Positions 1 through 64,000 of a DNA stretch of 64,000 nt are shown piece by piece. Origin of the DNA: Tachypleus tridentatus (lineage: Eukaryota; Arthropoda; Merostomata; Xiphosura; Limulidae); contig NC_134835.1 of assembly GCF_004210375.1 (NCBI RefSeq), forward strand, positions 73,004,447 to 73,068,446, in the 5' to 3' direction. The position numbers were made by a program, and so were the translations under genes. How positions within the stretch are numbered: position 1 is the stretch's first letter; each line of letters starts with the position of its first letter. The notes under the pieces are model-generated. The model was given only the letters and a program-made list of their open reading frames with translations, was not told the origin of the DNA and ran no database searches.

Positions 1-420
1 TAGAGTTGAGTTTCTACTGCCTGTAGGTGTTTATAACTACCCTGAATAACTGGACTAACATACAAATACTATTTGTTAACTTGATTATGCGTAACGCTCA
101 TATTATGAGTTATTTTTAATTTAAGGTGTACCATTCTTAGTGATGTTTTTGTGAGGATACTTAAATTATTTTTGTATTTATGATTTTACATATGAACTTA
201 TGATGAATATGGGCGTTTAGTGAACAAAGCTCCCTGAAAGGTTTCTCTTTACATAACTTCAACCCGTCACTTTTCGATGGGTCGGGCAGGGCTAGTATAT
301 AAATATGCCTCGGTTGTCTGGTAACAACTTCTGTAAAAACCACAAAGAAAAACTGCCAGAAAAATTCTGATGACAGATAATAAAACTGGACATGCGTAAA
401 TAATCTATATTTAAAAACGT

Positions 421-700
421 TTGTTTGTTTATTTTTTTAATTTTGCGCAAAGCTATTCGAGGGCTATCTATGCTAGCCGTCCCTAAATCAGCAGTGTAAG
501 ACTAAAGGGAAGGCAGCTAGTCATCACCACCCACCGCCAACTCTTGGGCTACTCTTTTACCTACGAATAGTGAGATTGATCGTAATATTATAACGCCCCT
601 ACGGCTGAAAAGGTGAGCATGTTTGATGCGACGGGGATTCAAACCCGCGTCCCTTGGATTACAAGTCGAACGCCCTAACCCACCTGGTCATGCTGGGCTT
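421..700 (-). mobile_element. SINE-A copy (tRNA-derived), near full length
   Basis: SINE-A is the main repeat of the window: a tRNA-like head with B box GGTTCGAATCCC, a body with AAGAGTAGCCCAAGAGTTGG, and a (CAAA)n-type tail, about 270 bp. This copy has its head at the high end. Confidence 0.9.
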
Positions 701-1139
701 GTGTAAAAACAAAGGGACAGGAAATAATTTCAAATCTAACATCTAGTTGCCTAACATTGTCCTCTGTACCCACAACATTTAATCCCTTTAATAACTCGTA
801 ACATTTTCTAACCTGTATTTTAAGCTATTTGATTGATCTCTTAATCTTAAAATCGTAATTAACGTTTCTGCTTAATAATCTGCAGGCTGCCATTAATAAA
901 TATCTTGCTTCAAAACGACGTTTAGGTGTTATGTATGGCTTAAAGTCAGAGTACTAGTTTGATGACTCATTTGCGTTCAGTTTTGAAAAAACTACCATGT
1001 CTTATTTTCCTCACGTGTTATATTTTATTGCGTATCTTCACTGCGATTCTCATCATCACACTTGTTCTACTTAACCATATATCCTCATTACCATAACATA
1101 GCATAATGTTCATGGACAGGAAGGGACCTGTTGTTCCAT

Positions 1140-3720
1140 CTTGGCTATCTAATTCTCTAATCTGAACTAAAACTATTAAAATAATTAAAACCAACCCTTA
1201 CCATTCATATACCTATCGAGCTTTTTTAAAACTTACTCAAGTTTACTCCTCTACGTAAAAATTTTTCTCAACCCAAACGAGCCGTTTTTACATAAATATT
1301 TTTCTCTACAAGGGGTTTTCTCGACATCACTAATTAAAAACAGCAATGGTCCCAAGACTGAGCCTTGAAGTATACCATTTGAAATATTAATTTAGTTTGA
1401 CAAAACTCCATTTATAACAATTATCTGCTTTCTTCCATCAAAGCACTCTTCAATCTAATTATTTAACTTATACTCCACACCAATAGAGATAAGGTTTTTT
1501 AAAGTTTTTTACGTGATACTTTGTCAAATGCTTTCTTAAAATCCTGATACATTAAATCTACACCCATACGTATGCAGTAACATTTTCAAAATATGTCAGA
1601 AGATTTCTAAGGCAAGATTTTTCGCTTAATGAAACTATAATGACTATCCAATAAAATTCTGAATTTTTTAAAATGTCTTTAGAAGGTGAATTTTATCAGA
1701 CTTTCCAAAATGTTTCCTTAAACTGATGTAAGACTAATAGGCCTATAATTACTAGGACGACGTCTATTATCGTTCTTGAAAATAGGAGTGACATTAGCTT
1801 ATTTACAATTTTTCGGAACTTGTCCACTATTCAAGAACTTACAAGAATTTGGACAAGAGACTCACATACCCAATTATTATTTTCCTTTAAAACCCTTAGG
1901 AAAATATTATCTAGCCCAGGAGCCTTATCATTCTTCAAACTTCTCAACTTTATTTTAATAAACTTATAGTTTATGCAGTTGTCTTGTTAACTTTGTTTTC
2001 AATTGCTGAAGATGAGTAACAAGTATTCATTAGTAAAAAATAACAGTTTCCAGAAACATTTCTCCCTCATGGTTTGAATTGAGCATTTTTCAATCAATAT
2101 GGCTAAGATTAATTGTTACTCATTAATATATGCCCCCCAGTGGCTCAGTGATATGTCTATGGACGTACAACGCTAAAAAAAACCGGATTTCGATACCCGT
2201 GATGGGCAAAGCACAGATAGCCCATTGTGTAGCTTTGTGCTTAATTCAAAACAATAACAATAACTCATTAAAAGGATTTCGTTAACTGCGAAAATATTAA
2301 TCTCAATGTAAAGTTTCTCACTAATTTCATCAATTTCATTTGGTGGTCTGCAACAAATTCCTCCTAAGATCTAAAAGCCTTTTCCCTTTATATCTACTAA
2401 CGGAAATCTAAATGAATTCAATCTTCTTACTGTTATCCTTAATATTATCAACTTCAACATGGTGTAACTCTCACTTTACATATAGAACAACTCCTTCCCC
2501 TCTCTTTACTACTCTATTATTATTAAATAACCTATGATCCTGAATTCCAAAGAAATTTCTGCCATCAAAATCATCTGCATTTAACCATGTTTCAGTTATT
2601 CCCATTATGTCAAAATATTCTATTTCAACCATATATTTTATTTCGTGTACTTCTATTGTTATAATAATAATAATTAAAACTATTTTATAACTAATTTTAT
2701 ACTGACTTCCTAACTTTCCCATACATCTTAATTCTGTTTCATGTGCTTTATCTATGCTCTCACCACTATCTAGTCCTAATTTAAAACTTTCCTTACAGTT
2801 GAGTTAATAGCCCTTGCAAACATGCCAGATCTTTCCTATTTAAATTTAAACCATCCATTCCAGAAAGTTATCTCCTCCCACTGAACTGATCTCACAAGTC
2901 CAACCAGCTAGGCTGCTCATCGTTGCATATTAGTTTCAGCCTACAATTTAGCCCTAGTAACTTGCTCAAAATTTCTTTATCACAATGTTTTTTAGCAGTA
3001 TCCCTAACACAATTATTTTATGGTTTATATATATTTAAATTCTTTTTATCAGCCCCTATACGTATTAACTCTTCCCCATCTCTTTAGCCCCTACATACAC
3101 AACCAAAGCTGTGTATTAACCAAAGCATAATCTAACTTTTTCTCTCTGTTTACAGCAAAAAACTATTCTAGCCTCATGATGTGTCAAGCAATAACCTATA
3201 CTCATAACTTCTTTAATGTAATAATCCATATCCTTCTTTATTCGTTTTTTCTTCCCTACCTTTAACAGTTCCTCATATACGTATGCTAAGGGCTGAAATC
3301 TGTTGCTTAGTAGAATAGGATCTTTACAATTAAGTTCACTACTTTTAACCCTAATACTATCCTTTTAACTTTCTGAATGTTATTGTTAATCTTAGCTAAT
3401 GTTTCTCTTGTATGTAAAAGCTTAAGTTCCTCTTGAAGTCCTGCTGTCATTTCCTACAGTTTATATTTCTCTTTAACTATTTTCTTACCTTTAGTTAGAA
3501 TAACCTCCAACTTGTCCTCCAACATACAAAATCTATTTATAAATTGAACATACTAACTTCAAGCTTTCTTAAAAGTATATAGTAGTTCAGAGTTCCCAAA
3601 AAAAGTTATTCATTGCACCTATCGCACCTAACAAACTGGGAACACTTAAACCACGAACTAGTCTTAGCCACTGTTTTATTTGTAGAATTAAAATGAACAT
3701 TAACACTTTGAATTGACTTT
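1140..3720 (-). mobile_element. CR1-like LINE, degenerate, with ORF1 (SGNH-like) and ORF2 parts
   Basis: Read on the minus strand from high to low coordinates. A Cys-rich RCDRCN stretch (about 3630) comes first, then a coiled-coil-like block (about 3400-3550, QEELKLLHTRETLAKI). Next is an SGNH-esterase-like block: VVYVGAK near 3100, GLNCRLKLICNDEQ near 2930 and a DGLNLNRK block near 2850. The ORF2 endonuclease start DIMGITETWLNADDFDG is at 2540-2610, and reverse transcriptase pieces follow: TPIFKNDNRR-PSNYRPISL (about 1730-1790), YQDFKKAFDKV (about 1525-1555) and GILQGSVLGPLLFLI (about 1340-1380). The catalytic YADD part of the reverse transcriptase is missing. Many stops and shifts mark it as dead. 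A SINE-B copy is inserted at 2132-2265. Confidence 0.7.
2132..2265 (+). mobile_element. SINE-B copy (short tRNA-derived SINE), inside the LINE
   Basis: SINE-B is about 120 bp: CCCCCAGTGGCTCAGCGGTA head, B-box-like GTTTCGATACCC, end GTGCTTAATTCAAAACAA. Flanks share ACTCATTAA as a likely target duplication. Confidence 0.9.
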
Positions 3721-3925
3721 CTTGTTGTTCTTTTCTGTGTTTTCCGTTATTGGTTAGTCAGTGCTGGAAAAAAATACATGAATATTGGCAGCTAGAATTT
3801 TATTAACTATAAGTTATATACCTCTGTTGAAAAGAAGCAATAAATCGCAAACAAAATATTACGGCAGAATTAAATGGTAGATTAGAACAGATGAACATAT
3901 TTAAAAAAAATAATAATTTCATTAG

Positions 3926-4200
3926 GTTTAGTTTGGTTTGAACTTCGCGCAAAGCTACACGAGAGCTATCTGCACTATCCGTCCCTAATTTTGCAATGCA
4001 ACACAAGATGAAAGGCAGCTAGTCACTACCACCCACTGCCAACTTTTGGGCTACTTCTTTACCAACGAATAGTGGGATTGACCATCACATTATGACGCCT
4101 CCACGGCTGAAAAAACGAGCAGGTTTGATATGACGAGGATTCAAATCCGCGATCCTCAGATTACGAGTCGAGTGCCTTAACCACCTGGCCGTGCCGCGCG
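3926..4200 (-). mobile_element. SINE-A copy, near full length
   Basis: Head at 4200 side, tail TTTAGTTTGGTTTG at the low end; about 10 percent diverged from the best copies. Confidence 0.9.
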
Positions 4201-4211
4201 TGTGATTTATT

Positions 4212-4312
4212 ATAACAAAGCCACATCGAGCTCATTGATGTATCCACTGAGGTAAATTGAACACATGATTTTAGCGTCGTAAGTCTGAAGACATATTGTT
4301 CTCCCACCAGGA
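4212..4312 (-). mobile_element. SINE-C copy, degenerate
   Basis: AACAAAGCCACATCGAGCTC, TGATTTTAGCGTCGTAAGTC; adjoins the SINE-A copy at 3926-4200. Confidence 0.65.
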
Positions 4313-5621
4313 AACAATTTCATTGTACTATGGAAAAAACACATGAATCTTTGTTTGTGTAGAAAATAAATATATTTCTTCAAAAAAGTAAGGTTGATGA
4401 ATACTTCATACTGACAAGTGCAATACCGAATAGCTCCCAATTGGACTGGTAACCTCAAAAGTTTTAAAAAATAGTAAGTTTTATAAAAATAAACATTAAA
4501 AAACATTACTATACTACATGCGAAATGACTTACAGGGCATCATGTCATTGGCGTAATATAAAAAAGAAACATTATTAACTCTTAGTAAAATAAAGGATTT
4601 TACATAATAAAATAATTAAAGTATTAATTCTAATTAAATATTGGCATCGGATCTGTGTTTCTATTTGTACTTATATTTCTGTTGCTAAAAGCAAAAACAC
4701 ATAAGTTATTTTAAATTCTGGTATTCAGTTGTTTACACCAATAAAGCAACTATTAATAAGAATGATTCTTTTACGTTACGAGCTGCTTTTTCCAGATGTT
4801 TCACAACAATAAAACTACTTATTAGTAGAAAGAATAACTTATTTATGTTGCTCAGAGCAAAAACTTAAAATATTTCAGTCTCTAACTATATAGATAAGGT
4901 GCTGGCTAACTTAGTTTCCTAATCATCTTAGTAAACAATACAAAAACGTCGATTTAAGAAGACTCCTGAAGAACATGCAAACTGAAGTAACATTTTAAAC
5001 GTTGTTTACTTGAGAAGAGGAATCTTCCTGCAAAGAATTATTTCAAGACCTAGAGTTAAAAAAATATACACATTAAATAAAACCATACAAAATTAAATAG
5101 TTTCATTGTTTATATTTCCAATACAAGTTTAATCTAACAGAAGTCCTCATACATCAATAATTGTGTTATAGTACAGACTATGAAACATAATTTAAAATAT
5201 TATTTTTTACAATTATAGTAAACAAAATAAAGAATTAATATATGATAACATAATAGCTATTACTTGATGAACTCTGATCAATGGACCTCATAAGAAAAAA
5301 TCGGATAGCATTGAACAAAATAATGTTCAGTTCAATTCAAACTCGAAGCGAAACAAAACTACGTAAGAATATATTAACTCATTATTCAAAACAGCTAGAA
5401 AACTTACAAATCTTTTTCCTAGATCTGTCTCTACAGTTGTTGTTCTTCCATTACATGCTACAATTGTCAGTCTGTTTACTGAATGTCTAGAAATACAAAT
5501 ATATAAACTGTCACCAAACATTAATATTTCATATTTTTTTATAAATATATTTAACTCAAGAGACACTGATTCAGCTATGATTTAGTTTTCAACATAACCT
5601 TTTCCTGTGTTCCTATACTTG
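4313..5621. other. Noncoding, nothing recognised
   Basis: AT-rich sequence; short open frames show no family signature, signal or domain. Confidence 0.6.
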
Positions 5622-6717
5622 TACGAGCGGTTCTCTAAGGCCTTTATGTCCTACTGAAATAACTCTTTTTCTTGGTTCTCAGTTCATGACTGATAGTATG
5701 TACAAGGTCATCATCACTCTGAAATCTTCGGCTCTTCAGAAAAAAAATTAAATGCAAGGAGGATAAAAAGTCACTTGAATCCAAATCCGGTGAGTAAAGT
5801 AAAGGGCTGATTGACTAGCTAGAAGCCGGTATCGCGGATAGCATTCAAAGCAGCATGCGATATTTTGAGCTGAGGCGTTGTCCTGATGGAAGAGCATATG
5901 TTTTTTGAGTAAACTTCTTTTTTATTGATTTCTTGACGCAAATATTGATTAAGAATGCACGATAATCTCCTATAATAGCTTGACCATATTCCAAATAATC
6001 AACTAATAAAATTCCCTTGGCATTCTAAAAATTGATGCCATGACCTTCCCAGCTAAAGATTGTGAATTAAACATCTTTAGATTTCAGGTGGGTGAATTTG
6101 TATATTTCCATTGCAGACTTGGCATTTGTATCCTTGGGTCGAAGTGGTGAACTCATGTTTCATCCATCGTTATAAATCTGCTGAAACCTATAACACAGGC
6201 ATAGGTTTTCAACAATCCAGATCCGTTGTCGTTTAGGTTACAACATTGTTGGAACCTATTTGGCACTAACCTTATTCGTGCCCAAACTCTCACTCAAACT
6301 TAGTACTTTTACCCATTCTCACTTCCTCTACTAACATCCTAATGATAATTCTTCTATCATATATTACCAGATCATGAACTTTATCTACAATTTCAGTCGT
6401 AATCGATGTCGATAGCCGACCTGACCAGCAATATTTTTGTTGTTGTTGTTGAATATGCCGAAACAACTTCTCCAAATGTTATTTTAACATGATTTTCATA
6501 TTATCAAAATGTTTGATCACAGTACGAAGTTCGATCTTTTCAGTGATGTTTAACACAACTCGCTTCTTTCCTTCAAAAATCCACAACACATAGAAAGGTT
6601 TGTTAAGTTGCATGTTAGGTGTTGCTTGCTCATAGAAAAAAGTTGAAACTTAGTACTTGTCAGAAAAAAATCACATATTCTTGTTTCATTTTTAGGTATT
6701 TAGAGACAACCCTCATA
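5622..6717 (-). mobile_element. Mariner-like DNA transposon, degenerate
   Basis: The ends are inverted repeats beginning at TA: TACGAGCGGTTCTCTAAGG on the left and TATGAGGGTTGTCTCTAAAT on the right. On the minus strand the pieces match a D34D transposase in order: GRLSTSITTEIVDKVHDLV (helix-turn-helix, about 6360-6420), TMDET then VHHFDP (first Asp, near 6150), SLAGKVMASIF, ALPSGQR (at the position of the second-Asp block) and YSPDLDSSDF (third Asp, near 5790). Many stops and shifts; the glutamine run (HIQQQQQ) in the frame is a CAA repeat. Confidence 0.8.
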
Positions 6718-7779
6718 AATTTAATGATACTTAATAACAACCTAGACTTTAGTTCAAGAACTAATGATTAAATGTGTACTATACTGTGTTTTGTTTTTAC
6801 GAATAACTATGGTAGTTTTACCGATGATTCAGTTGAACTTTACGTTGTCAGGTACTTCTTTTAAATGCTATCTATCTTAGAACATTGTGGTGCTCTAATT
6901 AAATTGACTAGGACATATGCGTTTATCAACAATTAATTGTGAAAGTTTCTAATCATATAAATTGAGAGACATGTGTCCAATAACAACCAGCTGTTAAATT
7001 TTTAAATTACATTTACTGTAAGATTTGCACAAGTTACAGTTAAACAACCCAATAAACGGACTTCAAAACGTGTGTAAAAGAAAAGTTAATTGTTACAATT
7101 TTTAACTGAATTAACTAGGAAAACGAAACAATAAAATAATTCTGAATTATTTATATTAGAGCAAGCAAATTGTACTTTATTGTACTTTATCCGCTTATCT
7201 CTAGAAACTTTTGCAAAATTTTAAGAAATCAATTCACACAGTACCTTATTGTTCTTGGCCTTATTGTAACATTTCTCAACTTTCTCCAATCTCAAAGGAT
7301 TCATGCGTTTCTGACTTCAACCCTATAACTGCTAGAATAAACTAAAACCACATAAAAATGTAAGGATTAAGATAAAAGAAAATGATTTAAGTAACACGCA
7401 ATGGCTGCAGAAGTATCTTCATAACCTTGCAATTACCTCAAATTCTTCTACAGGTTATGTACTGGTCGAAAGTACTAAAGATAAATCAAACGAACATTTA
7501 TTTATACCTTCATTTTCAGATGCACTCATATAAGCTCTCTGTTAACTGATGGACACTTCTTGACAATACACTTTGTTTGATATTAGTTGGTGAACTCACC
7601 TTTGTATTTTATTACATTAGTTCAATGTAAGTAGCATGCTGTGTACGAGCATATATTGTCGTTTCTGTTCGTGTTTGTTCTACCTTGGATCATCTGTTGC
7701 TTTAAGTAAATGATAATTTAAGTTTTAAGGGCAATATATTATCCACAGTTGATTCAATAAAGGTTATTGAAGATATTAT
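6718..7779. other. Noncoding, nothing recognised
   Basis: AT-rich single-copy-looking sequence between the mariner-like element and the 29-bp minisatellite. Confidence 0.6.
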
Positions 7780-8069
7780 TTAAAATAATCCGAGATAGGA
7801 TGAAAATATTAAAATAATCTCAAATGGGATGAATACATTAAAATAATCTCAAATGGGATGAATATATTAAAATAATCTCAAACGGGATGAATATATTAAA
7901 ATAATCTCAGATGGAATGAATATATTAAAATAATCTGAGATGGGATGAATATATGAAAATAATCTCAGATGGAATGAATATGTTAAAATAATTTCAAATG
8001 GGATGAATATATTAAAATAATCTCAGATGGGATGAATATATTAAAATAATCTCAGATGGGATGAATATG
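7780..8069. repeat. 29-bp minisatellite, ten contiguous units
   Basis: Ten units of exactly 29 bp (TTAAAATAATCTCAGATGGG plus ATGAATATA), with a few changes per unit and no spacers. It is a plain satellite-type array in noncoding DNA. Confidence 0.95.
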
Positions 8070-8911
8070 TTAAAAGTAAAAAAACACCATAATAGTCTCG
8101 GTGTAAGAGGGTTTTTACCACGTAAAGTCCTTTATCGGATTTGTTATGCCATTTTTTTACAGTCAAATGACTTATTAAGTGATTGTGACTCACGTCTTAA
8201 CGTGTTAAGACCAATCTGGTTTTAACAAAAGAGGATCTTGAGCTAACGATAGGCCTTATAAAAATTGGTTTCAAACAAACTTAAGGTTATGGATATTCAG
8301 CTCTTTATGAGGTCTATTTTTACCATTTCATTTGTGTCGCAAGGAATATTAACATATTTACTCTTGAAATTAATTTGTTAATTCCCTCTAGAGATAATTT
8401 ATATTTTTTTCGTTATAGAAATATCTATTATCATTCAAGAAGCTCTTCGTTTTTGAGTTCTAAGCTGTTGTTTTTATCATTTAATCCCAGTGATTTCAAA
8501 TCGATTGAATTATGATGATTAATCTACCTCTACTATGAAGTTATTAAAATGAGAAAGTGTAAATATATATTAATTATTCCACGTTTGCTTTGACCTATGA
8601 GAAAATAACACTTTATATATACTCATTCATCATAGCTGTAACTTATCAGTTAAATAAGTCTGTATAAGTTAAAGTAAACAGAAAATGTTACACGTACAGT
8701 ATATATCGGTATTCTTGTGGAACTTGTATGAACCTTCCATTATCTACGTGATAATTCTCATAACTTGTAGATCGATTATTTTTCATCAATGTTTAAAGGT
8801 ATGATGAAGGTCATATACAAATTGCTAAGTGGTCCAAACCTAACGACTCAAAGGTGGGTTTATGGTTGAAAATCCTGTGAAATTTGATGTAAGCTTAATC
8901 ACTGTATATAT

Positions 8912-10443
8912 CACTGCTGGCCAAAATCTTAAAGCCAATGAACATAAAGACAAAATATGCATTTTGCGTTGTTAGACTCAACCACTTATTTGAGTAGAAC
9001 TTCGAAAGATGACAGTAAGAAAAGGAAAAATAAAAATAAAAAGGTTTTAGCATTTAATAGGGAAAATGTGAACACTATGAAATTAGCCTTAATACTAGCT
9101 GGTCAAAAGTTTAAGACCATACTGAAACGAAGCGTTAATCGGTAAACACGTAAAGAAATTTAGTCATTTGTGTTCAAGCATTAGCGTTGTCAATATCTCC
9201 CACTGACATCTTCTGTGTTACATTGGGTAAAAATATGGTAAAAGCTAAAACGTTAACAGAGTTTGAACGTGGAAGAATTATCGAGCCGCAAAAGCAAGGT
9301 CTCTCTCAATGTGCCATCCCTTGTGAGATTGGGCTTAGCAAGATTGCTGTTGCAAATTTCTTAAAACACCCTGAGGAAAACGAAACGAGAATTTCAAGTG
9401 ATCGACCCAAGAAATTTTCGCCGGCGTTGAGCAGGAGAATTCCACGGGCTGTCCGGTAAGACACCAGCCGATTGTCGAACCAGGTTAAGGCCCTTACGGA
9501 CGCAGAATGCAGCTCAAAAACAATAAGACGGCATCTACGAGAGAAAGACTTTAAAAACCGTAAAGGTCTTTAAAGGCCACAACTCCTTCTACACCACGAA
9601 ACAGCTCGATTAAACATTGCTGAGAAGCACCAAACATGGAGCATAGAAAAGTGGACAAAAGTTTTGTTCTCTGATGAGAAAAAATTTAATCTGGATGGTC
9701 CAGATGGCTTCCAACTTTACTGGTACGATAAGGATATCCCATCGGAGACATTTTCTACACGACACAGTGGTGAAGATTTCATCATGATTTGGGTTGCTTT
9801 CTCCTTCCATGGAACAATGGAGCTTCAGGTTATACAGGGGCGTCAAACAACAGCTGGCTACATTGGCATGTTGAAGAGAGCATCCTTACTGACTGAAGGC
9901 CCTCGCTTGTGTGGAAATGATTGGATCTTTCAGCAGGACAACGCTGCAATCCACAATGCCCGCAGGACAAAGGACTTTTTCATGGTGAATAACGTGATTC
10001 TTTTGGACCATCCAGCGTGTTCGCCCGAACTGAACCTCATTGAAAATGTTTGGGGATGGATGGCAAGGGGAGTCTATAGAAATGTACGTCAATTCCAAAC
10101 AGTGCATGATCTTCGTGAAGTCATCTTCACTACTTGGAATAACATTTCAGCCAGCCTTCTGCAAACGCTTATATCGACCATGCCAAAGCGAATGCTTGCA
10201 GTTATTCGCAATGACGGCCGTGGAACTCACTACTGGGACCTCTTGTTGAGCATTTCCTACCCTGTTTAGGACTTCTTTTTGGTATGGTCTTAAACTTTTG
10301 AGCAACTGGTATTTAGGCTAATTTCATAGTGTTCCCATTTTCCCTATTTTACTTTCCCTTTTCTTATTTTCATCTTTCAAAGCTCTACTCAAATAAGTGG
10401 TTGAGTCTAACAACGCAAAATGCATAAGTTTTCGCCAGCAGTG
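8912..10443 (+). mobile_element. Tc1-like transposon with long inverted repeats, nearly complete
   Basis: The left end starts CACTGCTGGCCAAAATC and the right end mirrors it (CACTGCTGGCGAAAAC when reversed) next to TA. The inverted repeats run about 210 bases on the left and 160 on the right; the right one lacks a short internal block. Both inner ends share GGTCAAAAGTTTAAGACCAT-like sequence. The element encloses one transposase gene. A GT microsatellite (about 10453-10482) abuts the right end. Confidence 0.9.
9235..10269 (+). pseudogene. Tc1-like transposase with two in-frame stops
   Basis: Starts MVKAKTLTEFERGRIIE and runs in one frame to the stop at 10267-10269, 344 codons, the usual length for this family. 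The N-terminal helix-turn-helix region (GLSQCAIPCEIGLSKIAVANF) is followed by the DDE core: [12 protein letters not shown] (first Asp, about 9670), [11 protein letters not shown] (second Asp, about 9930) and [12 protein letters not shown] (catalytic Glu, about 10030). Only two stops interrupt the frame, both TAA where related proteins have Gln (near 9457 and 9570), which fits CAA to TAA changes. The start is chosen because MVKAK is the family start. Confidence 0.88.
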
Positions 10444-10452
10444 TATATATAT

Positions 10453-10535
10453 GCGTGTGTGTGTGTGTGTGTGTGTGTGTATTTCGTTTATAATTTTAAT
10501 CATCTTTTTATTATTTATATATATATATATATTGG
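10453..10535. repeat. GT microsatellite followed by a short AT run
   Basis: About 14 GT steps (10453-10482) and an AT run near 10517-10532. Frames here encoding Thr-His or Cys-Val runs are artefacts of the repeat. Confidence 0.9.
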
Positions 10536-10859
10536 AATAATTGTAGAAACCGAATGGAATGGACATAAAATGCAAATACTGTGGGATTGTTCCCTATACT
10601 GTATGAGAATTGACACAGGCTGATTGCTTAAACTGTAATTCGTTGTTCTACAACAAATTAGATAGTGCTACACATAACTGTAAAACCAACCATAACTTCC
10701 ATCAATGGTGTGGTCAGTGTACTTATGGGTCTCAGAACAGGAATACCACTTACCCCTTGTGTAGAAATCAAAGTTTTTACTGGCGAAGGCTACTTCATGC
10801 GGTAAACTAACGACAAATTTCAAGTTTTACGAAATTTGTACTAAACTTGAGAAGTTGTA

Positions 10860-11530
10860 CTCGAGAAGTTACATTGAACTACAACTAATGATGATAGATA
10901 GGATCCAGACAAAAATCCCAAACTCTTCATAACAGATGTAAAGTAACTCAGGATATGCTCTTTGCAAGTTTTGGTAATGACATATCTGTAAGTTTGGGTG
11001 TCAGTTTTGCCTCTAGAACAGTAAAGTACATAACATCTCTAAATGGATGTTCAGAAACCAATGTTTGGGACAAATAGCCATACCAAAAGGCTAAAATGGG
11101 CGCAGCGCTTCAAAGAATGGGATGAGTATATCTGAAGAAAGGTTATTCACAAGTGAATTCAAATTCAAATTGTTTGGCAGCAATCAACAACAGTTTCTTG
11201 AATAGCAAAGAGAAGAAGGGTTAACGCATGTGCTGGGTGACCACTGTAGGCCACATCTTTACCAGTGGTGTTAAAGATCCATACAAAGTTTATGGCACTC
11301 TTACTACAGGCATGTACATCAGTTTTGACACTGACAACTGACAGGTTTAGCAGTTTCATATCCAATAATAATTTTAATACCTCAGAAACGAGAGCTGTTG
11401 GTAGAAGGTTCATCTTCCAGCAAGACAATGAAACGAAGCATTTTGCAAATGTGGGAAAACGATATCTGAAAAGAAGAAGGAAGCTGGAACACTCACAACC
11501 AATTCTTGGTCTGCACGTAGTCCTAGTATA
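10860..11530 (+). mobile_element. Second Tc1-like transposase remnant, strongly decayed
   Basis: The pieces appear in order: TVKYITSLNGCSETN (about 11020-11065), a KRLKWAQRFKEWDE-like stretch (about 11085-11130), SEFKFKLFGSNQQQF (about 11150-11190) and FIFQQDNETKHFANVGKRYLK (about 11410-11470, the second-Asp block). These match the second half of a different Tc1 subfamily than the neighbour at 8912-10443. No clear terminal repeats were found. Confidence 0.65.
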
Positions 11531-13284
11531 AACACTATTTACAAATATAGTCAGGGTAATTATTTAGAGCAATACGGAATAAGCAATACATTATAAACAT
11601 ATTTTGTTAAACCTATGATAGCATAAAATATGGCAACATACTATTGCAATACAAGTTATTTACGTTTCCGTTTTTAAATGCAAGAGAGAAATTCACAATT
11701 AGCGAATGTATTATCTATGTGTTTTCCGCAATTATTTCAATACTGTATAACTTCATGCGTGAATATTTACATAAGTTAATAATATATATATGCGTGGAAA
11801 TTCAGCGTGTGTATATTTTATGAAGAATTTGATATAATTCACATATTTTATTGTAGAAGTACACTGTTGTAGTTCGTGCAGTTGTAGTTACTTCCTAGAA
11901 TGTGAAAATAAATCCATATAAATATAGTAGTACTTACACAAATTTAAACTTTGAAAAAGCTTTCGAACCTTTTATCTTTATTAGTTTAATATCTTCTATT
12001 TTTTTCCGTTCTAAGGGTAAACTGTTTTAAACATTTATTTTAGTTTCCTGAAATGTATAATGTACTTCTAAATTACCAATAACTTCAATTAACAATTCAT
12101 GATTCTTGTACAATGGTTGAAGAACTGATTGAACTTCATTTGAAAATTAATTTACTATAAGTTTAAGACAACTATTTTTTTTTCTTTTGTGGATCTTTAG
12201 GAAACTCGTAGTTGCCAATTGACTTAAACAATTCTTGAGAACGTATGATAACCTTATGGTCTCTAGTATCTCTGTCGAAATTACACAATGTGTGGTCTCA
12301 CGAGTTCTTGTACATGCGTTGAATGTGGCATTTAAATAATAATAAAGTTTTCTTTTAAAATTAGCTACAAAAACTTGAAATAATAGAAATGTAACGAAAT
12401 GTCTAATATTTTCAGAAGCTCTAAGGTACACAATAGAATTAAATTTTTGATACTGGTTTATGGCTTTGAGAATTTCTCGTTGATTTCTTACACACTATTG
12501 CCTTTATTAATTTACTAGTTTAATTTTTAAATTACTTTACTTCATATTTATTTAGATTGGTTTGTTTTTGGTCAGGAGTAAATTTAGACGAAGAAGCCCC
12601 ATAAGCACCTTTTCACACTTAATGTAACATATTTCACACTTCACAATATTCACTCCACACAAAATAACAACTGCGTTCATACAATACAGTTACCGAAACT
12701 TCCATACTTACTAGTTCTTCTCGTTTTGAACAAATGTTGATTTCATAAGTTTTAAATTATCTAAAGTTTGACACTTACCTTTGTAAAAGATATCACGAGA
12801 AAGAACTAAAGTTTTATCGCCATCTATTAACTTAAAACAAAAACATTAAAAGATTGTAATACGTTATTACTAAAACATCTGCAATGTTTCGATAAACGTA
12901 TTAAAACAATATTAAGATATTCTAATAAATTTAATAAAAGCAAACAAATTTTGTAAAATGGTTTACCTTAAGGTGAACAACAGAAACAGTTAGCAATGAC
13001 TGCACAGACACTTGTCAGTTATATACACTTTCACTTTGTCGGAAATGTGATTTTCAAGTAGATTTAATTTGCTAATAATTAGCTCATATATCTTTTTAAA
13101 TTAATACTGACAGTAATATTTATATAACTTCAATGATACTTCACAAGTTAAGTTGAACATTTTCTTTCTAACTTTTTCCAACGGTATAACTTCAAGAAAA
13201 CTAATTAAATATCATGTATTGAAACTTCGTGTTTATTCTGCAAAAAGATAATTTTGAACTACTGTGTTTTATTTTGTCTTATTC
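11531..13284. other. Noncoding, nothing recognised
   Basis: AT-rich. A 94-codon frame on the minus strand (12147-12431) has no recognisable domain and no clear splice context. If the lectin gene extends past B3, this is intron. Confidence 0.55.
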
Positions 13285-13690
13285 TTATTTATTTGTTGAA
13301 TTTTGGGTAAAGTTACTCGATGGTTATCTACACCAACCGCTCCTAATTTAGAAGTGTTACACTAGAAGGCGACTCGTAATCTGAGAGGGTCGCAGGTTCG
13401 AATCTCCGTCACACCAAACATATTCGCCCTTTCAGTTGTAGGGGCGTTTTAACGTTACGGTCTATCCAACTATTCGTTGGTAAAAGAGTAATCCAAGAGC
13501 TAGCAGTGGGTGGTAATGACTAGCTGCCTCTCTTCTATTCTTATGTTTATTCAAAAACAAATAAACAAACACTAAAAGGATGACAGCTGAACTACACTCC
13601 CGATTCTTGGGCTACTCTGTACCAAGGAAAAGTGGAACCGACAGTCACATAATAACACTCCCTCGGCTGAGTGTATTTTGTGACGGAATT
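13285..13690. mobile_element. SINE-A pile-up: three partial copies in both orientations
   Basis: A minus-oriented tail part (13285-13360) runs straight into a plus-oriented head and body (13362-13560, with B box GGTTCGAATCTCC and a CAAATAAACAAAC tail). A minus-oriented middle part (13565-13690) follows. Confidence 0.75.
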
Positions 13691-13732
13691 CGCACCCGCA
13701 GATTGGAAGTGTACGTGTTTTAGTGCAGAGCC

Positions 13733-13815
13733 ATATCTGCTGTCTTTACCGAGGGGAATCGAATCCCTAACTTTAGCTATATACATCCGAAAACTTACCG
13801 CTGTCCCACCGAAGA
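13733..13815 (-). mobile_element. SINE-C partial copy
   Basis: CTGCTGTCTTTACCGAGGGG, AATCGAATCCCTAACTTTAG, CTTACCGCTGTCCCACC. Confidence 0.8.
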
Positions 13816-13819
13816 GGCG

Positions 13820-14691
13820 ATTGAAAGTCGGGTGCACTTACCACAATGGATCCCATCGACTAATTTATATGTTTATTTTCATAGCTCATTGTTGAAATAG
13901 CTTATAAGAATTGACTTTTCAAACACGGCATATAGCTTACAATTATAGACGTGTTCACAAAAACATGTGCCATATATTTGTATCAGTAATGGAAGAGAGT
14001 CAGTGGTGAAATTTAACAACGTCATCATTTCATAAATATTAATTCGTCAACGTCTTAAAACAATCATCAGATTGGTCTCTTTTTGTCTCTCTCTATATAT
14101 ATATGTATATATGAATTGTAAAGTTCGTGTTACATAATTATTTCACAAGCCTTATTCTACTATAATCTGTTTCTCACGTCAGCTACGTTGCACTGCTTCC
14201 AAGTTTTATTTTATGTAAGAGAATCTCAGAACTACAATGTAAGAGCTAGTGAAAAACTCTTCTATTATTTACGGTGTTAGCATATCATCATTTACATCAA
14301 TGTCTGAGATACATCCTAGTATAAAAAAATTCTTAGAAGCTTGCAAAACCTCAAAAGAATGCGGCATTAAAACAATTCGATTCTCTTCAGTCGACTCAGC
14401 AAATAACTTGATATGGCTTTGCAATAAGAAAACACACACATACACATTGAGACAAATATAGTAATATTTCTTTTTAGATATTTTACGTTTAAAAAGTATT
14501 AACGGTTTTCAATACATATATTTAAATATTTGATTAAACGCATATATCTTTAAAAAAGTAGAGTTTATTTTCATTTTAAATAAAGTTTGTATATTTTAAC
14601 TCTTCATGTAATAATTAATAAAATTTATTTAAAAACAAAAGTTTAATATACTTTATTTGTTGTGTCACAAAATAAATTGAAGTCACTTTAC
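13820..14691. other. Noncoding downstream of CTLD exon B3; possible 3' UTR signals
   Basis: No further CTLD is seen. On the minus strand AATAAA occurs near 14625 and 14565, just past the point where read-through from B3 would stop (14615). A CT/AT microsatellite lies near 14085-14107. Confidence 0.5.
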
Positions 14692-15099
14692 CTTCTATCA
14701 TGTCAATCTCACAAATCACACCGAATCCGTTACTACACCGATTGTCGTTTAACCTGTAGTTGTGTATTTGACTGATTTCTGCACAATTTTCCATGTCCCT
14801 GTAATTACTGAGGTTGCCATCACTCCACATTCCTAAAGTTTCAAAAGACGTTGGCACCAACTCACTGTCAATAAAACGCCACACACTTTCTTCAGACCGA
14901 TCTGACATTCCAACCCAAAATGCCTGTCCAGTTCCCTGGATCTCAGTACGAAGATATTCCCAAATTTCATAGCTAGCTATTTTAACTAGTTTTCCTCCTT
15001 CTTCTTCACAGAACAGCATGGCTTCAGTAAAGTTCTTCTGAAGATCAGGAAAAGCTCGATAACAGGAAGTATTGAAGAGGTCGTATCTTTCTGGACATC
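14692..15099 (-). CDS. CTLD exon B3 (long-form C-type lectin domain, sugar motif lost)
   Basis: The domain has 136 residues, GCPERYDLFNTSCYRAF at the start, and cysteines 2, 13, 31, 106, 122 and 130. WVGMSDRSEESVW starts at 62. Where the other domains have EPN, QPD or EPD this one has GNL (95-97), so classical sugar binding through that loop is unlikely; yet it is the only domain that keeps the ND of WND (LND, 117-119). Sequons are NTS (10) and NLS (96). A phase-1 GTAAAG donor follows. If it were not used, the frame would stop about 26 codons later next to AATAAA signals, so an alternative last exon is possible. Confidence 0.86.
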
Positions 15100-15387
15100 C
15101 TAGAAACAAAGTTTAGTTTTTTGCCTTCACTGCAATTTATGCGTTTCATATAGATATTGAACACGATAAATTGTTCCGTTTTAAACAATACGTTATTTGG
15201 TATGTCTGAAAGACATTTTATTCGGGCGTATGCAATCTTTCATAGGAAAAGAGAGTTTGAGATTGTCAAATTTTATCATTAGATTTAACACTGGAGTTTT
15301 GATTACATAGGAGTGACATAGATATTTCTTAGCAGGGAATAACGAAATAATACATTAAATATTTTAAACTTAAATAAGATTTGTTAC

Positions 15388-15807
15388 CTTCGGCACTGAG
15401 AACACGAAATTCTTGACATATAAAATTGTATTTTGATGAACACTCCGTGTCTTTAAGTTTCATCTGGTTCTGATCATCAATGACTACACAGTCTTGATCA
15501 TTAATTCCCCCATCGTCAGGCTCTCGTAAGTGCCATAGTTCTGGTATAAAGTCCATTTTGCTTCCGTCCACGTGTTTCCAGTCTCCTTCTTTCTGTTCAT
15601 CTGTATACCCAACCCAGAAGTCCTCCCCTTTCAACCCTCTTTCTTCAATCAAAGTTTGAAGACTGGCCAAAATTCCAGCATTAGCAATATTTGCTAAGTT
15701 TCCGTTGTATTGTGTTTCGCAAGAGCGGTTACTTTTCCAGAAGTTGGTTTTGTTGGTGTTTAGATAATAACACTTACTTTGATACTGTTTTCCTGTGTTT
15801 GAACAAG
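15388..15807 (-). CDS. CTLD exon C2 (long-form C-type lectin domain, EPD)
   Basis: The domain has 140 residues and is a paralogue of C1 of equal length, with identical cysteine positions (2, 13, 30, 107, 123, 131). WVGYTDEQKEGDW starts at 65, EPD is at 96-98 and LKD at 118-120. An NKT sequon sits near 19. The acceptor is TTTTCATAG and the donor GTAACA, the same donor sequence as C1. The first third differs strongly from C1 while the last third is nearly the same. Confidence 0.88.
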
Positions 15808-17167
15808 CTATGAAAATAAACAAGTTTGAGACTTAACTTCTCATGAAATAGAGATAGTGAGTGTAAAATAGAAAAAAAAACATTTTACGTTTAATAACCT
15901 CTAGAGTGTATAATGTTAATTGTCTCCTCTGGTGGAATAAACTGAAATAATCGCACAGCGAACTTAATTGTCTTTTAGCATGAATTCTCTGCCCATTATA
16001 TAAAATATTATGTAAAAAACAGGGTTTTACTTTCTTGCAAGAAAATAATGGAAACAAAAATGCGTTCTTCCTGCAGTCTAAATTAACATATATTGAAAAA
16101 ATTGTTAAAAGGGTAAATAATGACACTGATAATCAAATTTATTTTTAATGAATTCTGAAGAATCGAATTACCAATTTTTGTCGTCAAGCATCAGTACCAT
16201 AAAACTCCTATATAAGTATACCTAAACCTCGCATACAGACTAATGTTTTTATATAATATTAATATACAAACCTTATTATTACTAATCACTCTTTTTATCC
16301 GTTTTCAGAAATTTGTTATCATTCATATAGATATAACTTGTTTAAAAAGAAATACATTTGAAACACAAACTCACATTTAGACCAACGTGGTAACAAATGA
16401 GTGCATATAATCGAACTTATAATACATTAATTTTATTTCTATAACATTTGAAATATTAAAATTGTATAAAAATAACTTTTTATAACAGAAATATAGATTT
16501 GACTACCATTGGTCTATATAAAAAACACCTGTAATAATTTATAAACTTTTCTTCAGTATTAGTTGAGAGATATGTGCGAAAAGGGACGAAACGTTAAGGA
16601 ACAACTGAAATTGAATAATAACATTCACGTATTTACTAAATATAATTAAATGTTTGTGTAACCTCACTATTCAAAGATAACCATGAATTGATTGATACTA
16701 AAAAACCATTATAAATCACTCGGCATTGCTTATGCATCAGTCTTTTTCGAATTGGTAATTTTCCTCTTCTTATGGTCAGCATGTAAAAGACATTCAGGAC
16801 ACGGTTGTTTAACGACGGTAAAAAATAAGGCAGTAACATTAAACATACACCTACACTTATATACACAGTCAAAAAATTATTGGTTTTATTATATTAGGTT
16901 GGTAGGACTTCTCTTTCCCAGGTTATATTTAACGTTTAATCTTATTAGATTTTTTTAAACTTTCGCAAAAATAGAAGTTGTTGAAAAATGTAGAAGTGTC
17001 TAAACAACACACAGTCGAAAAATTTATTTTCGTATATTTTGCATAGTTAGCATGTTTTAACGTAGTTTAACTGGTTCTCATATAAATGATTGTCAAAAAA
17101 TGATTTTACATCATAACATGAAGGTAATATTTTTAAAAACATTCGAGTTTAGTGAAACTTAACTTAC

Positions 17168-17581
17168 TGTTTGAAGAATCTTGTGGTGCTTCACAGACTG
17201 CAAAACAGTTTCGAGAACAGATGGAGTCAGCAAGAAGATACGGATCTCCGCCGAGTATGGCACAGTTTTCAATGTGAGTGCCTCCGTTATCTGGTTCTCC
17301 ATCTAACCAGATTTCCGGTAAGTTTGGAACAGCTTTATTATCAATATCCTTGAAGTTATTCTCCTTTTCTTCATCTGTCATTCCTATCCATAAAGCTTTG
17401 TATTCTTCGTTAAAACTAGAAATAAGTGCCTGTAAAGCCTGGTATGTCTGTGCATCTGTTATCTTGACCAATTGGAATTCATGTTCCTCACAATGTGCTA
17501 GTGCTGTAGTAAAGTTATCATCTTTACCAATTGCTCTGTAATAGGTATTACCATCTTGGTAGCTAGTAATTGGCCAACCCT
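17168..17581 (-). CDS. CTLD exon A2 (short-form C-type lectin domain, EPD)
   Basis: The domain has 138 residues. It is a paralogue of A1, with the same WPITSYQDG opening, no N-terminal Cys pair, and the shared WLDG-PDNG and LLAD signatures. Core cysteines are 31, 107, 122 and 130, plus an extra Cys at 126 (SRNCFAVC). WIGMTDEEKE starts at 65. The sugar-motif position is EPD (96-98), a hybrid of EPN and QPD; the WND position is LAD (117-119). The acceptor is TTTTTTCAG and the donor a strong GTAAGTT, both phase 1. Confidence 0.88.
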
Positions 17582-18472
17582 CTGAAAAAATGAAAATGAC
17601 GCTGAATGGATTTCACGTGCTAGAAATATGATTACAGTTCTGAGAAAGTTAATAAAATAATTGCCCTAAAACTGAAAAGCTTTGAATAGTAAAGAATATG
17701 TTGTCTGAAGAAAACTGACTAAAAACAAAACTGAAACAAAATATTCTAAGTTTCAAGTACTTGGCTGATAAAGGTAGAAGAACTGACGCCAGAATTCCTA
17801 ACGTTTGAACTGTATCTTGTAGATTGCTAATCTAAGTATCTTTTTTTGTCATTGAGGCTATAATAATCCTCATAGTTTGAGGATATTTTAAATTCAAATT
17901 CAAATTCGAAATTACATCTATTTTAACCTATAAACTTTTGCATTATGTATATATCAAAAAGTAAGGTATTTGATTTAAAGATCAGTTATTTTATTTGGGA
18001 ATATAATTGTAATAATACTTGATGTAGAGCAAGAAGAACAATTAAAACTGGAAAATGTTAGGTAAAGCTATGTTACTTATTAAATGTCCAAATAAATATA
18101 ATTTTCCAGCATATATAATATAATAAACATTGGACATTCTTGAAGAGTTTTAAAGACATATCATCTAATTCGTGACTATAAACTAAATATTAAAATTACA
18201 AAATTGATTTTATACAAATAAAATATTATAATGTAAATTTAAGTTTATACAAAAATCAAAATGCTTTAGCAAAAATAATATCAAATAATCTTTCTGTTTT
18301 TTACGTGTCGATCCATATTTTGTTTTCAGTGTTTCGTTTTAAAATGCCAAATATATTGTTATTCATTCTAAAAAGATAGGCACAGTTTAAAAAGATATAG
18401 TTTTATGTTTTATGAAAATACATTAATCACTGAAACTGTTTATCAACTATATGGTATAAAATATACAACCAC

Positions 18473-18880
18473 CTTTATTCAAAGCTCTCTCACATATAAA
18501 TCCGTATTTCTCTTCACATCCTCGGTCACATAATCTGAAAGACAGCAGCCTGTCCATAGCAGCACAATCTCCATCAGGGTAAATATAGTCAGGCTGGTAA
18601 GGCCACCAAACATTCGCGCTCTTAAGTGAATTTTTCATCAGGTCTCCATCAACATAACGCCAGACCCCTTCTTGTTGTAAGTCTGTGATACCTACCCAGT
18701 ATGATTTCGATCTGTCTTTTATTGAGTAGTATAGAAACTGCCAGATATCGTAACTTACTACTTTAGCCAACATTCCTCCTTCCTCCTTGCAGAACATTTT
18801 AGACTCGTGAAATATTTTTGTGTCATCGTCAAATACTTTATAGCATTTGCCGTTGAAGAATCTGTATTCGAATGGACAAC
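18473..18880 (-). CDS. CTLD exon B2 (long-form C-type lectin domain, QPD)
   Basis: The domain has 136 residues. It opens with GCPFEYRFFNGKCYKVF (the long-form Cys pair at 2 and 13); core cysteines are 31, 106, 122 and 130, with an extra Cys at 118 (RLCDRGC). WVGITDLQQEGVW starts at 62, QPD is at 96-98 and LCD is at the WND position. CKEEGGMLAKV closely matches the same stretch of B1 and B3. The acceptor is TTGTTTTAG. The donor is GTGGTT if the exon ends at 18473; a GTTGTA three bases further on would keep phase 1 and add one Gly. Confidence 0.86.
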
Positions 18881-20030
18881 CTAAAACAATTTTTTGTAGT
18901 TATTTTATGCAGTAAGTGGTCATAGATAACAGGTATCACTGTATCATTTCATAATATCTATAATTACTGTTTCTAATATTACAAGGAAGATATAAATTTA
19001 ATAAAAGTTTATACTAAAAAATTAATTTAATTATAACAATGTTAGCCTAAAAATGGAAATCATTTAAAATTCGAAGAGTACATAAAAAAATCTGCTTCAT
19101 TTCTTTCAATATCTCTTGAAAATGTTATATATTGAGAAACATTTCGGCCGCTGTTCTTCTTCGAGTAAGAGATCCTCGTTAACAGACACTGGTACAGTCT
19201 TAACAGAACAGAGGAATCACGAATGTTCACGTGAAAAAAAAATTAAACCACACAGACGAGTAGCAGGAAAACACCGAAATAATTTAAAAGTTCGATAATA
19301 TTCGATGAGTATAAATAGATTGTTCTCAGTTGCTTTAGAGTTACAATGCATAAATTACTCCTAATAAGTATATCATATAAGTGAGAAAATGTGAAACCAT
19401 TGCTGAAACCATTAATGCACACAGTTGATCGCATCATGTTATGTATAATACAAACATATCTATTTATACATTGTTTTCTCAGAATCGCAGTTTTCTTATT
19501 GACTTTATTATTATATGACCAACCTACGCCTCTTATACTGTCTGAATTTTGCAAGATAATGTTGGGATTATGGCCAAAAATATTCTTAAATACTAAACTA
19601 ATGAAACAATGCATTATAATCTTTGTTAGTAGAAACGTAGAAAAAATACACTTAATTACCTATATTAATTTAAGTTTGACTTTCAGTTTCACTCTAAGTA
19701 TACATATTAATGTGATCGGAAGACAATATTAATTATTAGCCTGTTAAATCAGTTGGTATATTCTTGCATAACCGAAAACCATAAAAACTTAGGTTACTAG
19801 ACATTAGTATCACAGTAATATTTTAAATAATATTCAAAAAGTGACAATATTCTTTTTAGCTGCGACCTCTGTAACAATTTTAGTGCAGTAAACAGGTTTG
19901 TTTTATTCCGTTATTCGCTGTACACAATTCCAGAATGCTTTCCTTGGTGAATGTTTACGAGGATATTGATATGATATTGAGGATATGTGGGTTTTTTATA
20001 AGCTACTCATCTGAGCTCTTTCTACAGGTT

Positions 20031-20147
20031 CCCAGGTTGAACAGCGGTAAGTCTTCAAATTTACAACGCTAAAATCAGGGGTTCCATTCCCTTCGGTGAA
20101 CACAGCAGATAGCCCGATGTTGCTTTGCTATAATAAAACTTGCACAT
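20031..20147 (+). mobile_element. SINE-C copy
   Basis: GAACAGCGGTAAGTCTTCAA, CTAAAATCAGGGGTTCCATT, AGCCCGATGTTGCTTTGC. Confidence 0.88.
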
Positions 20148-20689
20148 ACTTTTCCTACAGTCCTAAAACAGACGGAGTTTGTATTAATACTGCGTTTAAA
20201 CTATTTATCTGTGATTCGCGGCACCAGATGTGTGAACAAATTTTAACATATCATTTTTATGCGACTTAAAAGATACATAACCAATAAATATTTTCACTTC
20301 GTTACCTTATATTGGTATTTAAGCAACTGTTTAATGGTAATAAATAGTTTTAACCTAATACGTAAACCTGCTTGATTTTAATTACATACGTTTCAGTATG
20401 TAACAAAATAACAGTAATCAGAAATTTTGAATTTTAATTTGTAGAACAAGAAGGATAGTGGATTTTATGAAGCTCTACTCATATGGATTTATTTATTAAC
20501 TACGAAATTATAACTCTTCATTTGTATTCCAGAGTTATTTGATTTTCTTTGCCTCTTTATAAAATACAAGTAATAGTAAATCTGCATCTACAGTTGTAAA
20601 AACACTTTATCAACTTTAAATTCCTGTATTTGTGTACTAAACTAATATAAACTTATAACTCTTAAATGAAAAATGATTTTTCATTAATT

Positions 20690-22200
20690 TCATTTTTAAA
20701 ATATTGCATAAAGTTTCGGCTATAAGCCTGCTTCAGGTGACAGCTTCACAGAAATCACGACCAAATAATAAAATATGTTAGATATTCAAATTGTAATTGA
20801 CTGGGAAAGAACGGCGTGTGATGATAACAAATTCTATATCAACGAGTGTTGTTAAAAACATTGTTGCTTAACAATAATAGATGTACAAACTATTTAGATT
20901 AGATAAAAAAAATTATTTATAATTTCGAGTCACATTTCATGTTATAGCAATGACAAGTATAGATAATATATATATATACTTGTTTGTTTGTTTTTGAATT
21001 TCGCACAAAGCTACTCGAGAGCTATCTGTGCTAGCCGTCCCTAATTTAGCAGTGCAAGACTAGAGGGAAGGTAACTAGTCATCATCACCCACCGCCAACT
21101 CTTGGGCTACTCTTTAAACAACGAATAGTGGGATTGACCGTTACATTATAACGCCCCCATGGCTGAAAGGGCGAGCATGTTTGGCGCGACGGGGATACGA
21201 ACCCGCGACCATCACATTACGAGTCGTACGCCTTAACACGCTTGGCCATGCGGGCCAATATATGTACTATCTTACTAAAAAACATTACTTATTCATAAAT
21301 GAGCTTTCAGCTTTCACAAGTAACACCATCAGTAGTTCTTATATTAGTTACGTTTTTCATCTACGTCGACTCTTGCACCCAAATAAAGTGATATCAATAC
21401 CTGTGTCCTTGTGGTGTTCAAGTAATCTCTCTTTAATTGGTCGCCTGGTTTCCCAGAAGTAATTTACTTTAAATGACCATTTACTGCAGGTCAGCTGATA
21501 GCCATAATTATTACTTTTTAATCAACACTTACCCGATTGAAGGCCAAGATAGACATCGCGTAAAACACGATGGTGGTGTTAACTTACAATGTACAAGCTT
21601 CAGTTAATCCAGGGAAACACGCGTGTTTGGGTAAAGAGTGAACTCTATAATACTTCCAACTGAATACTCTTATTGTTTTCTGTTTTGTTTTTCAGAATAT
21701 TTCAACTAATTTTAGTATTTCGTGAGTTGATTAGTTATTGTTTTTCAGTATCTATCGTAACGCACGATCGGTTTTGTTCTTTTAGCTTTACTTTCAACTG
21801 ACACTAATCTCTTCGCTTTTTCTCATTTGGCCAATATCATTTCCTTATTTCATATTTGTTGAATTAACAAAGACTAGTAGTTTAAAACGTTTTCACAGTT
21901 CTTATGCTAGTTGGCCTTGAAAATGGCAATAGTTGTATCGTGAAAGTTAATAGAATTAGTATCAAACTGTGTGATAAAGTAAACAGGATTTTATTCGTTA
22001 GTGTACGGAGTTCAATAAACCTAGTGGCTATTTTAAGCTACCTGTTCGTAGTTTTAAAATATATCATCAACGTAGTGCATCACCAAAACCGGTTTCTGCT
22101 GTGTTGCAAATCAGAGTCAGTATAGAATAATAAATGACAAGTTTGTTACCCATAGTAACACCACATTCCTATCTATAAAGCGTTCGACGAAAAGTAAATT
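20690..22200 (-). mobile_element. Penelope-like element fragment (RT and GIY-YIG), with a SINE inserted
   Basis: On the minus strand there is a reverse transcriptase block with GVTMGN (about 22155) and a YVDDIF catalytic motif (about 22070). A GIY-YIG-type stretch follows (ETRRPIKERLLEHH, about 21415-21460), and finally the tail motif CACCTGAAGCAGGCTTATAG near 20715-20735. This order, RT then GIY-YIG, is the Penelope hallmark. It is broken in several places. A SINE-A copy (20980-21256) sits between the endonuclease part and the tail. Confidence 0.6.
20980..21256 (-). mobile_element. SINE-A copy, full length, inside a Penelope-like fragment
   Basis: Full-length copy with tail TTGTTTGTTTGTTTTTG and head CTTGGCCATGCGGGCC; little diverged. 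An ORF over its head (21181 on) is SINE sequence, not a gene. Confidence 0.92.
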
Positions 22201-22312
22201 TTATTTAATGTAGTTCTTAACAGTTTTAAAACGTTTCCATGCCAAAGATATTAATATGACTTAAATGACATTTCTTTATCAACTAGAAGTTTGAATAGAG
22301 TTTGTTTCTTTA

Positions 22313-22545
22313 TCTGTTATGCTGTGTCCACCACAGGTATCGAAACTCGATTTTAGCGTTATTAGTCTTCAGATTTGTCGCTGAGCGAGTAGAGGGTGAC
22401 GACATCCGTTGCAAAAAAAAAGAATAAAAAATTGTTTCATTCTATAGATAAACCACATTAGTCTATCTGCTATGCCCACCGCAGTAAATCGAACTCCAGA
22501 TTTTAGTATTGCAAGTCTTATCATAGACTCACCATTTTTCCTCTG
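22313..22545 (-). mobile_element. Two degenerate SINE-B copies in tandem
   Basis: Copy one at 22313-22405 (CACCACAGGTATCGAAACTC, TCGCTGAGCGAGT); copy two at 22440-22545 (CTATGCCCACCGCAGTAAAT, CAAGTCTTA). Confidence 0.65.
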
Positions 22546-22989
22546 GGGACAAAAGAATGACGTTATCAGGTAAATTCTTGATAGGCTTTGTGTAGTTTCT
22601 TCGGAACGTTATTAATGCCTTTGATGTCTTTAAGTTTTTACGTTTAATTCAAGTGTGATCAAATCAAATTCCAGATCTCGTTTGGGACAATGACGTAATG
22701 GCTAAATTAACTCTTGTATCAGATGGTTTAAATAGTTTATGGTGAAGTTGGATCTAAAAGAGTTATGAGAAAACAAAAGGAAATTAAGAAAACATTCAAT
22801 AAACGTAAATATATTAGGGAAACAAATCGAGGAGATAAACAGGTTAAAATAATCTCGTTCGGTGCTTTGTTCATCTTTCCTCATTTTCTTCTGTAAACGT
22901 CCAAGTGCAGCACGTTAAGTGATTTCTCACCAACTTCTTATATGAACATCATATAGTGAAGCTTTGTTAATATTTATTATATTCTTTTG

Positions 22990-23310
22990 ATGTCAAACTG
23001 TATGGAAAATACCAAACTTCACGCGCTATATGTCTATTTTTATTCACTATATCCTTAATTTACTGTACATCGAACTTTACTCATTATGTATCGAGATTCA
23101 TTCATTACATTATTATACTTTTAACCTATTCACTCTTCACAGAAATTCACTCACTATAAGTCGTATACATATATGATAGTTTCTCTCACTATATGTCTAG
23201 CTTCAAACACTCTATATCTATCTCACTCACTATATATATATATGTCAGACTCTACTCACTACATATCTAGTTTCACTAACTACGTGTTTAATGCCACCAG
23301 CTATATAGTG
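22990..23310. repeat. Degenerate tandem repeat with CTCACTATAT(N)CTAG-type unit
   Basis: At least eight loose copies of a 25-35 base unit such as CTCACTATATGTCTAGCTTC, with irregular spacing; ends at the Penelope-like fragment. Confidence 0.65.
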
Positions 23311-23316
23311 AACTAT

Positions 23317-23765
23317 CTATCGCTTAGCTATTTGCAAAGATAATGCAACAACTGCCACGACTTCTATATTGGAGAAACAAGCAGAAAAATGGAAACTAGA
23401 TTCAAAGAACAAAGAAAAAACACCTTCACACGTTTTTGAATACTGCATTTTAAATAAACACAGCATAACCATAGAAAACACCCAGATACTAAGAAGGGAA
23501 ACAAATATAAACAAACGCAAAATCAAAGAAGCCCTACTTGTACAGCAACTAATAAACCAATATAAAAGAACATCTTTATACCTATACTAATTAATAACCT
23601 AACATCCACCTGCAATGCCACCTACAATCCGGTACCCGTTTTTACTCTCGTCCATAAGACTAGTGTCCGTCAATGGTCACATTCTTTCTTAACCTGAAGA
23701 TGACTTAGAAGGGTCGAAACGTTGTTCTCTCCTTATGAGTAAAAGTGTTAATACCCATACCAGCC
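23317..23765 (+). mobile_element. Penelope-like element fragment: GIY-YIG end and 3' tail
   Basis: The GIY-YIG motif is seen as FYIGETSRKMETRF near 23355-23400, followed by HVFEYCILNKHSITIENT and KRKIKEALLVQQLINQY up to 23590. The 3' tail AACCTGAAGATGACTTAGAA then GGGTCGAAACGTTG (23693-23727) is like the tail of the fragment at 20690. It is broken; only the last part of the element is left. A SINE-A follows directly. Confidence 0.65.
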
Positions 23766-23766
23766 G

Positions 23767-24000
23767 TTCTGCGCTAGCCGTTCCTAATTTAGCAGTGTAA
23801 GGCTAGGCGAAAGGCAGCTAGTCATCACCACCCAATGCCAATTCTTGGGCTACTCCTTTACCAACGAATAGTGGGATTGACCGTCACATTATAACATCCC
23901 CACGGCTGAAAGAGCGAGCATGTTTGGTGCGACGGGGATTCGAACCCGTGACCTTCAGATTACGAGTCGAACACCTTAACCCACCTAGCAACGCCAGGCC
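23767..24000 (-). mobile_element. SINE-A copy, tail-truncated
   Basis: Starts within the GCGCTAGCCGT part and keeps body and head to CAGGCC. Confidence 0.88.
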
Positions 24001-25143
24001 TGGGACAGTGAATTCAAGTGAGTTTAGGAAACGAGTATAAGAAAGACAAGATTTTTTTATTAATTATTTTAGTTTAGTTTAGATGATGGAATAGCCAAGA
24101 TGTACCAGTAAGTCTCATGATATCCAAAACGTTAAGATGGACAAGGAGCGAATGAAACTCGACTTTTTCTCGACATTTATGTTTTTTACCAAAAAGTCAT
24201 TCGTATGGAAACTTCACTCAGACCAACAAATGTACGTTGCTGCTAAAATTTAATAGTTCAATGAGATTACTGTTAGTTGTATTTATTGCTGTTTGCAATC
24301 GAATATTTTTTTTATTTTTTTAGCCTAACATTATCCACAAACAAGTATACTGACTCTGAAGTGATCGTATAGCCGAAATGTTTCACAACAAATATTTTAA
24401 GTTTTAAAAGAATTCAAAATCATTCGTCACTTTCAAAAATCTGGTATTATTTTAAAGTATACATAAGGTCGTGTTGTTAATTATTTTTGGAATATGTTAC
24501 TTAAGTGTGCCATCAAAAACACTTTATACTAATGTGTATATATTAGTGTTAAATCTGTTAAACTAAAGATTAAACCGAATTAGTTAAAAAATAAATAAAA
24601 TAAAATAATGATTCAAATGGCTCTAAAATAAACAGAACTATAAACCACTTTAAGGCTATATAATATTTTATTATTAAAACAAACTCACCCTTTTCTATCT
24701 AATTCAGAGTTGCCTGTATTATGCATATTTTGAAATAAAATTGAATTACGCAGGTATAACAACAATTAAACGTTTCGGAACAAAATTACTTCAATCACTT
24801 CTTTAGTTTTAGTTTTAAAATAACAAAATAGTTTACATGCATTAAGATGATAATAATTTGATTTTTACATTATTTTCAGTGATTGTATGTATTAGGTCGT
24901 ACTGCCTTCTGGAGATACCACTCTTTGAACATGATAGTCACCCTAAGGATGTGCTTGGAGTATGAATATTGGATGCAGGACGAAATCTATACTATTACCT
25001 TACAAGTTATATTTTTATCATGTGAATACCTGCTCTGTATCACAAAACAACGAATTAAACCACAGCTTATTTCTATCGTCCACATATATAATATTGTAAA
25101 TGAACTGTGCAGGAGTTAAGATATAAATAGATCATTGTGTTAC

Positions 25144-25563
25144 CTTCTTCACTGAAAACACGCAACTCTTGACATATAAAACTATGTTTTGATGAACATT
25201 CCGTGTCCCGAAGTTTCATCTGATTCTGATCATCTATGATCACACAATCTTCGTTTGTTGATCCTCCGTCGTTTGGTTCTACGTTACCCCAGAGTTCCGG
25301 AACAAATTCGGCTTGACCCCCATCTATGTACTTCCACTGTCCTTCCGTTTCTTCGTCAGTTAGGCCTATCCAAAAACTTTTGTCTGTTTGTTTCTTTTCC
25401 TCTATGAGTTTCTTCAATGTCTTTAAAATTTCGATGTCTGGAACTCGCGCTAAATGTCCGTTGTACTCCGTTTGACAGAACTCTTCACTATTTTGAAAAT
25501 CTGTTTCATCAGTCTTAAGATAATAGCATGTTTCATTGATGTTCTTTCCATTTGGTTTACAGG
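25144..25563 (-). CDS. CTLD exon C1 (long-form C-type lectin domain, EPN)
   Basis: The domain has 140 residues, with Cys 2 and 13 (long form) and core cysteines 30, 107, 123 and 131. WIGLTDEETEGQW starts at 65, EPN is at 96-98 and LRD replaces WND at 118-120. The last third is almost the same as in C2 (see findings). A NET sequon sits at about 10. The acceptor is TTTATATAG and the donor GTAACA, both phase 1. A plus-oriented SINE starts only 41 bases upstream of the acceptor, leaving a short pyrimidine tract for splicing. Confidence 0.9.
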
Positions 25564-25603
25564 CTATATAAAAGAAAGTAACCTCAAGCTCAAAATCAAA
25601 CAA

Positions 25604-25857
25604 GGCCCGGCATGGCCAAGTGTGTTAAGGCGTTCGCCTCATAATCTGAGGGTCGCGGGTTCGAATCCCAGTCACACCAAACATGCTCCTCGCCCTTTCA
25701 GCCGTGGGGGCGTTATAATGTGACTGTCAATCCCACTATTTGTTGGTAAAAGAGTAGCCCAAGAGTTGGCGGTGGGCGGTAATGACTAGCTACCTTCCAT
25801 CTAGTCTTACACTACTAAATTAGTGACGGATAGCGCGAAATTCAAAATCAAACAAAC
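25604..25857 (+). mobile_element. SINE-A copy, full length, 41 bases from the C1 acceptor
   Basis: GGCCCGGCATGGCCAAGTGT head to CAAAATCAAACAAAC tail. The left flank TCAAAATCAAACAA repeats at the right end, as a target duplication or tail overlap. Confidence 0.93.
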
Positions 25858-25867
25858 TATCTTACGT

Positions 25868-26087
25868 TTATAAAACGGCCTTCCTTAATTTAGCACTTAT
25901 AACTTAGACTCAATGCCATCCACCATCACTCTTGGGTTATGGTTTTATTAAAGAATAGTGGAATTGACCGTCACATTATAATACCCCCTCACCGACTGAA
26001 AGCACGAGCACAATCGATCATAGGGATTAGAATCCGCTACGGGTAAATTGCGAGTGGAACATCCTAACCACCAGACCAAGGCTACTA
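25868..26087 (-). mobile_element. SINE-A copy, degenerate
   Basis: Body and head recognisable (GAATAGTGGAATTGACCGTC; CCTAACCACCAGACCA) with many changes. It lies next to the plus-oriented copy in the B1-C1 intron. Confidence 0.75.
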
Positions 26088-26357
26088 AAAAACTAAAGCT
26101 TGTATACAGTATTGTAAAAAGTTTCAAATAGTTGAATATATTCGTCCATTTCCAATCAATGCTAAAATAATGGAATAATTTCACTTGCTTTATCTTTTTC
26201 TGACCTCAATTTGAGTACAAACGAACAATGTTCTTCACTATTATACGAAAACATTTTATTGAAAATCTGTCTCGGTTGGTTTTAAAATACAAAGCAGACC
26301 ATAACAACAGAAATTTCCAGCTATACTTCAAACCTTACCTTCTAAACAGTTACCTAC

Positions 26358-26765
26358 CTATTCGTTCATTAACTTCGGTTTCACAGATAAACCCTATGTC
26401 TTGTCTACAGTCCAGGTCCATGATTTTGAATTCTGCATTATTATCCATCTCGCAGCAGTCTTGATTGTTGTCATCATTAGGTTCACCTTCTTCCCACAAA
26501 TCCGCATCAAAAAAAGATTGTGGTACCTCAGTCCCGTTAATATAAAGCCAGGTTCCTTCTTGTGCCTGATCAGTCATTCCAATCCAGTAGGATTTATCAT
26601 CCTTGGATATGAGTTGTTTAAGAAATTCCCACAATTCTCTGTCTGGTACTCTAACCAACATTCCTCCTTCATTTTCACAGACACGTTTAGCTTCATCAAA
26701 TTTCTTTGTATTGTCAAAAACTTTGTAGCAGGTAGATTTAAACAGCGTATATCCCGACTTACATT
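26358..26765 (-). CDS. CTLD exon B1 (long-form C-type lectin domain, EPN)
   Basis: The domain has 136 residues and is long form, with the extra N-terminal Cys pair (2 and 13) plus core cysteines at 30, 104 or 105, 120 and 128; residues 104-105 are an unusual CC. WIGMTDQAQEGTW starts at 61, followed by an NGT sequon (77). An intact EPN (95-97), the mannose-type motif, lies in a stretch rich in Asp and Asn. The WND position is IMD (115-117). The exon is bounded by TTTTTACAG and GTAGGT, phase 1 at both ends. The opposite strand is also open over much of this exon but shows no protein signature. Confidence 0.9.
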
Positions 26766-26859
26766 CTGTAAAAATGATTAAAGTGTCATTGTATGTTTTA
26801 ATAATTTCTGCCAAGTTGTAACAAGAGTTGTTTCTGAAACAATAAACACGTATTAACAC

Positions 26860-28392
26860 TCTAAAAGTAACAAGAAATAAACATTATAACAACAGGTCTT
26901 TATTTTATACTGTAGATCATACAGAATGATAAAAATTATTCAACTTAAACAAGCAATCACACACTCAACAGCAAAAGAAACAACAGAACACATCGTAGGT
27001 ATCATATCCTGCATTTGGTCTTTTTCTAACTTCTGAAAATCTACGAGAATATGCAATATTTTGAGAAATATAGAGAGATACATCCAAATATATTACTATT
27101 GTATATGTCATTAAGGTTGAGCGATTTCTAGCTCTTATCTAGGTCATGGTGGTGTTGTAGTACTTTATCTATGGGGCATTCACCACTTCCTAGCTTTTGT
27201 GAAACCTGTGTCTCAAATTTCTATATATTTTATTTACTGGCTAGTTTATGCTCAATTATGGGAAAAGCATTATTTGATATACCAGCTACATTTATACATT
27301 GTAATAATAATAAATATAGCTAATAACTCTCTGATACATTTTGTGATGATTCAATATGTCTATTGACTACTTGATCACATTAGTTCAAGACGTAAAATGT
27401 TAAGTTGTAGCTGGAGATTTTCATAGATGTTTTTCTTGGAAATACAGTGAGCATTTATAGTTTTTGTGTAATTAAGTTCTTTGTGAGGAACTGCTGAGAC
27501 AACGAATCAGAATATCTGCCTGTTTGTTATTGTTGAGATGGATACGAGGCCTGATTTCAAACTAACGTAAATGTGAAGTAATCAAACGTCTTAAATGTTA
27601 TAGTTGCAGCAGGTGTAGTGCAACAAAAATGGAATACGAGCTGTTTTCAAACGTTAGCCGTAAGAAGGGTTAGGATATCTTCGTCTGAGGATTTCAAACG
27701 CCTAAAGAGAAGTAAGTATGCCTAACACCAACGGCAAAATGACGGATGTATATCCAACAACTTGTTCTCAAATGAGGAGGAAAGCGAGACGATCCGGGGT
27801 GGCCAGAACCTCAAGGATGCAAAGCCGGAGAAAGATCCGTGATCAGATAAAGAGCAGAAAAGTAGGAAGAATATCAAGGATAAAGTGAAACAGGATAACT
27901 AAAATAATATTAAATATTATGACCAGTGTGTGGGTGATTTACTTAGGTAGGATAGAAACACTAATGACTATTCGGAAAGAAAACAGCAAGGCAATTATTC
28001 CCTGGATTATTTCCTATACAGTCATGTACCTCATCTTCAGGTCTCTGTTTTTCCGAATCTCATGAGATGCTTCATTGTATATGGAACTAATTATTTCTTA
28101 TGGCTTTGAGTGAGAGATTACTTGTTAAATATTTGTTTGAATTAGACTTAAAACTAAAGATATACTCTATTGTCCGACTGATATCAATATATGTATAGCA
28201 TATTTCATACATAACTATCAATGGTATAAAAACACTCAAACTTATTCTTCTTATTTGAAGAATAAATTTTCTCGAATAATATTAAATAATAAAATATCAA
28301 TTACATCCACATATTGATATTACACTTAAAATACTAAAATGGTATGAAGCTTTTTAAAATCATAATTTTAAATCATGTTGCAGGTTTCTGTT
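26860..28392. other. Lectin intron A1-B1, central part
   Basis: Mostly AT-rich. A GC-richer patch at about 27640-27900 carries a 57-codon Arg/Lys-rich frame (27718-27888) with no family I recognise; it may be an old element. No remnant of a C-type CTLD was found by eye. Confidence 0.4.
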
Positions 28393-28505
28393 GTGTTCCT
28401 CAATGGATGTAAGGCAAATTTACGAACTTTCAACACTTCAATATGTGGTTTGATTATTGGACAGAGTTCAAATAGCCTATTGTGTGGGTTTCAGTTTAAA
28501 CAAAC
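28393..28505 (+). mobile_element. SINE-B-like copy, degenerate
   Basis: CCTCAATGGATGTAAGGC, TGTGGTTTGATTATTGGACA, ATAGCCTATTGTGTGGGTTT and a AAACAAACATG end. Confidence 0.55.
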
Positions 28506-29049
28506 ATGCAAGGTTTCTATCATTTATTAACACATTCGACCGCGAGATTCTTTCAACCCCGCGCTCTTGATTTACAACCACATCAACTCTATTTCAATTA
28601 GAATTCACTGAAAATGTAAGTATGATATTTTGAACATTGAGTATGAAATAAGGACAACAACATTGTTGTTTTCGTTTAGAGATGTTTAGACTACTTCTCC
28701 TAACAGATTTATTTGTTATTTTAACTTCACAATTAAATATTTATTATCATTATATTTTAATTTGTTCTCTATCAGTAGATATTTTATTGTTTTGATTATA
28801 CTATATGTGATTGTTCTAATTGTCAAATCAAATAAATATCTAAATCTACACTAAATACATTTTTATAAAATGTAATAAAACTGACGGTGTATTTTAATGT
28901 CGATGAGCAATAATTCTATGATACAGCTTAGTACATCTGGATCTCCATTGATACATACATACATATAACTACTTATAAAGTTATTTATTTACTTTATTGT
29001 AAATAATTTAAAATATAAACCTTGCTTTTGCTAAAATCATTACTCTTAC

Positions 29050-29460
29050 CAAGTAATTTTTCCAGGGATGCTTCACAAATTGCACCCTCCGTTTTTGAAC
29101 AGTGAAAATCTGCCAAAAGAAACTCACTACTCTTCATCCGAGCGCAGTTATCTATATGATTCGCTCCATTATCTGGTTGTCCATCCAACCATAGCTCAGG
29201 TAGGTAAGGGGCTGTCTGACCATCTGTAAACTTAAAGACTCTTTCCTTCTGTTCGTCTGTAAGTCCAACCCATAATCCGTTAAAGGTAATATTCGAGTCG
29301 GAAAGAAGTTCTTTCAGGATCTGATGGGTTCTAACGTCCGTTATCCTGATTAGCTGATAGTTATGACTCATACAATAGTCACGAGCAATTTGAAAATTAT
29401 TATTATTTCCGATGACAATGTAGTTTACTTCACCATCTTCGTAACTGATGACTGGCCAGT
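29050..29460 (-). CDS. CTLD exon A1 (short-form C-type lectin domain, QPD)
   Basis: The domain has 137 residues. It starts with a WPVISYEDG segment, has no N-terminal Cys pair (short form), and carries the four core cysteines at about 30, 106, 121 and 129. The fold signature WVGLTDEQKE is at 64-73. The primary sugar-motif position holds QPD (95-97) and the WND position holds LAD (116-118), so the calcium site is changed but its Asp is kept. QPD is the galactose-type variant in classical CTLDs, but without WND actual calcium and sugar binding are uncertain. An N-glycosylation sequon (NIT) sits at about 57. The acceptor is ...AAAAG before ACTGGCC and the donor is GTAAGAG, both phase 1. Confidence 0.88.
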
Positions 29461-30276
29461 CTTTTAAAACAGAAAAAAAAATTTAAAGATAGATATATAC
29501 GACTGTTTTTATTTAAGTTTAATGCGAGTGTTAAGATTTAAGTAGATTACATAGCACGAGTGTTAAATGTAGTTATTTTTAGAAGCGACAGTTTATCATA
29601 AATATGTTTATGTAACTGTTTACGAATCACACATTATTTAGTTCAATGGTTGTGAATAGATAATTATTATATTATTGCGTTATGTTTCTAGAATCTTCTA
29701 ATTTTTTCTTGTTTTTCTAATTAAGTTTTATTTCATCATAATATCTAATAATGTTGGAACATTGTAGACCTCTGTCGAGATATAAATACGTGTCAATAAT
29801 TTAGTTCCATAGATAGATTTAGACTGCTTAGTTGTGTGTTTAACCATAAAGAGCATATAAGGACGATTTTTAAAGTAAAGTTATTACATATGTTATTGTA
29901 TTAACCGATTAGAGAAGATTAATTCGTCTTCTCCATTGCGTTCTAAAGAGAACCAGTAAATGTACTTTGATGAAAACGATATAATTCTTCAAAGCTCTGG
30001 ATAGAAATGTGATAGCACAAGGTGTAACAAACATTTATATACACATTTGACTTGTTTTAATATATTATTTTAAAATAAGTTGATTGCATGCTATTTGTTT
30101 ATTATTGAAAGTTATCGTCCACAAGTCACAAACACCTACTGTAAATAACCCAGTTCATACAGAAATTCTCACATTGAGTACACAAAATAAAGTACTAAGT
30201 ATGCTTTATCCGACTTTTAGTTTCATAAATGTTGATACTTTCATAATCTGTCAAGCAAAAAAACCTAGCTTAACGT

Positions 30277-30399
30277 CCCCCGCTAGTACAGCGTTAAGTC
30301 TACGGATTTACAACGCTAAAATCAGGGGTTCGATTTCCCTCGGTGGACTCAGCAGATAGTCTGATGTGGATTTGCTCTAAGAAAAACACATATACACAC
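30277..30399 (+). mobile_element. SINE-C copy
   Basis: CCCCCGCTAGTACAGCGTTA, GGGGTTCGATTTCCCTCGGT, ACACATATACACAC tail. Confidence 0.9.
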
Positions 30400-30784
30400 T
30401 AGTTTAACTGGGATAATCAGTTTAAGCTTAAACTGTAATTTAACAAAATATCAAATCTATCTAAAGTTTAAGAAGTTAACATATTTTTACAGAATATTTC
30501 ATATCATTTAAATTTATTTTAATTTTCTAAAACAACTTTGATTACTTATAACACTGAAACAGTAATTAATATGTAAAGTTCCATTTTATTTCTGCTTATC
30601 AAACTGTTTAATGATAAGTGAAGATTCGAAACATTAATGTTTTGTAAGTGTAGATAAATCTGTGAACAAATAAATACGTCTTCTATAGATGACTAACTTT
30701 TATGGTGTCTTTACGATAAAAAAAAATTGTGGCTTTAGAATGAAATCTTGAAAGCGTTTTCGTGGTTTTCTACAACTACGTTTA

Positions 30785-31054
30785 GGCCCGGCATAGCCAG
30801 GATGTTAAGGCACTCGACTCTTAATTTACGGGTTCGAATCCCCTTAACACCAAACATGCTCGCCCATTCAGCCGTGAAGGCATTATGAAGTAACGGTCAA
30901 TCCCTCTATTCATTGGTAAAAGAGTAGTCCAAGATTTAACGGTGGATGGTGATGACTAGCTGCCTTCCTTTTAGTCTTACACTGCTAAATTAAGGACGGC
31001 TAGCGCAGATAGCCCTCGTGTAGCTTCTTGCAAAATTCAAAACAAACCAAACCA
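30785..31054 (+). mobile_element. SINE-A copy, near full length
   Basis: Head GGCCCGGCATAGCCAG, B box GGTTCGAATCCCC, tail CAAAACAAACCAAACC; in the first lectin intron. Confidence 0.9.
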
Positions 31055-31333
31055 ACTAATTTTAATATATTTTAACATATTGGTTATTTGATGTTTTTCA
31101 TAAATATTTTTTTGACAATTAAAGAAAGATTCTGTACTGAAAATGCACCTTGCCAAAAGTAAAACATTCTATTCTATTATAATTCTGACACCACAAATGT
31201 TCTTTGTTTACAACAGATGATAACACCTAACAATTAAAATTATAAACGGAAAACAAAACTACGTACCTTACTTTTAACATAAACACTTTATTATTGTTAT
31301 AATATTTTTATTATAAAATGGCTGTACTAGTTC

Positions 31334-31493
31334 TTTTCCACTATTCTTTGGTAAAAGAGTAGCCCAAGAGTTGGCGGTGGGTGGTGATGACTAGCTGCTT
31401 TCCCTCTAGTTTTACACTGCTAAATTAGGGACGGCTAGCACAGATAGCCCTCGAGTAGCTTTGTGCGAAATTCAAAAACAAACAAACAAACAA
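31334..31493 (+). mobile_element. SINE-A copy, head-truncated
   Basis: Starts in the body (CCACTATTCTTTGGTAAAAG) and keeps a long CAAACAAACAAACAAAC tail, the usual 5'-truncated form. Confidence 0.9.
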
Positions 31494-31614
31494 ACTAGTT
31501 ATTTTATTATAATTTATCCATACGTACTTATTTTATCAATACTACGAATAACCTGACGAGATATATCATTTGCTGAAATGAAATTGAAAAGGAAAAAAAT
31601 AAAAATTTTCTGAC

Positions 31615-32030
31615 CTACGTATTCATACGTCGCGTCTACCTCGCAGACGTATCCCAATACAGCGTATAACTGGCGACAGAAGCTTTGAATCATAGACATA
31701 CAACATATTCAGTTTAACGCAGAGTAATGTCGCAACATAAACTGGTTGACCTACTCTCCAGATACTATCAAAAGAATCAGGAACTCTCTGGTTGTTGTCC
31801 ATAAAATTGCCAATTTAATGAATAGTACAAACGAGTAATGCCTATCCAATAAGAAGACGTTGTTTATCAGGTTGCGTACAAACGTCGATGACGATTCTTC
31901 AGAGATTCTCACTAGTCTGCTTCCCTTTGCTTCGCATTTTGTTTTAGCTCTTCTGCAGATCCTTCATTTCTTGTTTTTGGAATTATTTGATAACAAACGG
32001 AATTAAACAGGGAAAACCCTGAAGGGTCCA
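31615..32030 (-). pseudogene. Decayed eighth CTLD exon (B type) of the lectin gene
   Basis: This lies in the first lectin intron on the same strand. Reading the minus strand gives a B-type start (PSGFSLFNSVCYQIIPKT), then SAEELKQNAKQ ending at a stop near 31912. In the other frames follow a KLVRIS-like stretch (RLVRISEESSS), WIGI, a stretch like B1 (VPDSFDSIWRVGQP) and a YVCEVDA end like the last Cys block. At least two frameshifts separate these parts, and the length (416) is not a multiple of three as needed for the cassette. The donor is GTCAGA, weaker than the others. It is a former exon, placed between the signal exon and A1. Confidence 0.75.
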
Positions 32031-32225
32031 CTGGATAGTAGTAATAATTAAACAGGGATAACCGTGAAGGGTCCACTGGAGAGTTATAATAATTAAACAG
32101 GGATAACCGTGAAGGGTACACTGGAGAGTTTTAATAGCTAAACAGGGATAATTCTGAAGGGTATACTAAACAATAATAATAATTAAACAGGGAGAACCCT
32201 GAGGGGCACAATGGAGAGTAATAAC
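31999..32225. repeat. 45-bp minisatellite, five units: amplified splice acceptor
   Basis: Five units of exactly 45 bp. On the minus strand each unit is a pyrimidine-rich intron end (like TTATTACTCTCCAG) followed by the first bases of the decayed CTLD exon (TGGACCCTTC...CTGTTTAAT). The junctions fall at 32030, 32075, 32120, 32165 and 32210; the last has CCAT in place of CCAG. The repeat is open through 15-codon units (PSRLSLFN...). Confidence 0.85.
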
Positions 32226-32664
32226 ACTATCTAACACAATTTTTTTGTAAAAGTACAGAAAATGGCCATTATTCCCTTCAAACTTTGCTTTTGTGACCTG
32301 GATAATGAAATTTAGAAATTAACCTATTTTCTCTGTAAAAACAGGTAAATTTGCACATTTTCATTTACATAAGGTCTGAATAAAGCAACATATGAATCAA
32401 GTTTTACATGTATTTATACTAAAGTTATACAAAAATGAACAAAAATGTTTAGAAGTAAGTAGTTTTTCGAGATTTGCCACTGTAATGAAAACCACTTTCA
32501 TGTATCAGCCCCCAAATATTGTCTCCCATGACGTTTTCGTTATACGTTCCCAGGTCACAAAAGCAAAGTTTGAAGAGAAAAATTGGTCTTTTCCCTTTAT
32601 TTTAGCCATAAGCAATTGGGAAGTAACACTTTCTGCCCAGGAATAAGAATTTTATTACGTAGTG
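32226..32664. mobile_element. Inverted-repeat (MITE-like) element inside the 45-bp array
   Basis: About 440 bp inserted between two units of the 45-bp repeat. The ends share an ACACTA inverted match. Inside, a 24-base segment at about 32277-32300 (TCAAACTTTGCTTTTGTGAC...) recurs inverted at about 32549-32572. There is no transposase. An 84-codon frame on the plus strand (32392-32646) is probably chance. It looks like a non-autonomous DNA transposon. Confidence 0.55.
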
Positions 32665-32760
32665 TAATAATTAAACAGGGAGAAGTTTGAGAGGCACACT
32701 GGAAAGTAATAATAATTAAACAGGGAGAATTTTGAGGGGCACACTGGAGAATAAGAATAA
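32665..32760. repeat. Two further units of the 45-bp splice-acceptor repeat
   Basis: Same 45-bp unit as at 31999-32225, with AG junctions at 32698 and 32743. These units read TGTGCC after the AG, so they still encode Val-Cys-Pro/Leu-Ser, the Cys expected at position 2 of a B-type CTLD that is lost in the nearer units. They are separated from the other five by an inserted element. Confidence 0.8.
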
Positions 32761-33382
32761 TAATACATTGTGAAGTAAACATATCCGAAAACAAAAAATA
32801 ATGAAACACTCAGTTTACTTAGAAAACAACAAGATAACAAGTGGAAACAACACAAAAAACTTAAGTTGCAGTTGTATAGTTTGTATTACGTACGATTACC
32901 TGGTTCTAATCTTTGCGTTTGATTTAGTAACTAGATATAAACTACGTTTTATCCCACGTTAAGACTGTTAACTTCTACATGGAAGAACTAAAAAGGACCG
33001 ACATAGGAAATAGTTCTTATCAGAACTTGTCCTAAGACGATAGCAGATCAACAACCAAAATTTTGAGTAAAAAATATTCTAATTAATAACTAGACTTATG
33101 TGATTGTATAACCTGTTTGAAACAACGACAACCATATCCGATCGCTAAAATCTTACCTTGAGTATTAAAATAAATAGAAAAAAAAGAGACAATATAAATA
33201 AAAACACAATAAAATGGTTCAAAAATAATTATATATAATAATATATATATAATGGAAATAAACATATACAAAAACATGATACTCATTATAATTTAAAATG
33301 TTAGGAAAGAAAAGAAACACAATTTAATTGAGTTCAATTCGAAACACGATAACAAATAATCTTGAGTTCAGTTGGTAACGAA

Positions 33383-34293
33383 TACGAGAGCTGTTCAAAA
33401 AACACGCGGACTGACGTCATAAAACAAAATGTACTTTATTTAGAAGTTACAGGTCTGGGACCCCTTCAAAGTACTCTTCTCCCCAACGCACACACTTATC
33501 CCAACGGTATTTCCACTTGTTGAAACAGTCCTGGTACGCTTCTTTTGTAATATCCTCCAGCTCCTTCGTCGCATTTGCCTTAATCTCGGGAATCGTCTCA
33601 AATCTTCTTCCTTTCAAGGGTCTTTTGAGTTTGGAGAACAAGAAAAAATCGCAAGGAGCAAGGTCAAGTGAGTAGGGAGGGTGGGGAAGAACAATGATCG
33701 GGTGTTTGGCCAAAAACTCACGAGTTCTGAGGGCTGAATTTCGCAGCAACGCGGTGCATCTTCAATTTTTTGGTCAAAATATCGTAACAAGATCCAACTG
33801 ATATCCCACGCTCTTCAGCAAACTCCCTGACAGTCAGACGTTGATTTGCCCGCACTAGGGTGTTGATTTTATCGATGTGTGGGTCGTCAGTTGACATGGA
33901 AGGACGTCCAGGACGCTCATTATCTTCAATGGACTGTCGACCATCCTTAAAACGTTCATGCCACTTGAAACATGCCGTACGCTTCATAGCAACATCACCG
34001 TAAGCCGTGTTAAGCATAGCAAAAGTTTCAGTCGCAGATTTTTCAAGTTTAACACAAAATTTCACAGCAAGTCGTTGCTCCTTCAGGTCATTCATTCTGA
34101 AATCCGCCAAACGAAAAAATCGCACTTCACTTAAAACCGCGTAGCTAATACACAAATGAAGATATCTGCAATCGGGAAATGGCGTCGTAATCAGCTGATC
34201 TGTGCAAACCTAGCGACACCAAGCGGATTCCCCTGGAACCAACTGGAGCCGCGCAATTCAAACAGTCCGCGTATTTTTTGAACAGACCTCGTA
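33383..34293 (-). mobile_element. Mariner-like transposon, internally deleted (911 bp)
   Basis: Perfect-looking ends: TACGAGAGCTGTTC on the left and TACGAGGTCTGTTC reversed on the right, followed by a shared CGCGGACTG. The transposase is on the minus strand in two pieces. One is an N-terminal part with a helix-turn-helix (MNDLKEQRLAVKFCVKLEKS up to MHRVAAKF, about 34093-33750); the other is a C-terminal part (TREFLAKHPIIVLPHPPYS then LDLAPCDFF, about 33720-33620, ending VPDL at 33450). The middle, with the first two catalytic Asp residues, is gone, and the two parts meet out of frame near 33740. It is non-autonomous and lies within the first lectin intron. Confidence 0.9.
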
Positions 34294-34321
34294 GAAACAT
34301 TAAGACACCGAACTTATCTGG

Positions 34322-34612
34322 GCACTAGGAAACAAATAGCCTAACGTTACGTTCTTTAATTGAATACTGTACTTTAGGAAATGATAACAAATAATACAGC
34401 TTTACCTACTTTCGTTGAATGTTTAGGAAACAATAACACATAACCTGACGTTACTTATTTTAACTGAATAACTTGAGAAATGATTACAAGTAGCATAACA
34501 TTACTTAGTTGAATACTTTAGGAAATGATAACAAATAATCTAACATTACGTATTTTAGTTGAATACTTTTGGGAACAATACAACACACAAATAATCTAAG
34601 ATTATGTATTCT
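34322..34612. repeat. Degenerate 49-bp tandem repeat, about six units
   Basis: Unit starts (TAGGAAATGATAACAAATAA-like) lie at about 34326, 34375, 34423, 34474, 34519 and 34569. Similar sequence at 33300-33380, left of the mariner, suggests that the transposon landed inside the array. Confidence 0.7.
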
Positions 34613-34735
34613 CAAGACGGCTGTTATGGGTATTAAAACTTAAATTAAAATAAAGTCAGAACAACGTTTCTACCTTCTTAGGTAATCTACAGGTTAACGA
34701 AGAGTTTTATTACCCATACTAGAATACATGAGAAT
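34610..34735 (-). mobile_element. Penelope-like 3' tail remnant
   Basis: Reversed, this reads AACCTGTAGATTACCTAAGA then AGGTAGAAACGTTGTTCTGA, the same tail pattern as at 23693-23727, near a copy of TATGGGTATTA. There is no coding part. Confidence 0.45.
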
Positions 34736-35039
34736 ACATTTTTACTTCAAGTGAGTTTCTCGTCATCATGAATCTGAGATTATTTTAGTTAAACAATCTA
34801 GAAAACAATATCAAGAAATTTAACGTTAGGAGCCGATAATAGATATCTAATATCAGTTTATCAAGACACACCATATAAAGAAAGTAAATATCATTAGTAT
34901 TATTTAATCACTACGAACTTTACAAACAAATGAAATATTCTAACACTAGTCTATGGAGACCAACTCTACAAGCAATCGGAAATGAACTAAAATTAGTTTA
35001 TTTAGACACTACAAAACAATAGTTTTATTTTTATGCCAA

Positions 35040-35275
35040 AAATTTTCGCGAAAAGCTACGCATAGTCATCTATAATTTTCAAGTAGTAAATTAGAGGAAA
35101 GCAGTTAGTAAATAGCACCCACCATTAGATTTATGACTACTCTCGTCTAATCGAACTATGAAATTTCGCCATCACTTCTATAATGCCTTCACTGCCTTAT
35201 GTGCAGAACATGATTTTGTGTGAATGGGCAGCGTATAATGTACCCTCGAATTCAGAGACCAAGCTTATCGTTAGG
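35040..35275 (-). mobile_element. SINE-A copy, very degenerate
   Basis: Weak but ordered matches: TTTCGCGAAAAGCTACGC, AGCACCCACC, CGCCATCACTTCTATAATGC. Confidence 0.5.
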
Positions 35276-35899
35276 CTTAACAAAAATAGGAAATCTAACA
35301 GTATATTATTGAAACATATTGACAAATAATAAGTACCTGACATAATATCAGTTTGTCTGGTCTAACACGAGAACCTGAAAAGTAGTCTAACAAACAAATT
35401 ATAAAGTAGATTGTTTGGATATACAAATTCTTTCAAAAGAACTCTGAAGAAATATGACAGTCAGAGTACATCTTATATAATACAAGCTGAAAATTAATAC
35501 TGTTTAATCCGTTTTTACAGTGAAATTTGATTTTATCTCTCTCACACTTGAGTTTTAGAATATTGTCCGATATGAAATGCTCAGTAGGAACGTGTTTAGT
35601 TTTAATTATCAAATGAATGACGTAAAGCAGTCATTTAACTTAGAATTAGAGATGTCTTACTCATATGACATGTTTGCGACTTATATTCGTAACACTGAGT
35701 TTTACGTAACTTAGAATTACTATTTATAGCACCTCAATTTATTGTCACATCACTCCACCTTAGTAACAGAAATTTGACTCTTCTTTCTCTCCAGATGATA
35801 ACAGTATTATATATTTTCACACCAAGGTGACATTCATCACAAATTTAACCACCTCACTAAAAATTCAATTCTCAACTACAGATGAAAAAAAAATTCAAA

Positions 35900-37580
35900 A
35901 TTTTATTTCCGAGACTTAAGTAAAAGAGTTTCCAGTTAAGCTCACTGAGAGATTACTTCTCTCGTCGCCTGAGCTATGGAAACTCGACTCCTTGTTTGGA
36001 TGCCAAGCCAGCAAGACGTGCTGAACGTCTTCTGCTATCATGCTATTCAAGATGCCAGCACCATCCACACCAGTAATCCCACCGGTGTCGTCGATAATCA
36101 TCGACGGACTACCGCCGCACCTTACACAATTACAAGTCGCCACTTTCATCGCCCAAGCCAAGCCGGACGCAGCCATCGACCCTTTCAGGACCCGAATCCT
36201 TCACCGGCGCGGAATTCTTATCCAGCCCTCTACACCCGCATACCAATTATATCTAAGCCAACCATGGAACACTGAATTTAACGCTATTTGTTCCTCCACT
36301 AAAAGTCCTGTTAACCTTTTCTCTGTCTTCCTGGGGCGTCGATCTAACGGTCTAACCATTCAACCCGAAGAAATTGAACGAGCCATCGAATGTCAAATCC
36401 AAACCAAGTCACACGCCGTACATCGCATATTCTCCAACACACCAATCTGCCCATTTATTTCATCAAGATAGTGACAACCTCGAAGTATAGTGCTGACTGC
36501 ATTTTACGTAAAGGGTGTTACTATGACATATTTCACTTTAGTGTCGAACGCCACCGTCGTTGTTCCACCAACTCGTGGTCATATAAACCTATCAGACAAC
36601 ATAGACAATCAACTGACGATTTCCAACGGTCAACCATTGAAGTATCACTAAATACAGAACCAGCCAGGAAAAACACGAAGTCAGACTAATACAACTCTAC
36701 ATCGAGCCACCAACTTCCACTGCCAGCAACATCTCAAGACCCACTAATCCAAAGAAGACATGCGATAGCTCCTGCCAGACCTCAATCCTAACTTCACGTA
36801 ATACAACCACCAGCTAGACTCAAAGCATTCAAGTTACGACTACCAAAGCGTTAGTTCAAACAGACAACCAGTACACAAGCACTCAAAAGTCACAAACTAA
36901 AATTGCAAGAAGAAATAAATCACCCCAGACTGCTAAAGAACAAATCATCAAAGAAGAACAGACAGTTAACCCACCTCCACCCTCATGCTTTTCCTCATCA
37001 CCTCTGGGCATCAGATGTGAACGCAAGTTCAACCTGAAGTCCTCCCTGCTTTACAAGACCACAACAAGTAGTTTTCCCAAGTTACCATCCAATTAGCTAC
37101 TACTACATTCTTGCTTTAAGCTCTTTGTGTTCTATTCTAATGTATTAATAACCTTGATTTTCTTTCCAGCTACTTCTAGGCACGGTAGGGGTAGATTATT
37201 CGGCGCCCTGGCCGTGAAAGTGGGTTTTCTCGGGATACTCCTGTTTCCTCCCACACACACCTAAATCTGAGGCATTGAATCTTTAGATCCCTGCCAAGGC
37301 AATATCCTTGTTCGGCCCCGAATTGTGCTGTTTGAGTTGATGTTTTGTCTCGTCTGCTGTTCGGCTTTTTGGACTACGGGCTCCGGCCTAACCTTCTTCC
37401 TTTGTGCCGCCTTGGTCTCACTCAGCATTTTCATGCTGCCCAACCTCACTTCATTGCCTCAAACAAGCCAAATTAAAATACAGAAAAACTCCCCACGTAC
37501 AGATAAATAATCTTCCACGAGCGGGGACGAAGAGGAACTACAACGTTCCTGAACACCCATGTTAGGGACAAAATTCCTCA
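35900..37580 (+). mobile_element. GC-rich retroelement ORF1-like island, broken
   Basis: A GC-rich block in AT-rich surroundings. An open stretch at 36040-36471 (PPHLTQLQVATFIAQAKPDA; later IQPEEIERAIECQI, HAVHRIF) continues in another frame with KIVTTSKYSADCILRKGCYY. This layout resembles ORF1/gag-like proteins of retroelements, most likely a LINE. A Ser/Thr/Pro-rich decayed part follows. At 37200-37260 there is TTCGGCGCCCTGGCCGTGAA and a CTGTTTCCTCCCACAC motif. No reverse transcriptase is visible. Family assignment is uncertain. Confidence 0.4.
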
Positions 37581-37830
37581 GACTTCTCTCTCTCTAAACT
37601 AAACCCTGCCAAGATTTCGTTCGCTTTTTTGTTAAAGGTATCTATTTAGGTCATTTTTATACAAATAATATTATCCATAATTCAAAGATTCCAAAAGAAA
37701 CGTGTACACAATATAGAACATTTACTTAAAAGTGCTTGTAATACATATTTATATTACTAAGTGAAAAGAAGTAATTTAACGTAAAATCAGAAAGATATCG
37801 CAATTTGAAGACAGAGGATGGAGTGAGCTC

Positions 37831-38106
37831 TGTTTGTTTCTTTTGAATTTCGCGCAAAACTACTCGAGGGCTATCTGCGCTAGCCGTCCCTAATTTAGCA
37901 GGGTAAGACTAGAGGGAAGGCAGCTAGTCATTACCACCCACCGCTAACTCTTGGGCTACTCTTTTACAAATGAATAGTGGGATTGACCGTCACATTATAA
38001 CGCCCCCATGGCTGAAAGGGCGAGCATGTTTGTTGCTACGGGGATTCGAACCCGCGACCCTCGGATTACGAGTCGAACGCCTTAACACGCTTGGCCATGC
38101 CGGGCC
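37831..38106 (-). mobile_element. SINE-A copy, full length, young-looking
   Basis: Almost consensus sequence from TGTTTGTTTCTTTTGAATTT to TTGGCCATGCCGGGCC. Confidence 0.93.
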
Positions 38107-40732
38107 GGGTGAGTGCTGGTGAGAAAATATTGGTTTCAGGTTAGCAGACACGTCTCTCTCGGATCAATAAGCTACGTATGTGTTATTTTATGCCATAGCG
38201 GAGAACGTTGTAGTGGTAGATCGCATGGGCTTATTCAAGGAAAGAGAAAATTCAACTTGTATATAACAAATGAACTCTATATTATCACTCCTAACTAATT
38301 TCATCAATCCATAAACTGTTTTTGAAATAACTATAATCTGTAACTTAATATATTATCTGACTACTAACAGGGAACATTGTCATCTGTGAAGTGACTAAAG
38401 TAATTTCATTTGGGAAAACAAATTGCAAAATTTGAGGGGTGAATGGTTGTTTAAACATGTGCTATTTTTGTCCATAAAGTTAACTAGTTTGAAATAAACT
38501 GTGATATTAACGCAGTGTTATGTTAACAAGAATGAGTTTTTTAAGGTGACTATAAAACCCTTGATCAATGGAACTTTATGGAACTTTATGAAATAATTAA
38601 GTCGTAGCAGATGAAATTAAGATACAATAGTGATATTATCCACGTGACAACGAGTGTTTTGCTGACAAGATGAGATAACAGCATATATTTAGGAAATTGT
38701 TTTGGTTGTACCGTTTACAACATCTGAGAATTATTATTGGAAGTTTGTACACAAATTTACAATTATTTTATAGCAATAACAAAACTCCTCTCAGTAGATA
38801 TATGCTTGGAAAATCAACTTCACACACAAAAAAATCTCACTTGGTCATCCTGAGAATTATAAGCCAAGAAACATAAATGTTATCAACATTTCTCACCAAA
38901 TTAACTTTGCCCATCTAAAATTATTTTAGACAGAATTATAATAGACTAATCTATGAAACGTTCGTTTACTATTTGTTAGTTATATTTTTATGTGCCATCA
39001 GAGCTTTTCCTAAGGATTTTTTCAACTGCCCAATTATATTTTAACGTCATTATTTTTATCAAATGACGTCTTATTGTACCTCATGTATAGAGGTATAGTA
39101 ACAAATGGTCCACAAAATGAAGGATATTATAGTACCTAAGTTTGTTTATCAACTCAGGAATGAAATGATCTTAAATATCTTTTAATACTTATTAACTTGA
39201 ACTTATATAGGTGAATTTCAAACTACAAACATTTTTTAATAAATGCAAAATTTGTAACCAACTGCACACTAGTAAAACCCTTGTGCGTGAGCTATACCAA
39301 GCATGGGACGCTTGTATTCCATATTTGATTTTATCACTTGTCAGGACCTTTTTCAACGTACCCTCAAATTGAAATTCTTTCAGGCAAGACTAGAGTAACT
39401 TCATCTATAAGACATTGAGCGTGATGAATTACATCAATCAAAACTGAGTCTAAAACTGTAATTAGATCTTAAATCGGCCAACAAATAATTGGGATGTGAG
39501 ATAAACGTTTGGGTTTGAAAAATAAAATATCAAGTCATTCAACGAGCGCTGATGCAGCGGTTTACAACATTTGGACGATAATATAACAAAGCTAGTACTT
39601 CAAAATGTTAAACTTTTCCTTGTTTTTTAACATTTGATTCCTAAGATACTGCTAAACTATAACACCTTGCGGGAAGACTATAATCTGCTCAAACGCGGTC
39701 TTTGAAGCTGATATCTACTAGATGTGAAATCTAACGCTGATCTCATCATCTATTGTAAAATCTTGGGCTATAGTGTTCGATAATGACTATCATGCTGAAC
39801 AATTAACAATGGAGAATGCAATTCTTAGTTCAACACTAGCTCTGAATCGCCTACTTAAGTGAATAAGTAACCTCAGTGCTGGTGGAATATATGCTCCAAG
39901 CAAGGTTTTGTATCTAATTAGTTCATAATTGTTCAATCTTTAATCCATTTATTCTGTTAAAGCAGTAGTTCTAAAGTACCTTTTTAAAACTCTCTTCTGA
40001 AATACCTTTGTATCAACTGTATTGAATTATGAAATCCATTAGTCAGAATAATAGTTACCAAATCACAAAAGGACATATTCAAGTTGAAGAAAAATAAAAT
40101 AATATTAGCAGGTCTAAAGCTTTATATCTGAGCTCTGAATTTACTGATCGCAGTTTTGGACATTTCCTCTGTGTAATATTCGTTCTTAACCATACAAATT
40201 TCAGTAGTGAAAAAACCGAAGTAAGCTGTTTCTCTAAAATTTTTTAAAGATTGAAAATTTTCATAAAACCCAGGTAGTTAAAAGTGAAAACAAACAAATA
40301 AAAAACATTAGCTATTTTTTATAAAACTCAAGTAGTTAAAAGTGAAACGAACAAAAGCATTCCTTTTCCTCAAAATTAGTCAGCATAGTTAACAGAGATT
40401 ATCAAATAAGTATTTTGTGTTAATTCATTACAACACATAAATATAGTTTAATCATCTAGAAGTCTCACTGTTTTCATATTAAGGAACAACTTCTTCCATC
40501 AATTAAATTGATATTAGCACTGTTGAAGCATATCCTCATCTACTATAAAACAAACAAATATTAAAGTACAGCTACAAAAAAGTGTGCGTGAAATAGAAAC
40601 AAATATTTCAGTAATCTATAAGCAACGTCACAAATAAAATGTTTTACATTTCTGACTTTAACTGAGAAAAATCAAACTATTTTGTTTTGATATTAAAACA
40701 ATTAACAGATTAACGTCTCTTGGAACATTTGT
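38107..40732. other. First lectin intron, 5' part, nothing recognised
   Basis: AT-rich, no repeats of known type and no coding signature on either strand by eye. Confidence 0.55.
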
Positions 40733-40851
40733 TATTAAGGACAAAGCTACATAATGGGTTATCTGTGCTGTGCCTATTATGGCTATTCAAACCCAATTTT
40801 TAGTTTTGAAGCCTTCAGACTCACCACTGAGTCACTGGAAACGATCTATTG
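40733..40851 (-). mobile_element. SINE-B copy, just inside the first lectin intron
   Basis: GGACAAAGCTACATAATGGG to CACTGAGTCACTGG; diverged. Its head end lies about 38 bases past the signal exon's donor. Confidence 0.82.
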
Positions 40852-40888
40852 AAGTACAAAAAGCATGAAACTAAAGAATTGCTCTTAC

Positions 40889-40970
40889 CAGTTGTCTGAG
40901 CTCTCAGTCCACATAATACAGACAGCAGGAATAGATGATAGAAAATCAGCTTCTTTGGCATGACAAACAT
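40889..40970 (-). CDS. First coding exon: signal peptide of the multi-CTLD lectin
   Basis: Encodes MFVMPKK followed by a hydrophobic core (LIFYHLFLLSVLCGL) and a polar end (RAQTT), a typical cleavable secretion signal, with cleavage likely near RA/QTTG. The exon ends in phase 1 at a consensus GTAAGAG donor, matching the phase-1 acceptors of the CTLD exons. Two Met codons (first base 40970 and 40961) could start; both leave the signal intact. The frame stays open upstream, but that part is not signal-like. A TATA-like CATATAAG lies about 45-50 bases upstream of the first Met, and a CAG just before the ATG could instead be an acceptor of a 5' UTR exon. Joining this exon to A1 across 11.4 kb is inference from phase and strand. 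Confidence 0.65.
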
Positions 40971-41778
40971 TCTGTTGTCACAATGTAAAGTTTCATTACT
41001 TTTAACAACCTTTCTTATATGCATGATAACATTTGTTGATGTAAATGTTACTAGGATACAAGTCGAAATCAAACCAGTATTAATTCAAGTATTCCTTCAT
41101 CATTTATTCATTCTATAATGAACCTAGTTTAAAAACAGGTGACGCTTCATCTATTTTCTCCCATTATTATCCTCAATATTAATATTCTAACTGATAAACT
41201 TGGGTGTTTTTGTTGGGTTATTTTTTACGCTAGAAGTTGGCTATATCCTATGGCCAATAGATATATGTGTTTGATTTAACTGTTATAATGTTATTTTTGT
41301 TAGAATATTTAATAATCAGTAATATGTCTTTCAGCGAGTACTGCAATTTTGTGTAATAGTGATAACTTCAATAGAGCACTTAGTCTAGATTTTAAAATAT
41401 AAACAACTAATTAGTATTTGGAAATAAATACAGAGTAGCATTTTCAAGAAAAATAAAAGTTTGAATTCATTCTTAATGAGGTTGATAGACGATGCTCAAT
41501 TTTAAAAACCCTAATGGCTCAGCACTAAGCTTTAGGTCTGTTACGATATAAATAAAAATTCTTGGCTGTGTGCACTGTGCTTATCGTGAGAATGAAACCC
41601 CGAATTTTAACAATATAAGTTGATAGTAAATTTTTATTGTAAGTTTGAAGAAAATTGTTCTTAAGTACGGGTCCGGACATTTGTTTGTTCTGTTTAATTA
41701 AACCTGTGCTAATCTTGATAGGTATAGATTTCAAAGAGAAAGGATTATTTTTGTTAAATTAATTGCTACTTTACGACA

Positions 41779-41908
41779 ACCCCCACTCCCTGCAGTGACA
41801 CAGCGACATGTCTGCAAACTTACTATGCTAGAAACTGGGTTTCGATATTCATTTTGGGCAGAGCACAGGTAACCCATTGTGTAGCTTTGTGCTTAACTTA
41901 AAAAAAAT
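41779..41908 (+). mobile_element. SINE-B copy
   Basis: CCCCCACTCCCTGCAGTGAC head, GGGTTTCGATATTCA, end TAGCTTTGTGCTTAAC. Confidence 0.85.
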
Positions 41909-41971
41909 TATGAGAAAATAGCTTGCACCATCAGATATATTTTAGACAATAAAAATAAATATTTCGTAATA

Positions 41972-42232
41972 GACCCAGTATGGCCAGGTGGTTAAGGCGC
42001 TCAACTCGTAAGCTGAGGGTTGCTAGTTCGAATCCCCGTCACACCAAACATGCTCGCCCTTTTAGCTGTGGGGGTGTTAAAATTGTCGGTCAATCCCACT
42101 ATTCGTTGGTAAAAGAGTAGCGCAAGAGTAGGCGTGATGACTAGCTCCCTTTCTTTCAGTCTTACACTGCTAAATTAGGGACGGCTAGGGCAAATAGCCT
42201 TAGTGTAGCTTTGGGCGAAATTCAAAACAAAC
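41972..42232 (+). mobile_element. SINE-A copy, near full length
   Basis: Head CCAGTATGGCCAGGTGGTTA, B box AGTTCGAATCCCC, tail TTCAAAACAAAC. Confidence 0.9.
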
Positions 42233-42804
42233 AATATATCATAATATTTAACTGTTTCTATTTCATACAGAAATAATTGTTTTCAGAGTCGTGGTCATTC
42301 AGACAGTATTAAATAACTTGCCAGGTATACCATTATAATACAAATGGTTTAGTGGTAGAAACAGAAGAGTAGTTGCTATAGTAATTAACAAACAAAACAT
42401 TTCTGCATATGTTATGGACATTGTGTGATTAAAGTTCTTGACAATGTGCACGCTTTCCATGTACCTAGTTAATATACAATATTTTATATATGTCATCAAT
42501 ATTGTTAACGTTTGGTGTCATATAGTTAAATTAATCCACGAGAGAAATTCGACTTATTATCTGCGATAGTTCTGTTCGTTCACAGATACTGGCATGCGAT
42601 TACATGATACAAGAGTAATGTGAAATGTTCTAGAACTATACTTACAAAACACACTGAATTCTAAATTATAAATGAATTCATGAACATCTTAAAGGTATTA
42701 ACAAGAAGCAATAAAAATAAGTTACTTTGTTTTTCAGAATTTCGTTTCTTAATAACCTACTCATAAAATTTTGAAATCATTTTAAATAAAATGTAATGAT
42801 AAAC

Positions 42805-43073
42805 GTTTGTTGGTTTGTTTTGAATTTCGCGCAAAGCTACTCGAGGGCTATCTGCGCTAGCCGTCCCTAATTTAGCAGTCTAAGACTAGAGGGAAGGCAG
42901 CTAGTCATCACCACCCACCGCCAATTCTTGGGCTACTCTTGTACCAACCAATAGTGGGATTGATCGTCACATTATAACGCCCCCACGGCTGAAAGGGCGA
43001 GCATGTTTGGCGCGAAGGGGATTCGAACCCGCGACCCTCGAATTACGAGTCGAGTGCCTTAACCACCTGGCCA
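42805..43073 (-). mobile_element. SINE-A copy, near full length
   Basis: Tail GTTTGTTGGTTTGTTTTG to head CCTTAACCACCTGGCC; little diverged. Confidence 0.92.
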
Positions 43074-43468
43074 TTTCTTAAAATAATTTTTAATATTTCA
43101 GCAGTGAAGTTGAACAAATAGAAAGCGAATTTTTCGTCGTTCTATCTACAATTATTTTAAAAATGTAACAGCGTTTTGACTCCATATCATTACATAAATA
43201 TACAACAAACTTTCATTCATTGTTTGATCGACATGACAAAGCCAAAGTATCTATAAATTTATATAAAAAATTAGAAGAAAGATATTAAACGATTCTGTCC
43301 AAATGCTATTAGAAATAAGAGTTAAATATTTGTTAAAGCTTATAATAATTTATTCGGTAATAGTATTTTCTTCAGTAAATAATATTTTGATCTTCACGCA
43401 GTATTTATGGGAAAATAGTTTCATCTTTTTTCGGAATATGTCCAAAAATAAACTTGCAAATAATATTT

Positions 43469-43593
43469 GCCCCCCAGTGGCTCAGCGGTATGACTGTGGA
43501 CTTACAACGCCAAAAACCGAGTTTCGATACCCGTGGTGGGCAGAGCACAGATATCCTATTGTGTAGCGTTGTGCTTAATTCAAAACAATAACA
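43469..43593 (+). mobile_element. SINE-B copy with exact 13-bp target duplication
   Basis: Flanked by GCAAATAATATTT at 43456-43468 and 43594-43606. The body is near consensus, so this is probably a young insertion. Confidence 0.93.
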
Positions 43594-44017
43594 GCAAATA
43601 ATATTTAGTGGGTTGTAAGATAGTATTTTGATTTAATTTGCTTTGGAATTGTAATTCTTTGTCTATATCTTAGCCAACTTTTTAGTTTTGTTTTCATCGT
43701 ATTCTAAAATAACCTTATGTTAATAGGTATTTAGACAAAATTTAAAGGACTCGACCTCTCTGACGTTTTATCATATTTTATATTTCTAATATTTAGTATA
43801 TTTCATTATCAAATATTTCTACTTCTCAACTGCGTAGATTCTATGTTTGTAACACAAGGATTTAAACTATAACTTTTAACACTGATTTAAATCATTACCT
43901 CACAACACATTTTTTAATTTTTTTCCTTTTCGTCTGTTATAATTTTTAAAGTGTAGTTCTTTCTTTGAAAGTAGTCTTACTTGCAATGGTTACTCACACA
44001 AATTGAGTAAATCTCTT

Positions 44018-44118
44018 TTTGAGTATCTTGGTTGGATTTAAGATGCTAAATTCCTGAGTTCGATTCTCGTCGGTGAACATCGCATGAAACCTAATGTGGC
44101 TTTACTCTAAAACAATGA
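44018..44118 (+). mobile_element. SINE-C copy, degenerate
   Basis: AAGATGCTAAATTCCTGAGT, TCGATTCTCGTCGGTGAACA, CTAATGTGGCTTTACTCTAA. Confidence 0.75.
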
Positions 44119-45412
44119 AACTCTTTTTTGGTTTTCACATTAACTCATTAGACTTTTCTTCATTGCCTATTTGATGCTGGAAACCTTGTCATTGATCTTC
44201 TGAGTTAGCGAAAAACTAATAATACTACTAGCACTACTGTCAGCCACAGCATCTTTTGGTGGACTTAGATAGATTGATCTCAAATGTGGATGACAAAAAT
44301 ACTGTGGTGATCTCATCCACGGTAGTTGCACAAGTTGAAAGTCTAAAAGCTCGGAACCCGGCATTTGCAGGTAACTAAGGGAATAATGGTGATTGGTGAT
44401 AATATACCGAAGAGTTGTAAGATTCCACTTACGATCAGCATGGCTTGGAGTTGTCTGATAAAGGCTCCGGTCCTAAGAAAGAAGATGCAAAGTGGGCGAT
44501 GAAGAATAAGGCTCACATAGTGGATTCGTCAGTTACACAAAAACAAAAGCTACCAGTGACTATGGGCTTCTAATGAAGATTAGCCATTTATAACTCTGTT
44601 AAGTTCTCTCTAACTTAGAAACTGTAAAGTGTAATCGTCACGTCTTATCGTATGTTACATCCTATACAAGTTTTCCCAAAATCGAATAAACTCTGGAATG
44701 TTTTATATTCGACATCTACCACCGAGACACCTCTAGTTGAGAAAAAAATTCAGTGTCAGATTTTCAGTTTGAGCTCAAACAAACTCCACATCTTAATATA
44801 CCGATTCTGTTATATGTAGTTTTTTAACACAAACTTCAAACATAGCTATTCTTAATCGATAAATGCTAGCCAGTGAGGGATAGAAATAACAACCACTTAT
44901 CAGCACCTGCCGCCTGCACATTCACTCATAACCGAGTAACCGGACAGACTGATTACCATATTGTAATTCTCTCAGCTGAAAATTCGGAGAGACACATCGC
45001 AGATCGAACACTTTATCTTGTAATTTATATCAAGTGTTTGTTTTAACTTATCAAGAACGTTATAGTGACTCATTTCTGCCAAAATCATTCTATCTTTTGA
45101 TGACAAAAAAGTTTCAGGTATTTCTTAGTCCAAAGATTTTGTTTGTCTGGATGGTAATCATGAAGCTAGATAGATAAACCTCTTGAGGTACCTGTGTCAC
45201 AGATCAGAGGAATGGGCTTCTTGGGGTATGTGCTATGGAGACAGAGTGATTGACTTTTTGAAGTATAAGAACCAGGCGAGGTTTAATGATTAGCATGAGG
45301 GACTGTAAATATGAGAATCCATTGTTCATATCCAGTTGTTGTTAATTTCTGATCGCACTTTAGGGTCGTAGGTGCGTTTTAAGAGTAAAAATCAAATTCC
45401 ATTATTCGATTC

Positions 45413-45720
45413 GAGTGGCTCAACAGTAGGGAATGAATGCTGTTGAATAGCCACCTCTTTCTGCATTGTATTGAAAGAATTAAGAGCTCTGCCCTTTGTA
45501 TTAGCTTCTGCCATATATGCCTTCTGCAGATTAGTCAGAACTTGCTCTTGTCACCTTCATGCTTTGGATCTGTGCACTTACTATGACATGAACGACTGGC
45601 TACTAATGGCACCATATCATCAGTTGGCAGACTTACATACCCAAACCCAAATTCTCTTTTCAGAGTGGCTCAATAGTTGAGAATGAGTGCTGTTGAGCAG
45701 CCACCCCTTTCTGCACTGTA
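45413..45720. repeat. 58-bp direct repeats flanking the DIRS-like fragment
   Basis: Copies at 45413-45470 and 45663-45720 (GAGTGGCTCAACAGTAGGGA and following) are about 85 percent alike and 250 bases apart. The repeat itself resembles the middle part of SINE-A (a form of AAGAGTAGCCCAAGAGTTGG), and the SINE tail seems to continue at 45721-45800. Confidence 0.75.
45471..45662 (+). mobile_element. Retroelement fossil, DIRS-like reverse transcriptase fragment
   Basis: A short open stretch (KELRALPFVLASAIYAFCRL at the start) ending in a DWLLMAPYHQLADLHTQ block resembles the reverse transcriptase of DIRS-type elements. Only a fragment remains and it is broken. It is flanked by 58-bp direct repeats. 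Confidence 0.45.
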
Positions 45721-46459
45721 CGTTTAAACTTAGGGACAGCTAAAGCGGGTATACACTGAGTAGGTTGCATGAAACTCAGAAACAAAGTGAAACTACGTGT
45801 ATCTGAATAGATATGTTAGTGTATTCAACTTATATATATAAATTAAGCCAAACACATACGAAGAGCTAAAATCGTAGACAAAAATATCTCAATATTAGGC
45901 ATTGTTTCTTTGTTCACAACGTATTGCCTACTCTACTATAGCACCTTTAAAAATTCTTAACTTTATTGTTTGATAAAGTCAAGTAAACAAAATTACAAGG
46001 AAGGACTGCGTTAAAAATAGCAAATTCAAACCTCTGACTAATTATATTAGTTTATTATAACTTAACAAAACAAGTCGAAAGAAAGATAAATTAAACAAAA
46101 AATACTGCACTAATTGAAAATATCTCACAGTATAAACTATATTGTGGGATTATAAAATGTACCCTTGGTTTTGAAGGTGACTGAAGAAGTAGGACCCACA
46201 TTGCGGCGGGAACACACCGTCTATCAGTCTTAATCTCCATTCCATACTAAACATAATAGTAGAGCTTCCAATCACCACCTATTTATATGCGGCAAGGTGT
46301 ACGTCTGCATAAAATAATGCCAAGTTGTTAAATTACCTTATTCATAACTAAAAATAGTTATTAGTAAGTTTAAGTAAAATTTTTCTAATTTTTATTTCTT
46401 TATATGTATTTAATACATTCTAAAATTTGTGACAGAATAGTTTAATAATTTTATTTAAA

Positions 46460-47090
46460 ATTTCTTCATTAACTATTCATTTTTGTATCAGTATTTCAAC
46501 ATTACTGATAAATATCGTAATTTGTTATAAATTTTACAATATCTCAATAATTGCGAAGTTATAATGCTTATAACAGAAGGGTATGGTTCAATACTATTAC
46601 ATGAGAATAAACCATACACTGGAAAAACAATATATTTTCTTTTATCAAAAACATTTACATTGATATCCTTATCACTTACTTTAACTTCTAAATCTAAATA
46701 TGAACTTCTGTATTATATATTGAAGTATTTTAAATTTCTAATTCTGTTGGATAAATAGTGTTAATAACATTATTTATTTCAGAATTATTTATACTAATTA
46801 AATCACCTATATATATCTGTAAGTTTAACTAAAAACATCTGGTTTTGCGTAGTTTTCAATAAATATATTCTCGTAATGTAAAGATATAAATTTGCTATAC
46901 AAGTAGAGTTGTTAACTCCCATTGGAATTCCTATTAATTGTTTATGACCATCAAAAGAAGAAAACGATGGCTCTGAGTAGATTTTAGAAATGTCAAAGCA
47001 TTTCAACCCCTTTTCACATCTGGAGGTTTTAAAGAGTACCAACCGGCTTAGCATTTTAGACTTCTGTTTACTAGTAGATTGAACTTAGTG
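46460..47090 (-). mobile_element. Retroelement reverse transcriptase fossil (GIPMG type)
   Basis: The minus strand shows QLIGIPMGVNNSTCIANLYL at about 46870-46930, then VYLDLEV/YDKR-like and SQLLRY blocks further down (about 46500-46720). This order is known in a family of animal reverse transcriptases whose class I cannot fix here. It is broken and only a fragment remains. Confidence 0.5.
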
Positions 47091-48427
47091 ATGAAAGTAA
47101 ACATAAAAGTGCTCTCAGCTAACAATCAATATGTTTTGCATTCATTTCCCACCATGCCACTGGAATGATTGATATAAAAAATATATTATGTGGTTTGCAT
47201 AGGGAGAGGTGTTTGATGTATGTTCGTGGCAGTAATGTTTGTCTTTGTATTTTAGATAACTGCAGAGAATGTGGGAGCGATATTCCAGTAATTATTTAAC
47301 AAAGTCCAAAAATATCTCCTTTCCGACACATGAGCGTAATTAGTAGCTAATAATTTAGTAAATAAACTTTAACAGTTTTTGTATTTTTTCTGTTTGAACC
47401 TGATGGATAGCCTGCTGAGAAAATGTCTGAGTAGTTCGTAGCCTTATATAGATCTATTTAAAGTACAAGCTCAACACATGAGAAAGACAGACTTATGCCA
47501 GAAGAGAAAATAAACATGTGCAATGTGCATGTCAGTACAATAATGCATTAGCATCTTTGATTAGAATAGACTGGATTATTTAACCAGCCAAACTAAGTAT
47601 ATGAGTTGTCCTGTAATGCCTGAACATATTAAGTAAATCAAGGATAAGCTTCAGCCATTACAGGTACATCTCTAGCAACGGATGTACCAGAATACTGAGA
47701 TTGAAACAGACTTGTGAAACTGGACAGTAATTAAGGCAATGTGGGATTAACTGTAGCATGCACAACTAATGTAGTTTGAACGTTACGTTTGATTACTTAT
47801 ACTCATTACCAGATGTATATGAGTAATTCTTATCTCTGTAGGTAACATGCTATGATAAGGAGTTAAGAGTAGTTTTGTGACAACCCCGCAACAGAAAGGA
47901 CGAAGAGTCTTCAGTAATTTTACCTTAAACCACGAAAGTCTCATTTCGTAGCCTGACACGTTAGTCACAGGACCACGTAAATTGATATAAAGGTTCATAT
48001 CATATAACTTGGTTCAGTACCATGCCTTTAACTGATCTTATTGATATCTTTTTTTAAATGAAAACACACATTTATTTAAAAACTTATACCATCCTATTAC
48101 CATATTATATTATCATTTTTAAAACTGCCATAAACTAAAATGTCATTATCTTATTTTCTAAATCAAGTTCAGATTCTAAATCTACTCTGTTTTTCATTTT
48201 AAATACTTTGAACACGCTATTAACATACTTTACGGTAAACTATAAGAATGTATATCGAGGTTTAGTAGTGAATATTAAATTGAGAATATAATATCAACTA
48301 ATAAATGGATGGCAAATTTATTAAAAGATACAGTATTCTGTTGTGTAGCATACTAGAAATTTTGGATGCAACCACACTTAAAATCAACAAAAAGTTTAAT
48401 AAAATTCTAGTAATTTCAACATATAGG
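47091..48427. other. Noncoding, nothing recognised
   Basis: No coding signature; short frames only. Confidence 0.55.
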
Positions 48428-48505
48428 TTTGTTTGGATTTAAACATAAAGCTAAATACGGGTTATCTGTGTTCTGCTCATCACGGGTATCGAAAACCGGT
48501 GAAAT
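48428..48505 (-). mobile_element. SINE-B partial copy
   Basis: AACATAAAGCTAAATACGGG, TCATCACGGGTATCGAAAAC; the head end is missing. Confidence 0.75.
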
Positions 48506-50008
48506 CATATTACAACATCTCTTAGTAGCTAGAACAAACGGACAAACGTTTGTAGAAAATGAGTGATATATCTGCTTATGATTGTCCATGTGTATTATGC
48601 AACATCCTGCTGTAACTATGCTTAGGGTAGTTTCATGTCGTATTATGCAACGTTCTGTTGTAACCCTTTCTTTAAAATATCCTGGAATGTTCTTGAAGTT
48701 TGTCATACAAAGGACGAATCGTTTTTCAATATATTTCACGGAGAATATTTTTTTTTATGTAGCTCTTGAACCACATTTTTAATTGGATATTGCTAATATA
48801 ATAAAATTTTTCGATCATGTATTGGATCTCCCAACATCTGTTTAATTGATTTTTTGACAAAGAGGTGAGAACTTGTTTTAGATTTTCCACTATATTACGT
48901 TCTAATTAATTAAGAGCCCAGATTTGTTTATGACTTTACGCATCTGATTGTTGACATTTTCACAGATTTAAGACGTTGTTAACTTAGAAGACTGTTTTAA
49001 ATTTTATTGTTTTTTAGCTACGTCTTTTTCTTTTTGTCAAATGACTTATGATACATGAAGGACAATTATCAGTTTGGATATAACAATTGCTGCAGTTATT
49101 CTCTTGGTTTATTCTTGTTAACCTCACTATATCAAATGTTATCAATACTGTGCAGATAGCCTATTGTTGTGGAAAGAGAATGTCATGAAGGAATAGGTAA
49201 TGATGGGGTTAACATTGGATTATTGTATGGTTGAATAAAATAAAAAAAACGTATCATCCGTTGGGAAAGCGATAATATTAATATTCGGTTTCGATTGCCT
49301 GCGGAAAACACTGTAGATAATCCAATGTGGATTCAATCTATAACAAAGAACGAAGAAGAAAACAAATAAAATACTAACCGACAACATTTTAAGAAATATA
49401 ATAATTATTATAAATCTACATTTCTTTCCCAAACCATCTTCTATTATCTATCTACTAAATCAAGTCTTTTATCAGTTTAATCTAGTATAAAGTACCTCGT
49501 ATTTCAACATCATTGTTTAGACCTTTTTCTCATGACACCAGTAAGCTACGAAGATTGAAAACTCCGTCAACCAGTTCCACAGTATATTTGACAAATCTAT
49601 TTCGAAATTTCCAACTTCAAAGGCAACTTTTAATATTTTGAAGCCATGAAATTCAAAGTGGTTTTTGACAAAACATCGAAAAACTTACCCCATCTTAGAG
49701 TAAGCTCATTAAAATACATCGAAAATTCATACTTTTATTTAAACTTTTTCTTAGCCTTTTATTAAATGACTTATCTAACAATGAATGTTAAATTTCAAAA
49801 GCGTTTTTACATGGAAACGTTAATTAACATCTGCAAAATAATTACTTAGAATCTTAATTACTTAAAATTATGCAGAACAGTAATGTGCTTGTAAAAATAT
49901 TCGTTTTTTTAACTTGTTAAAAACTGAAGAATAACTTACAATACTTCAAGATACGTAAGTTATTAATTTGTTTTACATGAGTTGATCAGGTAAAGCTATT
50001 TAGGCCTC
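48506..50008. other. Noncoding, apart from a SINE-C fragment
   Basis: A 98-codon frame family around 48416-48782 overlaps the SINE-B fragment and shows no domain. Confidence 0.5.
49275..49350 (+). mobile_element. SINE-C partial copy, degenerate
   Basis: ATATTCGGTTTCGATTGCCT, CACTGTAGATAATCCAATGT, ATTCAATCTATAACAAAG. Confidence 0.6.
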
Positions 50009-50196
50009 TCAAAGCCCGATGGTTGGGGCTCTCAACACGAATCTCTATCACACTAAACATGCTCGCCTTTTCAGCTGTAGGCGTGTTATAAAGTAACGAT
50101 CAATCACACTGTTCATTGGTAAAAGAGGAGCTCAGAGACAGCGGTGGGTGGTGTTGGCTAGCTGTCTTACATCTAGTCTTTCACTGCTAAATTACT
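50009..50196 (+). mobile_element. SINE-A copy, degenerate
   Basis: Damaged head; the body TTCATTGGTAAAAGAGGAGC and GCGGTGGGTGGTG are clear; no tail. Confidence 0.8.
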
Positions 50197-53100
50197 ACAA
50201 ATTCATTTTTACTTGTTTCTGTACTGTAACATCAAAATATTAGTGATTTGATAACCAGCAACACTTATGAAGTACTTGCAATTATTTCACAATCTTAAAA
50301 TGTATATTCATTGTTTTTGGTTAAAAGTTAGACAAAAGTTTTCAAGCCAAGAACAACAAGAAATATTATTTTAAATACAATAAAAAATGCAAGAGCACAC
50401 ACAATCAGAAATACAAAAATATTTAAGCTTTATCTAAATAAACATAAAACATATCACATGGGTCAGATATACTTTTACAGTGTCTGTAAGTGCAAAAGAT
50501 CTTTCAGAGATTCTTCTGGTTTTACAAATATTTCCTGAAAGATTTAAAACTATATAAAATAAACTATAAAAGCAGCTATTCCGAAAGGTGTCGCTATATA
50601 GGTCTCCTGAGTGTTCTAAAAAGCCTAAGCAAACCTATATCGTCAGCGGATAGAGCGTAAACATAGCCAAAAGCTAACTTCAGTTTCTTACAAAAAAATC
50701 TCAGAAATGTTTTTTGGAATAGTTGGAATTCTCATCCTTTCTAGGATTGGAAATTTCCACTAAATCACTAATACGTTTAATACCATGTCACCAGACCAGC
50801 TTTCACTGCCATTTTAAATGTTACAACATTGGATAACACTATAGTTTGATAACTGTTAGTTTGCAACAAAACATCTGAGCGAACAGTTATCAGCCTACTT
50901 TGTCTACGTTTTCAAAGGAACGAGTAAATGTGACGTCAGCAATGATTTTAAATGATACATATTTACAAATACTGGACATCCACCTTACATATCACGAATG
51001 TAAAGAAAATATCTTATGTTAAACATCTCCTCTCTAACGATTATAAAGAATAAGATAGCTAAAAAAATAATGTAACACCATGAACAGTAAGTACAAAATA
51101 TGTATAGCTTAACTTAGTTATACTAAATAATAATGTTTTCTAAAAATGTTATTGGAGAATGAATGAATGTTTTGATTAGTGATTGACTACACAAATATAC
51201 TTCATAACAACAATCTTCCTGTAAAAGTTTAATACAAAAATTCTTTAAAATAAGAAATAAATCTGTTACAACCAGGCTACATGAAGACAACCATGGCTAT
51301 TATGAATAAGTTTCGCTTTTAAATGGATTTTATCATTTCGTTTGTCTTCTATCGCAAGCTTTAGCTCAACTTGTTTGTTTGTTGTTAAACGTAAACCTAA
51401 ATAATCTATCGCCAACATCCAAATCCGGTTTTAACGTTTTAAGCCAATAAGCTGTCAGAATTACTGCTGAGCTACAGGAGAGCTACTCAACCAGACTGCC
51501 GGTCTTCTTTATTGAAAATCGATCTAAAAAAAAATAAAAGCGTCAAATTTTAATACCATGTATTCCTCCAAAATCAGTAAAACCTGTAGACAAAAAAATG
51601 TTTTTTTTTGGTGAATGCAATAATTCTTTAAATCTCGCTCTCAAACAAAAAAGTTAAAACATAAATGAAAATCGAATACTTTCTCTTGGTTTTTTTTTTT
51701 TGCTTTCTGTTCAATCCTTCAGAACCCAAAACTTTGTTTCTAAATAAGATAAAAATCTGATTCTGTCCGTAATAAACCAAACAATATGTGAAACACTGCT
51801 TGAAACTGTTTTTAAAAAAGTATAGGTTGTATACAAATGTAAAAATTAATATGACTTTTAACTAACTTAAAGAAACTTAAGTTTAACATGGAAATCAAAT
51901 TGTGTATATCTGCAAAAAATGAAATTTCAGAAGCCCCTTTATATATATATATATATAATTTGGTTATTTTCTAAACATGAACATTATATTCAAATGAAGT
52001 TTCTAATTTTATATCACATGCGATTCCACCGGAATGTTTTAATCACGAACTTGATCTAACGAAGGAAACAAGTATTTTGTTTATCTTCACAACCAGAATA
52101 CTGCACAAAAGCTAGATCACGAAAATTAAGACAATCATTAAATGTAAGCATGTATTTTAAATTATGTATATACTTTAATTTCCATGTTAAGTACTTTCAA
52201 CGTGTTTTAAATTTAAACTTAAGCAATTACAATTTGACTTATGTTCTTCATTTTGTGATATGTTTAATATTTTGCGTAAAAACTCTTTTTTTAAAAACTT
52301 AATAAAAACCTTTTATTCAGTCCATATTAGTGATAAGTATGGAATGTGTAAAATTTGCTAAAAGATATGCTATAACGATAACAATAACTGTGGGTTGGGG
52401 ATTCCATTCTTTTTAGACGAAGTATTAGTAACATTATCTGCCATTCCTTTAATAGGTACGTTTCAATTCAATTTCCTTCACTGTTTTGTTTCCTACTTTA
52501 ATGTGTATAAAACGAAGGTATAACGTATAACACTCAGGAAGCATCAGAATAGGACCCCGTACCTCAGCCTATTACTTGCAAGGTTAAAAGGTATTTCACA
52601 TACAATAAATACAGTCTATGTGAATATAACCACGATAGAATAGCCATTACAAGAAACTTATCAAGGAAAAGAAAGTACAGAGAGTTTCAAAAAGCAAAAC
52701 GTTCTAAAGAAATTACAAATGAAAAAAGAAAGTTTTTTTTCCTCTGAGTGCAAAAGCATTTGCTGCCTTGAATCTTGAAAATGGTGATTCAGATCTAAGA
52801 AAAGCTTTCACTGTAGTTCATCCATCATTTTCTTAGCTAAATAAGCTGTAAAAGTAATCTTGCTTACGCTGTTGCATCTCTTATAAAAATATTTATGGTT
52901 ATTGTTTGAGGTAAAATATCTGGCCAATGTTACACCAATAATACGTATTTTAGCGATCGTTAAAATAGGCCAACTTTGATAACCAACGGGTCCAAACACA
53001 ACTGAGAATGCTTCTGGCCCCTTTAGACCAAGGTGTAAACAATAAAACAGTGAAGACTGAAACATTAGTGCTATCAGATCTGATGATGTGAAATGTATCA

Positions 53101-54091
53101 TCATATTCTAAGAATTTTAACGCTGTTAAATCATGATTTCAGTGTTAAAGAGATAATCATAACATGGAATGTTTTAAAAAGCCAGAAAGTAAATGTAGTA
53201 ATTTTGTTTTTCATTCGCAATTCATATTCTGATGCTTGCTTGATCTTTTGTTGTTTGTTGTACATACGTGTAATTCTCCATAACAGTCACTAGGGGTATG
53301 ATTGAAAATAATACTATTTAACTAGGTCCGCAATATTTTAAACAATGAGGCTGTGATGAAGTATTATTTCTTAAAGAGATTGACTAATATCTCCTTTCCC
53401 CAACACACTCTCGGAGAAAACATAGCTACAAACTATCTAATTTAAATGCTAGTTATGCTACACTTCAGTTTTGAAAGCGTCTGCTATTCAAAATGTATTC
53501 TAGGCTAAACGTGTGTTGCATGAATAGATTCCAGAAAATAGAATGTTAAAGTATTTTGCAGAATACCTAAAAATTAGATCTGCATTTTAATTAAGGGCTG
53601 ATAACATTATAATTTTTATAGGAAATGGACTGGTCGCCTGAGAATGCACCCATTACTGACTCTACTTAAAAGCTTGATAAACTTTGAATGGGTAGCTGGG
53701 TAGACTCATCAAAGTCATGCTCCAATATTTTTTATCCTGTCATCGCCTACAAAACTGTACGTTAACTCTGGAAATCTCTGGCATAATCAATATCCACGTA
53801 AATCTATCCATGGAAAGAACATCTAATTGCACTATATGCTCATAAGAGAATGCCTTTCTACAAACACAATATGTCTGAGACGAGAAAATTATTGAAGCTT
53901 GTCAGTTTGCAGGTGTGTTTATATACATATTTATTGTCATATATAAAAGGTTTATTTAGCAACCACCATAAGTGTTACATTGGTGCAACTAAAGAGTTTC
54001 CTTGTATAGTAATTTTAGGATTACTATGTTATATCAAGAGTTCTCTGAAAAACCTCTTGCATTTTTGCTTGTTATTTGAAAACTAGACATG
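50197..54091. other. Noncoding; one unassigned open frame at 52808-53104
   Basis: Nothing recognised over most of it, apart from the degenerate SINE-B at 51377-51485. The minus-strand frame 52808-53104 (98 codons, with LGLKGPEAFSVVFGPVGYQS) has a more protein-like composition than its neighbours, but no family I know. It could be an old exon or a chance frame. Confidence 0.4.
51377..51485 (-). mobile_element. SINE-B copy, degenerate
   Basis: TTGTTGTTAAACGTAAACCT, then CCAAATCCGGTTTTAACGTT and CTGCTGAGCTACAGG. Confidence 0.55.
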
Positions 54092-54350
54092 CGCAGTTTA
54101 GTTTGTTTTTAGAGTTTTCGGGTAAAACTACTCAAGCGCTATCTACGTAAGACTGTTCCTTATTTTGAAATGATTGACTAGAAAGAAAACAGCTACAGTG
54201 AACAGTAGCCGTTGTCAACGAGGGAGATAGCCGTCTCTGATCGAATAGTGGAATTTGATCTTCACTCTTTTAGCGCAGATGCGTTTTGCTCTAAGAGGAC
54301 GCAAGCCACGATCCAAGTATCGCACTCTGGCCACTATTACCATTAAATTA
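54092..54350 (-). mobile_element. SINE-A copy, very degenerate
   Basis: Starts TTTAGTTTGTTTTTAGAG, then AAACTACTCAAGCGCTATCT; the middle GATCGAATAGTGGAATTTGA is clear; the head is poorly preserved. Confidence 0.65.
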
Positions 54351-54520
54351 TCTCTCACCATGTAGCTCTTTTAATATATTTTTAAATATTTAAGTGTATA
54401 TTGTCATACATAATTGCAAAAGTACTTTCTCTTTCATTAGTTGAATAGGTCTATAATCACGACCGACACAATCAATTGTTTCGATAATTATTAAGTTAGG
54501 AAAACAAACTTCAAGGCATC

Positions 54521-54583
54521 TCTATGCCAGCCAACATCGTTGTTATTTCTAAAGAATTAGACTGCCTTAGGATTACGATAATC
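54521..54583. repeat. Isolated unit of the 65-bp repeat
   Basis: TCTATGCCAGCCAACATCGT, TGTTATTTCTAAAGAATTAG, GACTGCCTTAGGATTACGAT matches the array 1.3 kb downstream. Confidence 0.8.
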
Positions 54584-54942
54584 TGTGAATTACAACATGA
54601 TAATGTAGGAAATCTGTTTCACATCTGAAAGCAAACGAATAGATAAAATATGCTTAATGAATTCAATATTTTATCCTTTTTAAAATAGATACAGTACAGT
54701 AACAATTGGAATCTCACAAAGTCCATCATCAGTGATCTGTAAAGTACATATATAATGAAGATGGTACACGGATCGTAGGTAAAAACAGATTTAATCACAA
54801 AAATTACGTTTTTCAAAATCTAAAAAAGTACCTATTTTTACTTTCACTTTAGATTATATTTATAATAAAATAGGGTTCGTTTTTAAAGCCTTCGCTTTTT
54901 CTTTTCAAGTCATTAATTTTAGTAGGTAAATTATTTGTTTGC

Positions 54943-55057
54943 TTTCAGTAAGCATGAAACTACACTAATAACTATCTGTACTGTGCCCACCATGGGTATC
55001 GAAATCGGGTTTCTAATGGTATACGTCCACAGACATACCTTTGTGCCACTGGGGGGT
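54943..55057 (-). mobile_element. SINE-B copy
   Basis: AGTAAGCATGAAACTACACT, ACCATGGGTATCGAAATCGG, TTGTGCCACTGGGGGG. Confidence 0.85.
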
Positions 55058-55668
55058 TGGAGGGTGGGCCTTTAATAAGTGAAAGCCACATTCAAAGTTA
55101 GTGTGGTTGTCTTACCCCACCTTTGGCTATTGGGTAGGAGGAAAATACACTCCTAATAGTACTGAGTGAGGATTTATGTTTTCTGTTAGTGTGTACTTGA
55201 TTAATAATGTCACAAAGCATGGCCTTGATTTTCTTTTACCAAACATGTAGTTAGGTTCTTTATCTTTTTTCTTAACTTATATTCCATCTTATATGTCTCA
55301 TTTTACTTTCCGAAAGTCCTCGCACCTTAAGCCAAAGGCGCAATCTTGAGAAAGGTGATGTTCATTTGAGGTTTCATGCAATGTGTTTTAAAACAATCGC
55401 CTGTGGTTTTAACATTTTGAGGGATTAATGTCCGTTATTTAGGTAAGCGTCAAGTATAAATAATAGAGGTTATTGAATATATTCTTAATTGTTTAATCCC
55501 TTAAATAGGCTCGAGCGTAGCACGAGGCTATAATTAAGTCTTTTGATCTAGTTTAGCAGTTGAAGGAATACAATAGATTCCTAACATATAGTAGGAGTAT
55601 CATCACATACACTAGAATTAATCAATTATTTTAAAAACATTTCTTGAACAATTTTAAATATATTTGTT

Positions 55669-55754
55669 TAAAGTTAAGCAAAAAAAAACTACACAATGGA
55701 CTATCTCTGTTCTGCCAATCACAGGTATCGCAACTCGTCTGCTGTGCCACTGAG
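55669..55754 (-). mobile_element. SINE-B copy, with internal deletion
   Basis: AAACTACACAATGGACTATC and TCACAGGTATCGCAAC, then directly CTGTGCCACTGAG. Confidence 0.8.
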
Positions 55755-55852
55755 TAGCATTCAAAAAATAACCATACGTAATCTTTATTGATACTACTGT
55801 CTGAGTTTAAAAAAATAGCACAACTAATCCGTATTACAAATATTTCACCCCA

Positions 55853-56095
55853 ATGTCTACAGAATCAGTCTGCTTTATAATGACAATAGAATCTCTATGC
55901 CAGTTAACATCATTGTTATTTCTATAAAATCAGACTGCTTTAGAATGAGGATATAATCTCTATGCCAGCCGGCATCATTGTTATTTCTATAAAAACAGAC
56001 TGCTTTAGGATGACGATAGAATCTCTATGCCAGCCAACATCATTGTTATTTCTATAGGTTCAGAGTGCATCGTTGTTATTTCTATAGCATCAGCT
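55853..56095. repeat. 65-bp tandem repeat, about 3.5 units
   Basis: The unit contains ATCTCTATGCCAGCCAACAT, CATTGTTATTTCTATAAAAT and CAGACTGCTTTAG; successive copies start at 55891, 55956 and 56021. A further single unit lies at 54521-54583. Confidence 0.88.
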
Positions 56096-57907
56096 AACCA
56101 ATATGCTGGCCAATATCGTAAACGAGAAAATCAGCACCTTCCCCTAAATTCAATATTCTCCCCAATACTAAAATTCCAAAGCAACATTTTAACGAAATCC
56201 ACTAGTCGGTATCACTTGGTTGAAGAGATTAAACTTGTATAGAACGGGATAGATATACATTTCCTATCGATCAACCAGTTTACGCACGCTCAGAAAGACT
56301 GAAAGAAATGACTGTGGTAAATAAATGTCTCCAGAGATGGAAAAGACGGATTCTTACGGCGATAACTCCAATACTTAGTGCAGACTGTCTACAGCTTCGA
56401 ATATACATTGACTATTGGAACTGGTAAGTAAAGTATATTCTTGGTTCCTCCTAACATGAGCATAGGCAGCTCGTCGTCCTTTTGCCAGATGGTAAGCGAC
56501 AATAGTTAAATGATGTACTTGTCAGTTAGGATTAGCAGTTTTCTTACTATATTAAGAACTTTGAAAGCTACTAACAAATATTATTTCTATTTTGTGGGAT
56601 GTTTTTTTCTCGAGTATTATTTCAGTAGCATATAACCACATTAGACGGTTTATATTTCTTGTTTCACTCACATCTCTAACTTTGTTCCAAGATTTCTGCA
56701 AACATACGTACGATAGAAACTTGATACATATTAATAGTTTGATGTCAAACATATGTTTGTAATTTTTGAGTTATTGAGCTATATAACATTATTTCCTGGT
56801 TAGTAGTTCTCATCACAACGGATAATTTACTTCGAGGTGTGGTTCTTCTACTTAAGTCAGCATTCAAAGTATCTTTATATGATAAAAATATTTTAAGTCA
56901 AGGTAGTAAATGCTGATAAAAATGAAGTTTAGATCAGAGTTAATAACATTACTGCTTTCTATGCCACTGCCCTTTCTTTCCTTTTGGTCTGTGGTTTTCT
57001 TATCTTCTTTGAAAACCAATCGTCTCATCAAAATGAATAAAAAAAATACAATATATTTGAAACAAAAGGCTTAGCGAAATTAATAAAAAGTGTGATTTGT
57101 TTTAATAAATAGTCGTAGGCCAAATTATCTATGAATAATCCTTAAACTTTGTAAAGAAAACATGTATTCGTATATTAATTATAGCTCGTAACATTTTTTA
57201 TGGTTCAATGTGTAATCATACTGACCACTTTATTTATATATCTAACAACTATTCAAAACTAATTTTTTCTCCTAATCTGCTGATGTGTTATGGTATTCAT
57301 TCTCTATATTGAGTGAGTAGGTCTTCACGCTTAAATATCCAGAGATATCAAGTTGCTGTAAATAAACACATTATACGAGCCATAACACAGATTTTTACGT
57401 TAATACGCTATCGTTAAAATAACAATATTAATGTCTTGAAATTTGTCTGCCCATACCCTAAATCTTACATTTATTGAATAATTTGTTTGAGAAAATCTTA
57501 AAATTGTAACTTAAATATGCCATAACATAGTCTTCTAGCTATCACCAACTGACTGAGCGTTTGAAACAATTGTGGAGATATATTATGCTAGAAATATGTC
57601 ATAGCTCAACTGAGGTCATTCAGCATGGTGAGAGACCAACATGGTGCGAAAGCGATCATTCGGAGTTCTCTAGGAAGACATTTCCGTATATTTTTGGCGA
57701 TAATTTTGTACTGATGTGTCTTGTCAACATCAGTTTTATTGTGGTTATATGTTTAAAACAGAGTCTGAGTTCCTATCTGTACACACAGAGTATATTACAC
57801 TTTTTATCTTCCAAGTTGTTTGACAAATATGAAGCTTCGTTTATTCCATTCGTGTTAAAAATACCTGTTTAACCAAAAATATTATGGTCACATGAATTCT
57901 ACAAATG
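56096..57907. other. Noncoding, nothing recognised
   Basis: The 103-codon plus-strand frame at 57561-57872 has no recognisable domain. Confidence 0.5.
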
Positions 57908-58027
57908 TCCCCCGCCGGTACAGCGGTAAGTCTACAGATTTAAAACGCTAAAATCAGAAGTTTGATTCCCCTCGGAGGACTCAGCAGATAGCCCGATGTG
58001 GCTTTGCTATAAGAAAACACACACACA
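57908..58027 (+). mobile_element. SINE-C copy with target duplication
   Basis: SINE-C is a third tRNA-derived family of about 120 bp: CCCCCGCCGGTACAGCGGTA head, CTAAAATCAG, B-box-like GTTTGATTCCCCT, and a GATGTGGCTTTGCTATAAGA end with (AC)n. Flanks share TCTACAAAT. Confidence 0.9.
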
Positions 58028-58268
58028 AATCTACAAATAAATATAAATAACGTTTTGTAGTTTCATAGACCAATGATCAAATTACTTTATTGATAACATT
58101 AAAGCTTCATTAATTGCAATATAATAATAACATATTAATACACGTTATTTAGGAAGTTAATACGTTTTATGCGTAACTAAACCTACGTCACGTAAGGTTT
58201 AGATAGTGTACGTAGTGAGTAACCTAAGAAGTTAGGGAACTTCATGAGAACCTAGTTGATGTTAGTAG

Positions 58269-58471
58269 CGGCCCGACATGGCCAAGTGGTTAAACTTTAT
58301 AGTCGTGGAGGAGTTATGTGACGGTCAACCCCACTATTTCTTTGTAAAAGAGTAACTAAAAAGCTGGCGGGGGATGGTGAAGACTAGCTGCCTTCCCTTT
58401 AGTCGTACACTGCTAAATTAGGGAACGGTTAGCGCCGATAGACCTCGTGTAGCTTCGCCCGAAATTCAACA
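58269..58471 (+). mobile_element. SINE-A copy with an internal deletion of the B-box region
   Basis: Head GCGGCCCGACATGGCCAAGT is followed directly by the body (GTCGTGGAGGAGTTATGTGA), so about 70 bases with the B box are missing. Confidence 0.85.
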
Positions 58472-58889
58472 GAAACAATCGATGTTATTAAAGTTATAGT
58501 ATCTGATTTTACCGCAGAAACCTTGGTAAAGACACAGCTTTTGATTTTATTTCAAAATCACTGGCATAACTACAACGTTTGGTATCATTTGAGAAACCTT
58601 TTATTAATTCCCAGTGAAGGAATAGATAAATTAGAGCGTTGCAAGCTGTACAGAATGAAACGTTCTCTTTCCATCAAGAATCTACAAAGTAGTTTACACA
58701 CGCTAACATTTTTTTAACCGAGAACTTATATCAAAAAAATTATCATAGAAATCCCAGTTAAATGAGTAAAGTTTTTCGTATTTAATTTGCAAGTATCTCC
58801 AGTATTTGGTGGATTTGTAGAATATTTTATAAAAGTTAAAAGGTCCGACTACTACTAAGGTCTACGTTATATAAAACGTATGTGTGTCT

Positions 58890-58940
58890 TCTTGTAGCAA
58901 AGCCATATCGAGTTATTTGGTGGGTCCACCGTATATAAAA
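58890..58940 (-). mobile_element. SINE-C end fragment
   Basis: TTGTAGCAAAGCCATATCGA and GGTGGGTCCACCG match the reversed end of SINE-C. Confidence 0.6.
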
Positions 58941-60954
58941 CATTGACGAGGCAGTTAGTTTCCTTCTAAAAAATTAAATTTTTTTCTCTGAATTATATTT
59001 CAGAATTTTAAAATAAAAATGATATTATTCATATATACTTTAATAATATTTCTAAGAGAATGATAAAATTAATGATAACTTCCACAGTAATTTTTAATCA
59101 TTTTATATTAAATATACATTTTAATATGTAAACAATATTTTCTATTGACTTTAGGAAAGCATACAAAATCACAAGGTGATTCCTTGTATAAATTAAATTC
59201 TGAACCCTAATAACCAAACGTTAAAAAAAACAGGAAATGGATTCTGTTCAAATAATTTCTGAGCAGTGACATCGTTTAACAAATGCATAAAGATTAGTAC
59301 TGTGGGAATAATTAAAGGAAGATATTTGAAAAAACACTTTAGAAACAAATCAAATTCAAGTCACCCAGTGGTTTACGACGATAGAAATAGGGTTTTTATA
59401 CCCATGTTCGGTATAGCTTTGTACTTAACAACGACCAAACATCAACTTAAAAAAGCAAATACAAATTACAAGTTTAGAAAAGTTTAATCTGAGTACAAAT
59501 TGGTATTTCAATCATTCTGCTGTTTAGTGATTTATATATTTCTATAAATTCACGTAATTGAAGATAAATTTAATATTGAACTCATTCTCTGATCAAAACT
59601 GGAAATAGTTATTCTAAAGTGTATGTTACTGCTTTTTTGATGTACATTTACATGAAACTCAGGAAGCATACATTTTACTGAATAATTCAGCAAGAGTTTT
59701 GATATTTAGTGTCGTGTAATTAAATGGCAGAAGGAAAGATCCATATGTAGAATAAGTTTGAAACAGACGACTAGAGGGTTTGATCATTCTTGCTAAGTGC
59801 GTTCTGTGTTAGAAGCTCTCTCACAGGAGCACAGTTATGAGTGTTTGTACTAACTAGGTCAGTGTATTTTAGGTCATATTATACATCAATACCTAAACAG
59901 CACTGAATTTAACGGTACTGAATCAACAAAAATACCTCACACTGACTAAATAGTGTCAAAATATTTTACTTTTCATTGTTTGCTTTATTGTGTTAGAAAT
60001 AAAACACAAGCGACGTAAACGCACCCAAGTTAGGATATATAGACCGCCCTCTGGTCTTATGAACACCTGAGACTTTCAAAAAGATTTGAGTATTTTAAAC
60101 ACGGTATTGGCGAATTAATGAAGTGTATATGTAAATATTAAAAATAGATTCTGCTTTGTATTTTCTTTCATTATCTGCTGGTTGTACCACTGACACGAAG
60201 TTGCTAAGGGTAATCCTAAGATAAAATATTTTTCAAGTATAAATCCAATTTAAAGTTACACATAATACCTTACAAAATTAAAGTTTTCCGAATTTTTTAA
60301 AACAATTCCATGACAGTACGATACAAATAACCTTATTATATTCAGTTTTAACATAAACCATAAATACATATTTTTAAACATAAATTTTGCCGTACAGATG
60401 TAGACACTCTTGTTTGTCTCTAATGTTTTAGATTGAAAATTAGTCTCCGTATATGAAATTTTGTCCTATTGTAATCTTCAAGACAGTTAAGAAGTATGTG
60501 GAAGAAGGAAAACATGATTTATTTTCAATGAAGAAACGTAAGGCGTAATAATCATTTCGAGCGTAATTTGATTTTAGTGATTTCCACTCTGGGTTTGTTG
60601 AAACTGGTAGCTAGTTAAACTCATTTCATATACAAAACAGTTAACGATAATTTTTCAAGTAGTTGGAAAAGCTGCTTAGGAAAACAAATTCAAACATTTA
60701 TATTAGTGATACGACATAAAATAACAAAGAAAGTACGATAAGAAAGATGAAAGTAAACAATATTGAAGTTTCGTAGGTGAAAATAAAACTTTTCACTGTT
60801 AACTACTCTCTTAGTCCTCGCGGCACATTTAATAGTTTTAATCATACCAGATTTATGTAATTTTGCAAAAAGTACATTTTAATGTAAAATAAACTTTTCT
60901 CAGTAGGTTATAAATGTAGAAAAGAAAAATAGCACAAATTACAATTAAACCATG
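58941..60954. other. Noncoding, nothing recognised
   Basis: AT-rich, no coding or repeat signature by eye. Confidence 0.55.
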
Positions 60955-61078
60955 TTGTTGTTTTGAATTAAGCACAAAACTACACAAAGGGCTATCTGTG
61001 CTCTGCCCACCGCGGGTATCGAAACCCAGATTTTAGGGTTGTAAGTCCGCAGATGTACCGCTGAGCCACTGGGGAGGA
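60955..61078 (-). mobile_element. SINE-B copy, full length
   Basis: TTTTGAATTAAGCACAAAAC to GCTGAGCCACTGGGG, near consensus; lies just before the 88-bp repeats. Confidence 0.92.
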
Positions 61079-61160
61079 CCAAGGTGATTGTAATGCATTT
61101 TACTCAAGTCAGTATTTGAGAGATTGATAAGGGTTAAAGTTTTGATTTTTTTTAAATTAT

Positions 61161-61385
61161 AGAATTCAACGTTTAGGATATCGATATTATCCAGTCTGTA
61201 GTAAAAGCATTACTGTTAAAATCTAATTACCCGGTTTTCTTTAATTATGGTGTTCAGCGTTGAGAATGTCGATCTTCTCCTGTCTGTAGTAAAAGCATTA
61301 TTGTTGAAATCTGATTACCAGGTTTTGTTTAATTATGGTATTCAGCGTTACGAATGTCGATCTTCTCCTATCTGTAATTCGGTTT
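61161..61385. repeat. 88-bp tandem repeat, about 2.6 units, upstream of the signal exon
   Basis: Units start at about 61161, 61249 and 61337, each beginning with a form of G(A/T)(A/G)TTCA(A/G)CGTT and containing CTGTAGTAAAAGCATTA in the first two. The third breaks off about 64 bases before the ATG at 61449. It may hold promoter or 5' UTR sequence; no motif was recognised. Confidence 0.75.
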
Positions 61386-61448
61386 TACATTTTATACCTA
61401 ACTGATTTCTTTATATTATCTAGTTGCTACGACATATTTCATCCAACC

Positions 61449-61530
61449 ATGAACTATATTGCCATTGCTGTAATCTTTGGTTTGGTGATGTTAGCAGACA
61501 CGATCATAGGAACTTCTTACACCCCAAATG
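61449..61530 (+). CDS. First coding exon of a second secreted-protein gene (signal peptide)
   Basis: ATG at 61449 encodes MNYIAIAVIFGLVMLADTII followed by GTSYTPN and a Gly split by a consensus GTAAGTG donor. This is a hydrophobic signal peptide ending in phase 1, the same design and coding length (82 bases) as the lectin signal exon on the other strand. No following CTLD exon is visible up to the window end. The frame is open upstream to 61335, but that part lies in a repeat and is not signal-like. The product is unknown; a lectin paralogue is a reasonable guess from the phase and the neighbourhood only. Confidence 0.6.
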
Positions 61531-62516
61531 GTAAGTGACACAAGCATCTTAAAATATCTTTATATACAAAAGTGTGTGTGTCTCTTAATTATTTTCCAAA
61601 CATGTAATCCGTCTGCTTGTTATATAGATTGCAGAATAAAGACTGTTTCTATAACTACTATCAAATGCTTCAAAATTCCCTAAATGTATAAAATCAACAT
61701 TTAAGAATTGCTATAATAAATTTGTTAATGTTTACATTTATAATGGTAAGTTTTTGTAAGTTTCTAAGAACTGTCATTAAAGAAATAATTCGGAAAAAGT
61801 AATCAACTAAAACGTAAATTCAGGCAGTAAGTCAACATCTTATCCGTGTGACAGATCGGTCAACTGTGACTAATAAACATCGATGAAATAAACATCGAGT
61901 AAAGAGCTGCAGAAATCACATTTTAGTTAAAGAAAACCGACATGTTCATCTAACATTACTACACAGAAGAAGTTAATAAAAATAATTCAATTAACTTGTT
62001 TTATTTGTCATATATCTTATAATACTATGTCATTTCAGTATAGAACACGAACGAATGTAAAGTCATTTTTTGTAACAAGCACTTGTAAGCTTACGAGAGG
62101 TAAGTAAGTTAATGGCACCAAGTAGTTAGAAAAATTTTAAGTAAATTAATTTTACTTTTTTATATTTTGTGTTTATTCACACAGTTACGAATCATGTCTG
62201 GTATATATCTATAAAAATATGTGACTTCACTTCATCTAAACATTAAGTCAGCAACGTTCTGCTATAGGTTACGTATCTTGTAGTCAGATGGTCTGTGGTG
62301 TTTTTATACTGCATTCGAGCAAATATTGATTTCAAGTTTTTTAAAATTTTCCATTTTTTGTTATTTCTACAGATTAAATATATGTATTACTAAAATTACT
62401 TTAAATAATTTTCAGTTATCCAATAGTTCGTGTTGTAATTCTCATTTATTTTTTGAGAAAAATATAATAAACATCTTAACTGTGACCTACTCACTAATGT
62501 TTCAGATGATATTTTA
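61531..62516. other. Intron after the second signal exon
   Basis: Begins with the GTAAGTG donor; no further exon recognised. Confidence 0.5.
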
Positions 62517-62924
62517 TTGGGTTGAGGAATAATTCGTGAGCGTTTTTTCAAGTTAAAAAAATATATTCATAAATGAAAAGCTTTCGCAAAATATTTCATG
62601 TCATTTGGTAGATAATTTTTTGCTCTAATAGATGGTGTGTTTGATTTTCATATGTCTTTAATTTTTGCTTTCATTTTCAGCTCATTAAATGGAATGTCAA
62701 ATGGACAAAATCGAGCATTTTCGACACCATCTGCTTTTTGCATTTAATTTCTTGCAATTTCGTTTAAAACAATGCATACTATATACCGAGGTATTACATG
62801 AAATAAAGTATCATAATAAATGTTTTGGGTGTAATGTGTTCATGCATTGAAGTATTGTATAGTCTTGCATGTAATGCTTGAATGAAATTATTTAAAAACG
62901 CTCACGAATTATTCCTCAACCTAA
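62517..62924. mobile_element. Mariner-type MITE, 408 bp
   Basis: About 30-base terminal inverted repeats: GGTTGAGGAATAATTCGTGA then GCGTTTTT at 62520, and its mirror ending at 62924 (TTAGGTTGAGG outermost on the right, TTGGGTTGAGG on the left). The interior is AT-rich and has no transposase. The TTAGGTTG-type end recalls mariner ends. Confidence 0.8.
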
Positions 62925-64000
62925 TACTTGAATGTGTGCGTAATATTAGTATATAGAAACAGTTGTCATGGTGATCTGTGACGCCAGTCGCTCATCTCAT
63001 TAATTCAAAATTCACTTACAAGCCAGTTTCTTTGAGGACGAGTGGCTATATGAGTTAGAACATAATAGAATTCAGCCGCAATGCTTCAGTGTTATATATT
63101 TCTACATGTGTATATAAGTATTTATAGAACAATACTAAATCTGTCCTTTGAACAAGTTGGGGAAGATTACTGATAGAGAAAGTACTGATCTACTTATTTC
63201 TTTTCAAAGAAACATCGGATATTTTGAGCTACGACTTCACTTTAGAAACTGTACAATATTATATTTGTTATTGAACAGTTTTTTTTGTATCTTACTAATA
63301 TATCTACTAACAAAAAACAACACTAACCGAGCTAGTCAGAAAGACATTTATCTGAATTGTAAAAAAAGCAAAATAATTTTAATATTCGTCATTTAACGTA
63401 GAAAATCGTACCAGAGGACATGTTTATTTCTTTTCACTTGGTAGGATTTTCTAAATTAAAAATGTAACATAAGCAATGACGAATGTTAAAATATCACACA
63501 TGAAGGAGTTCAACATTTTATCAAAATGTGCCTTCTAGCTCCGTTAACTTACTCTACTATAATTTAGTGTACTGATATGTTAACTGAAATGTGTGTGGTG
63601 AGTGACCGCCATATTTTAAGGTGAGAATAAAAAACAGCAAAAAAAAGGGTTGAGTCGAGAGACGCATCTCGTTTGTCGAATTTTAGTATTGTTGAAGAGT
63701 TTACCTCTTTAGGTAACTTTGTAATTGGTTGCTGTCTTTTATCGCGCTATCTGTAATGCTGAAATGTATTAGTTCTTTTAGAGAATCTGAATTGGGCACT
63801 AGTTCTAGAATCTGCGTCTTCCTTGTAATTATCATAGGTTAAATATAAATTTTTGTGTCTTATTTTGTGATACAGAACGCCTAATTTGATATATTTTTAA
63901 TAGAACTATTCAAGCAGGTCTGAGAGTTAATTCTATCCTTCATGTTTACATTACCTTATTACAGTGAATTATTCCATTTCACCATGTCTTCAATAAAGCT
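62925..64000. other. Probable intron, nothing recognised
   Basis: The 82-codon frame at 63148-63396 has no domain signature. The next exon of the 61449 gene is probably beyond the window. Confidence 0.45.

Follow-up and report, generated by a model that had tools for sequence, protein, structure and literature searches.

The window analysed here is a stretch of 64,000 nucleotides of the Tachypleus tridentatus genome (contig NC_134835.1, 73,004,447 to 73,068,446), and positions are given within it unless another contig is named. In this genome 19 matches to Coagulin (PF02035) occur, a family not known outside horseshoe crabs, and 14 control genomes, the named ones being prokaryotes, have none. 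On the minus strand of the window a multi-CTLD gene has its open CTLD exons in the order A1, B1, C1, B2, A2, C2 and B3, seven in all, from 29.5 to 14.6 kb. The Lectin_C profile (PF00059) matches all seven: A1 in the open frame 28994-29482 (E 9e-11), B1 in 26350-26883 (E 4e-21), C1 in 25073-25624 (E 3e-21), B2 in 18447-18899 (E 1e-16), A2 in 17133-17612 (E 1e-11), C2 in 15329-15832 (E 1e-16) and B3 in 14615-15112 (E 8e-17). With donors picked by eye, each of these exons has phase 1-1. Upstream of A1 lie a degraded CTLD exon and, across its 5′ edge, a 45-bp tandem array. A translated search with the seven sister exons as queries found no further CTLD upstream of the array in the window at E 1e-3. 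Open frames were also seen at 33447-34209 (minus strand) and 9154-10269 (plus strand), and by eye they resemble what we take to be pieces of mariner/Tc1-type transposases.

The degraded exon, termed B0 here, extends from 31615 to 32030 on the minus strand with a phase-1 start at 32030, and A1 is the next CTLD exon downstream of it. B0 was assigned by alignment to its sisters, for which we wrote a frameshift-tolerant aligner and ran it on the minus strand of 31.5-32.24 kb with 200 shuffles per comparison. Across nearly the whole domain B0 aligns with the B-type CTLD exons: it scores 260 against B1, its best-scoring relative (shuffles: mean 57, SD 8, maximum 88), 192 against B3 and 156 against B2 (shuffle means 57-60, SD about 8, maxima 88-94). 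The match to exon C1 is weak at 108 and lies above its 200 shuffles, while the scores against A1 (84), A2 (90) and C2 (72) fall within or near the shuffled range. Among 32 CTLD open frames the top matches were B1 (z 25) and L013 (z 21), a paralog on the contig C1; four frameshifts are needed in the alignment to B1 and six in that to L013. Five of the six CTLD cysteines survive, as do the WIG motif and a donor-like site, read by eye as G/GTCAGA with 31615 as the last exonic base. Searching the genome of the animal with the DNA of B0 found only B0 itself, and a three-frame translation, with X at stops, run at E 1e-3 against the window and eight fetched stretches, matched nothing beyond B0 and the array. 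In the paralog on the C1 chromosome (L043-L045), a search upstream of its A exon found no orthologue of B0 at E 1e-3. Nothing shows current use of the pseudoexon, which is frameshifted.

TRF places the array in two blocks on the minus strand, 32001-32224 with 5.0 units (U1-U5) and 32665-32761 with 2.2 units (U6 and U7). Read in the sense orientation, a unit joins roughly the last 19 nt of the intron to the first 26 nt of the exon, in a register fixed by the sister and paralog exons. The AG is kept in six of the seven units, with its last base at 32031, 32076, 32121 and 32166 in the first block and at 32699 and 32744 in the second; U5 has lost it, at 32211. The positions given in the first-pass annotation, including 32210 for the lost AG, are the first exonic bases, each one beside the last base of its AG, and as such they hold. 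The AG of U1 sits where the acceptor of B0 is expected, in phase 1 and 2+33 nt from the CY codon, as in B1, B2, B3 and L013. The units fall into two similarity groups, U1-U3 and U5-U7, and differ from each other by about 19-22%. A Cys codon of the exon start is retained in U5-U7 and reads TAC in U3 and U4 and GAC in U1 and U2; U1, with GAC where L013 and U5-U7 have TGC, has thus lost the conserved cysteine of B0, and the five others are kept in the B1 alignment.

The likeness between the units and a CTLD exon start is best seen in the paralog. The exon of L013 begins, after its AG, with AATGCCCCTCAGG, and U5 has TGCCCCTCAGG at the equal position, with 23 of 28 bases identical; over U1-U7 the 28-mer of the L013 exon start matches 21, 19, 20, 18, 23, 20 and 21 bases in exact register. 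Scanning the whole window on both strands returned eight places with at least 19 of 28 matches, namely six units, the start of B1 and one unrelated place, at 31399 on the plus strand (21/28), and the units are therefore derived from the exon start. On sequence grounds we regard as established an origin of the 45-bp unit by tandem duplication across the phase-1 3′ splice site of a CTLD exon, which bears out the first-pass description of the minus-strand unit as an acceptor plus the first bases of a CTLD exon in phase 1, given the L013 register and the B1 alignment. A dispersed origin of the repeat was ruled out, as a search of the 2.17-Gb genome, with very common words skipped, returned the array alone (2/2 candidates). 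That an ordinary intronic minisatellite came to touch the exon by chance, with an accidental likeness between unit and exon, would be in keeping with a genome rich in minisatellites, where arrays make up 9.5% of the bases in 31 loci (23 around CTLD exons and eight of 10 kb). This is very improbable, however: in register, as many as 23 of 28 bases agree between the L013 start and a unit, a single unrelated place in the window reaches 19, and at six other exon edges, described below, the units are likewise built from the local edge. The prospect of a chance AG-plus-exon match, raised in the first-pass annotation as a test of its own reading, was ruled out by the register match and the window-wide scan. 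Other minisatellites were seen in the window at 7780-8075 (29 bp, 10 units, with CTCAG in the plus-strand unit), 55856-56056 (65 bp) and 61147-61376 (88 bp).

Between the two blocks lies a dispersed element of 440 bp (32225-32664), recognised from its copies, their alignment and an empty site, which splits the array into five and two units. Its ends are inverted (CACTAT... and ...GTAGTG) and it has TAA on both sides, a target duplication. A first look gave 3277 candidates, from which 39 further copies, 89-93% alike, were scored; by eye, the copy in the window lacks about 38 bp that the others have near the left end. Flanking bases are TAA here and, by eye, TTA at three of seven aligned copies, and the ends are CACTA-like; such TAA/TTA flanks are, we assume, those of PIF/Harbinger elements. 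When the element and one TAA are removed in silico, seven units remain in exact 45-bp register; the insertion thus came after the array. The earlier count of seven units holds, but the 440 bp between the two blocks are a later-inserted dispersed repeat and no part of the array. Compared with the majority of seven other copies, this copy differs by 4.7% (18/386), those seven themselves differing by 0.8-4.7%. A unit divergence of about 19-22% against 4.7% for the element fits this order of events, with the proviso that arrays and single copies evolve unlike each other.

Arrays over exon edges recur in this genome. Six further edges beside that in the window, three acceptors and three donors, carry them, in lectin and trypsin exons. 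At the CTLD acceptor L029 (C13:186972692-186973030, minus strand, locus positions 1861-2152) a 63-bp unit is repeated 4.7 times, each unit taking in roughly the first 47 exonic nt, and by eye two of four AGs are kept. At the CTLD donor L038 (C10:5194236-5194622, minus strand, locus positions 3-1531) a 74-bp unit, repeated 20.9 times, covers the exon end and its GT, and the array reaches the end of the fetched stretch. In trypsin exons, arrays verified by eye lie over the acceptors of L076 (92 bp) and L083 (28/64 bp) and over the donors of L073 (55 bp) and L080 (42 bp); L073, L076, L080 and L083 are on C19, C9, C14 and C3. A fifth trypsin edge match, L081 (14 bp x 2.0), was judged too short and not counted. 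L073 and L080 have similar exon ends (GWGKV..) and different periods, 55 and 42 bp.

As for frequency, an array over the acceptor was found at one (L029) of 50 CTLD exon starts examined, these being seven in the window, 23 in loci and 20 in regions out of 95 CTLD matches, many of them partial or tandem; seven loci that repeat window exons were omitted and exon starts were estimated from match positions. In L030 and L033 arrays stop about 33 and 13 bp upstream of the exon start. On the donor side one (L038) of 23 CTLD loci has an array. Edge arrays occur in four of 20 sampled trypsin exons, where the verified arrays cover four of 40 match edges, and in none of 20 kinase exons and 10 p450 exons, the latter with shorter flanks of 200 bases. 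We drew the trypsin, kinase and p450 samples ourselves from the stop-free entries among the matches listed, and the contrast of 4/20 with 0/30 is post hoc and rests on small, stop-free samples. Arrays cover 19% of the 400-bp flanks of the 20 trypsin exons, 8% of those of 21 CTLD loci and 0.7% of those of the 20 kinase exons; because 19% of the trypsin flank bases are in arrays anyway, a preference for the edge over the surrounding intron cannot be claimed. The periods at the seven edges are multiples of three in 45, 63 and 42 bp and not in 74, 55, 92 and 28/64 bp, which is about the chance rate. Acceptors are not singled out among the exon-edge arrays, nor are periods divisible by three, and the importance first attached to a 15-codon, frame-keeping unit falls away.

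Arrays of this kind are said to have been first described in amphioxus Adh3 by Canestro and coworkers in 2002, with units reportedly of 10-72 bp. Minisatellites of intron-exon boundaries were named mirages in that gene and found again in amphioxus globins, where, in the accessible part of the report, both edges are affected, many units, not all, keep the AG or GT, and lengths are unstable (PMC3087553). By its anatomy the array at B0 is a member of the mirage class: its units span the boundary, the AG is present in six of seven, and both edge types are found in the one genome, with acceptors in the window, L029, L076 and L083 and donors in L038, L073 and L080. It is like the amphioxus mirages as described there in its boundary-spanning units, in affecting both edges, in its few to several units and in their divergence and partial homogenisation (PMC3087553). 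It differs in coming from a horseshoe crab, that is, from another phylum, and in a unit of 45 bp compared with 150-160 bp in the globins (PMC3087553). The exon at hand is also dead, its array holds an inserted element, and it is known from the sequence of one assembly.

If the live exon had used the AGs of different units in frame, the gene would have encoded a family of receptors differing in length ahead of the CTLD, by 0 to 6 added segments of 15 residues. The unit does measure 15 codons, and the exon frame crosses the first block with one stop and the second with none before the element, ahead of the frameshifted exon. Coding tandem repeats together with alternative acceptors are moreover reported, in the accessible part of the source, for prawn lectins, the Rlecs (PMC7536079). 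The codons of the units differ from one another and hardly seem constrained, however, with pairwise differences averaging 0.15, 0.18 and 0.24 at the first, second and third positions, and three of seven edge periods divisible by three is about what chance gives. The loss of the cysteine in U1 fits relaxed constraint within the array and would also fit past use of an upstream AG. We consider such length variants improbable.

We built an acceptor model from 23 CTLD acceptors of the same genome (28 candidates, of which five implausible ones were dropped; the near-duplicates L019 and L020 are included). Under leave-one-out with this 23-site model the real acceptors score 6.4 on average and -0.9 at the lowest. 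The units score 1.5 (U1), -1.2 (U2), -4.4 (U3), 4.4 (U4), 5.3 (U6, the best) and 1.2 (U7), and U5, without its AG, has no score. Four of the six AGs are therefore within the range of the real sites, and U2 and U3 are below every one of them; all six AGs that had been called intact acceptors are present, but intact is too strong a word for these two. One more AG lies inside the array at 32138, a place that reads TTTAAT in other units; its score of 6.4 is above that of any of the six.

Six tandem AGs before a dead exon, four of them in the range of real acceptors, could suggest that the multiplied acceptors disturbed splicing and led to the loss of the exon, as the first-pass annotation had proposed. 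Yet the matches in all six other exons with edge arrays are stop-free. The four trypsin exons were sampled as stop-free, so only L029 and L038 are open independently of that choice; six open exons with edge arrays make such arrays compatible with open exons, the rate not being shown by them. In the accessible part of the amphioxus work, RT-PCR and Adh3 data suggest to its authors that splicing is regular and proceeds without interference from mirages (PMC3087553). Symmetrical 1-1 exons can also be lost by skipping without a cause of this kind. A causal part of the array in the loss of B0 is thus unlikely.

What we propose instead, and consider likely, is that the acceptor of B0 was duplicated to seven units and that the array is a nearly neutral mirage relic on a decayed CTLD exon. 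B0 is the most 5′ CTLD recognised in the gene of the window; a stretch of 45 bp spanning its 3′ splice site would have been duplicated in tandem and have grown to seven units, presumably by slippage or unequal exchange. The copies would lie on the intron side and be removable with the intron if the exon-adjacent AG was used, and the array would for that reason have been nearly neutral; while alive, B0 was probably spliced normally. The units would then have drifted and been partly homogenised, with the ancestral Cys codon kept in U5-U7 and lost in U1-U4, and the 440-bp repetitive element would later have split the array. B0 itself may have decayed at little cost: since the sister exons, with phase 1-1, are apparently symmetrical, the gene would have remained intact with B0 skipped.

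Several other systems share some of these features. In the prawn Macrobrachium nipponense the C-type lectins called Rlecs come, like that of the window, from arthropod genes whose tandem repeat is not in the carbohydrate-binding domain, and slippage and alternative acceptor sites are reported for them; the difference is that their repeat of 30/33 bp is found in exon 2, which is coding, and contributes to the protein, and no span of a splice site is seen in the accessible part of that report (PMC7536079). Intron gain by tandem genomic duplication in potato RdRp resembles it in setting extra splice signals in line within a gene, with a new intron reported in the accessible part of the source, whereas the present array is known from sequence alone (PMC4974935). 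A variable tandem repeat also occurs in the C-type lectin gene CLEC4M, but there it lies in the neck region, and the accessible part of the paper shows no tie to a splice site (PMC3261175). Our literature search, run without the term mirage, returned boundary arrays from amphioxus only, and cases from other animals may well be in print. The terms minisatellite and tandem repeat do not occur in the accessible main text of the horseshoe crab genome papers PMC7815833 and PMC7011531.

New introns and splice variants have been proposed to arise from arrays of duplicated splice sites, and the accessible part of the description of the amphioxus mirages suggests such a route for introns (PMC3087553). 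The array in the window is modest when taken alone. The point of interest is its recurrence in lectin and trypsin exons of a horseshoe crab, with 0/30 among the kinase and p450 exons sampled, and as one of seven edge arrays in a small sample it opens the question of spare splice sites in fast-evolving families. We suggest only tentatively that exon-edge minisatellites are recurrent in this genome and concentrated in fast-evolving lectin and trypsin-like genes, where tens of spare sites would lie by live exons and some may yield length isoforms or new introns. An arthropod genome with edge arrays on several open exons of two gene families would be a second, testable system.
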